A stretch of 42,162 nucleotides of DNA from Lactobacillus sp. CBA3606 (lineage in GTDB: Bacteria > Bacillota > Bacilli > Lactobacillales > Lactobacillaceae), in the NCBI RefSeq assembly GCF_002970935.1, contig NZ_CP027196.1:1-42162 (forward strand). Direction: 5' to 3'. Under the pieces are notes generated by a model. The model did not search any database. It was not told the origin of the DNA and saw only the letters and a program-made list of their open reading frames with translations. A program made the position numbers and the translations under genes. Below are positions 1-42,162 of the stretch, one piece after another (position 1 is the first letter of the stretch; each line of letters starts with the position of its first letter).

Positions 1-740
1 ATTACATCTTAGATCTGCACTGGTTACCAGAGCAGATTACCGCTCGCTTTAATAAGGAACATCAATGGTGTGTTAGCTACAACACAATTTACCGTCATAT
101 CTATCAACACAATTTAGGTGAGAAGTACTCCTCACGTGGTGATACCGGTATTCAGCGCCATCTCAGACATAAACATCGGACTCGGCATTCAAAGAATACT
201 AGACGACATCGAGAAGTACAGACCGACTATATCTCGATCCATGAGCGCCCTGGTTTTATCAACCAGCGTCAACGTATAGGTGACTGGGAAATTGATACTG
301 TGATTGGTCGAACGGGTCACGCCATCCTTTTAACGGTTGTCGATCGGCTTAGTCGGCTTACGCTTATCAAAAAGGTTGTGCAAAAGGACTCGCAGGAGAT
401 AAATAAAGGCTTAGTTGAACTGTTAGGGGCCATTCCTAAAGAATTTGTTCATTCTATTACACCAGATCATGGGACCGAATTTCTTCATCTTGATGAAATC
501 AGCGAAAGGTTAGGTGTTACTGTCTATTGGCCCGATCCATATTCGCCTGAACAGCGTGGAACAAATGAGAATACAAATGGATTAATCCGGGAATATTTTC
601 CCAAGCGAACAGATATTGATAATTATACAGAACAGGACGTTGAACACTGCCAAAAGCAGTTAAATCAACGTCCTCGCAAAGTGTTAAACTATGAAACCCC
701 ATATGAAGTATTTTTTGACAAACCGTTGCACTTAGTTTGA
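1..740 (+). CDS. IS30 family transposase, C-terminal part (continues from 41916-42162)
   Basis: DDE transposase of an IS30 element. The frame is open from base 3 (the codon spanning the window ends reads His). It contains GDWEIDTVIG with the first catalytic Asp, TPDHGTEF with the second, and PEQRGTNENTNGLIREYFPK with the catalytic Glu region, in the order and spacing of IS30 transposases. It ends at the TGA at 738-740. Only the C-terminal 246 codons lie here. The N-terminal helix-turn-helix part (82 codons) is at 41916-42162, and the two join in frame to 328 residues, the normal family length. A start at 300 would cut through the catalytic domain and is not used. The frame and function are certain; the joining across the window ends is inferred from the exact codon continuity. 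Confidence 0.93.
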   Translation, partial: YILDLHWLPEQITARFNKEHQWCVSYNTIYRHIYQHNLGEKYSSRGDTGIQRHLRHKHRTRHSKNTRRHREVQTDYISIHERPGFINQRQRIGDWEIDTVIGRTGHAILLTVVDRLSRLTLIKKVVQKDSQEINKGLVELLGAIPKEFVHSITPDHGTEFLHLDEISERLGVTVYWPDPYSPEQRGTNENTNGLIREYFPKRTDIDNYTEQDVEHCQKQLNQRPRKVLNYETPYEVFFDKPLHLV

Positions 741-749
741 CAATTCGCC
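1..749 (+). mobile_element. IS30 family element, right part
   Basis: The right terminal inverted repeat lies at about 725-749 and overlaps the end of the transposase gene. Its outer bases (ggcgaatt read inward) match the left repeat at 41817-41841 at 19 of 25 positions. Joined across the window ends the element is 1095 bp (41817 to 749). Flanking bases are aatag on the left and atata on the right, so no clear target duplication is visible. Confidence 0.85.
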
Positions 750-1123
750 ATATATAATTAAGCAATGCACCTTAAAATCGCTTAGAAGACGTTTTAAAGG
801 GTCTATACGGTGTGCTGTGTTGTGGTGTGTGATTGCTTGGTGTTGAACGTATAGATTTAGATACTATTTGGTCGTGAAATATTTATCCCGCTACTTTTAT
901 TCTAGTAATGTTGATACAATCTACCAAATATTACAATTCATTACAAAAACGGCCTTATATTACAAGCACCCCCTAAAAAACGTAATGTTCTGATTATTGC
1001 ACTGCAACACTCACTAGTTATACTAGTCACTGTTGATTGGTTGAGACATCAACTGCTCGACCAATAGAAAATATATGTAAATAATCGAACACACGCAAAT
1101 TATAGGAGAGTGTATTAATTATT
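750..1123. other. Intergenic region upstream of the LysM protein gene
   Basis: No open frame is convincing here. A small dyad of two actagt half-sites separated by tat lies at about 1015-1029. The ribosome binding site aggagag at 1104-1110 serves the gene starting at 1124. I could not assign a promoter with confidence. Confidence 0.4.
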
Positions 1124-1840
1124 ATGAAGATCAAAAACCTTGTATTATCATCAACTGCTGCATTAGCTTTATTCGCTATCTCAACAACGGTTGCCAACGC
1201 TGATACTTATACTGTTAAGGCCGGCGATACTGTTTCAGCAATTGCCCAAGCTCACAACACTTCAGTTTCAGCCATTGAAAAGGCAAACAAGTTAGCTAAT
1301 GTTAACTTAATCTTCATTGGTGATAAGCTTGAAGTCAATGGTACTACTACAACAACCACGACTTCTGCTGCTACAAGTGCTGCACCACAATCAGCAACTA
1401 GCCAAGCTACGTCTTCAGCTGCTTCAACAACCTCAACGACTTCAACACAGACGACTCAACAAACGACCACGACACAATCATCAGCTCAGACTAGTCAAAC
1501 TCAAGCTCAACCGAGCCAAGCTAGCCAGACCCAATCAAGTCAAACACAAACTAGCAAACCTGCTGCTCAGACGACGACTCAAACGTCTAGTTCAACATCA
1601 AACTATAGCAACAATGGTTCTGATAGTGCTGCTAAGGCTTGGATTGCTGGTAAAGAATCTGGTGGTTCATATTCTGCTCGTAACGGTCAATACATCGGTA
1701 AGTACCAATTAAGTGCTTCATACTTAAACGGTGACTACTCCGCTGCCAACCAAGAACGTGTTGCTAACAGTTATGTTGCTTCACGTTATGGTTCATGGAG
1801 CAACGCCAAGAGTCACTGGCTTGCTAATGGCTGGTACTAA
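1124..1840 (+). CDS. Secreted LysM protein, aggregation-promoting factor (Apf)-like
   Basis: A 238-residue exported cell-wall protein. Residues 1-26 form a signal peptide with a hydrophobic core and an ANA-type cleavage site before DTYTVKAGD. Residues 27-72 are one LysM domain ([17 protein letters not shown] to GDKLEV), which binds peptidoglycan. Residues 73-165 are a Thr/Ser/Gln/Ala linker of low complexity. Residues 166-238 are the Apf-type C-terminal domain ([42 protein letters not shown]), related to small lysozyme-like or transglycosylase folds. In lactobacilli such proteins are linked to cell-wall remodelling, cell shape and aggregation. ATG at 1124 follows aggagag by 13 bases, and a terminator follows at 1871. 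The gene appears monocistronic and intact. Enzymatic activity is not proven for this domain. Confidence 0.9.
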
Positions 1841-1870
1841 AAAGCCACTCTAAATTAATAAACAAATGCA

Positions 1871-1908
1871 AAGATTGCGGATCATTTCTGATTCGCAATC
1901 TTTTTTTC
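1871..1908 (+). terminator. Rho-independent terminator of the LysM protein gene
   Basis: Stem aagattgcg at 1871-1879 pairs with cgcaatctt at 1894-1902, followed by a T-run at 1901-1907. Confidence 0.9.
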
Positions 1909-1950
1909 TACTATTAAATCTGTGCTGAAGCACGTGTGTCCCCCCACCAA

Positions 1951-1998
1951 TGCCCATTATAAAGTTACTCAGTTGCTAAGTGACTTTATAATGGGCCT
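1951..1998. repeat. Long inverted repeat (18-bp arms)
   Basis: The arm gcccattataaagttact pairs with agtgactttataatgggc with one mismatch and a short loop. No T-run follows on either side, so a simple terminator is unlikely. It lies at the border of the IS5 relic and may be a leftover of its terminal repeats. Confidence 0.6.
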
Positions 1999-2040
1999 TA
2001 GCACTTAGCATGCTGACAACCCGTTATTTAGATATGCGAT

Positions 2041-2523
2041 ATGCTTATTCTAGCAACCGCTTTAAGACGGACACGATCCAGACCTGCTAGTTGTCTCCCC
2101 CAATCGACGACCCACTCTCCCAACCAAAATACCACATGTTTTTATTTGGCGGTTGATATTAATGGTTTACCACAAGCCATTCTCGTGACACGAGCTAATG
2201 TATCAGATCGTTCAGGTGCATTGGCTATGTTTAGTTTGGTTAGCCAAAATTTAGAGCTGGTTCAGCATGTCATGGTTGATGGTGGCTACACTGGCAATGA
2301 CTTTGCGGATCAGGTGAAGCTCATTTTGAATGCTAAGACGACGGTAGCTAAACGCAACGAGTTGCATATGTTCACGGTGTTACCGCAACGATGGATCGTT
2401 GAACGTTCATGGAGTTGGCTAGACAAATGTCGGCGACTTTGGAAAAACTGTGAACGTGCCCTTAACAGCAGTCTTCAAATGGTTGTATTGGCCTTCCTGA
2501 AGATAGTTCTTAAAAGATACTAG
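2041..2523 (+). pseudogene. IS5 family transposase remnant
   Basis: The readable part from about 2139 matches the catalytic core and tail of IS5-type transposases: FYLAVDINGLPQAILVT with the Asp, MVDGGYTGNDFAD with the second Asp region, and RWIVERSWSWLDKCRRLWKNCER with the Glu motif. The N-terminal third is missing. The first 30 or so residues are unrelated sequence that happens to be open. No partner inverted repeats can be paired with confidence. The gene is dead by truncation. Confidence 0.85.
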
Positions 2524-2763
2524 ACAGGTTCTTAATAAGGCAGCTACGGGTGTAATAATCAGCCGACGAATCTTAAGCGGTGCACACGCATTGATAGAGC
2601 TACATCACCATTGAGTTACGCCCATTGCAACACTAAAAACCGGTTGTTTATGACCAGAATGTGAATAATCTTGCTCAGGTGTAGTAAATGGCGCTAACCC
2701 TTGTCGCAACTGGCATAATTAATGTGGAGTAAATCAAAGATCACTACACGTTAGTGTTAAACT

Positions 2764-3054
2764 CTGCCCAAGTTCAAGCAAACCTACGAGACCTACTTAG
2801 CGCCTCATGATGCCTTGATGGTGAGGAAACATCCCGCGGAACTGGCAATCCTGTTAGCTACTTACGAGCTAAACGGTACGGCAATGGACATGACGATCGT
2901 GACGCTTAAGCGACACGAAGTCGCTGTCACCAGCCCTTATTCCAACGGTCCGATCGAAGGGGTTAACCACCTCATCAAGTCACTCAAACGATCCTGTTTT
3001 GGCTTCAAGAATCAGCTGAACTTCTTCAAACGAATCTACCAAATCACGGCATAA
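2764..3054 (+). pseudogene. ISL3 family transposase, C-terminal fragment
   Basis: An open frame of 96 codons without a start of its own. Its end has the ISL3 signature SPYSNGPIEGVNHLIKSLKR followed by FGFKNQLNFFKR, the C-terminal Glu region of this family. The N-terminal two thirds of the transposase are absent. Just downstream, 3059-3090 (gacggctccccaaatggaga and onward) looks like the element's end. A second, different ISL3 relic lies at 38096-38419. Confidence 0.85.
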
Positions 3055-3171
3055 CATGACAAAGACGGCTCCCCAAATGGAGAACCGCCTCAAATGATAA
3101 ATTTATTCTTCAACACCAGTTGACGTAGAGCCATAATTATAGGGCACTTGGGTTGAGAAAACTGATGTTAA

Positions 3172-4254
3172 CTAAGAATGCAAACGAACTAAAATCTTTG
3201 CTTGTTTTTTATCCTTTTCTAAGGATTCAATTCCTTCTGAAACTAATTCATTTAATTCAATCTTTTTTGTAATGACACGTTTGAATAGTGACCGATGGGT
3301 ATCTATAATCTTAATTACTCGATCGAAGATATTGGCATATCCATAAGATGTTAATAAACTACCACCCTTTTTAAGAAGAGCTCTAACATCTACAACTGGT
3401 GGATGTTGAAATAATGCAATCACGGTAACCTTGCCACCGTTTTTAAGAGCCTGAATGGCACCAGTAAGTGTGGGTTGTACACCGGCACAATCAAATGCAA
3501 CATCTACTCCCTGATTTTCCGTGATAGTGCTGATAGCGTGAGCTAATGACTTTTGGCTATCAGCACGTATTGGGTATTGAACCCCTAATTCATTTGCTAA
3601 ATCCAAACGTTCCTCTGACATGTCATTTATTATGACGTGATGGGCACCAGAAATTTGTGCTATTAAGGCCGTGAACAATCCAATTGGACCAGCACCCTGA
3701 ATTAAGACATCATCTCCAGGAGACACTCGGCTTGCCATAACTGCTTGTGCAGCAACTGAAACTGGCTCAACTAAAGCCCCTAAATCAAGCGGAAAGTTAG
3801 TTGGCAAGAGATGTGCAAAGGTACTTTTTACATTGCACTTTTCAGCTAAGCCACCGTTAGCCGAAAATCCTAAGAATCCTGCTGATTGATCACTACCTAT
3901 AGCATGCTCACACCAATTATAATGACCAGAAAGACATTCCGGACATTTTCCACAAGCAATCATTGGCTCGACTGCAACTTTATCTCCAATTCTTAATTTA
4001 GATACTTGTTTTCCAATTTTAGAAATCGTCCCAGAGAATTCATGACCAGGAATCAGCGGAGCCTGCATATGGGTTAGCGGATGAGGCATTGTCGCCAAAT
4101 CCATACCCTCTAAATATTCATGAATATCACTACCACAAATACCATTAAATGCAACCTCAATTTGAACTTCATCTGGTGCCGGATCAGGAATATTTCTTTT
4201 TTCAAAGCGGATATCCTTAGGACCGTAAATAACAGCTGCTTTCACCATAGTCAT
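3172..4254 (-). CDS. Zinc-dependent alcohol dehydrogenase, (R,R)-butanediol dehydrogenase-like
   Basis: A 360-residue cytosolic medium-chain dehydrogenase. Catalytic zinc ligands are visible at Cys40 (GICGSDIHEY) and at His71-Glu72 (IPGHEFSG). The structural zinc lobe has Cys101, Cys104, Cys107 and Cys115 (CGKCPECLSGHYNWC). A Rossmann motif GAGPIG follows near residue 187, and the acidic residue in IINDMSEERL suggests NAD(H). The overall pattern fits 2,3-butanediol/acetoin dehydrogenases better than sorbitol or threonine dehydrogenases, but the exact substrate is inference. Start ATG at 4254 has aaggaag 9 bases upstream; an alternative ATG two codons in is possible. It stands alone between IS relics, so it is probably acquired cargo. 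Confidence 0.85.
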   Translation of the reverse strand: MTMVKAAVIYGPKDIRFEKRNIPDPAPDEVQIEVAFNGICGSDIHEYLEGMDLATMPHPLTHMQAPLIPGHEFSGTISKIGKQVSKLRIGDKVAVEPMIACGKCPECLSGHYNWCEHAIGSDQSAGFLGFSANGGLAEKCNVKSTFAHLLPTNFPLDLGALVEPVSVAAQAVMASRVSPGDDVLIQGAGPIGLFTALIAQISGAHHVIINDMSEERLDLANELGVQYPIRADSQKSLAHAISTITENQGVDVAFDCAGVQPTLTGAIQALKNGGKVTVIALFQHPPVVDVRALLKKGGSLLTSYGYANIFDRVIKIIDTHRSLFKRVITKKIELNELVSEGIESLEKDKKQAKILVRLHS

Positions 4255-4300
4255 AGTGCTTCGCTTCCTTCATGTTCAATATAGCACAATTATAAAAGGG

Positions 4301-4995
4301 TAGCGTCAAGAATCTTGTGTAAATGCATAAAAGATTTCTGAATTGTATAGAAATAGGGAATGCCTTCCCTTATGATATTTAGTAACCACAGAAAACATCA
4401 CAGGAGGCATTCCCCATGAATGAACTTACCACAGAAATTATCGCTGCACTAGCCCAAAAGCAAGATTTGGACGAAGTTTTTCGTCACCACCTCGAAATTG
4501 CGATTAACCAGCTGCTTCAAACCGAATTGGCAGAGTTTTTGGGTTACGAACGCTACTCATACGCTGGGATTAACACTGGTAATAACCGCAACGGCAGTTA
4601 TGAGCGCTCGTTTGATACGAAGTACGGCCAACTTAACCATTCCTCGAGATCGCAATGGCCGGTTTGAAAATCATACCTTGCCAGCCTACGGGCGGCACAG
4701 TGATAATTTAGAAACAACGGTCATTTAGTTGTATACCAAGGGAATTACCACTGCTGAAATTGCCGAACTCATTGAAAAAATGTACGGTGCTCACTACTCC
4801 CAAGCCACGGTTTCCAACATGACTAAAGCCGTCAATGAACAGGTTCAAGCTTTCCAGCAACGTCGACTGGCTTCACAATATGTGGCCATCTTCTTAGATG
4901 CTACTTACTTGCCGTTAAAGCGGGATACCGTTCAAAAAGAAGCCGTTCATATTGCGATTGGCATTCGTCCAGATGGTACGAAAGAAGTGCTGAAC
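4301..4995 (+). mobile_element. IS256 family element, 5' half (relic)
   Basis: Nearly identical to the intact inverted copy at 13757-15103, from the outer end (agcgtcaagaatcttgtgta) to about the middle of the transposase. It stops abruptly at 4995, where the IS30 at 4996 begins. The second half is missing, so the IS30 insertion was followed by a deletion. Confidence 0.9.
4416..4995 (+). pseudogene. IS256 family transposase, broken
   Basis: Compared with the intact copy at 13815-14990 this gene has three lesions. A 5-bp deletion near 4637 (ttaacttaacc became ttaacc) shifts the frame. A C-to-T change at about 4727 makes a stop (cag to tag) in the codon before VYTKGIT. Truncation at 4995 removes everything after KEVLN. 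Start ATG 4416 and the upstream aggaggc ribosome binding site are still intact. Confidence 0.93.
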
Positions 4996-6037
4996 GGTAG
5001 ATTGTAAAATTAATCCGACGCTGTTCGGACAAAAAAGATCAGCTTCCCTTAAAATGGTGTTTACCACAAACACATCTTTTAGGAGCTGATCTTTTGTCTA
5101 GTATAACCTATTCTGAACGAATTAAAATCGAAACCTTTTGTGAACTAGGGCTGTCCAATATCCAAATGAGCGATCGCCTAAAACGATCACCTGCCACAAT
5201 TTCTTATGAATTAGCTCGATGTGAACCTTACCAGGCCGAAGTGGCCCAAACAGATGCCGAATACAAGCGGTCACGATGTGGCCGAAAGACTAAATTGAAT
5301 GACAAATTAAGGCAAATAATTTTAAACCATTTACGGCTAAGTTGGTCACCAGGAATGATTGCTCACGAATTTAAACTAGCGACTAAATCAATTTATAATT
5401 GGTTAAATCAAGGGAAAATTGAGTTTTCTTTAAATGATTTGCCTGAACATGGCGTGCGCCAACGGCGTAACCTTGACCAACGTTCTAAATATAATCAATC
5501 ATTAGGACGGTCAATTGAACAGCGACCCATCGTGGTTAATCGACGTAATCGCATCGGTGATTTTGAATTAGATACAATTGTTGGCCCCCGTGGGCATAGT
5601 AAGGCAGTTTTATTAACCTTAATCGATCGCAAATCACGGTTCCTTTGGGCCTACCGATTAAAAAACCGGACAGCAGTAACTGTTAATGAAGCCCTAAATA
5701 AGTTTCTAGCAACTTTTAATGGCCCGGTGCATAGTTTTACGGTGGACCGTGGCACTGAGTTTAGTGGGCTAGTATCACTTGAAGCACAATACGGTATTAA
5801 GACCTATTACTGCCATGCTTATACGCCAGCTGAGCGCGGCAGTAATGAACGATTTAATCGGAACTCACGCTATTTTTATCCTAAGGGGACTTATTTTGAG
5901 CACATTAGTGCTCAAGGCTTGAAAACCACCTTACTCGAAATTAATCAGAGACCACTTAAAATACTTGACTGGCAAACACCTTATCAGGTCATGCTGACCA
6001 ATTTGTCAAAAAATTCGGATTAAATTTGCAATCTACC
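4996..6037 (+). mobile_element. Intact IS30 family element, ISLpl1-like
   Basis: 1042 bp, bounded by inverted repeats: ggtagattgtaaaattaatc on the left and, read inward from 6037, ggtagattgcaaatttaatc on the right. One intact transposase gene fills it. Flanks differ (gaac before, attac after), so the original target duplication is not visible. The size and repeats match what is known of ISLpl1 from Lactiplantibacillus plantarum; identity was judged from memory, not by search. Confidence 0.9.
5094..6023 (+). CDS. IS30 family transposase (ISLpl1-like)
   Basis: A 309-residue DDE transposase. Residues 1-50 contain the IS30 helix-turn-helix (GLSNIQMSDRLKRSPATISYEL). The catalytic core shows FELDTIVG (first Asp), FTVDRGTEF (second Asp) and ERGSNERFNR (Glu). 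The start is a TTG at 5094, preceded by aggagc at 5081-5086, which fits the N-terminus SSITYSERIK. Length and motifs are complete, so the copy is probably active. A 3'-terminal piece of a related copy with a nonsense codon lies at 36558-36724. Confidence 0.93.
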   Translation: MSSITYSERIKIETFCELGLSNIQMSDRLKRSPATISYELARCEPYQAEVAQTDAEYKRSRCGRKTKLNDKLRQIILNHLRLSWSPGMIAHEFKLATKSIYNWLNQGKIEFSLNDLPEHGVRQRRNLDQRSKYNQSLGRSIEQRPIVVNRRNRIGDFELDTIVGPRGHSKAVLLTLIDRKSRFLWAYRLKNRTAVTVNEALNKFLATFNGPVHSFTVDRGTEFSGLVSLEAQYGIKTYYCHAYTPAERGSNERFNRNSRYFYPKGTYFEHISAQGLKTTLLEINQRPLKILDWQTPYQVMLTNLSKNSD

Positions 6038-6071
6038 ATTACTTCTTTCTTTTATTTTAATGTAGCACTGC

Positions 6072-6371
6072 TTACATATTCTCCCGCAATACGGTATACC
6101 TGCGCTGTTGTTCCTCGGTCATATCCTTGTAATACTGGTCAATAAGAAGCTGGATAATCTCGTAGTCGAAGCTAACATGTTCAATTGTCTTCAGGACTTT
6201 CATATCCTTGTAAGTCTCTGCGGATACCTTAAGGGATTTTTTCTGATTTTTTGGTATAGAGGAAGATTTATTCTCTTTTTTCGTAGCATTATCTGTTGCA
6301 TGGTACTCTTCTGATGGCTTTACCGCTCCGGTAACCCTTCGTTGAAGAATATTAGGCTTTTTACTTGGCAT
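6072..6371 (-). CDS. parB: Small partition partner of ParA (ParB-like)
   Basis: A 99-residue basic protein directly downstream of parA. Residues 1-40 are basic and polar (KKPNILQRR, KKENKSSS), probably disordered. Residues 45-99 read as a short strand followed by helices (KSLKVSAETYKDMKVLK, YEIIQLLIDQYYKDM), a pattern like ribbon-helix-helix DNA-binding proteins. Start ATG 6371 is chosen because aaggagg lies 9 bases upstream and the parA stop is one base before it; the longer open frame has no such signal. In plasmid partition systems such a protein binds a centromere and couples it to the ParA ATPase. The role is inferred from position and fold-like pattern, not from a diagnostic motif. Confidence 0.7.
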   Translation of the reverse strand: MPSKKPNILQRRVTGAVKPSEEYHATDNATKKENKSSSIPKNQKKSLKVSAETYKDMKVLKTIEHVSFDYEIIQLLIDQYYKDMTEEQQRRYTVLRENM

Positions 6372-6372
6372 C

Positions 6373-7233
6373 TTACTTGGCCTCCTTATCATCTATAAAT
6401 AAGCCAATCCGGCTTAATAACTCATCGGTAACTTGCTGGTACTTGTCTAACACTCGCTTATCGAAGCGGTCCTTATCGGTAATTCCATTAATTGGGAATC
6501 GTTTAATCCGGGCCATTTGAGTAACAATATTTGTGAATACATTTTCTTCTCCAAACTCATCCTTAGCAGATTGTATGATTGTCTGATCGACGCCGTTACG
6601 GGCATCGTGAAGCATTGGCAAGATACCAATTACCTCTATATCTAGCTGATACTCTTGCTGAAGTTTGGAAAGGGTATTCACATACTCTTCTGCACCGGAT
6701 AGACTATCATCGTGTGTTTGCAAGCTGATAAGTGCAAAGTCTGAGAAGATAACAGCATTACGGGTAATCTCAATACTAAATGGTGGCACATCCAACAGAA
6801 TTACATCATATTTCTTCTTCAATGGATTAAACAAGGGTTCCAACAGATGTGTTTCTTCGTACTCATTATTCGTATTCTGATATAAATATTTCGTGAAATC
6901 TTGGAAATCAATATATGAAGGAATTAGGTCAAGGTTATCCATTATCTTAACTGGTAAGTCTGTTAGATCTTTCTCCTGTACGCCTACCATCAGAGTTTTT
7001 TTAATTGAGTACACGGTATCTTCCTGCTGACTTTTCGTTAACATTAGTGTTTTAGTGGCGTTGGCTTGTGGGTCTAAGTCTGCAACCAACGTATGTATTC
7101 CCATTTTAGCTAAGGTATAAGCGATGAGATACGTGTTAGTTGTTTTTCCCACGCCACCCTTTTGATTACCAATCACAATGGTTAATGCCTCATCACGAGA
7201 CTGTATAGCCTTTACTACGTCTGGAATATTCAT
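6373..7233 (-). CDS. parA: ParA family plasmid partition ATPase
   Basis: A 286-residue ATPase that positions plasmid copies before cell division. The deviant Walker A motif is NQKGGVGKTTNTYL near residue 22. Walker A' is VADLDPQANAT, and the Walker B region is YDVILLDVPP. Start ATG 7233 has acctcc (ggaggt on the coding strand) 7 bases upstream; the longer frame to 7284 lacks a signal. There is no long N-terminal DNA-binding domain, so it resembles small type Ib ParA proteins that rely on a small partner. The parB-like gene follows within two bases, in one operon. The AT-rich repeat array just upstream (7286-7490) is the likely centromere or operator. Confidence 0.93.
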   Translation of the reverse strand: MNIPDVVKAIQSRDEALTIVIGNQKGGVGKTTNTYLIAYTLAKMGIHTLVADLDPQANATKTLMLTKSQQEDTVYSIKKTLMVGVQEKDLTDLPVKIMDNLDLIPSYIDFQDFTKYLYQNTNNEYEETHLLEPLFNPLKKKYDVILLDVPPFSIEITRNAVIFSDFALISLQTHDDSLSGAEEYVNTLSKLQQEYQLDIEVIGILPMLHDARNGVDQTIIQSAKDEFGEENVFTNIVTQMARIKRFPINGITDKDRFDKRVLDKYQQVTDELLSRIGLFIDDKEAK

Positions 7234-7285
7234 AACAACGACCTCCAATTGATTTTTAGTTAGTATACCACAATTTAATAGCAAA

Positions 7286-7490
7286 AGGGAAATTTCCCTA
7301 AATAGTTATTTAGATATATAGAATTAGGGATATATAGAAATTGGGATAAAGGGAAAAAGGGATACTTATCGACTGAGAACACTGTTAGAATGGGAATTAA
7401 AAATATCCCTAAATAGAAAAAGGGATATAGGGATAATTCTATTTAGGGATAATTCTATTTGGGGAAAAATAGATAAAGGGAAAAAGGGAA
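7286..7490. repeat. AT-rich repeat array upstream of parA (candidate parS/operator or iterons)
   Basis: Contains a 16-bp tandem repeat agggataattctattt at 7429-7444 and 7445-7460, an 18-bp direct repeat gataaagggaaaaaggga at 7345-7362 and 7472-7489, a 14-bp palindrome agggaaatttccct at 7286-7299, and many further aggga/tccct units. The position between parA and a divergent replication region suits a centromere or an origin. Confidence 0.75.
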
Positions 7491-7504
7491 ATTAAATATA
7501 ATTG

Positions 7505-7534
7505 TTGACAGATATCCTATGAAAGGGCTATAAT
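7505..7534 (+). promoter_or_regulatory. Strong sigma-70-type promoter reading rightward
   Basis: TTGACA at 7505-7510, 18 bases, TATAAT at 7529-7534. It points into the leader region at 7540-8180 and would originally have driven the replication gene. No intact large gene follows. Confidence 0.75.
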
Positions 7535-7660
7535 CATTGGTATTGACAGTCCTATTATATGATGTGCTTTTAACATTATTTCCACCGTTTGCTGTACTAA
7601 CTGTGAATCATGGGGGACACTGTCAGTAGTTCAAAAGAAGTAATACCTAAAAAACTGCAT

Positions 7661-7752
7661 AAAAAAAACACCCACCGACTGGCATCGGTGAGCGCCACAT
7701 AAAAGTCATCTAGTTTAATGACTATTATATCATGGCCGGTGCGATTTTTAAA
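7661..7752 (-). ncRNA. Probable antisense copy-control RNA
   Basis: On the minus strand a promoter is readable: TTTAAA at 7752-7747, 17 bases, TATAAT at 7729-7724. About 35 bases downstream is a terminator, caccga/tcggtg (7690-7685 and 7678-7673) followed by eight Ts. The predicted transcript of about 55 nt is antisense to the leader transcribed from 7534. Such counter-transcribed RNAs control RepA_N and related initiators. The existence of this RNA is inferred only from promoter and terminator. Confidence 0.5.
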
Positions 7753-7959
7753 GCCCTAGGGGACAAGCTGGGGTCTAAATCCAAGGGGACACGTTTGCCA
7801 GGGCGACTTCAATAAGTCTGGCTATACCACAACAAGGTCATCTGTACGGCTGGGTGGTGAATGGTGAGCGCGACCATTAACGGCGCGGGTGGTAAAACGA
7901 AGCTTCGGCTTGGTGCCACTGATTAGTTGGTGATCGAACAAAAATAAATACGTATTACC

Positions 7960-7982
7960 AACGCCTGCTAGGGCGTTTTTTA
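7960..7982 (+). terminator. Rho-independent terminator
   Basis: Stem aacgcc at 7960-7965 and ggcgtt at 7972-7977 with a 6-base loop, followed by a T-run. Confidence 0.75.
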
Positions 7983-8095
7983 GTAGGCTAAACCGAAAAC
8001 GTAGGTTTATAATGAGTGGTGGTAGCAATACCGCAATTGTACAGACAAGCGACGGGCGTTAACGACCGACGAACTAAGGGGAAACTTTTAGTAGT

Positions 8096-8149
8096 AGAAT
8101 TGTACTCTGGTTCAGTTATTCCAAATAGCTGATTCCAGGGAACAATTCT
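8096..8149. repeat. 54-bp imperfect hairpin
   Basis: Outer arms agaattgt and acaattct are perfect over 8 bp. Inner segments ctctgg/ccaggg and ttcag/ctgat continue the pairing to a loop near ccaaa. No T-run follows. It could be a replication or RNA-structure element or the remains of a small transposable element. Confidence 0.6.
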
Positions 8150-8179
8150 GCGCTCAAAACGTCACTCCCTCTAAACTGA

Positions 8180-8512
8180 ATGGAAAACCGTAACCCGTCA
8201 AGTCAAATTCCAAAGAAAAAAAGAAAGTTGGTGGAATTGTTGGAATGTAAGGATTACATTGTTCCATTGAATCCAGATGTGATCGTTAAGAAGACAATCT
8301 ATCGGAGTTCTGCAAGAATTACTGAGCGACAAAGGAACCAAGTGAAGAGAGTTTTGCGTAGTCAAGGGTATCAGGGAAGAATTAGTAGTATTCGATACAC
8401 TCGAGTAAATTACAAGTATTCCTTTAAAGTATCCGTGAAGTATCGGGGAAGTGTTGGCAAATTTTTGGTTAATACAAAGAATGAGACAGTTGAATTCAAG
8501 GGAATGGCCTAG
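8180..8512 (+). CDS. Hypothetical small basic protein
   Basis: A 110-residue basic protein that I do not recognise. It starts with a Lys/Arg-rich stretch (PKKKRKLVELL), has a central ARITERQRNQVKRVLR helix that could contact nucleic acid, and ends in alternating strand-like segments (YSFKVSVKYRG, KFLVNT). There is no clear ribosome binding site before ATG 8180, so translation is uncertain. It lies between a hairpin and a terminator in the replication region, so a role in plasmid maintenance is possible but not shown. Confidence 0.5.
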   Translation: MENRNPSSQIPKKKRKLVELLECKDYIVPLNPDVIVKKTIYRSSARITERQRNQVKRVLRSQGYQGRISSIRYTRVNYKYSFKVSVKYRGSVGKFLVNTKNETVEFKGMA

Positions 8513-8794
8513 ATGTAATTTCAGTGAATTTCACAAACTCATTTTCCCCAATTAAAGCCAATCTGCGACCTATACCACTTCTTTTTTGGACAAGTTCACA
8601 ATCAAAAAATAACGGAATGTGGAAGTACCGCGGTGAATGTGGGTTACTTGGGATAAGCCGCCTTATGTGAAGTAGAAATTGGTATACTAAAAAGGCTCCC
8701 GGTTTAACACTGGAGGCCTTTTTTCTAGGTTACATATTTTGAGGATGAATGTTTTTATCTTCGTAGCTTTTACTTGGGTGCTGTAACATGATGA
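8513..8794. other. Non-coding stretch with a terminator
   Basis: Nothing coding is visible apart from the terminator at 8689-8725. The stretch separates the 110-residue frame from the initiator tail and probably marks a deletion. Confidence 0.4.
8689..8725 (+). terminator. Rho-independent terminator
   Basis: Stem aaaaggctcc with ggaggccttttt around gttta-type loop sequence, followed by Ts; the A-run on the other side makes it potentially bidirectional. Confidence 0.8.
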
Positions 8795-9139
8795 ATACTG
8801 CTTAGTTTTTGGTGCCGTACCCTGCAACAGATGCGTCGCTTCGTTGGTATTATCTTAAATGCTAAGTACCGAGTTGAGAAGGATCATAAAGATATTGGCG
8901 TCATAATCCCACTGGACGACGAAGAACTTAAATTTTTAATGACTAAAGCCTTGAGACGTTACTTTAACGCCCTAAGAAGCAATGAGAAGCACATCAAGAA
9001 CGTGGAAAACTACCTGTACGGCACCATGCAAAATCTATTTGGTGTTTGGTGGAATAAACAAGCGGCTAGAGAATACGCGGCCAAACACCCCGAAGAAGAA
9101 AAGCCGGCCGACAACGACAACAGTGGGTTGTACTACTAG
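8795..9139 (+). pseudogene. C-terminal fragment of a probable plasmid replication initiator (RepA_N-like)
   Basis: An open frame of about 114 codons; the first ATG, at 8831, gives 102 residues. The text VIIPLDDEELKFLMTKALRR, then VENYLYGTMQNLFGVWWNKQ, and the acidic tail resemble the DnaD-like helical C-terminal domain of RepA_N initiators. Nothing resembling the N-terminal winged-helix DNA-binding domain lies upstream, and ATG 8831 has no good ribosome binding site. The position divergent from parA is typical for such a gene. I therefore call it a truncated rep. The family assignment is from pattern memory and is moderate; it could be an unrelated small protein. Confidence 0.5.
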
Positions 9140-9331
9140 TCCTAAAAGGCTGCAAAATCCTTTCTAAACGGTTTTGAGACTTACTCACCTTCCCTTTATG
9201 CTTAAGCTATATTTAACTGGCTTAAACAGAAGAACAGGGGCTTTTAAATAATTGTCAGAGCTAACTAGCTCAAAAGTTCAGCCTTTAGATCAATGCCAAC
9301 CTCAAGTGGTCTGAGGCCAGGGTTTTATCCG

Positions 9332-9360
9332 TTGATCAGATACTCAAAAGGTAGTATAAT
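9332..9360 (+). promoter_or_regulatory. Promoter of the RelB/MazF-like operon
   Basis: TTGATC at 9332-9337, 17 bases, TATAAT at 9355-9360. The ribosome binding site aaaggaga lies at about 9374-9381 before ATG 9393. Confidence 0.75.
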
Positions 9361-9392
9361 GGTAGTAGCAAAAGAAAGGAGATGAGACAATC

Positions 9393-9674
9393 ATGGCAGT
9401 TAAGGAAAAGAAACGGGTCCAAGTCAAGATTGATAAAGATTTGGCCGATGATACCGAAGCAGTTTTAAGCGAATTGGGCTTAAATCCAACCACGGCCATT
9501 AACATGTTTTACAAGCGGATTGTTGCTAATGGTGCTTTACCTTTTAATGCGTCTTTAAGCGAAGAAGAAAGAGCTAATTTACGCTTTTTAAAGGCGACCG
9601 AAGGGACACCAGTCACCGAGTTCAAAGACGCTAAAGAGGTCGCTGATTGGCTCAACGATCCAGATGAGGACTAA
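9393..9674 (+). CDS. RelB/DinJ family antitoxin
   Basis: A 93-residue antitoxin. Residues 1-50 form a ribbon-helix-helix N-terminus of the RelB/DinJ type (KKRVQVKIDKDLADDTEAVL, SELGLNPTTAINMFYKRIV), which binds the operon's own promoter. Residues 51-93 are the acidic toxin-binding tail (ASLSEEERANLRFLK, ending DWLNDPDED). The gene overlaps the downstream toxin frame by 11 bases, the usual arrangement of a coupled antitoxin-toxin pair. It has its own promoter at 9332-9360, so autoregulation is likely. The partner is not a RelE/YafQ-type protein, which is unusual for this antitoxin family. Confidence 0.88.
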   Translation: MAVKEKKRVQVKIDKDLADDTEAVLSELGLNPTTAINMFYKRIVANGALPFNASLSEEERANLRFLKATEGTPVTEFKDAKEVADWLNDPDED

Positions 9675-10170
9675 TGACTTAGTCAGCCTATACGTTAGTT
9701 TTGTAGAAACTAACGGTGGCAAGTCTCGGCCAATTTTAATTCGTCGGGTATCAGAACAGACGGTCGAGGCTTTTAAAATTACTAGTCAGTATGAAAAGAA
9801 GTCGGCTTATATCAAGCAACAATATTATCCGATTCAAGATTGGCAATCCGCTGGGTTGAAGAAATCTTCCTGGGTCGATCTTGGTAATATTTATCGCTTT
9901 CCCAAAGCCGGTTTAAACTTTAAAGAAATCGGTCATTTAAGTAAGCTAGATCAAAATAAAATTTCAGATTTTACGCTTGACCTAAAATCAAAAAGAAGAG
10001 GTAAGGGTCAAAAGATAATTCAACAGCGATCAAGTAAAAGGAAGCACAAAGAAAGTAAAGCAGAGCTTACAAAAAGAATTCAAAAACAGTTAAAAGACTT
10101 TACTAAACACAATCCAGAAATTAAGCCAAAAAACAATCCTGAAAATAAAAACGATCGGCCTAGTTATTAG
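9664..10170 (+). CDS. MazF/PemK-like toxin with basic C-terminal tail
   Basis: A 168-residue protein. Residues 1-105 read like the small beta-barrel of MazF/PemK-type proteins: an N-terminal strand, GGKSRPILIRRV (the conserved GKSRPxLI strand), KITSQYEKKS, and SWVDLGNIYRF. Members cleave mRNA when freed from the antitoxin. Residues 106-168 form an extra Lys/Arg/Asn-rich tail (KSKRRGKGQK, SSKRKHKESK) not found in the compact 110-residue family members. The start ATG at 9664 lies inside the antitoxin gene, so translation is coupled. The stop lies inside the terminator at 10150-10184. Toxin activity is inferred from fold pattern and operon. Confidence 0.75.
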   Translation: MRTNDLVSLYVSFVETNGGKSRPILIRRVSEQTVEAFKITSQYEKKSAYIKQQYYPIQDWQSAGLKKSSWVDLGNIYRFPKAGLNFKEIGHLSKLDQNKISDFTLDLKSKRRGKGQKIIQQRSSKRKHKESKAELTKRIQKQLKDFTKHNPEIKPKNNPENKNDRPSY

Positions 10171-10184
10171 GTTGATCGTTTTTT
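10150..10184. terminator. Terminator between toxin gene and convergent mob gene
   Basis: Stem aacgatc at 10150-10156 with gatcgtt at 10174-10180, with inner ccta/tagg pairing and a T-run on the plus strand and A-run upstream. It overlaps the last codons of both convergent genes. Confidence 0.85.
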
Positions 10185-10438
10185 AATTTATCCGGTTTAT
10201 GGGCGTTAACATAGTCAGCAAATGTTTTTAAAAGTTCTTCGGTTTGTTCGACCGAGAGGTTATTAGCTTGAAATTACTTTTCTAATAAAGCCCCTTTTTG
10301 AATTAATCGGCGAGAACGGACTTTGCGGGCTTGCCGATTTTCATAGTATTTAGATTGCCGTAATTTAAAATCTTCCCGCTCAATTTTTTGTTTTAAACGC
10401 GCTTGCTGCTCGACTAGTTTTTCATATTGATTAGACAT
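10160..10438 (-). pseudogene. Small mobilisation accessory gene with in-frame stop
   Basis: From ATG 10438 (ggggaa 7 bases upstream) the frame gives NQYEKLVEQQARLKQKIERE, a charged coiled-coil, then ARKVRSRRLIQKGALLEK. A TAA codon at about 10276 interrupts it, and the same frame continues with FQANNLSVEQTEELLKTFAD to a stop at 10160. The Lys-stop-Phe position suggests a Tyr codon changed to TAA. The gene follows the 69-residue gene by 22 bases and is transcribed away from oriT, the place of relaxosome accessory genes in MOBQ plasmids. A shortened 53-residue product might still be made. Confidence 0.75.
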
Positions 10439-10460
10439 GGAATTTCCCCATCTTGTATGG

Positions 10461-10670
10461 CTAATGATCTACGGACTTTACCTTTAAAAATTCAGAAAAT
10501 TGCTTGGCTAAAAGCTTAATCTGATCGTTAGACAAATTAGCATAATCTAAATTGGCTTGACTGATGATTTGTTTACCTAGACGTTGTTCAATCTTATTTT
10601 TTTCGTCCTTAATTTTTTGATTAATGGCTTTTAATTTAGCTTCTTGTTTTTCTAAGTTACTTTGAGACAT
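10461..10670 (-). CDS. Small coiled-coil protein of the mobilisation region
   Basis: A 69-residue protein, first gene of the leftward mob operon. Residues 1-40 are a charged helix (NLEKQEAKLKAINQKIKDEK) likely to form a coiled coil. The C-terminal LSNDQIKLLAKQFSEFLK is similar in pattern to LSVEQTEELLKTFADYV of the next gene, so the two are probably distant paralogues. Start ATG 10670 has ggaggg 6 bases upstream; the longer frame does not. It is divergent from the relaxase with oriT between them, so a relaxosome accessory (MobC-like) role is inferred. Confidence 0.65.
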   Translation of the reverse strand: MSQSNLEKQEAKLKAINQKIKDEKNKIEQRLGKQIISQANLDYANLSNDQIKLLAKQFSEFLKVKSVDH

Positions 10671-10818
10671 AACGATCCCTCCAATCATATTAGGAATAAT
10701 CACCGAAGTTATATCATATAAGAAACGTTAAGTCAAAGTATAAAATTTGAAATAGCGAAGCGGAAGGCATACACTAAGTTAAAGTTAAGAGAATCAGAAG
10801 ACCGAATGAAACGAGGGC

Positions 10819-10854
10819 AATGCGCACTTACACCCCACTAAATTCTTGTGGGGT
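10819..10854 (-). other. oriT: Candidate origin of transfer (oriT), MOBQ type
   Basis: On the minus strand an inverted repeat accccac (10854-10848) and gtggggt (10838-10832) is followed directly by gTAAGTGCGCATT (10831-10819). TAAGTGCGC followed by the nick is the conserved core of oriT sites in the pIP501/pSK41/RSF1010-related MOBQ group. The predicted nick is between 10822 and 10821 on the minus strand. The relaxase gene starts about 90 bases to the right. Confidence 0.75.
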
Positions 10855-10940
10855 AAATCGTGCTAAATCTTCGTATCAGAAGTCGCCGATGGCGACAACA
10901 AAGTCAAAACCCATAGAATCAAAGGAAGACGGTGACTGAC

Positions 10941-13004
10941 ATGGCAATATTCCACATGAGTTTTAGTAATATTAGTGCTGGTAAAGGACGAAGTGCGATT
11001 GCCAGTGCCGCTTATCGAAGTGGTGAAAAGCTATTTGATGATAAGGAAGGTCGCCACTATTTTTATGCCCGATCGATCATGCCAGAAAGCTTTATTTTGA
11101 CGCCAAAAAATTCACCTGAATGGGCGAGTGATCGAGAGCAGTTGTGGAATGAAGTTGAAAAGAAAGATCGTAAATCAAACTCACGGTACGCAAAAGAGTT
11201 TAACGTGGCTTTACCGGTAGAATTAAGTGAATCCGAACAGAAAGAATTACTGACAAAATATGTGCAAGAAAATTTTGTTGATGAGGGCATGGTAGCCGAC
11301 GTGGCAATTCATCGCGACCACCCAGATAATCCGCACGCTCATGTGATGTTAACTAATCGGCCGTTTAATTCAGATGGAACATGGGGAATTAAGAGCAAAA
11401 AGCAATATATTTTAGATGATAATGGCAACAAAACATATACCGGAACTAGCAAGTACCCTAAGAGTAGAAAGATACTGATGGTCGATTGGGATAAAAAAGA
11501 AAAAATAACTGAATGGCGGCACAATTGGGCGGCAAGTGTAAATCAGGCTTTAGAGCAAAAAAACATTCCTGATCGGATCAGTGAAAAATCATTTGTGGAA
11601 CAGGGAATAGCTGACACACCAATGCAACACGAGGGAATCAATAGCAAACGGCATGAAAGAAAGGCATTTAATCAACAAGTTAAGAACTATCGTAAGTCCA
11701 AAGCTGGCTATAAAAATATGCAGGAGAAAGTAGTTAATCGAGGCCACTTGGATAGCCTAAGTAAACACTTCTCGTTTAACGAGAAAAAAGTGGTCAAAGA
11801 GTTAAGCCACGAACTAAAAACTTATATTAGTTTGGAAAGTTTAGATGATAAGCGGCGCATGCTATTTAATTGGAAAAACAGTACCTTAATTAAGCACGCT
11901 GTTGGTGAAGATGTCACTAAGCAATTATTGACGATTAACCAACAAGAAAGTTCACTAAAAAAAGCAGACGAGCTCTTAAATAAAGTAGTTGATCGCACGA
12001 CTAAAAAAATTTATCCAGAGCTTGATTTTGAACAGATAACCGCGGCTGAACGACGGGAATTGATTAAAGAAACTAATAGTGAACAAACGATTTTCAAAGG
12101 CAGTGAATTAACCGAACGTTTAATGAATATTCGTGATGATTTATTGACCCGACAATTATTGACCTTTACCAAACGGCCATACGTTGGCTGGAAGTTATTA
12201 ATGCAACAAGAAAAGGAAGTCAAAATCGAACTGAAATATACGCTGATGATTCATGATGATAGCTTAGAAAGTCTAGAACACGTTGATCAAGGTCTACTAG
12301 AAAAGTATTCACCAACCGAGCAGCAAAAGATTACTCGAGCAGTCAAAGACCTACGGGCAATCATGGCCGTTAAGCAAGTCATTAAAACGCAATACCATGA
12401 AGTATTGAAAAGGGCCTTTCCCAAAGGCGATTTAGATGGATTGCCATTGATTAAACAGGAACAAGCCTATACAGCCGTGATGTACTATGATCCTGTTTTA
12501 AAGCCATGTCAGGCCGAAACGATTGAACAGTGGCAAGCAAATCCACCACAGGTGTTCAGTCCCCAAGAACATCAACAAGGACTAGCTTATTTATCGGGAC
12601 AGCTTAGCTTAGATCAGTTAGAAAATCATCACTTACAACGGGTTTTAAAGCATGATGGCACTAAACAACTCTTTTTTGGCGAATGCAAAGCCGATCCGAC
12701 GATTAAGAACAGTCAGATCGAGAAAATTCAAAAACAGTTAAAAGGGCAACAAGCCAAGGACGACCAGTACAGGAAAGCAAATATCGGACATTATCAACCA
12801 CTGAACTACAAGCCAGTTAGTCCAGACTATTACTTAAAGACGGCCTTTAGTAACGCAATCATGACCGCCCTATATGCCCGTGATGAAGATTACGAACGGC
12901 AAAAACAGGCGCAAGGTTTAAAGGAGACTGAGTGGGAAATGACGAAAAAGCAACGGCAACACCAAACTTGGAACCGGCATGAAGATTGGGGCAGGCACTT
13001 GTAA
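10941..13004 (+). CDS. mobA: MobA/MobL family relaxase (MOBQ)
   Basis: A 687-residue relaxase that nicks the plasmid at oriT and leads the strand into a recipient. The N-terminal 200 residues hold the MobA/MobL domain: [20 protein letters not shown] with conserved AAYRSG, and the metal-binding HUH-type motif [18 protein letters not shown]. The middle and C-terminal parts are long charged helices (residues about 240-480) and a conserved tail ending in [18 protein letters not shown] 10941 gives the family N-terminus and has ggaag 12 bases upstream; a GTG at 10932 is the alternative. No coupling protein or mating-channel genes are in the window, so the plasmid would need a helper. Confidence 0.93.
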
Positions 13005-13117
13005 TCACAAAATTAGCGACTGGTTAATTGGTATGAATGGTAGCCCATAATGTATTTTATATTGATAAAAATTTGGTACGTAGAGCGTGCTCGATTAGTT
13101 ACCCATAGCTGCCAGCC

Positions 13118-13756
13118 TTGTGTATGGTCTATCAAAGAGACCAGGCAATCAAAAACTTTAAGCCGGAACCCTATTTTGAACTAAATGCGGAAATTGTAGC
13201 TAATCAGCAAAAATTCGTCGCGAAATTAGCCCCCTATCAGCGATTTAAAGACAAAGCAGGGCTAACGACATTCATGCAAGCTAAACACGTTCAGAAAGGC
13301 TCACAGGCTGGTTTAATCAAGGGCGTTCAAAACCAGGCTAAAAAACGTGCTAGTCCCCAACTATTCTCGCTATCCAGTCTGCAAAGTGCCATGAATAAAC
13401 GTTATCACGCCAGCGCCAGTCAAACCTTAGCGGCCATTCAGAGTTTATACGAAGCCAAGTACCTTAGTTATCCCCGCACCGATTGTGCTTACATCACTGA
13501 TGAAGAATTTGATTATTTAGTGGCTAATCTGACGAAGTATCTGGGTTTAGTCTCTAAGCCAGTCGCTTTAACCAATACCACCCCAAATAAGCGCTATGTT
13601 AATGGAAAAAAGGTTGAAGAACACTACGCCATTATCATGACTAAAGTCGTCCCGACTAAAGATCAATTAGCTACCTTACCTAAAATACAGCATCAAGTCT
13701 ATGACTTAGTTTTAAAAACGACGTTAGCGATGTTTGCTGATCCGTATGAGTACGAG
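13118..13756 (+). pseudogene. Type IA DNA topoisomerase (TopB/TraE-like), internal fragment
   Basis: About 213 codons of the core of a topoisomerase III-like enzyme. The segment VYQRDQAIKNFKPEPYFEL opens it and the catalytic tyrosine motif YLSYPRTDCAYITDEE is intact. The N-terminal Toprim domain (about the first 200 residues) is missing upstream of 13109, and the C-terminal zinc/tail region is cut by the IS256 at 13757; the last few codons of the open frame are IS sequence. Such genes usually lie next to the relaxase in conjugative modules. With both ends lost it cannot be a working enzyme. Confidence 0.88.
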
Positions 13757-15103
13757 GTAGCGTCAAGAATTTTGTGTAAATGAAATGCCTTCGTACATAT
13801 AATATGTATCTAACTTAAATAAATGATGCTTCCAAGGTGTCCTGGAGTCCTTTGAACCCTCGGTGGATCCGCTTCAGAGACTTCTCGTTATAAACATTAA
13901 ACTGAGAAACCAGGAAGCGATCCAGTGAATCTTCCGTTGGAAATTGTTCTTTGTGGTGGGTGGTGCGCTTGAGATGCTTATTAAAGTTCTCAATCAGGTT
14001 AGTGGAGTATAGTGATTGCCGGATAGCTGGTGGAAAGTCCATGAAAGTGAGTAAATTCGGCATTTTAAGCAGATCTTTGATTAATTTGGGATAGGTCTGA
14101 TGCCAGTTGTTGGCGAACTCATTCAGTTTCAGTTCGGCTGCTTCACGGTTGGCGGCCCGATGAACTTGTTTAAAGTCACTGATCACGGCCTTGCGGTCTT
14201 TTACGCGAACTTTGTTCATCAGATTCCGCCCAACATGAACCAGGCAACGTTGTCGTTTGGCTTTAAGGAAATGCCGATTCAAGCCTTCATCCAAACCAAC
14301 TAACCCATCGGCCACAAACAACAGCACATCTTTAACGCCCTGCTTGATCAAGGTTCCCAGCAGTTCAGTCCAGATTCCAGTCGATTCCGTTGGCGCCACT
14401 TGGTAGTTCAGCACTTCTTTCGTACCATCTGGACGAATGCCAATCGCAATATGAACGGCTTCTTTTTGAACGGTATCCCGCTTTAACGGCAAGTAAGTGG
14501 CATCTAAGAAGATGGCCGCATATTGTGAAGCCAGTCGACGTTGCTGGAAAGCTTGAACCTGTTCATTGACGGCTTTAGTCATGTTGGAAACCGTGGCTTG
14601 GGAGTAGTGAGCACCGGACATTTTCTCAATGAGTTCGGCAATTTCAGCAGTGGTCATTCCCTTGGTATACAACTGAATGACCGTTGTTTCTAAATTATCA
14701 CTGTGCCGACCGTAGGCTGGCAAGGCATGATTTTCAAACCGGCCATTGCGATCTCGAGGAATGGTTAAGTTAAGTTGGCCGTACTTCGTATCAAACGAGC
14801 GCTCATAACTGCCGTTGCGGTTATTACCAGTGTTAATCCCAGCGTATGAGTAGCGTTCGTAACCCAAAAACTCTGCCAATTCGGTTTGAAGTAGCTGGTT
14901 AATCGCAATTTCGAGGTGGTGACGAAAAACTTCGTCCAAATCTTGCTTTTGGGCTAGTGCAGCGATAATTTCTGTGGTAAGTTCATTCATGGGGAATGCC
15001 TCCTGTGATGTTTTCTGTGGTTACTAAATATCATAAGGGAAGGCATTCCCTATTTCTATACAATTCAGAAATCTTTTATGCATTTACACAAGATATTTTA
15101 CGC
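13757..15103 (-). mobile_element. Intact IS256 family element
   Basis: About 1347 bp. The two ends share agcgt and tcttgtgtaaatgcat-type sequence read inward (13757 side tagcgtcaagaattttgtgt, 15103 side agcgtaaaatatcttgtgta). The element sits in the topoisomerase gene. The exact outer base is uncertain by a few positions and I see no clear 8-9 bp target repeat. The half copy at 4301-4995 is in the opposite orientation. Confidence 0.85.
13815..14990 (-). CDS. IS256 (mutator) family transposase
   Basis: A 391-residue transposase, full length for the family. Its DDE elements are visible as AAIFLDATYLPLKRD (first Asp), LLFVADGLVGLDEGL (second Asp), and STNLIENFNKHLKRTTHHKE (Glu). The CLVHVGRNLMNKV segment is the mutator-type signature between the second Asp and the Glu. 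The ribosome binding site aggag lies just before ATG 14990. No lesion is seen, so the copy should be active. Confidence 0.95.
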   Translation of the reverse strand: MNELTTEIIAALAQKQDLDEVFRHHLEIAINQLLQTELAEFLGYERYSYAGINTGNNRNGSYERSFDTKYGQLNLTIPRDRNGRFENHALPAYGRHSDNLETTVIQLYTKGMTTAEIAELIEKMSGAHYSQATVSNMTKAVNEQVQAFQQRRLASQYAAIFLDATYLPLKRDTVQKEAVHIAIGIRPDGTKEVLNYQVAPTESTGIWTELLGTLIKQGVKDVLLFVADGLVGLDEGLNRHFLKAKRQRCLVHVGRNLMNKVRVKDRKAVISDFKQVHRAANREAAELKLNEFANNWHQTYPKLIKDLLKMPNLLTFMDFPPAIRQSLYSTNLIENFNKHLKRTTHHKEQFPTEDSLDRFLVSQFNVYNEKSLKRIHRGFKGLQDTLEASFI

Positions 15104-15349
15104 TCTCAATTTTCCCCGCATTATTTCAAAAAATAGTTACTTGATACTTGTCAAAACTTAAGGCTTGTAAAAATACACCTATTGGTTTCAAGTCTGTCTC
15201 AATAGTAAAACTATAAAATTTGAATCCTGGCCGTTTTCACATATATTATTGTTCAATACCCAACTGCTCTACGTGATCAAAACAACAATTTTCTAATCAG
15301 TGACTAGTAGATTATAGCCGTTTTTTCATATTAAAACGTCTATTAATTT
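15104..15349. other. Non-coding stretch between IS256 and the YitT gene
   Basis: I see no gene and no trace of the missing topoisomerase tail here, so the right flank of the IS256 is not the other half of the interrupted gene. AT-rich sequence only. Confidence 0.4.
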
Positions 15350-16252
15350 TTATTCTTTACTGTGCTGCCAATTAACATGGTATCTTTTGCGTTGATAACT
15401 AAAGCCCTCTCCAATCACTTCATGGGCATCCAGTACCGTCACAAATGCCCGTTCATCAATCGCTTTAATTAATTGCTTCAATTGTGGAATTTCCCGCGGT
15501 TGAACCACCAAATAAATCACTTGCTTTTGATCATGCTGATAACCACCTTCAGCTTGCAAATATGTCAATCCTCTATTTAAAGAAACATCAATTAATTGGG
15601 AAATTTTTTGGCTTTTATCTGACACAATGAATAATACCTTAGCACGATTGGGCCCTTCTTGGACCATATCAATTACTTTAGATAATACGAAACTAACAAT
15701 TAGCGAGTACGCGATGTGATACAGATCTAAGTATGATAGTGATAGCCCTAATACTACGTAGTCAATAATCAAAATTCCTTTTCCCGAAGAAAATCCAAAA
15801 CTTCTCTGGCCAACCCGAGCAATAATATCACTACCACCAGTAGTTCCGTTATAACGAAAAACCAGACCAATTCCCAACCCTGATAATACCCCTGCAACCA
15901 GTGATGACAATAATAAATCATTTCTCAATGGTAGTGGTTGAATCAGAGCCTGCTGTGACCATATTATTAGAAATAGTGATAAACAAATGGTGCCATAAAT
16001 AGTGTAAGCCATCATGCGCTTGCCTAAGTAGCGCAACCCAATTAGTATCAATGGAATATTCAGAAATAAAGTACTAATTCCCAAGTTAATATGAAAGAAA
16101 TGACGAATAATCAGAGTTATTCCGCTCAGACCGCCGTCTGCCAAGCCACTTGGAATAGAGACTAAATCTAGACTGAACGCATAAATGCTACATCCCAACG
16201 TAATCATAACTAATTCGAAACTATTGTATTTTGTCCAATCTTTAAAAAACAT
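15350..16252 (-). CDS. YitT family membrane protein
   Basis: A 300-residue integral membrane protein. Residues 1-205 contain about five or six transmembrane segments (for example LVMITLGCSIYAFSLDLVSI, LLLSSLVAGVLSGLGIGLVF, ILIIDYVVLGLSLSYLDLYH) with the family signatures PSGLADGGLSGI and NGTTGGSDIIA. Residues 205-290 are the cytosolic DUF2179 domain (KVLFIVSDKSQKISQLI, LTYLQAEGGY, AFVTVLDAHEVIGEGF). The physiological role of this family is not settled. The gene is complete and separate from its neighbours; an adjacent resolvase and truncated IS suggest it came in with a transposition event. Confidence 0.9.
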   Translation of the reverse strand: MFFKDWTKYNSFELVMITLGCSIYAFSLDLVSIPSGLADGGLSGITLIIRHFFHINLGISTLFLNIPLILIGLRYLGKRMMAYTIYGTICLSLFLIIWSQQALIQPLPLRNDLLLSSLVAGVLSGLGIGLVFRYNGTTGGSDIIARVGQRSFGFSSGKGILIIDYVVLGLSLSYLDLYHIAYSLIVSFVLSKVIDMVQEGPNRAKVLFIVSDKSQKISQLIDVSLNRGLTYLQAEGGYQHDQKQVIYLVVQPREIPQLKQLIKAIDERAFVTVLDAHEVIGEGFSYQRKRYHVNWQHSKE

Positions 16253-16338
16253 AGTTCATCTCCAAAATGTTTTATCAATGTAAGTGCTTTATTATTTGAC
16301 CGATGGTCCCTAAAAAACACTAACTTGTCCTGTAGGCC

Positions 16339-16971
16339 CTAGCTATTCACTTCCCTTTTGGGAGTGCCTAAGTCGCCAACTTTTAAAGCATATTCTTTAA
16401 TACGATAAATTTGTCGTCGTTGTACGCCAGTACTCCTTGCAATTTGTGCAATATTCGTTCCATCCCTGAGCATTTGAACTACCCTTTTATATAGGTAGCG
16501 TTTTGATCCATGTGGACTATATTGCCGCCTTCTTCCTTTATACTCCCCGCGCTCCTTAGCTAATTGGATCCCCTGATTCTGCCTAGCATGAATTTTGTTG
16601 CGCTCTTCTTCAGCTGTATATTTGTATATTTCAAAAACCAAATTGGTTAATAAACCACGTAAGTTAACATCTTGTATATCAGTGAAACTCGGTAAACTTA
16701 AAACATCTAGTGTGGCTTCCTTTTGTTGAATCAAGTTAATGGTGTCAGTAATGTCCTGAGAATTTCTACCAAGTCGATCTAAATCCAAAACAGTGACAAT
16801 ATCTTTTTCACGAATGAACTCTAACATTTTTTGCAATTCAGGGCGATTTTGAACTGATTTTCCGGAAACTTTTTCCTGAAATATTTTCTCTACACCAGAC
16901 TTTTTTAGAGCTTCAATCTGCCGAGCTAAATTCTGATTTTCAGACGACACCCTAGCATAACCAATTTTCAT
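16339..16971 (-). CDS. Serine recombinase (resolvase/invertase)
   Basis: A 210-residue site-specific recombinase. The catalytic serine is in GYARVSSENQNLARQ near the N-terminus; RPELQKML, DLDRLGRNSQDI and EEERNKIHARQNQGI follow in the canonical order. The C-terminal 50 residues hold the DNA-binding helix-turn-helix (GTNIAQIARSTGVQRRQIYRI). It probably resolves plasmid multimers or transposon cointegrates. The window holds two more such genes (24616, 32721) from different sublineages plus one relic (24189), and this one is closest to the 32721 copy by its DVLSLPSFT/DVLNLPSMT segment. Confidence 0.93.
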   Translation of the reverse strand: MKIGYARVSSENQNLARQIEALKKSGVEKIFQEKVSGKSVQNRPELQKMLEFIREKDIVTVLDLDRLGRNSQDITDTINLIQQKEATLDVLSLPSFTDIQDVNLRGLLTNLVFEIYKYTAEEERNKIHARQNQGIQLAKERGEYKGRRRQYSPHGSKRYLYKRVVQMLRDGTNIAQIARSTGVQRRQIYRIKEYALKVGDLGTPKREVNS

Positions 16972-17084
16972 ATATTTGCCTTCTTATCATATTAATTCTG
17001 ACGTCAGTTTCTGGGCAACTACTCAACTAGTTGATCTGATTAAGATTTAAAAGTTACTGTGTCACACTCTAATGTCTCACACGT

Positions 17085-17897
17085 TTGATCTATTATACCA
17101 CAGCTCAGGAAGGAGACATTAGGGTACATCGTAACGTAACGAATTGGGGGATTCGAGATAACTTCTTAACTGGACGGGTTCAATATTGGTATAACCAGCA
17201 TCATCAAAGTATTGGTAGTACCAAAATATTATCTAATCTCAGAAAAGACCCGGCCGTCACCGAACAGGTGACGTTAAAGCAAGTTAAGCGGATTATGAGC
17301 AAGCTAGGCATTCGTTGCCAGGTTCATCAGAAAAAGCATTCACGAATCAAACAACAGGAGCAATACTTACAAGATAATGTTTTAAATCAGCGTTTTGGCG
17401 TTAACCAACCAAACCAGGTTTGGTTAGCTGATTCAACGGAATTGACCTATGGTGTTAACGGTCAGTATAAAGTGCGTTTGAGTGGCGCGCTGGATCTTTA
17501 CGGTCGCCATCTAATTGCCCATAAATTAAGTGAAACTGAAACTTCGAAGGCAAAAGTTCAGGTTTTTCAACGGGCCTTTAATTTTGCGGGTGACGTCCAC
17601 CCTGTAGTGCATACTGACCGAGATTCGGCATGCACATCAGGAACATTCAATAACTTTTTGGCGCAACATGAAGTCACCCGTAGTATGTCACGACCAGGGA
17701 CGCCGTGTGATAACGCACCAATGGAACGTTGGTGGAACGAGTTCAAATTGCGCTGGATTGATCGACACGCTAAACCAGTTACCTATAAAGAATTAGTGTC
17801 CTTGGTCGAAGAAGGCATCAACTATTTTAATCAACTAGATCGTTCACCAGCAAGAAACGACCTCACCCCAGCGGAATACTGGAATGAGGCCGTTTAA
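17085..17897 (+). pseudogene. IS3 family transposase OrfB, 5'-truncated
   Basis: About 270 codons with an integrase core: WLADSTELTYGV (Asp), VVHTDRDSACTSGTF (Asp) and NAPMERWWNEFKLRW (Glu), and the usual tail NQLDRSPARNDLTPAEYWNEAV. The beginning (residues 1-25) does not match the family, and no orfA precedes it, so the left end has been lost. It is a different IS3 lineage from the intact copy at 25357. The DDE core itself is complete, but without orfA and the left end it should not transpose. Confidence 0.85.
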
Positions 17898-18025
17898 GCA
17901 AAGCAAAACTTATATTATTTCAAATGACAACTTGACAGGGACTAGTACAACTCAGGGGGCTTTACTTTAATATTTCCTGTAGATATTAGCCTTTTTTTAA
18001 TTTTAATTATGCCTAGAAGCCTATG

Positions 18026-18976
18026 TTAGAAGTCATAGTCGCCGCTACTCATAGCTTCAGCATTACCCATTAGATAGCCAGCACCAACTTGTGAAAAGAA
18101 ATCATGATTGGCCGTTTCGGTTGAAATTCCGTTCATTACGATTGGGTTGATATCTTTAATCTCAGCATTGGGAAAGCGGGATTCAAAGCCCATATTTTGG
18201 AGCGCCTTGTTGGCGTTGTAGTGAACGAATTGTTTAACGTCTTCCGCTAACCCAATCGGCGCGTAAACTTCTTCGGTGAACGCAAACTCGTTCTCAAGGA
18301 GATCGTCGAGCAACTCATCCATCCACTTTTTGAATATTTTTTGTTCAGTCGCCGATAGCTCGTTATATCCCAATTGAAATTTGTAGCCGAGGTAGGTACC
18401 ATGAACAGATTCATCGCGGATCACCAGTTTGATAACTTCAGAAAGATTTGCCAGCTTATTGTTACCACGGTACCAAAGTGGGGTAAAAAAGTTGGTGTAG
18501 TACAAAATTCCTTCAAGAAAGACGCTTGCAACTTTCTTTTCAAGGTTGTTTCCCGTTTGATAAATATCATTGATCCGTTTGGCTTTGTATTGCATTCTGG
18601 GATTATTGTTCATCCATTTGAATACTTCGTCAACAGTGGCTTGATCGTTCAAAGATGTCAAAATAGTGCCGTAGCTTTTGGCATGAATTGACTCCATCAT
18701 CAAAAAGTCATTGAGGACTGCTGCTTCTTTTCGTGTCCGAACGTCGGGCCGCATCACGTCGACTCCTTCTTCGGATTGGAGAGTGTCCAGCAAGGCTAAT
18801 CCACCCACAACCCGATTGATAACCGATTTTTCGGTGCCAGAGAGTGTCCGCCAGTCCCGTAAATCATTAGAAACAGGTACTCGCGTATCCAGCCAGTATT
18901 GTGCCGTTGCTTTATCCCATACATATTCGTCAAGTTCGTCTTCGATGATGTCCCAATTAATTGTTTTATAGCTCAT
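18026..18976 (-). CDS. nrdF: Class Ib ribonucleotide reductase, small (radical) subunit
   Basis: A 316-residue subunit that carries the metal-tyrosyl radical needed by NrdE to reduce ribonucleoside diphosphates. All ligands are present: Asp64 (LLDTLQ), Glu95 and His98 with the radical Tyr102 (MESIHAKSY), Glu155 (FLEGILYY), and Glu189 and His192 (RDESVHGTYLG). The C-terminal tail SGDYDF is the NrdE-docking peptide. ATG 18976 has aaggag 10 bases upstream. It is the last gene of nrdI-nrdE-nrdF2-nrdF, 14 bases after nrdF2. In class Ib enzymes the cofactor is dimanganese or diiron and is assembled with help of NrdI. Confidence 0.97.
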   Translation of the reverse strand: MSYKTINWDIIEDELDEYVWDKATAQYWLDTRVPVSNDLRDWRTLSGTEKSVINRVVGGLALLDTLQSEEGVDVMRPDVRTRKEAAVLNDFLMMESIHAKSYGTILTSLNDQATVDEVFKWMNNNPRMQYKAKRINDIYQTGNNLEKKVASVFLEGILYYTNFFTPLWYRGNNKLANLSEVIKLVIRDESVHGTYLGYKFQLGYNELSATEQKIFKKWMDELLDDLLENEFAFTEEVYAPIGLAEDVKQFVHYNANKALQNMGFESRFPNAEIKDINPIVMNGISTETANHDFFSQVGAGYLMGNAEAMSSGDYDF

Positions 18977-18990
18977 TAGTTGAATACTCC

Positions 18991-19917
18991 TTAAAAGTCG
19001 TAGTCGTCATCGGTCATTTTTTCAGTGTCCGATTCATTGTTTGCAGCCGTTACCTGTTGCAAAAATTGATTTTGGTCAATCATCAGTTCTTTGAGTTGCG
19101 CCACTAGTGAAGACGGTTGAACTTCGTAGACAGCGTTAAAGCCAAGTGACATTAATGCATGATTGGCACCATAGGAGGCCAGATTGATGGCTTCGGTGGC
19201 ATCGTCAAGGTTAGCTTCTAAGAAGTCTTTTTCAGTTTGCATGAGTTGATCAAACTGTGTATTAATCCAATACTGCAGTTCGGTTTGATCACTTACAGTG
19301 AGTTCTTCAAATCTGAGGCGAAATTTGTAACCAATATAAGCACTAAAAAGGGCGCTACCGCGGAGAATATTAGCCAACATTTGGTAAGTATTGACGAGAG
19401 CCTGTGTTTGAAGTATTGTCCAGTATTTACCAAACGAGAGCCCAGTTTCAGTCAGAATAAAAAGGGCTTTTTTCTGTAAGGCCATATCGCTAGTGCTCAT
19501 TTGGGCTAGTTGGTCAATTTCAGCTTGCAGATTGGCATTGTCATCTGCCCAAGTAAAACTTTCACCGCCGTTACCCGGAATCAGAGCCCGGAAAATGGTC
19601 GTACAGCTTTTGGCATGGACTGATTTCATAAAGGTAATGGTGTTTAATACGGATTCTTCTTGTTGAGTTCGCCGATCGTGGCGAATAGCAGGGGTGCCAA
19701 CTTCTGATTGGTAGACGGCTAACATTGATGTACCTGTCAACATACGAGTAATGGCCTGTTGTTGAGTATCTGATAGCTGTTGCCAAGCCGTTTGATCATT
19801 CGTGATGGGAATCCGAATGTCCAACCAAAAGTTAGTGGTGAGTCGTTCCCACATGTATTTATCGAAATTATCTTTAATATCATCCCAGTTAATTGCTTTG
19901 TAGTATAAGTAGTCCAT
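18991..19917 (-). CDS. NrdF paralogue lacking the radical site (NrdF2)
   Basis: A 308-residue protein that aligns with the neighbouring NrdF along its whole length without gaps large enough to suggest decay. The cofactor site is lost: Asp64 is Ala67 (MLAVYQ), Glu95 is Lys98 and radical Tyr102 is Cys105 (MKSVHAKSC), Glu189 is Ser188 and His192 is Phe191 (RGSALFSAYIG). Only His101 and Glu157 remain. The NrdE-docking tail is kept (DDDYDF), as is the GYKFRLRFEEL helix after the ligand region. The frame is intact and has a ribosome binding site (aaggaga, 13 bases before ATG). It sits between nrdE and the active nrdF. A structural or regulatory partner of NrdF, comparable to yeast Rnr4, is my inference; a slowly decaying duplicate is the alternative. 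Confidence 0.88.
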   Translation of the reverse strand: MDYLYYKAINWDDIKDNFDKYMWERLTTNFWLDIRIPITNDQTAWQQLSDTQQQAITRMLTGTSMLAVYQSEVGTPAIRHDRRTQQEESVLNTITFMKSVHAKSCTTIFRALIPGNGGESFTWADDNANLQAEIDQLAQMSTSDMALQKKALFILTETGLSFGKYWTILQTQALVNTYQMLANILRGSALFSAYIGYKFRLRFEELTVSDQTELQYWINTQFDQLMQTEKDFLEANLDDATEAINLASYGANHALMSLGFNAVYEVQPSSLVAQLKELMIDQNQFLQQVTAANNESDTEKMTDDDYDF

Positions 19918-20023
19918 CGTTATTTGTTCGTCTCCTTAATTAGGATTCATGGGTATATGGGTCTTGTGACCCAATAACGTATGCCGGTGTGTTAAACGGA
20001 CGGTAAGACCCCAAGTGAATTTC

Positions 20024-22192
20024 CTAGATCATGCATGATTCACATTCATTTGCCGTTTTAATTTCATCGTCTTCTGTAAACGTTCGAATGTAATAAAGTG
20101 ACTTAATGCCTTTTGTCCAGGCGTAATTCCGTAACCGGTTAAGGTCTCGGGTTGTCATCTTTAAATTGTTATTGTCCTTCCACTCGTAAAGGTCAGGTTT
20201 CAAAACTGAACGCATAAATAGTGTCAGACTCATGCCTTGATCAATGTGCTTTTGAGCTACGGCATAGGTGTCAATAATTTTTCGTTGATCAATATCATAT
20301 GCGGGTGTGTAGTAAGGCAAAGTTTCGTTAGACAGGTAAGGTGCTGGATAGAAGATTGAGCCTACCTTATTTTCCTGACGTTGTTCTACTAATTGTGTGA
20401 TTGGATGAAGTGATGCACTTGTTTCATTGACGTACGAAATTGACCCGTTCGGTGCCACAGCGAGTCTATTACGATGATAAAGGCCGCCAGTAATCACAGC
20501 TTGCTTGAGTGCCTTCCAATCTGTAACAGATGGTAATTTAATATTTTTGAAGATTTTTGCAACTTTGGTACTCTTAAATTTAAAGTCTGCGTTCAAGTAT
20601 TGATCGAAGTAACTGCCATCAGCGTACTTTGATTGGTCAAATTTAGCGAAGGTTTCGTGGCGTTCACGGGCAATTCGATTGCTCGTAACGAGTGAATAGT
20701 AGTTTAAAGCTAGGAAGTAGGCATCAGTAAATTCAAGGGCCTCTGGTGAGCCATACTCAATTTGGTGGCGTGCAAGGGCAGTATGCAGACCCATAGCCCC
20801 TAATCCAATCGTGTGGTAAAGTTCGTTACCATGTTTAACAGTCGGTACTTCCTTAACGTCGGTTGTGTCAGTTACGAGGGTGAGCGCACGAACAGCAACC
20901 TCAACTGAGTGACCGAAGTCCGGTGAGTCAATCATATTCATGATATTAGTTGATCCGAGATTACATGAAATATCGGTGCCAATTGTCTTGTACGATAGGT
21001 CATCATCAAGTTTTGACGGTTCTTGAGGCTGTAAGATCTCACTACAAAGGTTACTCATAATAATTTTGCCATCGACAGGGTTAGTTTGGTTGGCCGTATC
21101 AATGTTCAAGATGTAAGGATAACCAGATTCTTGTTGGAGTTGAGAAATCTTTTGTTCTAGTTTCCGCGCGTTAAAAACTGACTTCTTAATATTGGGGTTA
21201 GCGACCATGTTGTTATATTCTTTGGTGATATCAATGTAAGCAAATGGCGTACGATATTCACGTTCGACATCATAGGGGCTAAAAAGATACATTGGTTCGT
21301 TAGTCTTGAGTAATTCATAATATTTATCAGGAACAATCAAACCGAGGGACAAGGTCTTCACCCGAATTTTTTCGTCCGCATTTTCCTTTTTGGTATCCAG
21401 AAAATGTAAGATGTCAGGATGGAAGACGTTGAGATAAACCACTCCGGCGCCGTTCCGTTGCCCAAGTTGGTTACTGTAGCTAAATGAGTCTTCAAGTAAC
21501 TTCATCACTGGTACAACGCCAGACGAGGCGTTGGAAATCTGCTTAATAGGATCACCTGAGGCGCGCAAGTTTGACAGGTTAACGCCGACGCCCCCACCGA
21601 TTCGAGATAGTTGAAGGGCAGAATTAACGCCGCGTCCAATTGAGAGCATGGAGTCGGCCACATCGATTAAAAAACATGATACCATTTCACCGCGCCGTTT
21701 TTTACCCGCGTTGAGAAACGTGGGGGTGGCAGGCTGATAACGTTGTGAAATCAATTCATCGGCAACGTCATTGGCAAGTTGTTCATCACCATTAGCGAGA
21801 TAGAGGGCATTGAAGACGACGCGATCGACAAAGTCTTCCAAAAATTGCTGGCCATCATTAGTTTTCATGGCATATTGTGTGTAGAACTTGTAGGCACCGA
21901 GAAAGCTGCGAAAACGAAAGTGATGGTCTCTCATTTGGTCGAACAAGGACTGCACAAACTTGTGAGAGTATTGTTCCAGGATACTTGGATCGATATAATC
22001 TTCGTCAACCAAGTAATTTAACTTGGCATTTAACGAATCAAATTGCTTGGTCTTCGGTTTAACTGTCTCTTCGAAATAAGCCTTTAGGGCTTCTTGATCA
22101 TAATGTAGCGGAATTTCTCCGTTGCTTGGGATATTTACGAGGTTATTTAAGTAAAAATAGGTATTTTCCATTTCTGGGGTGCTAGTTACCAT
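20024..22192 (-). CDS. nrdE: Class Ib ribonucleotide reductase, large (catalytic) subunit
   Basis: A 722-residue subunit that reduces NDPs to dNDPs in the cytosol. The redox cysteine pair is in MVSCFLIDVAD and ISCNLGSTN, and the thiyl-radical site is in MSNLCSEI with its Asn and Glu. The radical-transfer tyrosine pair is IKSLYYIRTF, and the C-terminal shuttle cysteines are CESCMI. There is no ATP-cone at the N-terminus, as usual for class Ib. Start ATG 22192 follows the nrdI stop by 6 bases. The gene is preceded by nrdI and followed by nrdF2 and nrdF after a 106-bp gap. No nrdH glutaredoxin-like gene is in the window, so the reductant must come from the chromosome. Confidence 0.97.
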   Translation of the reverse strand: MVTSTPEMENTYFYLNNLVNIPSNGEIPLHYDQEALKAYFEETVKPKTKQFDSLNAKLNYLVDEDYIDPSILEQYSHKFVQSLFDQMRDHHFRFRSFLGAYKFYTQYAMKTNDGQQFLEDFVDRVVFNALYLANGDEQLANDVADELISQRYQPATPTFLNAGKKRRGEMVSCFLIDVADSMLSIGRGVNSALQLSRIGGGVGVNLSNLRASGDPIKQISNASSGVVPVMKLLEDSFSYSNQLGQRNGAGVVYLNVFHPDILHFLDTKKENADEKIRVKTLSLGLIVPDKYYELLKTNEPMYLFSPYDVEREYRTPFAYIDITKEYNNMVANPNIKKSVFNARKLEQKISQLQQESGYPYILNIDTANQTNPVDGKIIMSNLCSEILQPQEPSKLDDDLSYKTIGTDISCNLGSTNIMNMIDSPDFGHSVEVAVRALTLVTDTTDVKEVPTVKHGNELYHTIGLGAMGLHTALARHQIEYGSPEALEFTDAYFLALNYYSLVTSNRIARERHETFAKFDQSKYADGSYFDQYLNADFKFKSTKVAKIFKNIKLPSVTDWKALKQAVITGGLYHRNRLAVAPNGSISYVNETSASLHPITQLVEQRQENKVGSIFYPAPYLSNETLPYYTPAYDIDQRKIIDTYAVAQKHIDQGMSLTLFMRSVLKPDLYEWKDNNNLKMTTRDLNRLRNYAWTKGIKSLYYIRTFTEDDEIKTANECESCMI

Positions 22193-22198
22193 TAGGGA

Positions 22199-22657
22199 TT
22201 ACTCCTTCGTTGTTTGAAAACAAAATTGATTGCGATAGGTTAAGATGGCATCGGCAATGCGAGGAATGTCGTGTGCGGTGCCACGTAGCTCAAAATCGGT
22301 AATGTAAGGAAAATCGAAGCGTTTAGCATATTGTTTAGCCGTGAGTGCAAACTGCTTATTAAAATTACGATTACCGCTACCGATAATACCGTAGCAATGC
22401 TGGTAATTGCCTTCGTACGCGAGGTAATCTCCCAAAATAGTGGTTAATATTTCAGTATAACCGTTATTAACCCCATTACCACCTTTAAGAAAGGCTGGTA
22501 GGAAGGTAACAAACGGCTGGTCAAGAGTGGTGAATTCAGGGTGTTCTTTAACATTAATTGAACTAACCCGAACATGACGTTCTTTCTCAAAGTATGTTGT
22601 CAGTCTGCTAATAAAATATTTCGTGTTGCCGCTCAAACTGATGTAGAGAATATTTAT
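22199..22657 (-). CDS. nrdI: NrdI flavodoxin-like activator, non-canonical start
   Basis: A small flavoprotein that supplies oxidant to load the metal-radical cofactor of NrdF. Family features are the FMN loop SLSGNTKYF, FLPAFLKGGNGVNNGYTEI, and GIIGSGNRNF, ending in DFELRGTAHD. The family N-terminus INILYISLSGNT is encoded here, but the codon where ATG is expected is not ATG: the frame runs from a stop at about 22672 through Leu-Val-Thr-Glu-Thr and then ATA at 22657. The first standard alternative, TTG at 22636, lies inside the FMN loop and would delete the first strand. I set the start at the ATA by homology. Translation may be weak, or ATA/ATT may be used. Two NrdR boxes lie just upstream. 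Confidence 0.85.
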   Translation of the reverse strand: MNILYISLSGNTKYFISRLTTYFEKERHVRVSSINVKEHPEFTTLDQPFVTFLPAFLKGGNGVNNGYTEILTTILGDYLAYEGNYQHCYGIIGSGNRNFNKQFALTAKQYAKRFDFPYITDFELRGTAHDIPRIADAILTYRNQFCFQTTKE

Positions 22658-22684
22658 GGTTTCCGTAACTAATCATCGCCCTTT

Positions 22685-22739
22685 TTCTATATATAGTGGT
22701 TAGGCGATCATTATAGCACTATATGTGGTGTCTGTGCAA
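22685..22739 (-). promoter_or_regulatory. nrd promoter with two NrdR boxes
   Basis: Minus-strand promoter: TTGCAC at 22739-22734, 18 bases, TATAAT at 22715-22710. NrdR-like boxes lie at 22685-22700 (ttctatatatagtggt) and 22716-22731 (agcactatatgtggtg), start-to-start 31 bp, that is three helical turns, as in known NrdR operators. They bracket the -10, so a host-encoded NrdR repressor would block the operon when dATP is high. No nrdR gene is in the window. Confidence 0.8.
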
Positions 22740-22800
22740 ATTGGTGGACGATCTGATTGATCTACAAATTGTGTTGAATATAAAGATTCATGCGAGGTGG

Positions 22801-22995
22801 CTAAAATGGGCCCACCGTTGGTATTTTAAGCTGCACTAAGAGACGATAAACGGGACTTTTAATGAATGGAAGCAAGCTCCCAGGACCCAGCTCACAGTTT
22901 GCACCAAAGGCCTTGTTATCAATTGAGAAGAGCACACTGTACGGTTCATGATCAAAAAATATTTTGATTATGTCTACTAGTTTTTACCTTTGTTT
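22801..22995 (-). other. Open frame without start codon, unrecognised
   Basis: About 60 codons between stops read KIFFDHEPYSVLFSIDNKAF and then GANCELGPGSLLPFIKSPVY. The composition is protein-like, but there is no ATG, GTG or TTG start with a ribosome binding site. I do not recognise it; it may be the tail of a lost gene. Confidence 0.25.
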
Positions 22996-23083
22996 TAGTA
23001 CAAAAAAACGTGCGTCCCCTAGAACTATTAGAAAGTTAATTTAAAATAGTCGAAGGATAATTAAAGGCATGCTATAATGCGGG

Positions 23084-23206
23084 GAAGAAAAAGAAGCCCT
23101 GCGTGAACGGAGCTTCTCAGACAAGCCGCTTTAAAGGCGGTGGTCTAGATTACAAAATACATTGTCGCCTTGTAACCGACCAAAGTTACGCAGGGCGGGT
23201 TTTTAT
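23084..23206 (+). ncRNA. Probable RNA antitoxin of type I locus 1
   Basis: A -10 TATAAT at 23073-23078 precedes a conserved non-coding stretch with agccctgcgt at its 5' end and ttacgcagggc at its 3' end, followed by ggtttttatt. The segment caagccgctttaaaggcggtgg forms an internal hairpin. The same architecture occurs at 30913-31038 and, inverted, at 37712-37838. It converges on the toxin gene at 23203, as in Fst/Lpt type I systems, where the RNA pairs with the toxin mRNA. Confidence 0.65.
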
Positions 23207-23292
23207 TTGTGGTGCTTGTCGATATAGCTGAGGAGCGCGATTAAAAACAGGCCAAACAGCAATATCAACGAGCGTGTCTGGAAGGCGCTCAT
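23203..23292 (-). CDS. Holin-like type I toxin peptide, locus 1
   Basis: A 29-residue peptide starting MSAFQTRSLILLFGLF and ending SYIDKHHK. It has one hydrophobic transmembrane segment and a short basic tail, the pattern of the holin-like toxin peptides (Hol_Tox, Lpt-like) of lactobacilli. The ribosome binding site aaggaagg lies 10 or 11 bases upstream of ATG 23292. The upstream leader matches locus 2 only to about 23365, and no -10 box corresponding to the one at 31223 is left, so toxin transcription may be lost here. Membrane damage when unrepressed is the family activity; it is not shown for this copy. Confidence 0.75.
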   Translation of the reverse strand: MSAFQTRSLILLFGLFLIALLSYIDKHHK

Positions 23293-23417
23293 TGGCTGTG
23301 AAACCTTCCTGAAGATTATTCCATGTTCACATGGCCTCACCTAGCAGGGGATCAGACTGTCCTTTATTAAAAAGTGCAGCGACTTTTTCGAAATACGATT
23401 TATCTAATAGATGCTCA

Positions 23418-24037
23418 TTATGTTTCATCTTTTACACCTGTTTCCATTTGGAATTCAGATAAGAAATCACGCATATACTTTGTTCGACGACTGGCTTCTT
23501 GCTTTCCCGTTCTGGTATTCATTGAACTTGCTAATTTCAGCAGCTTTTCATAAAAGTGATTGATGGTTGTACTTTTGTGATGGCGATAATCATCGTGTGT
23601 TTTGATTTGCTTCACTGATATTTTGGAATCATATATTTCCTGTCCAGCGTGCCCGCCGTAAGCAAATGCACGTGCTATGCCGATTGCACCTAGTGCATCA
23701 AGTCTATCAGCGTCCTGAACACATTTACCTTCGTTAGAAAGCTGATAATGGTGTTCAATGTTGTCAGCATATGACATATGTTGGATAATATCTAAAATGT
23801 CTTCTCTAGCCGGAGTTGTAATATTCTCATGGCTAAGTATAATTCGTACTCCTCTCAGTCTATTCTATCTGCAGTGACTTTTTAGTCTATGGTGTCATGC
23901 AAATAGCTAGCTGCTTTCACAACATACAGACCAATATCAGTTTCATTTTTTTTAAAATCTTCTATATATTTTTTTTGAGCTAGCTTAGCCACTCTTTGGG
24001 CATGAAGAAAATCATGCCCAGTTGGATCAAAGGCCAT
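23418..24037 (-). pseudogene. HD-domain phosphohydrolase, broken
   Basis: The gene starts at ATG 24037 with AFDPTGHDFLHAQRVAKLA and reaches the HD motif in AASYLHDTID, then meets a TAA at about 23887 and a TGA soon after. A frameshift follows, and the second half reads on in another frame: ENITTPAREDILDIIQHM, CVQDADRLDALGAIGIARAF (the last Asp of the HD site) and a helical tail to the stop at 23418. Assembled, it matches YedJ-like HD hydrolases acting on nucleotides or similar phosphates. The 119-residue downstream frame alone lacks the HD pair and is not a gene in its own right. Confidence 0.85.
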
Positions 24038-24188
24038 ATTTTCTTTAGAAAATGATTTTATATGGTATATTTAATCTATTTCGTTTAGTATCCTTTACTA
24101 TATATAATAAGGAGGCCTCTAATGCTAGTTTTTCTGTCAACATCATTCATACCATCCAATGATAAGATGTGGTCACGAGTTGGCATAA

Positions 24189-24326
24189 ATAAAAATCAAC
24201 AATTCCCGCCATTGGCAATAGATTTAGGATGACGTTCCCTTAATTTTGAATGGTGTCCATGGTCTTAGTTAAATTTTTCTTGTTTCTGCCCAATTGATTC
24301 AATTCAGTAACTATGACAACACCACC
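24189..24326 (-). pseudogene. Serine resolvase relic
   Basis: A short decayed frame reads GVVIVTELNQLGRNKKNLTK, then MDTIQN, a stop, and GNVILNLLPMAGIVD. This aligns with VLVTELDRLGRNNQDLTQ through LNLPSMTGIADP of the resolvase at 32721. Both ends are gone. Confidence 0.75.
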
Positions 24327-24419
24327 TTAACAAATCATAATTTGGATAATAGTATGTTCCATTTGAAAGCTAAGCCTTATAATTATCATAGGGTTAATAG
24401 CTCTAATCAAAATACCCAC

Positions 24420-24456
24420 AAAAGGCCTGCTCAACTAACAATTGAGTAGGCCTTTT
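24420..24456. terminator. Bidirectional terminator
   Basis: aaaaggcctgctcaa and ttgagtaggcctttt pair with one mismatch around a 7-base loop, with A and T runs at the sides. It lies between the resolvase relic and the resolvase at 24616, pointing at the end of the latter's transcript. Confidence 0.85.
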
Positions 24457-24615
24457 GTAGTACAAATTAATCCTTATCACAACTAACCTCAATAGCACAA
24501 CAGGTATAAATAGTGCTTAAAATCCCTAAATAAATTTCTCTCACAACTGTTTAATAAAGCGGCAATCCCCGTCGTACGTGATTAATTAAACATTCAATTC
24601 TTAAAACACCTATTT

Positions 24616-25170
24616 TTAAATCGACTTAAACCTTCGCTGTTGCGTGCGTTTACTAATCCCCGTCTTTCGTTCAATCATCTTATAAGTCATGCCTTGTTTT
24701 CGCAACTCATAAGCAAATCTGATCTGTTCATCAGAATACGTTTTCGGTCGCCCTTCCCGAAACAACGGATCATGTTGCTTGGCATACAATTTACCTTCTT
24801 GTGTGCGCGTGACAATCATATCGCGTTCAAACTGCGCAAAGGCGCTAAATATTGTAAAGACTAATTGGCCAGTCGGCGTATTGTCAATTAAGCCCATATT
24901 CAAAATGTTGACTTTGACATTTTCTTTAAACAACTCTTGGATAATGGCTAATGCCTCGCGCGTGTTCCGTGCAAACCGATCCAACTTAGTGACAATCAAA
25001 GTATCGCCTGTTTTTAGAACGCGCAACAATTTTTGAAACTCCGGTCGTTCAGTAGTTGTGCCGGTAAACTTTTCTTGAAAGATTTTTTCTGCTCCTGCCA
25101 ATTTTAGTAACTCAATTTGATTTGCTAATTTTTGATCAGTGGTACTGACCCGCGCATAGCCATATTTCAT
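24616..25170 (-). CDS. Serine recombinase (Tn3-type resolvase)
   Basis: A 184-residue resolvase. Catalytic Ser in [19 protein letters not shown], then [35 protein letters not shown], and [19 protein letters not shown] with the conserved E-helix; the tail [20 protein letters not shown] is the helix-turn-helix. It is closer to classical Tn3/Tn552-type resolvases than the other two in the window. Start ATG 25170 has a ribosome binding site (ggagag) at about 25177-25182. It may act in multimer resolution. An inverted A/T-rich stretch upstream (25195-25260) is the place to look for its res site; I cannot define subsites by eye. Confidence 0.93.
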
Positions 25171-25419
25171 CTTTTTCTCTCCTTACTTATGTCATTAAGT
25201 AATGACACGGTTCTAACCCTTTAATTATACAGTATCAAAAAAGAGGCCACAACTGTTAAGTTGTGACCTGATTTGCCCTGTTAATTATGGTTCTATGATA
25301 TTTGGTGTTTAAGTATAAGAATAGTGTTGATGAATTTTTGGATGTAAGCTGATTCCTGAGACAACTTTTAAGAGAGGGTATAATGAATAAATCGTCTCTC
25401 AAAAGGAAGGAATTTTTAC

Positions 25420-25662
25420 ATGCCAACTCGTTACGACAAAGAATTCAAACAAAACATTATCAACCTATATAAGCAAGGCGAATCAGCTGCCCAACTGGCC
25501 AGAGAATATGGCATTGGCTATTCAACCGTTCATAAGTGGATCCAGGGCCAGGCCAAAACTCAATCCGGTAAATCGCCAGACGAAATCAAAGCGATGGAAA
25601 AGCGACTGGCTTCGCTGTCTGAGGAGAACGAAATCCTAAAGAAAGCCATCACCACCAGGTAA
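25420..25662 (+). CDS. IS3 family transposase OrfA
   Basis: An 80-residue DNA-binding protein with a helix-turn-helix (RYDKEFKQNIINLYKQGES, AAQLAREYGIGYSTVHKWIQ) and a leucine-zipper-like end (MEKRLASLSEENEILKKA). Ribosome binding site aaggaagg lies before ATG 25420. In the -1 frame the sequence stays open into orfB (KESHHHQVTKMCRILGVS), with an AAAG slippery stretch at 25638, so an OrfAB fusion by programmed frameshifting is likely. Confidence 0.93.
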   Translation: MPTRYDKEFKQNIINLYKQGESAAQLAREYGIGYSTVHKWIQGQAKTQSGKSPDEIKAMEKRLASLSEENEILKKAITTR

Positions 25663-25667
25663 CCAAG

Positions 25668-26510
25668 ATGTGCCGAATCCTCGGTGTTTCCAGAGCTCAG
25701 TATTATCGTTATCGATCCCCCAAACCTTTAAAACGCCGGGCCGAAGATGCGGGCTTGAAACAACGGATTCTGCGAATCTTTGCGGAATTTAAGCAGCGAT
25801 ACGGTGTTATGAAGATCCACCATGAATTGAATCTGGAACTTCAACCACTGCAGCTTCGGTGCAGTCCACGACGGATTTCCCGGCTCATGAAGGAACTGGA
25901 TATCCACTCCGTTACCGTCAATAAGTGGAAAGCGGCTTCGGCTTCCAAAACCAAGGTTGAACAGCGTCCCAACTTGCTTAAGCAGGATTTCTCGACCACT
26001 GGTTTAAATCAAAAATGGACCGCTGATATGACCTATATTCAAACGAAGCGTAATGGCTGGTGTTACTTATCAACCATCATGGATCTGCACTCAAGACGGA
26101 TTATCGGTTATTCGTTCTCAAAAAAGATGGCTACTGATTTAGTCTTAAAGACCCTTGAAAGCGCGGTTAAAAATCGAACCATTACTGGGGACCTGATTAT
26201 CCATACGGATTTAGGATCACAGTATACCAGCGATGATTACAATCAACGGTTAACAGAACTACATATCCGCCACTCATACAGTCGTAAGGGTTGTCCGTAT
26301 GATAATGCGCCAATGGAATCCTTTCACGCTTCCCTCAAAAAGGAATGTGTTTATCCAGTGCCGGTCTTTGAAGATTATGAAACTGCCGCTGCCGTCCTTT
26401 TTGAATATGTGCATGCTTTCTACAATAGGAAGAGAATTCATAGTTCACTGGGCTACCAGACCCCCTTACAAGTTGAAATCGCAACACTTACGAGCCAAAT
26501 GGCCGCCTGA
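25668..26510 (+). CDS. IS3 family transposase OrfB
   Basis: A 280-residue integrase-type catalytic protein. After MCRILGVSRAQYYRY and the HTH-like RYGVMKIHHELN it shows the DDE set: WTADMTYIQTKRNGW (Asp), IIHTDLGSQYTSDDY (Asp), CPYDNAPMESFHASLKKE (Glu), and the tail NRKRIHSSLGYQTPLQVE. Complete and without lesions. It is probably made mainly as the frameshifted OrfAB. Confidence 0.95.
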   Translation: MCRILGVSRAQYYRYRSPKPLKRRAEDAGLKQRILRIFAEFKQRYGVMKIHHELNLELQPLQLRCSPRRISRLMKELDIHSVTVNKWKAASASKTKVEQRPNLLKQDFSTTGLNQKWTADMTYIQTKRNGWCYLSTIMDLHSRRIIGYSFSKKMATDLVLKTLESAVKNRTITGDLIIHTDLGSQYTSDDYNQRLTELHIRHSYSRKGCPYDNAPMESFHASLKKECVYPVPVFEDYETAAAVLFEYVHAFYNRKRIHSSLGYQTPLQVEIATLTSQMAA

Positions 26511-26720
26511 TTTAATGCTTTCCATGGTTCAAATAAGTTATTAATCACGATTAATGATTTATTTGAGCTGTGGAAGGTAAACGCGGTTCTGAATGTCTCT
26601 TAAAATCTGTCTCAAATATTGACTTCAATCCAGGATACATTAGAATCACTTTTCGACTGAAAAGATTTAATTTTATGGAGAAAGGGCAATCCCTTTTTAC
26701 ACAAACTTCTTGACACTCCC

Positions 26721-26762
26721 TATTTCTAACGTTCATAATGAGTTTGAATCAATTTATTATAA
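26721..26762. repeat. 42-bp direct repeat, copy 1
   Basis: The 42 bases from tatttctaacgttcataatg to aatttattataa are identical at 35561-35602. Copy 1 directly abuts the IS30 at 26769. Confidence 0.9.
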
Positions 26763-26768
26763 CCCGAA

Positions 26769-27828
26769 TTGTCAAATTAAGTTAGAAATTTTTTAACTGT
26801 TCATCTGTAATCTGACTGATGAATGCTTCCAGAGGTGTCTGGTAACCCAAACTTTTTCGTGGGATGTGGTTTCGTCGACTGGCAACTGCTTGAACAAATC
26901 CATCTGATAGCTGGTCCATAATAAGATTGTGACGTAAACCATCTTTACGCAGCAGACCATTGGTGTTCTCATTTAAACCACGTTGATTGGGTGCTCCGAC
27001 AGCGGCAAAGTAAATATTTAAATCAAATTGGTTAGCAATGGTTCGCCAACCGGCGAACTCCTTACCATTGTCAAACGTAATTGACTTAAATAGGTGTCGT
27101 GGCAGCTTCGAAAGCCATCCTGCTAAACTACGATTGACATCGTGTGCCGACTTGGTATGCGAATTCAGCACAATTGCGACCTTAGTTTGTCGTTCAACCA
27201 GCGTGGTTACCGCACCCTGATGGTTTTTACCTTGAACCGTGTCACCTTCTAAATGGCCGAATTATTGATTAAAATTAGGATAGTCCTGATAACGATTCTT
27301 TAAATCCCTGCCCAATTGACCCGCTTTCCCACGGCGTTCAATGTAACCATTAGGGTGCCGTTTGCCGTGCATCGGTAAATCTTTGGTCGACAACCCCAAA
27401 ACACCGCGTTTGAAAAGGCGGTAAAGGGTTCGAACCCCACAGCTGAAAGCCCGTTCTTGGCGATTAATAATGGTATCTGGTTGCCAACCAGCTTGAGTTT
27501 TGGCTTGAATATAGGCCAGTTCATCAGGGCGTAGTTGAATTGGTTTACGCCCACAATGTTGTTTATGCTTTCGATAGTGGCATTGGTAATCAATAATCGT
27601 ACCGCCAGCGTCAAGAAACCGATAAATACGATACACAGTTTCAGCACTCCGATGGAGCGCTGGGGCCACTAGATAAGCCTTTTTACCGAGTTTCCAAAAA
27701 GAATAAATTGTGGCAAGTTCGTCTATAGTAAGATGAGTATAGGTCATTTGTGATCAGCCTTTCTTTTGATTTTGACACTCAAAAGTCTATCACAAATGGC
27801 TTTTTAAATTTCTAACTTAATTTTACAA
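26769..27828 (-). mobile_element. IS30 family element, probably inactive
   Basis: 1060 bp. Ends: ttgtcaaattaagttagaaa at 26769 and, read inward from 27828, ttgtaaaattaagttagaaa. The only gene has a nonsense codon. A piece of the 5' end of a similar element remains at about 37985-38055. Confidence 0.88.
26782..27747 (-). pseudogene. IS30 family transposase with in-frame stop
   Basis: From ATG 27747 the frame encodes the HTH part (YTHLTIDELATIYSFWKLGK, LHRSAETVYRIYRFLDAG) and AYIQAKTQAGWQPDTI. At 27262-27264 a TAA follows NFNQ; the same frame goes on with FGHLEGDTVQG (first Asp), ITFDNGKEFAGW (second Asp) and NQRGLNENTNGLLRKD (Glu) to the stop at 26782. One C-to-T change (CAA to TAA) would explain it. 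All other motifs are intact, so the lesion is recent. Confidence 0.93.
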
Positions 27829-27852
27829 ACCGGGGTATGAGGAGGTTTTTGT

Positions 27853-29007
27853 TTGGAATTTTTAGGTACCTTGGTGATCATCTTGATTGCAACTAGTCTA
27901 TTTGGCCATCTAGCCTCTAGGGTTGGTATCCCAGCAGTGATCGGTCAATTATTTGTTGGAATTATTCTTGGCCCTGCGTTGTTGAATTGGGTTCGCGCCA
28001 ATGATTTTATCCATATTTTTTCAGAGATTGGGGTTATCATCTTAATGTTTATCGCCGGACTTGAGAGTGATCTTACATTGCTTAAAAAATATTTGCGTCC
28101 TAGCATAATTGTCGCGTTGTTAGGAGTTTTGATTCCAATGGTACTGATCTATCCAGTTGGTATTGTTTTTGGCTTGACACAATTTGAAAGCTTGTTTTTG
28201 AGCGTTATTTTTGCCGCAACGTCGGTTTCAATTTCAGTTGCTGTCATGAAAGAACTAAATTTACTTGATAGTAAGAGCGGTTCAACAGTCCTCGGTGCCG
28301 CGGTGGTTGACGATGTGCTAGCTGTCGTTTTACTTAGCATTATGGTCAGTTTAATAGGTACAAAGGCTGGTACGGATACCCAGATACCGCTAGCTCTGAC
28401 TTTTTTAGAGCAGCTAATTTACTTTGCCGCAATTTATTTCGTGATGCGTTTTATCGCCCCTCTCCTCGCTAGACTAGGCACCAAATTATTGAATCCAGTG
28501 GGACCTACTATAATGGCGATGATTTTGTGTTTTGGTATGGCATATATTGCAAATCTGATTGGACTGAGTGCAGTAATTGGGGCCTTTTTTGCAGGAATTG
28601 CGATTGCACAAACTCATGTAGCTCATGAAGTTGATCAAAGTATCGAACCAATCGGTTATGCGATTTTCATTCCTGTATTCTTCGTTTCAATTGGTTTAAG
28701 TATGTCACTAGCTGGCATAGAACACGATTTGTTATTAATTATCGTATTGACAATTGTGGCAACACTGACGAAACTATTAGGAGCGGGGAGTGGGGCTAAA
28801 TGGGCCGGATTCAGTTCGAATGAAGCTTACCTCGTTGGTGCAGGGATGGTCTCGCGTGGGGAAATGGCCTTGATTATCGCTCAAATAGGCTACCAATCCA
28901 AACTAATCAGTGATGATTACTATTCGGCAATTATCACTGCCATTATCCTAACAACGTTATTAGCACCATTACTACTCAAACATGCGGCTCGTCATATAAA
29001 CTACTAA
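27853..29007 (+). CDS. napA: Na+/H+ antiporter, CPA2 family (NapA-like)
   Basis: A 384-residue membrane antiporter with about 12-13 transmembrane segments. The conserved Asp pair is in GAAVVDDVLAVVLLSIM, the signature of electrogenic Na+/H+ exchangers in the KefB/NapA branch. The N-terminal ASRVGIPAVIGQLFVGIILGP is also typical. There is no C-terminal TrkA-N domain, so it is not a KefB/C potassium-efflux protein; the length equals that of Enterococcus hirae NapA. Start is TTG 27853 with gaggagg 7 bases upstream. It extrudes Na+ at the cost of the proton gradient. It sits next to the ClC gene and in the same region as kup and the betaine transporter, suggesting a salt-tolerance role. Confidence 0.9.
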   Translation: MEFLGTLVIILIATSLFGHLASRVGIPAVIGQLFVGIILGPALLNWVRANDFIHIFSEIGVIILMFIAGLESDLTLLKKYLRPSIIVALLGVLIPMVLIYPVGIVFGLTQFESLFLSVIFAATSVSISVAVMKELNLLDSKSGSTVLGAAVVDDVLAVVLLSIMVSLIGTKAGTDTQIPLALTFLEQLIYFAAIYFVMRFIAPLLARLGTKLLNPVGPTIMAMILCFGMAYIANLIGLSAVIGAFFAGIAIAQTHVAHEVDQSIEPIGYAIFIPVFFVSIGLSMSLAGIEHDLLLIIVLTIVATLTKLLGAGSGAKWAGFSSNEAYLVGAGMVSRGEMALIIAQIGYQSKLISDDYYSAIITAIILTTLLAPLLLKHAARHINY

Positions 29008-29129
29008 AACATTTTAGCGGTATGACACCCCTTCTCTGTGAAAAATAACTACTAGATTTCATCGAGATATTGCCTAGTTTAATTAAGTACTAAATTATAT
29101 AATATTGGTTATAATGGAGGATTAGTTAT

Positions 29130-30698
29130 TTGATACAGCTTGTAAAAGAAAAATTTGACGTTACTCGTTTGCGATTTGTTTTACTCGGCCTGCTTGTGGG
29201 TTTAATGAGTGGCACCGTTGTTAGCTTATTTCGCTATTGTATTGAGATAGGGCTGCACTATAGTCGATTGGTATATAGATACTTACGAATCGCGCCGTTT
29301 GTTTGGTGGGAATGGGCATTGTTGATAGGCATCAACCTTGGTTTAGCGTTAATTGTGGCTCGACTTCTCAAGAGAGAACCTTATATCGCTGGTTCTGGAA
29401 TTCCGCAAGTTGAAGGTCAATTGGCTGGTGAATTGGAAATGCACTGGTGGTCAATTCTTTGGCGAAAATTTATCGGTGGTATTCTGGCATTGGGACCTGG
29501 ATTATTTCTCGGACGAGAAGGACCAGCGATTCAATTAAGTGCGTCAGTTGGTCAAGGTTTCGCTTCTGAGTTTAAGTTATCAGGAACTGATCGCCGACTA
29601 CTAATTGCATCAGGCGCCGCTGCTGGATTAGCAGCAGCGTTTAATGCCCCCATTGCTGGAACTCTATTTGTCTTAGAAGAGATTTACCATAATTTTTCAC
29701 CGCTGGTTTGGTTAACAGCATTAGCCGGAGCAATTGGTTCAAATTTTATTTCGCTGAATGTTTTCGGACTTGTTCCCGTGTTACATTTAAGTTATTCACG
29801 TAGTTTACCAGTATCAAATTATTGGCACTTAATTTTACTCGGCATTGTTTTGGGATTATTTGGTTACTTATATCAACGGGTCTTGTTAGTTATGCCTAGG
29901 TGGTATCATCAATTGACACATTTGCCACGCCCAATACAAGGTATCGTACCATTTCTGCTGGTAATTTTAGTTGGTTACTTTTCGCCAAATTTACTCGGTG
30001 GTGGTAATGGCTTAATTTTGGGATTTGGCCAGCATGTTCCACCTTTGTTTGTACTAATTGCAATTTTTATTATACGATTCGTCTTTTCAATGATTTCATA
30101 TGGTTCCGGATTACCTGGCGGTATTTTCTTGCCGATTCTTTCTTTAGGTGCTGTGATTGGTGCGGTTTATGGCGTCTTAATGAATCAACTAGGATTATTA
30201 TCGCATGTCTATATCATGAACCTAATCATTTTTTCCATGGCCGGTTACTTTGCTGGAATCGGAAAAGCTCCCTTCACAGCTATCTTGCTGGTAACAGAAA
30301 TGGTTGGCAATTTAACACATTTAATGCCATTAGCAGTCATATCGTTAACTGCTTACCTTGTTGTTGATTTATTAGGCGGTGCACCAATCTATGAAGCATT
30401 GCTTAAGCAGATGACAATGCCTAAAACTGTTCAGCAACTTCATCGACCTGATCATTTGGAAATACCGGTTTTCTTTGGCAGTCCCTTAAACGGCAAAATG
30501 GTCCGAGACATGCCATGGCCTAAAGAAGCACTGCTCATTGGAATCCGGCGTGGCGAACAAGAAGTGATTCCACATGGTGACACCTTGATTCATGAAGGTG
30601 ATACGTTAGTACTGTTAACTGATACAACCCAACGACCCCAAGTTAAACAACGGATTGATGCATTATTAGCAACCTTAGAAAAAAAGCACCAAGACTAA
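29130..30698 (+). CDS. ClC family chloride/proton transporter with TrkA-C domain
   Basis: A 522-residue membrane protein. ClC signatures are GSGIPQVEGQ (anion-site serine), GREGPAIQL with the gating Glu, FNAPIAGTLFVLEEIY with the internal proton Glu, and GSGLPGGIFLPIL. The two glutamates suggest a coupled Cl-/H+ exchanger rather than a channel. Residues about 435-515 form a cytosolic TrkA-C (RCK-C) regulatory domain (MVRDMPWPKEALLIGIRRG, GDTLIHEGDTLVLL). Start TTG 29130 has tggagg 9 bases upstream, and a TATAAT lies at 29098. It would provide charge compensation for the neighbouring cation transporters or acid tolerance; that role is inference. Confidence 0.92.
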   Translation: MIQLVKEKFDVTRLRFVLLGLLVGLMSGTVVSLFRYCIEIGLHYSRLVYRYLRIAPFVWWEWALLIGINLGLALIVARLLKREPYIAGSGIPQVEGQLAGELEMHWWSILWRKFIGGILALGPGLFLGREGPAIQLSASVGQGFASEFKLSGTDRRLLIASGAAAGLAAAFNAPIAGTLFVLEEIYHNFSPLVWLTALAGAIGSNFISLNVFGLVPVLHLSYSRSLPVSNYWHLILLGIVLGLFGYLYQRVLLVMPRWYHQLTHLPRPIQGIVPFLLVILVGYFSPNLLGGGNGLILGFGQHVPPLFVLIAIFIIRFVFSMISYGSGLPGGIFLPILSLGAVIGAVYGVLMNQLGLLSHVYIMNLIIFSMAGYFAGIGKAPFTAILLVTEMVGNLTHLMPLAVISLTAYLVVDLLGGAPIYEALLKQMTMPKTVQQLHRPDHLEIPVFFGSPLNGKMVRDMPWPKEALLIGIRRGEQEVIPHGDTLIHEGDTLVLLTDTTQRPQVKQRIDALLATLEKKHQD

Positions 30699-30900
30699 GT
30701 TAATAGGTAAATTGGTTTATCATAATGGTAGGTATCAGATTAAGTGGGTCCGTTGGCAGACATAAACATATTGGAAAACTATATACAAATACGGTGAAGT
30801 ACGAAAAACGCTGAAACAGAATTAGTTGAACCTATTTTGAAAAATACAAAGATAAATAATATGCCGAAAATGCCTTGCTACCCAATTTTTCATAGTCATG
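30699..30900. other. Non-coding gap after the ClC gene
   Basis: No gene, terminator or repeat recognised before the antitoxin promoter of locus 2. Confidence 0.3.
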
Positions 30901-30912
30901 CTATAATGTAGA

Positions 30913-31038
30913 CAGAAAAGGAAGCCTTGCGCTAACAAGACTTCCTACGCAAGCCGCTTCAAAGGCGGTGGCGAAGTTAATAAGACAGCATTAAGCTACC
31001 CTGTAACCTACCAAAGTTACGCAGGGCGGCTTTTTTAT
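30913..31038 (+). ncRNA. Probable RNA antitoxin of type I locus 2
   Basis: TATAAT at 30902-30907 precedes a stretch closely similar to 23084-23206: ggaagccttgcgctaacaag, acgcaagccgcttcaaaggc hairpin, then caaagttacgcagggcgg and a T-run as terminator. It converges on the toxin at 31035. A direct repeat cttcctacgca (about 30942) and cttcctgcgta (about 31207) gives complementary stretches in the two RNAs because they are read in opposite directions. Confidence 0.7.
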
Positions 31039-31124
31039 TGGTAGTGCTTGTTGATATAGCTGAGTAGCGCGATTAAAAACGTGCCAAACAGCAACATCAA
31101 CGAGAGTGCCTGGAAGACGCTCAT
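31035..31124 (-). CDS. Holin-like type I toxin peptide, locus 2
   Basis: A 29-residue peptide starting MSVFQALSLMLLFGTF and ending SYINKHYQ, with one transmembrane segment. It is the best-preserved of the three loci: a minus-strand -10 TATAAT lies at 31228-31223, followed by a long leader (ggaaggtttaagggcggtgg) and the ribosome binding site aaggaagg before ATG 31124. MSVFQALxLMLxFGTF is the characteristic start of Hol_Tox/Lpt-type peptides. Expected action is insertion into the membrane when the short-lived RNA antitoxin disappears after plasmid loss. Confidence 0.85.
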   Translation of the reverse strand: MSVFQALSLMLLFGTFLIALLSYINKHYQ

Positions 31125-31309
31125 TGACTGTGAAACCTTCCTGAAGATTATTCCATGTTCCCATGGGCCTCACCTCACAAGGGAAAAGACAGCCACCGCC
31201 CTTAAACCTTCCTGCGTAATCTATTATACAGGTGAATTAAGTATTGACCAAGCACAATAAAAATAGATCATGGAGTTTCATGGGATCCTAAATTTGATCA
31301 AATTAAGAA

Positions 31310-31408
31310 TCAGCAAAACATCTTTTGTAGATACCCTTTTTTGAGTTCCTGGAGTTTTTCAAGCTTACGCTGATGAAGAGCTATAGTATCGTCTAGCTGT
31401 TTGAAAAA
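31310..31408 (-). pseudogene. hsdS 3' end (type I restriction specificity subunit)
   Basis: The last 32 codons of an HsdS: FFKQLDDTIALHQRKLEKLQ and LKKGYLQKMFC. They are almost identical to the end of the longer fragment at 36726-37454. The rest has been cut off at 31409 by the IS30. Confidence 0.88.
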
Positions 31409-32441
31409 GGCAAATTCTATAATTAATCCGAACAGAAATTAAAAAGCCCAAAGCAATCACTTACAATGGTAGTAGCTAATTCCAACCAATATAGGGAGCG
31501 ATTACTTTGGGTACATCTACTTTATCACGTTTTCAACGTGGCGCACTAGCACAACTGGTCAATGAGGGAAATAAATCTTACCAAGTAATGGCTGACGCCT
31601 TAGGCGTCGCCAAAGCTACGATTAGCTATGAGTTGGACCGGGTTAAACCTTATGATCCAGAATTAGCTCAGCAAGATGCAGATCGCAAAAGGCGGAATTG
31701 CGGTCGTCGTTCGATGCTGACGGCAGCATTAGCGACTTTAATTACCAATCACTTACGATTAACCTGGTCACCAGAAACCATTGCGGCCGCTTATAACTTG
31801 AGCACTGCGTCAATTTATAATTGGCTTAATCGTGGCTGGCTCCCCTTCAAATTGACTGATCTACCCAATCGGAATGTCCGCCAGCACCGAGTGAGCGAAA
31901 ATCGTGGGAAATTTACAAGTGGGACTTCCATCGAACAACGGCCAACAACTGTTAATCAACGGTTAGCTTTTGGTCATTGGGAAGTAGATACGGTGCTTTC
32001 TAGTCGAAGTGAGCCACGATCATGTCTGGTTACATTCGTAGAACGTAAGACCCGACTTCTATGGGCCATCAAAGCCCCTAATAGAACGGCTAAGGCTCTA
32101 AACACCGCCTTTGGCAAGTTTATGGGGGCCTTCGGTCCCCAAGTAAAATCCATTACTGTTGATCATGGTAAAGAGTTTGCCAATTATCAGGCCTTAGAAC
32201 AGGATTATCAGATCAAAGTTTATTTTTGCCATCCATATTCACCATGGGAGCGAGGTTCCAATGAATATTTTAATAGACGGTTACGCTGGTTCTTCCCGAA
32301 AAAGACCAATTTTAGCCAAGTAACGACTGATGAGATCCTAGCAGCACTTGAACTAATTAATCAACGACCATTAAAAATACATCATCAACAGACTGCCATT
32401 GAAAGATTCCGGGCTTGTTCGGATTAAACTTGTAATTTGCC
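31409..32441 (+). mobile_element. Intact IS30 family element
   Basis: 1033 bp. Ends: ggcaaattctataattaatc on the left and, read inward from 32441, ggcaaattacaagtttaatc on the right, both continuing with cgaaca. It carries one intact transposase gene and interrupts an hsdS gene on its left. It differs from the ISLpl1-like copy at 4996. Confidence 0.9.
31507..32427 (+). CDS. IS30 family transposase
   Basis: A 306-residue transposase. HTH: NKSYQVMADALGVAKATISY; then NHLRLTWSPETIAAAY; catalytic residues in HWEVDTVLSSR (Asp), ITVDHGKEFANY (Asp) and WERGSNEYFNRRLRWFFPKK (Glu). TTG 31507 is the start, with agggagcg at 31492-31499, parallel to the TTG start of the ISLpl1-like copy. No lesion is visible. 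Confidence 0.93.
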   Translation: MGTSTLSRFQRGALAQLVNEGNKSYQVMADALGVAKATISYELDRVKPYDPELAQQDADRKRRNCGRRSMLTAALATLITNHLRLTWSPETIAAAYNLSTASIYNWLNRGWLPFKLTDLPNRNVRQHRVSENRGKFTSGTSIEQRPTTVNQRLAFGHWEVDTVLSSRSEPRSCLVTFVERKTRLLWAIKAPNRTAKALNTAFGKFMGAFGPQVKSITVDHGKEFANYQALEQDYQIKVYFCHPYSPWERGSNEYFNRRLRWFFPKKTNFSQVTTDEILAALELINQRPLKIHHQQTAIERFRACSD

Positions 32442-32543
32442 AACTGAAAAATTAATTTTACCTTGACCCAGTTACCTGGTGTGCATCAAATAAGTAGTGA
32501 TTGAGCACCAAACGAAAAGATTTATTAGATTAATAAGTAAAGC

Positions 32544-32584
32544 AAACCCCTGAGTTGGAGTAAATCCAAACTCAGGGGTTTTAC
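32544..32584. terminator. Terminator
   Basis: aaacccctgagtt pairs with aactcaggggttt around ggagtaaatcc, followed by tta. A- and T-rich borders allow function in both directions. Confidence 0.75.
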
Positions 32585-32626
32585 TGGTCTAACTGTTTTT
32601 CAGACCATTCTCTGTAAACTGCATCT

Positions 32627-32652
32627 GGCCACTAGGGTATACCCTAGTGGCC
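32627..32652. repeat. Perfect 26-bp palindrome upstream of a resolvase gene
   Basis: ggccactagggta and its exact complement meet without a loop. A short tttctt follows, so it may be a terminator. Its place about 70 bp before the resolvase gene also fits a recombination or operator site. Confidence 0.7.
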
Positions 32653-32720
32653 TTTCTTGTTTCTGTGCTATACTAGGAATTACAAGTGTTCATTAGAACT
32701 GTCCAAAAGGAGAGCTAAAA

Positions 32721-33317
32721 ATGGCTAAAATCGGTTATGCTCGCGTGAGTTCCAAGGAGCAACATTTAGATCGACAGTTAGCGGCTTTAAAAGACGTTGA
32801 TAAATTATTTACGGATAAATTAAGTGGGGCTAACATTAATCGGCCAGAACTGCAAAAGATGCTGGCCTATATTCGTGAGGGTGATATTGTCCTGGTCACT
32901 GAATTAGATCGCTTAGGCAGAAACAACCAGGATTTAACCCAGATCATGAACACCATTCAAAATAAGGGAGCAACCCTAGATGTGTTGAATTTGCCGTCCA
33001 TGACAGGGATTGCTGACCCAAATTTACGTCAACTGATGACCAACTTGATTATTGAACTTTATAAGTATCAGGCCGAAAGTGAACGTAAGCGAATCATTGA
33101 GCGCCAGCAGCAAGGGATTGCCTTAGCTAAGCAGCAGGGTAAATATCATGGGCGTAAACCCCAATACACCCAAGACGATCCCCGCTTGCAACATGCTTTT
33201 AAACTTTATCAGGCAGGCATGAGTGATGTCGATGTTGCCCGTAATACAGGAATTAAACGGACAACCTTTATAAGGTATCGAAAGAAATTTAATGTTAAGG
33301 TAGATTGTAAATTATGA
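32721..33317 (+). CDS. Serine recombinase (resolvase)
   Basis: A 198-residue resolvase with Ser in GYARVSSKEQHLDRQLAAL, ANINRPELQKMLAYIREGD, TELDRLGRNNQDLTQ, ESERKRIIERQQQGIALAKQ and a C-terminal HTH (GMSDVDVARNTGIKRTTFIR). ATG 32721 has aggag upstream. The last codons KVDCKL come from the first 13 bases of an IS30 terminal repeat (ggtagattgtaaa at about 33299), so the natural C-terminus was replaced. The HTH is complete, so activity is plausible. A decayed relative is at 24189. Confidence 0.92.
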   Translation: MAKIGYARVSSKEQHLDRQLAALKDVDKLFTDKLSGANINRPELQKMLAYIREGDIVLVTELDRLGRNNQDLTQIMNTIQNKGATLDVLNLPSMTGIADPNLRQLMTNLIIELYKYQAESERKRIIERQQQGIALAKQQGKYHGRKPQYTQDDPRLQHAFKLYQAGMSDVDVARNTGIKRTTFIRYRKKFNVKVDCKL

Positions 33318-33431
33318 GCTTCTTTAAAGTGATTTCATTATGATGTATATGGCATAGTTGCTTTTCTTCGTGTTTAGGCTTACTATTTTGCAGTGCTATA
33401 TTTCAATAATTAGCGTTGGAGGCAAGCAAAT

Positions 33432-35468
33432 ATGAATAAGCAACTAGAACGTGTTTCTTTTGCGGGGGCACTTGTTACTTTAGGAATTGTGTACGGTGAT
33501 ATTGGCACTTCACCATTGTATGTTATGAATGCATTGATTGGTGACGCCGGTAAAATGGGAAATATTTCTCCCAATTACGTGATTGGATCGATCTCGTTGA
33601 TTTTTTGGACATTAATGATCATTACAACGTTGAAGTATGTTGTCATTGCAATGCAAGCCGATAATAAGCGTGAGGGCGGAATTTTTGCTTTATATGCATT
33701 GGTTCGAAAAAATTCAAAATGGTTAATTTGGCCAGCCTTGATTGGCGGGGCGGCCATTTTGGCCGATGGAACATTAACTCCTGCAGTAACTGTGACTTCA
33801 GCCATTGAGGGATTAAAAAAACAACACCTTGGCCCTGTGGTGTTTAGTAATTCTCAACATAACGTCTTGATTATCACAACAGTTGTTCTACTCGTATTAT
33901 TTATGATTCAACATTTTGGAACAGGTATGATTGGGAAATCCTTTGGACCAGTGATGATTTTATGGTTTGGCTTTTTGGCTGTCTTTGGAATCGTTAATCT
34001 AATCAATTATCCAATGATATTGAAGGCTATTTCTCCTTATTATGCAATTAGGATACTATTCAGTCCAGTTAACAAAGTGGGAATCTTTATACTTGGAAGT
34101 ATCTTTTTGGCAACCACAGGAGCAGAGGCTTTATATTCCGATATGGGTCACGTTGGCAAGCAGAATATTTATGTAACATGGCCACTAGTATATAGTACCC
34201 TATTTTTAAATTACTTAGGTCAAGGTGCTTGGATAATTAGACATGCAGGTGATACTGCTTACAGGAACTTATCGAACTTAAATCCTTTTTATGAAATGCT
34301 CCCCGGAACTTGGCGCCTAGTTGGCATTTTGCTAGCCACACTCGCTGCAATTATTGCCTCTCAAGCGTTGATTACGGGTTCTTACACTTTAGTCGATGAA
34401 GCAATTGGCTTAAAATTTTTACCTAGAATGGTTATTAGACATCCAAGTAATATAAAAAATCAAATTTATATTGCAACTGTTAACTGGATACTATGTATAA
34501 TAACAATTAGTGTAGTCTGGTTCTTTGGTAGTTCACAAAAAATGGAGGCCGCGTATGGTTTAGCGATCACTATTACCATGCTTATGACTACTGTGCTTTT
34601 GCATGAATTCTTAAAGAAACACCTGGCTAAGGGAACAGCACTTATAATTGCCTTGTTTTTTGGTTTTATTGAGTTAATCTTTCTAATTTCAAGTTTGGTT
34701 AAGTTTATTCATGGCGGTTATGTTACGTTAACAATCATGTTGGGCATTCTTTATATTATGTGGCTTTGGTACTTTGGAAATAAACGAAGAGAACATTATG
34801 AGAAAGAAAGCGAGTATGTTTCACTTCTTGACTATCGTGATCAACTCTCTAAATTAAGCGCAGACAATACAGTACCTTTGTTCACGACTAACTTAGTGTA
34901 TATGACTAAAATTAAGGGTGATTACCAAATTAAGCGTAGCACCATGTATTCTATTCTCGACAGACAACCTAAAAGAGCTAAAGTTTATTGGTTTGTTACA
35001 GTCAATGAAACCAATGCACCTTATGAAAGTAATTATACAGTTGATTTACTTGAGACGCATAATGTTGTTAACGTTCAACTTTACTTAGGGTTTAGGAAAT
35101 CTCAATCCGTTAGTGTCTATTTACATCAAATTGTAAATCATCTAGTGGAACAAGGTATTTTAGAACCACAAATACCCACGTATTCAACAGAGCGACAACG
35201 GAAAGTCGGCGACTTTAAGTTTGTTATTATAAAGGAACAACCAGCAGATTTAATTGTCAATGATAAGTTAAGCTCGTTAGATAGAAGATTGATTGGCGGG
35301 CGCATCTATTTGCAGAAAATTACGGCCTCACCTATTTCATGGTATGGTTTGGAGTTTAGCAATGTCATAGAAGAAAGTTCTCCGTTATTTATTACTCAAG
35401 ATCAGGATCAATACTTAATCCAAAAGAAAATTTATCATCGAGGCAGATTAAGTAAGACTGAAAAATGA
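33432..35468 (+). CDS. kup: KUP/HAK/KT potassium uptake protein
   Basis: A 678-residue K+:H+ symporter of the Kup family. The signature [14 protein letters not shown] is at residues 18-31; [20 protein letters not shown] and [16 protein letters not shown] follow. Twelve transmembrane segments occupy residues about 10-455, and a cytosolic tail of about 210 residues follows. Length is typical. ATG 33432 has ttggaggc just upstream. No c-di-AMP riboswitch was recognised in the 114-bp leader. It takes up K+ as the first response to osmotic upshift; with the Na+/H+ antiporter, ClC and betaine transporter this forms a consistent osmotic stress set. Confidence 0.96.
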
Positions 35469-35522
35469 GTATGCAGTAGTTTAAGTGCAACAACTAAGTT
35501 AGAAAAATTATATTTAGTTTTA

Positions 35523-35540
35523 GGTAGATTGTAAAATTAA
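35523..35540 (+). repeat. Solo IS30 terminal repeat (ISLpl1-like left end)
   Basis: ggtagattgtaaaattaa matches the first 18 bases of the element at 4996 and then diverges. No transposase sequence follows. Confidence 0.85.
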
Positions 35541-35560
35541 CCTTCAATGCATATTAATAA

Positions 35561-35602
35561 TATTTCTAACGTTCATAATGAGTTTGAATCAATTTATTAT
35601 AA
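35561..35602. repeat. 42-bp direct repeat, copy 2
   Basis: Identical to 26721-26762. The sequence following it differs from that of copy 1. Confidence 0.9.
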
Positions 35603-35648
35603 TAAGAATTATAAATAGTTTATCGACAGATTTTAGAGTTTCTATTAA

Positions 35649-35840
35649 CCCGAGCCAATCAACGATGCTGCTAAACCGGTTCAGGCTGGTCAAACAGAGG
35701 CTACTAATTTTGTAGATCAATGGTTGCCTCGAACTGATGAAACTGACCAACGACATATGACACTGAGGGGCTTATTACTATTAGCCATGAGTAGTTTGTT
35801 ATAACTCTTCGGAATGACTCAGCGGCAGTACAAAGAATAG
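35649..35840 (+). pseudogene. LPXTG surface protein, C-terminal relic
   Basis: A 64-codon stretch reads KPVQAGQTEATNFVDQW, LPRTDETDQ, LLLLAMSSLL, a stop, then LFGMTQRQYKE. This is the layout of a sortase signal: LPxTG (here LPRTD, the Gly lost), a hydrophobic helix (with a TAA inside) and a basic tail. Everything upstream of the signal is missing. Confidence 0.75.
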
Positions 35841-35851
35841 GATGATATTAT

Positions 35852-36289
35852 ATGCTAAATCAGCAGCAAATTAAGAACCAGTTTGAGAGCTTAACAACCC
35901 TGCAAGCTATTCAGAATCAGGCATACCAGATGTTAGTGCAAGGACTGGCCAAAACTGAATTTTCAATGCGTGAGTGGGGAATATTAGTCTATCTTGAACA
36001 ACATGGGCAAGCTACTGCTAGTGAATTAGCTGATGCATTCACGGTCACGCGCACACTAATTTCCAGGAATACTTGGCGATTGATTCAAGATAATTTAATT
36101 CAATCACAAGTGAATCCAAATGATCGACGAATTGTTTGGCTATCTTTGACTGTTAATGGCCAAGAAAGGGTCCAGGAAGGTGTTCGGCAAGTGCAAGCGA
36201 ACTTAAAAGCTTTCAACCAGAGTCACGATCTGGAGAAGTTGACTAAACAAGTGGAAACTTTGTCACAACAACTTGCTAGGATAAATTAA
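35852..36289 (+). CDS. MarR family transcriptional regulator
   Basis: A 145-residue winged-helix regulator. The recognition region is GQATASELADAFTVTRTLISRNTWRLIQ, and the wing with the conserved DRR is VNPNDRRIVWLSLTVNGQ. Helices at both ends (residues 5-30 and 110-145) would form the dimer interface. It is monocistronic, with a weak ribosome binding site (aggat) before ATG 35852 and a terminator after it. Neighbouring genes are relics, so its target cannot be guessed from context; it may act on a chromosomal gene or only on itself. Confidence 0.9.
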   Translation: MLNQQQIKNQFESLTTLQAIQNQAYQMLVQGLAKTEFSMREWGILVYLEQHGQATASELADAFTVTRTLISRNTWRLIQDNLIQSQVNPNDRRIVWLSLTVNGQERVQEGVRQVQANLKAFNQSHDLEKLTKQVETLSQQLARIN

Positions 36290-36327
36290 AGTTTTTTCAA
36301 GATAAGTCAAGATGTACTAATGTAAAT

Positions 36328-36375
36328 AAAGATCAGTCTGTTAAAATCTTTGGGTTTTGGCAGACCGGTCTTTTA
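36328..36375 (+). terminator. Terminator after the MarR gene
   Basis: aaagatcagtctgttaaaa pairs with ttttggcagaccggtcttt with few mismatches, followed by tatt. Confidence 0.8.
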
Positions 36376-36504
36376 TTGAAATGAAGAAAATTTAAACATT
36401 AAGATTATTTTAGTCTCGTGACAATAATCATTTTGTATACCTAAGTAATTAATCGAGCATTGCAAGTGGCAAAGTTTCTCACCATTAAAAAAGCTTAGAT
36501 ATAT

Positions 36505-36724
36505 GGTAGATTGTAAAATTAATCCGAACAGCGTTCGGATTAATTTTACAATCTACCTATTTTTATCCTAAAGGGACTCGTTTTGAGCACATTAGTGCTC
36601 AAGATTTAACGACGACGTTACTCCAAATTAACCAGCGACCGCTTAAAATACTCGACTGGTAAACACCGTATCAGGTTATGCTGACAAATTTGTCCAAAAA
36701 TTCGGATTAAATTTGCAATCTACC
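36505..36724 (+). mobile_element. Rearranged IS30 relic with two fused left ends
   Basis: 36505-36557 is a perfect palindrome: the 25-bp left end of the ISLpl1-like element followed by agc and the same end inverted. From 36558 the last part of the transposase gene follows (FYPKGTRFEHISAQDL, with one TAA after LKILDW), then the right end (aatttgcaatctacc) to 36724. The middle of the element is missing. Confidence 0.9.
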
Positions 36725-36725
36725 A

Positions 36726-37454
36726 CACCTCGACACCCTCATCGCAGTCAACCAGCGTAAGTTAGCTAAGCTTAAGGCACTTAAACAGGGCTATTTGCAG
36801 AAATTGTTCCCCAAAAATGGGAGCAAGTTCCCAGAATTAAGATTTTTAGGGTTTGCTGACGCTTGGGAACAGCGTAAGTTCTTCGACAACATTAGACGTA
36901 CAGTAGATTTTCGTGGACGTACTCCCAAAAAACTGGATATGGATTGGAGCGAGTCTGGATATCTTGCCCTTTCAGCTCTTAATGTAAAAAATGGTTATAT
37001 TGATCCATCTGCTGATGCACATTATGGAAATCAAAAACTATATGATAAGTGGATGACTGGAAAAGAACTTTATAAGGGCCAAGTATTATTTACCACAGAG
37101 GCACCAATGGGAAATGTGGCACAAATACCGGACAACAACAAATATATTCTCAGTCAACGAACAATCGCTTTTGATGTTGCTTCAGATAAAATCACAAATG
37201 ATTTCTTGGCTGTCTTGTTACGTTCGCCGAAATCATTTAATGAATTATCATCCTTATCAAGCGGCGGTACTGCGAAAGGTGTTAGTCAAAGATCTTTATC
37301 ACAGTTCAAAGTAACACTACCTAAAAGTTTACAAGAACAAAAGAAAATTGGCATTTTTTTCAAACAACTCGACAAGACTATCGCTCTTTATCAGCGTAAA
37401 CTTGAAAAACTCCAGGAACTCAAAAAAGGATATCTACAAAAGATGTTTTGCTGA
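36726..37454 (+). pseudogene. hsdS: Type I restriction specificity subunit HsdS, C-terminal half
   Basis: About 242 codons. The frame starts directly after the IS30 end with LDTLIAVNQRKLAKLKALKQ (central conserved helix), followed by the second target recognition domain (FADAWEQRKFFDNIRR to VSQRSLSQFKVTLPK) and the distal conserved helix (FFKQLDKTIALYQRKLEKLQ, GYLQKMFC). HsdS chooses the DNA sequence recognised by HsdM/HsdR. The first recognition domain is lost, and no hsdM or hsdR is in the window. A product could start at the TTG at 36795 (219 residues). Half-size HsdS proteins can in principle dimerise, but here I treat it as a fragment. Confidence 0.85.
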
Positions 37455-37624
37455 TACTTAATGCAATCAAATTGGGCTTCTAGGAAGCTTGATACCTTAA
37501 TGTTTATTGTGGCTTGGTCAATCCATCATTTCTTTGTATGCTTGACTAAGCAATTTTAAGGGCAGTGACTGTCTTTTCCCTTGCGAGTTGACATGGAATA
37601 ATCTTCAAGAAGGTTTCACAGTCA

Positions 37625-37714
37625 ATGAGCGTCTTCCAGACAGTCTCGCTGATATTGCTGTTTGGCACATTTTTAATCGTGCTACTCAACTATATCAACA
37701 AGCACTACCAATAA
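37625..37714 (+). CDS. Holin-like type I toxin peptide, locus 3
   Basis: A 29-residue peptide starting MSVFQTVSLILLFGTF and ending NYINKHYQ, in the opposite orientation to loci 1 and 2. The leader ggaataatcttcaagaaggt and ribosome binding site match the other loci back to about 37555 (tttaagggcagtg), but the -10 seen at locus 2 is not there. Toxin transcription may therefore be lost or driven from the left. Confidence 0.75.
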   Translation: MSVFQTVSLILLFGTFLIVLLNYINKHYQ

Positions 37715-37838
37715 AAAAGCCTCCCTACATAACTTTGAACGGTTATGGGGCGCCTTGATATCGTTCTTTAGCTAAGGCCACCGCCTTTGAAGCGGCTTGC
37801 GCGGGAAGCCCTGTTTTCGATGGTACTTCCTTTTGCTG
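37712..37838 (-). ncRNA. Probable RNA antitoxin of type I locus 3
   Basis: Minus-strand TATAAT at 37849-37844 precedes gggcttcccgcgcaagccgc, the caaaggcggtggc hairpin and a terminator (ggaggcttttttattgg). The 3' part (atatcaaggcgccccataac) has drifted from loci 1 and 2, so pairing with the toxin mRNA may be changed. Confidence 0.6.
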
Positions 37839-37984
37839 TTTTTATTATAACGTGGTTATAACTGACTTTCGATCATTTTTAAGCATGACTCCTACGGTGG
37901 TGTAATGTACCGAACAATTTGTCCGTCATTACATCATAGGAACCCCTTTATCTTGGCCTTCCAAAAGAGCTAAATCTTGATACG

Positions 37985-38055
37985 TTCATCTGCGGTAAGT
38001 AAGTATAGGTCCTTTGTGGTCGTCTTTTCTTTTGATTTTGACACGCAAAATTATT
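37985..38055 (-). pseudogene. Relic of an IS30 transposase 5' end
   Basis: gtaagtataggtcctttgtg and tcttttcttttgattttgac match, with changes, the start region of the IS30 at 26769-27828 (27730-27785). Only this piece is left. Confidence 0.6.
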
Positions 38056-38095
38056 ACCGAGGAAGTCACCGAATGTCTCAAATTTGGGGCAAGAC

Positions 38096-38419
38096 TTCAA
38101 AACAACTTATGAGATTTATCAAGACATCATAAAGTCTTTGCGCATTCATAATACAAACCTATTTCATTAGTTCCTATGCCAATATCATCAACTAATTAAA
38201 CAAATGGGCACAACCATCAAAAGCTTTAAGAAGTACCGGAAACAGGCCCTGAACGCCGTTGAATCACCATATTCAAACGGTTATTTAGAGGGCAACATCG
38301 GCCGAATTAAGAAGATTAAAAACACTGCTTTTGGCTTCCGTAATTGGGAGAACTTTGTCAACCGTATTAAGATTCAACGCCAATGGCTTCACCCAGCACG
38401 TCAAACTGTGACGGTATAA
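38096..38419 (+). pseudogene. ISL3 family transposase, C-terminal relic
   Basis: The frame reads FKTTYEIYQDIIKSLRIHN, a TAG, then QYHQLIKQMGTTIKSFKK and the family signature SPYSNGYLEGNIGRIKKIKN followed by AFGFRNWENFVNRI. The N-terminal two thirds are gone and one stop interrupts the rest. It is a different ISL3 lineage from 2764-3054. Confidence 0.85.
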
Positions 38420-38487
38420 AAAAGTACCTAGACCAATTAAGCTCCAGATACTTCATAAGGATTCCATCAACTTCACATGACAAATAA

Positions 38488-38521
38488 CAAAAAAACTGGC
38501 ATTGGTGTGGTCCAATGCCAG
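38488..38521 (-). terminator. Terminator of the glycine-betaine transporter operon
   Basis: Perfect stem ctggcattgg/ccaatgccag (38521-38512 and 38505-38496 on the minus strand) followed by Ts at 38495-38488. Confidence 0.93.
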
Positions 38522-38538
38522 AAATTTTACAGCCAATA

Positions 38539-39456
38539 TCATTTGTTTTTTAGATCATCAACAGTATTAATATTCTTCATATATTTGGGAACTGCCAACC
38601 CTGTTTGAGCACCCTTCAAATTTTTGCGCAATTGAACATACTTACCTTTGTACTTCTTGGCATACAAGCCATGGGTAACTGGTAACTCAGCAGTCAAGGA
38701 AGCGTCAGAACTACCATTAGCTATCGAATTCCACATAACTCCCACGTCTAACTGTTGCATTGTAGCTTTATATCCTTTTTGCTTCAACAAAGTCGTTACT
38801 AAAGTGGTTACCGCAATTTCATAGTCATATGGTGTATAAACTAATTTAATTTTTTTGCCATGACCGTTTGGCACCCCCGCTGTCCATGCTTTGACTTGTT
38901 TAGGATGGTTTTTAATAAACTGATTGACAGCTTTTTGCTTATTCATGCCACCGTTTATGTTCAGCATTACTGGATTTGACATTGAAATTGTCCAATGGAA
39001 ATTCTTTAGTAACTTAGTAGCACCTGGATTATCTTTTTCCAACCCTTTACGTGTAATGGTGCGCATTGATTCACCATTACCATAAACATGTTTTGGATCT
39101 TTTAAAAATTTCAACGAATATTTAGCAACCATCCAGTGTGGCTGCCAGCCAGTAACAACGATAGGCTGTTTATTTTTAACTGCCTTGGATAACGTGCTAA
39201 TCATCGCAGCTGTAGAACTTGGCATGATCTGCCAGTTAGCCTGTTTCAACTTATATTTTGACAACAATGTTTGTGTATTAGCCATTTCACCCGCACCAGC
39301 TTCGATCCCTGTAATCGTATAATTGATTTGCGGTCCTAACTTTTTATGTGAGTCGTATTCAGCTGGTTTAGCACAAGCACTAACTATGGCTGTCAAACAT
39401 ATAATCACTGTGGCCATTTGCAAATAACGGAGAATTCTTTTCTTCAAACTAATCAT
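38539..39456 (-). CDS. opuAC: Glycine betaine-binding lipoprotein (OpuAC-like)
   Basis: A 305-residue substrate-binding lipoprotein. The signal peptide ends at the lipobox IVSAC (Cys28), where lipid anchoring would occur. The mature part has the OpuAC pattern of this subfamily: ITGIEAGAGEMANTQ, VVTGWQPHWMVAKYSLKFL with the ligand-contacting Trp residues, and DASLTAELPVTHGLYAKKY. It captures betaine or related compatible solutes outside the membrane and delivers them to the permease. The gene follows opuAB by 7 bases and ends at a strong terminator. Exact substrate range is inferred. Confidence 0.93.
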   Translation of the reverse strand: MISLKKRILRYLQMATVIICLTAIVSACAKPAEYDSHKKLGPQINYTITGIEAGAGEMANTQTLLSKYKLKQANWQIMPSSTAAMISTLSKAVKNKQPIVVTGWQPHWMVAKYSLKFLKDPKHVYGNGESMRTITRKGLEKDNPGATKLLKNFHWTISMSNPVMLNINGGMNKQKAVNQFIKNHPKQVKAWTAGVPNGHGKKIKLVYTPYDYEIAVTTLVTTLLKQKGYKATMQQLDVGVMWNSIANGSSDASLTAELPVTHGLYAKKYKGKYVQLRKNLKGAQTGLAVPKYMKNINTVDDLKNK

Positions 39457-39463
39457 TCCCCCT

Positions 39464-40303
39464 TTATTTGGATGTTTTGTTGAACGATTGTGTGATTCGA
39501 TCCAAAATAATAGCTACAATAACCACAGCAATTCCTGCGGCAAATCCTGCCCCGGCATCATTACGCCCCACAGCAAAGTAAACCTGAGTTCCTAAACCAA
39601 GGGCGCCAATCATTGATGCAATCACGACCATTGAAAGTCCAAGCATCATCGTTTGATTAATTCCGGACATTATTGTTGTTTTTGCTAGTGGTAACTGTAA
39701 TTTGATTAGCTTTTGCCAGCTGGTCGAGCCAAAGGAATCCGCTACCTCGATCAAGTCACTTGGCACCTGCCGGATTCCCAAGTTTGTCATTCGCACTGTC
39801 GGTGGCGTCGCAAAAATCACTGAAGCCAACACCCCCGGTACCATCCCGATACCAAAAAATGAAACGGCCGGTATTAGATAAACAAACGCTGGCAAGGTCT
39901 GCATGAAGTCAAGAATTGGTTTGATTACGATCTCAGCTCTTGAACTTTTTGCCATCCAAATTCCAAGTGGAATCCCAACAACGATTGCAATCAAACTAGA
40001 CGACAAAACTAACGTCAAGGTCTGGGTCATATCACGCCAGTATCCTAAGTTCCAGATCAATAACAGCCCCAAAACTTCAAACACCATGAAACTAATTTTC
40101 TTTTGTCCTCGTTTAACCCAGTACGTGAGTGCTAAGACCACCAAGATAAAGACCCATTGCGGCAAGAAGTCAAAAGCCCATTGAATACCGTCAATGATTA
40201 CCTGGAAAAAGATCGTCACACTATAAAAAAATCCGGTAAATTGACTCAGCCAGTCAACACCTGAGTTGATCCATTCCGCTAAAGGTATTTGTCCAATATT
40301 CAT
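39464..40303 (-). CDS. opuAB: Glycine betaine ABC transporter permease (OpuAB-like)
   Basis: A 279-residue permease with about seven transmembrane segments, starting MNIGQIPLAEWINSGVDWLS. The ATPase-contact (EAA-type) loop is VADSFGSTSWQKLIKLQLPL, preceded by PPTVRMTNLGIRQVP. It forms the membrane channel with two copies per transporter. Its ATG overlaps the opuAA stop by one base (TAATG), so the two are translationally coupled. Confidence 0.95.
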   Translation of the reverse strand: MNIGQIPLAEWINSGVDWLSQFTGFFYSVTIFFQVIIDGIQWAFDFLPQWVFILVVLALTYWVKRGQKKISFMVFEVLGLLLIWNLGYWRDMTQTLTLVLSSSLIAIVVGIPLGIWMAKSSRAEIVIKPILDFMQTLPAFVYLIPAVSFFGIGMVPGVLASVIFATPPTVRMTNLGIRQVPSDLIEVADSFGSTSWQKLIKLQLPLAKTTIMSGINQTMMLGLSMVVIASMIGALGLGTQVYFAVGRNDAGAGFAAGIAVVIVAIILDRITQSFNKTSK

Positions 40304-41499
40304 TAAGCACTCACCTCTTCCCCAGCGATAGCCGCCAAAACAGAACTCCGTAGAATGATGCCTAGTAGATGATCGTCATCATCCAACACGACATAAGGAA
40401 TTGCTGCCTTCGAAATATCGTTAATCAATGCATTGATTGGCATATCCACACTTGTCTTAGGCACGTCTGTCCTAAGGACTGACTTCAGGTCTTCACTGCC
40501 CTTCTTAATCAGATCCGAAACATCATGCGCATCGGCAAAACCCACGAATTTGTTGTCATTATCAACCACGTATATTGAAGAGATATCGTTGGCTCGCATT
40601 CTCCGCAAAGCCACCCGTGGTCCAGCCTTTCCAATATTAACCACCTGGGCCTGCGTCATTACACTACTTGCCGTCAGGACCTTTGTCCGGTCGACCCCTT
40701 CGATGAAGCGTTCTACGTAATCATTAGCCGGGTGAGTCAAAATATCTTCCGGATTATCAATTTGTTCGATATGGCCATCACGCATGATCATAATCCTATC
40801 CCCTAATTTCAAAGCTTCGTTCAGGTCATGGCCAATAAAAATGATCGTTTTATGCATTTTTTCTTGAATTTGCAATAACAAATCCTGCATTTCTTTCCGA
40901 TATAACGGATCCAAGGCCGAAAATGCCTCGTCCATCAACAGAATCTCGGCATCATTGGCCAAAGCGCGCGCGAGACCAACCCGCTGCTGCATCCCGCCTG
41001 ATAACTGATCTGGATATTGGTCGTCATACCCGGTCAAGCCGACTAGTGTCAATGCTTCATGAGCTTTCCTGTTTCGTACATCTAACGGAAACTTTTTAAG
41101 CTCCAATCCATAAGCCGCATTTTGTAATACGGACTTATGCGGAAACAAGGCAAAATTTTGAAAAACCATGCCGATCTTATCTTGGCGCAAGTGACGTAAT
41201 TCTTCCTTACTGAGGCCCATCACACCTTGTTCATCGATTTCAATATCCCCATCAGTCGAATTTATCAAGCGGTTGATCATTCGGATAATCGTAGACTTTC
41301 CACTTCCAGACAGCCCCATGATTACAAACAGTTCACCTTCATTAACAGCAAAACTAGCTTGATTAACTCCAACAGTACAACCTGTCTGCGAAAGGATCTC
41401 TGCTTTAGACTTTCCCTCACGCAACAATTTTTTTGCTAGAGATATTTGCTTTCCAAAAATCTTAGTTACATTTTTAACTTTAACTTTTTCTACCAACAT
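40303..41499 (-). CDS. opuAA: Glycine betaine ABC transporter ATPase with tandem CBS (OpuAA-like)
   Basis: A 398-residue ATPase that powers betaine import. Walker A is GLSGSGKSTIIRMINRL, the Q-loop VFQNFALFPHKS, the signature LSGGMQQRVGLARAL, Walker B EILLMDEAFSALD and the switch His in FIGHDLNEAL. Residues about 280-395 hold two CBS motifs (ANDISSIYVVDNDNKFVGFA, IPYVVLDDDDHLLGI), which in this family sense ionic strength or bind c-di-AMP. ATG 41499 has ggaggt 5 bases upstream. It is the first gene of the operon opuAA-opuAB-opuAC, and its leader contains the 18-bp inverted repeat at 41521-41561. Confidence 0.96.
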   Translation of the reverse strand: MLVEKVKVKNVTKIFGKQISLAKKLLREGKSKAEILSQTGCTVGVNQASFAVNEGELFVIMGLSGSGKSTIIRMINRLINSTDGDIEIDEQGVMGLSKEELRHLRQDKIGMVFQNFALFPHKSVLQNAAYGLELKKFPLDVRNRKAHEALTLVGLTGYDDQYPDQLSGGMQQRVGLARALANDAEILLMDEAFSALDPLYRKEMQDLLLQIQEKMHKTIIFIGHDLNEALKLGDRIMIMRDGHIEQIDNPEDILTHPANDYVERFIEGVDRTKVLTASSVMTQAQVVNIGKAGPRVALRRMRANDISSIYVVDNDNKFVGFADAHDVSDLIKKGSEDLKSVLRTDVPKTSVDMPINALINDISKAAIPYVVLDDDDHLLGIILRSSVLAAIAGEEVSA

Positions 41500-41520
41500 A
41501 CACCTCCATGTATTAGCATG

Positions 41521-41561
41521 TTACCCAGATTATTATTCATAAGGAATAATAATCTGGGTAA
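41521..41561. promoter_or_regulatory. Perfect inverted repeat in the opuA leader
   Basis: ttacccagattattattc (41521-41538) and gaataataatctgggtaa (41544-41561) are exact complements around ataag. The repeat ends 15 bases before the opuAA ribosome binding site. There is no T-run. It could be an operator or an mRNA hairpin that gates translation. Confidence 0.8.
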
Positions 41562-41816
41562 TATGCGCCACGCGCTTGGGTAGACATGGTGTATAACGCT
41601 ATGAATGAGTCAAAATAAAATTTACATTTTTTATATTCACCAATTTGTTCTAAACCAAGAAATTAGCACCATATCCAACCAATTTCATCATACTCAACCT
41701 TCATAAGGCGTTCAAAAACTTCTTGGTTACCTAAAAGTACTATAATCCACTATATCAAAATTTTGATTTTTTTAAAAGTCTCCAGCTTTAGAACGTGATT
41801 AGAATTTTTTTAATAG
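41562..41816. other. Intergenic region upstream of the opuA operon
   Basis: No gene seen. A TTGACT occurs on the minus strand at about 41614-41609, but I could not fit a convincing -10 with proper spacing; the opuA promoter should lie here or in the inverted repeat. Confidence 0.3.
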
Positions 41817-42162
41817 GGCGAATTTACAATTGAAATGCAACACAAAGTAAAAAAATAAACCCATACCGGGTAGAATATGTTTAACGACCAAATCAAACAA
41901 TTCGAGGTATCCGGTATGAGCTATAAACATCTTACTACAAAAGAACGTGAAATACTTATGTTTTTACGAACTAAGGGGTTATCTATCCGGGCTGTTGCGT
42001 TACGGCTGGGGCGAAATCCAAGCACTATTTCACGGGAGTTAAAACGTTGTGCAGGTAATTATTCCCCAAGCAAAGCAGATAATGACTATCATCAAAAGCG
42101 GCAGAATTGTCACAAGAAGCGGCTATTAGACAGCCATCCACAATTACGCCGTCAAATTGTTC
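41817..42162 (+). mobile_element. IS30 family element, left part (continues at 1)
   Basis: The left terminal repeat starts at 41817 (ggcgaatttacaattgaaat) and matches the right repeat at 725-749. The element is cut by the window end and resumes at base 1. Confidence 0.88.
41916..42162 (+). CDS. IS30 family transposase, N-terminal part (continues at 1)
   Basis: 82 complete codons from ATG 41916: YKHLTTKEREILMFLRTKG, SIRAVALRLGRNPSTISREL (the IS30 helix-turn-helix) and DYHQKRQNCHKKRLLDSHPQ. The window ends one base into a codon. Bases 1 and 2 complete it as CAT (His), and the frame continues to 740. N-terminal DNA-binding part and catalytic part together give a normal-length IS30 transposase. 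The upstream ggtatccgg region has no strong ribosome binding site. Confidence 0.93.
   Translation, partial: MSYKHLTTKEREILMFLRTKGLSIRAVALRLGRNPSTISRELKRCAGNYSPSKADNDYHQKRQNCHKKRLLDSHPQLRRQIV

Follow-up and report, generated by a model that had tools for sequence, protein, structure and literature searches.

The need for two active R2 halves in ribonucleotide reductase (RNR), and the role of an R2 partner without metal ligands, have been studied mainly with yeast Rnr4. This protein is a full-length R2 paralogue that lacks the diiron ligands and stands beside an active R2, and it is reported to form a beta-beta' heterodimer in yeast (PMC3824934; PMC3267527). In apicomplexans, R2_e2 (PfR4) belongs to a long-branched sister R2 clade that has lost the tail Tyr, and in some members the radical Tyr, with the C-terminal R1-binding motif kept, and is described in an alpha2-beta-beta' complex of P. 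falciparum (PMC3824934). R2_e2 keeps most of the metal ligands, two ligand positions being set apart as less conserved in a figure legend of the same paper (PMC3824934). Inactive bacterial R2 forms are described as well: a truncated E. coli beta-prime polypeptide, for which a heterodimer with half-site reactivity is reported, and the short NrdB of Candidatus Liberibacter asiaticus, a 125-aa 3'-end copy for which the same was proposed (PMC5154197). Metal ligands are also replaced in the NrdF-like R2 of class Ie (VPK/QSK), which has NrdI in its operon, is catalytic and keeps the radical Tyr and the tail Tyr (PMC8463856).

The window, that is, the whole stretch of DNA analysed, is a contig of 42,162 bases, one of four (C3) in a 2.56-Mb genome, the largest contig of which has its own nrdF. 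The genes nrdI, nrdE, nrdF2 and nrdF are arranged consecutively in this order on its minus strand, nrdF2 being abbreviated below as F2 and nrdF as F1. The features are as follows.

nrdF (F1), 18026..18976, minus strand: 316 aa, with all ligands and the radical Tyr; group seen only beside F2 in the genomes searched
nrdF2 (F2), 18991..19917, minus strand: NrdF paralogue without the catalytic residues, 308 aa, proposed beta-prime subunit
NrdF2 C-terminal docking tail M301-F308 (MTDDDYDF), 18994..19017, minus strand: M, the D-Y pair and the final F in 20 of 20 F2 rows
Degenerate helix G187-S-A-L-F191, 19345..19359, minus strand: replaces D-E-S-V-H (radical-transfer Asp and metal ligands) of NrdF
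nrdE, 20024..22192, minus strand: class Ib catalytic subunit, 722 aa, so annotated on homologous plasmids
nrdI, 22199..22636, minus strand: flavodoxin-like activase; coordinates counted from a TTG, the real start may be an ACG at 22664-22666
NrdR-box-like site 2, 22687..22696, minus strand: CTATATATAG, no mismatch to the assumed consensus
NrdR-box-like site 1, 22719..22728, minus strand: CCACATATAG, two mismatches, 32 bp from site 2

The nrdF2 reading frame (18991-19917, minus strand) encodes 308 aa with neither stop nor frameshift, and the plus strand of the same segment carries many stops. The protein matches Pfam Ribonuc_red_sm (PF00268) with 142 bits (cut-off, 33.6), and scores 191 bits against TIGR04171, the NCBIfam model of class Ib NrdF, below the cut-off of 355; the adjacent NrdF scores 429. 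The nearest solved relative by sequence is a standard class Ib NrdF, that of S. sanguinis (PDB 4n83, E 4e-51), from which NrdF2 differs in lacking the dimetal ligands and the radical relay. The best AlphaFold2 model, built from a 12-row alignment, reached pLDDT 70.1 (52-62 for the other four models) and pTM 0.74, a low-to-moderate confidence that should suffice for the fold and not for the pocket; in a fold search with this model, 4n83 ranked first with a TM-score of 0.86 by target. The original prediction of an intact, full-length NrdF homologue is thus borne out by the open frame, the Pfam and PDB matches and the fold.

Residues were read directly against the adjacent NrdF. D64, E95, H98, Y102, E155, D188, E189 and H192 of NrdF are A67, K98, H101, C105, E157, G187, S188 and F191 in NrdF2, so that the five substitutions first named (A67, K98, S188, F191 and C105) are all correct. 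From the ligand set D, E, H, E, E, H only H101 and E157 are still present, the others being changed (D64A, E95K, E189S, H192F). Two further losses were absent from the earlier list: the radical-transfer Asp188 of NrdF is replaced by Gly187, and Tyr301 of the NrdF tail motif GAGYLMG is missing. The radical Tyr, the transfer Asp and the C-terminal relay Tyr are thereby all gone (C105, G187, no Tyr at the 301 equivalent). The terminal DYDF is retained, as had been claimed for the NrdE-docking tail. We take D188 to be the equivalent of E. coli D237, W28 that of W48 and, by comparison with the E. coli tail, the Tyr of GAGYLMG that of Y356. An equivalent of Y356 is present in all characterised class I RNRs, according to a review (PMC8463856), and the R2 C-terminus is the part that binds R1 (PMC3824934). 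Because the ligands, the transfer Asp and the tail Tyr are missing, NrdF2 should, by established R2 chemistry, be unable to assemble the normal dimetal-tyrosyl cofactor or to relay a radical, and would be catalytically inactive.

The same positions were followed in a table of 20 F2 rows, six of them of the window type, together with 17 F1 rows and 30 rows of stand-alone NrdF, two of which are the same gene. Two class Ie-type NrdF rows, L101 (G291) and L102 (G379), were set apart; they carry V, P and K at ligand positions, and an ordinary NrdF is located elsewhere in the genome. In F2 the Asp is lost in all 20 rows both at the D64 position (A14 S4 Y1 T1) and at the D188 position (G10 N10), as is the Tyr at the Tyr301 position (N8 F5 I3 S2 K1 L1), and all three residues are present in 17 of 17 F1 and 30 of 30 stand-alone NrdF rows. 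All 20 F2 rows retain W28 and, in the docking tail, the M, D, Y and F, and each row has an open frame of normal length. A total of 98 positions are invariant in F1 and stand-alone NrdF, 18 of which are also invariant in F2. Near-copies outside the 20-row table (L004-L011, L013, L016, L019) agree at residues 67, 98, 187, 188 and 191. Cys in place of the radical Tyr had been singled out as a point of special interest. The radical position is, however, Cys in 11 and Tyr in five of 16 near relatives of NrdF2, and Tyr, Val or Ile in distant F2s; since it varies in this way, Cys carries no special message, and it is a recent, lineage-limited state.

These rows bear on the possibility that NrdF2 is a catalytic R2 with an unconventional initiator, such as the metal-free DOPA radical of class Ie. 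The ligands are indeed replaced in F2, in the window type with Lys98 at the Glu95 position, and class Ie R2 likewise substitutes ligands, with Lys at metal site 1 (PMC8463856). The Lys is nevertheless confined to the window type, Glu being kept in the other 14 of 20 F2 rows, and the two class Ie-type rows, which serve as a control within the table (C_L101 and C_L102), show another pattern: E95, E155 and E189 are lost, with D64, Y102 and D188 kept. Class Ie replaces three Glu by VPK or QSK and keeps the Asp and the Tyr, whereas NrdF2 has lost D64 and D188, keeps E155 and has Cys at the Tyr; several F2 have Cys, Val or Ile at that position, and the tail Tyr found throughout the characterised class I enzymes is absent from every F2 row. 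On this residue pattern the class Ie reading was rejected and is very improbable, and NrdF2 reads as neither a catalytic NrdF nor a class Ie protein. NrdF2 is also neither of the truncated bacterial forms as these are described (PMC5154197), being full-length and separately encoded.

Of the 17 loci given by the species-genome scan, L020 is a weak match of 47 residues; the other 16 are relatives of F2, with identities of 87-100%. The hosts of the 16 are Lactiplantibacillus, Levilactobacillus, Loigolactobacillus, Secundilactobacillus, Paucilactobacillus, Periweissella, Liquorilactobacillus and an uncultured Lactobacillus. Among 150 related genomes, a near copy of F2 is present in 10, the window's own included, G025 has a copy at 41% identity, and G133 and G140 carry a more diverged F2 type. 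Another diverged version, in identical gene order, is located on plasmids of Enterococcus and Lactococcus. The F2-F1 tandem occurs on both plasmids and chromosome-sized contigs across Lactobacillales, so that the linked pair, the recurrence of which had been proposed as a check, was found widely and beyond Lactobacillaceae. Megablast matches F2 to 165 plasmid records, in 163 of which at least 80% of the query is covered, and for F1 the corresponding numbers are 166 and 165; the comparison is one of totals and genus tallies and not of record-by-record lists. In a class-level sample of 398 genomes, no match listed from outside Lactobacillales exceeds 200 bits, and none of 589 matching phage records reaches 60% identity to F2. 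One viral contig has the window-type operon (L137/L143), the remaining viral matches being other NrdFs; in phage contigs L138-L142, nrdF is split in pieces by interruption or frameshift. For plasmid pGdh442, NC_009435, the entries NrdE, NrdF and NrdI appear in a published table (PMC3019208); the record also holds an F2-like gene, 59.6% identical to the Enterococcus F2, that goes unmentioned in the passages concerned. The Enterococcus and Lactococcus plasmids L051, L052 and L053 have a Crp/Fnr regulator gene upstream of their nrd operon, and L053 has a tpx gene separating F2 from F1. On an Enterococcus faecium plasmid (L054, 5500-7377), nrdI and the start of an F2-like gene are followed by an IS30 transposase gene, and neither nrdE nor F1 was found in this 12.3-kb stretch. 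Remnants of an F1-like C-terminus, 45-53 residues long with stop codons, were noted at G212:C24:86449-86610 and G222:C1:1641008-1641142, and are apparent relics of a lost tandem operon.

Selection was estimated as the ratio of mean dN to mean dS (Nei-Gojobori). For 28 pairs of eight window-type loci, the values are 0.114 for F2, 0.035 for F1 and 0.036 for nrdE; for 15 pairs of six f2-family loci, they are 0.130 for F2 and 0.062 for nrdE, one saturated F1 pair leaving no F1 mean. The test of selection that had been called for therefore gives purifying selection on F2 in both sets. For one F2 pair that is near-identical (L012-L013, with 12 changes) the value is 0.53. The dN/dS of F2 is about three times that of F1, which is counted against the reading as a beta-prime subunit. 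This faster change, the loss of catalytic residues and the interrupted F2-like copy on the Enterococcus faecium plasmid would be expected of a decaying, functionless duplicate. Against such decay stand the values of 0.11-0.13, the open frames of normal length in 20 rows, the tail and N-terminal motifs fixed across families and the presence of F2 in nearly as many plasmid records as F1; where decay is seen (L054, G212, G222), it takes the operon and not F2 alone. With neither a broken frame nor neutral evolution, and with its retention on plasmids, NrdF2 is extremely improbable as a relic, and this reading was rejected. Nor is the gene a product of chance, since 165 plasmid records match it and its dN/dS is 0.114.

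The association of F2 with F1 was examined in 395 Lactobacillales genomes by two profiles, A1, made of ten F2 proteins, and A3, made of 11 F1 proteins, with up to five candidates scored per genome for A1. F2 adjoining F1 was found by A1 in 14 of the 395 genomes, in four families by code (f1, f2, f3, f5). With F1-type NrdF taken as at least 625 bits, A3 gave 14 matches at 626-650 bits and then 532 and lower, and the genomes with F1 are the same 14 as those with F2, neither type occurring alone among the 395. The gap in F1 scores is partly built in, because nine of the 11 A3 rows come from these 14 genomes (L015 being the G039 copy); G040, G156, G171, G192 and G208 are outside the profile. The F2s of G306, G371 and G414 do not outscore ordinary NrdF and were identified by their position beside F1, so that a diverged stand-alone F2 could be missed. 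G212 and G222, with two A3 matches each, have one ordinary NrdF and one stop-ridden remnant apiece and no F2. In G346, nrdI, F2 and F1 stand together, and no nrdE was found in the 17-kb locus.

An inactive R2 homodimer could also act as a competitive regulator or decoy, occupying the docking site of NrdE, either its own or the chromosomal one, and lowering RNR activity. The docking tail is kept in every F2 row while the radical-transfer residues are lost, and the F2 tail is of the plasmid enzyme's type, the chromosomal NrdF of the window's genome ending in ..DYDIGEPGDSL; both points would suit a competitor. Such a role, however, leaves unexplained why F2 travels constantly with one NrdF type (14 of 14 genomes) and why the G346 F2 stays with F1 though its locus yielded no nrdE, and co-transcription at equal dose with the enzyme to be blocked would be an odd design. 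The competitor reading, the main rival, is unlikely. The strict co-occurrence of F1 and F2 could alternatively come from operon neighbours moving together.

To follow conservation along F2, the mean pairwise identity within a set of ten F2 was divided, segment by segment, by the value for the ten partner F1. The ratio is high for residues 4-15 (1.03), 76-90 (0.95), the tail, 310-316 (0.92), 91-106 (0.68) and 16-45 (0.67), and poor for 46-75 (0.42), 231-260 (0.29), 166-180 (0.26) and 286-302 (0.17). F2 keeps the N-terminus with helix alphaA, the alphaB-alphaC junction and the first part of alphaC. K95, E105 and E174 of human RRM2 presumably correspond to F1 positions 21, 31 and 100, given an assumed numbering of the human Trp and Tyr. 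According to a published prediction, K95 of one molecule pairs with E105 and E174 of the other across the dimer (PMC6642173). On this partly assumed numbering, the three positions all fall inside the better-kept F2 segments. At position 21, all 17 F1 have D and 19 of 20 F2 have E; K100 is invariant in F1 and in all 20 F2; position 31 is Thr in all 17 F1 and Ile in seven of 20 F2. F1 and stand-alone NrdF can be told apart at 23 near-fixed positions, of which six lie in the segment 14-33. At position 83, all 17 F1 have K, all 20 F2 have Q and 26 of the 30 other NrdF have H. The pattern looks like that of an interface made asymmetric. In Bacillus anthracis NrdF, the core interface residue P71 on alphaB (PMC6754363) falls in the poorly conserved segment 46-75. 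The poorly kept alphaB segment would suit a competitor with no need of an F1 interface, and it counts, with the Ile at position 31 and with the interface mapping being by analogy, against pairing; the conservation of residues 76-106 is again left unexplained by a competitor.

Like Rnr4, NrdF2 is a full-length R2 paralogue without ligands, under selection and accompanied by an active-type R2. Three features favour a heterodimer with the adjacent NrdF over a pure competitor: F2 is strictly paired with one NrdF type, it retains the docking tail, and its N-terminus and alphaB-alphaC junction are conserved. We consider that NrdF2 is probably a dedicated non-catalytic beta-prime (R2-prime) subunit that pairs with F1 in a plasmid-borne alpha2-beta-beta' class Ib RNR. 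NrdF2 and NrdF would form a beta-beta' heterodimer, in which NrdF2 may steady or position NrdF for NrdI-driven cofactor assembly and dock one side of the NrdE dimer, and the holoenzyme would be of the alpha2-beta-beta' form with a single radical-competent face. Its use in yeast, the P. falciparum complex that contains R2_e2 (PMC3824934) and the half-site reactivity reported for an E. coli beta-beta' form (PMC5154197) make such an enzyme plausible. F1 may well be active alone.

NrdF2 could otherwise serve in assembly alone, meeting NrdF and/or NrdI transiently for manganese loading or superoxide handling and staying outside the holoenzyme. The order nrdI-nrdE-F2-F1, kept in 21 of the 22 tandem loci examined, would agree with this, and a chaperone role has been proposed for Rnr4 (PMC3824934). 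An assembly factor would nevertheless have no need of the NrdE-docking tail, which is among the best-kept parts of F2, and we regard this reading as quite unlikely. The original interpretation is partly supported: of the three roles offered, namely heterodimer, chaperone for cofactor loading and competitor at the docking site, the first is the one favoured over the pure competitor, chaperone-only and competitor being retained as lesser rivals.

The comparison with Rnr4 made in the original prediction holds as an analogy, and R2_e2 is an equally close parallel. Rnr4 is, however, of eukaryotic class Ia with a reported heterodimer; F2 is homologous to class Ib NrdF, shares its operon with nrdI, and has a heterodimer that we infer. 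R2_e2 also belongs to a class Ia eukaryote and not to class Ib bacteria, and it keeps an Asp ligand that is lost in 20 of 20 F2 (PMC3824934). In the best reading NrdF2 acts in the manner of Rnr4 and R2_e2, although its sequence is that of a bacterial class Ib NrdF homologue.

Trees were made from class Ib/Ie-type NrdF rows only. With LG+G4 and 69 rows, F2 forms one group (99/98), F1 forms one group (100/98) and F2 joins stand-alone NrdF, not F1 (95/89). With a mixture model and 42 rows, the ligand columns and the C-terminus being removed, the values are 75/86 for F2, 99/99 for F1 and 85/87 for F2 with stand-alone NrdF. F2 as a duplicate of the adjacent NrdF is thus not favoured by these trees. 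An F1+F2 clade is not rejected by the AU test (p 0.078), and long branches are in play. A single origin of F2 is strong in one tree and weak in the other, two origins being a possible alternative. Judged by eye, F1 and F2 each divide into the same three sets, the first made up of the window type with G025, G306, G371 and G414, the second of the f2 family and the third of Enterococcus, Lactococcus and G346. In F2 the last set joins the f2 family (100/99); in F1 it is unresolved with LG+G4 or joins the window type weakly (85/49, mixture model). This differing deep branching of the Enterococcus/Lactococcus sets would count against pairing.

The operon DNA is found near-identical in 172 plasmid records, 119 of them from Lactiplantibacillus and 160 covering at least 80% of the 5.1-kb query, and for this reason the window contig is very likely a plasmid. 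Genes of ion- or osmotic-stress type, namely a Na+/H+ exchanger, a CLC channel with TrkA-C, a K+ transporter and an ABC ATPase with CBS domains, are located at 27853-30698, 33432-35468 and 40303-41499, and gene fragments at 13118-13783 and 36795-37454 encode a partial DNA topoisomerase and a single type I restriction specificity domain. Within the same pairs (L012-L018 against the window), dS differs strongly among F2, F1 and nrdE; for the window and L016 it is 0.01 in F1, 0.57 in F2 and 0.35 in nrdE. Such unequal dS among neighbouring genes is a sign of mosaic recombination inside the operon.

Upstream of nrdI, boxes were sought with an assumed NrdR consensus. The scan of the window alone is non-significant (four matches against 2.05 expected, four being reached in 16 of 100 shuffles). 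In 21 of 22 tandem loci, which are related to each other, two sites with up to two mismatches lie 31-32 bp apart upstream of nrdI, an arrangement shared by 46 of 4,400 base-shuffled segments. This recurrent spacing is a better sign of NrdR boxes than the window scan. L055 has no such pair, and the chromosomal nrdE locus L136 showed none either. A search of the 22 tandem loci for FNR-type sites, made with a single pattern, gave no match. The nrdI frame encoding the first beta strand (INILYISLSGN; window 22636-22680, minus strand, and L004-L014, L016-L019) contains no ATG, GTG or TTG. Where L015 has an ATG, the window has an ACG (22664-22666), just upstream of which stands an out-of-frame ATG. 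This suggests an ACG start of nrdI, or other means of holding NrdI low.

No published account of F2 was found in the open-access literature searched, and a subscription paper could exist. In plasmid records F2 is annotated as ribonucleotide-diphosphate reductase subunit beta, which misleads, the residues for the radical source being missing. The chances are about even that the operon represents an undescribed subtype of class Ib RNR, with an obligate asymmetric NrdF-NrdF2 radical subunit and one radical-competent face. If this is true, Lactobacillales would be a third lineage, besides yeast and apicomplexans, with the alpha2-beta-beta' design, here spread on plasmids and chromosome-sized contigs. 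A two-gene bacterial version in easily grown food bacteria would make the question of the ligand-less R2 partner testable by simple co-expression.
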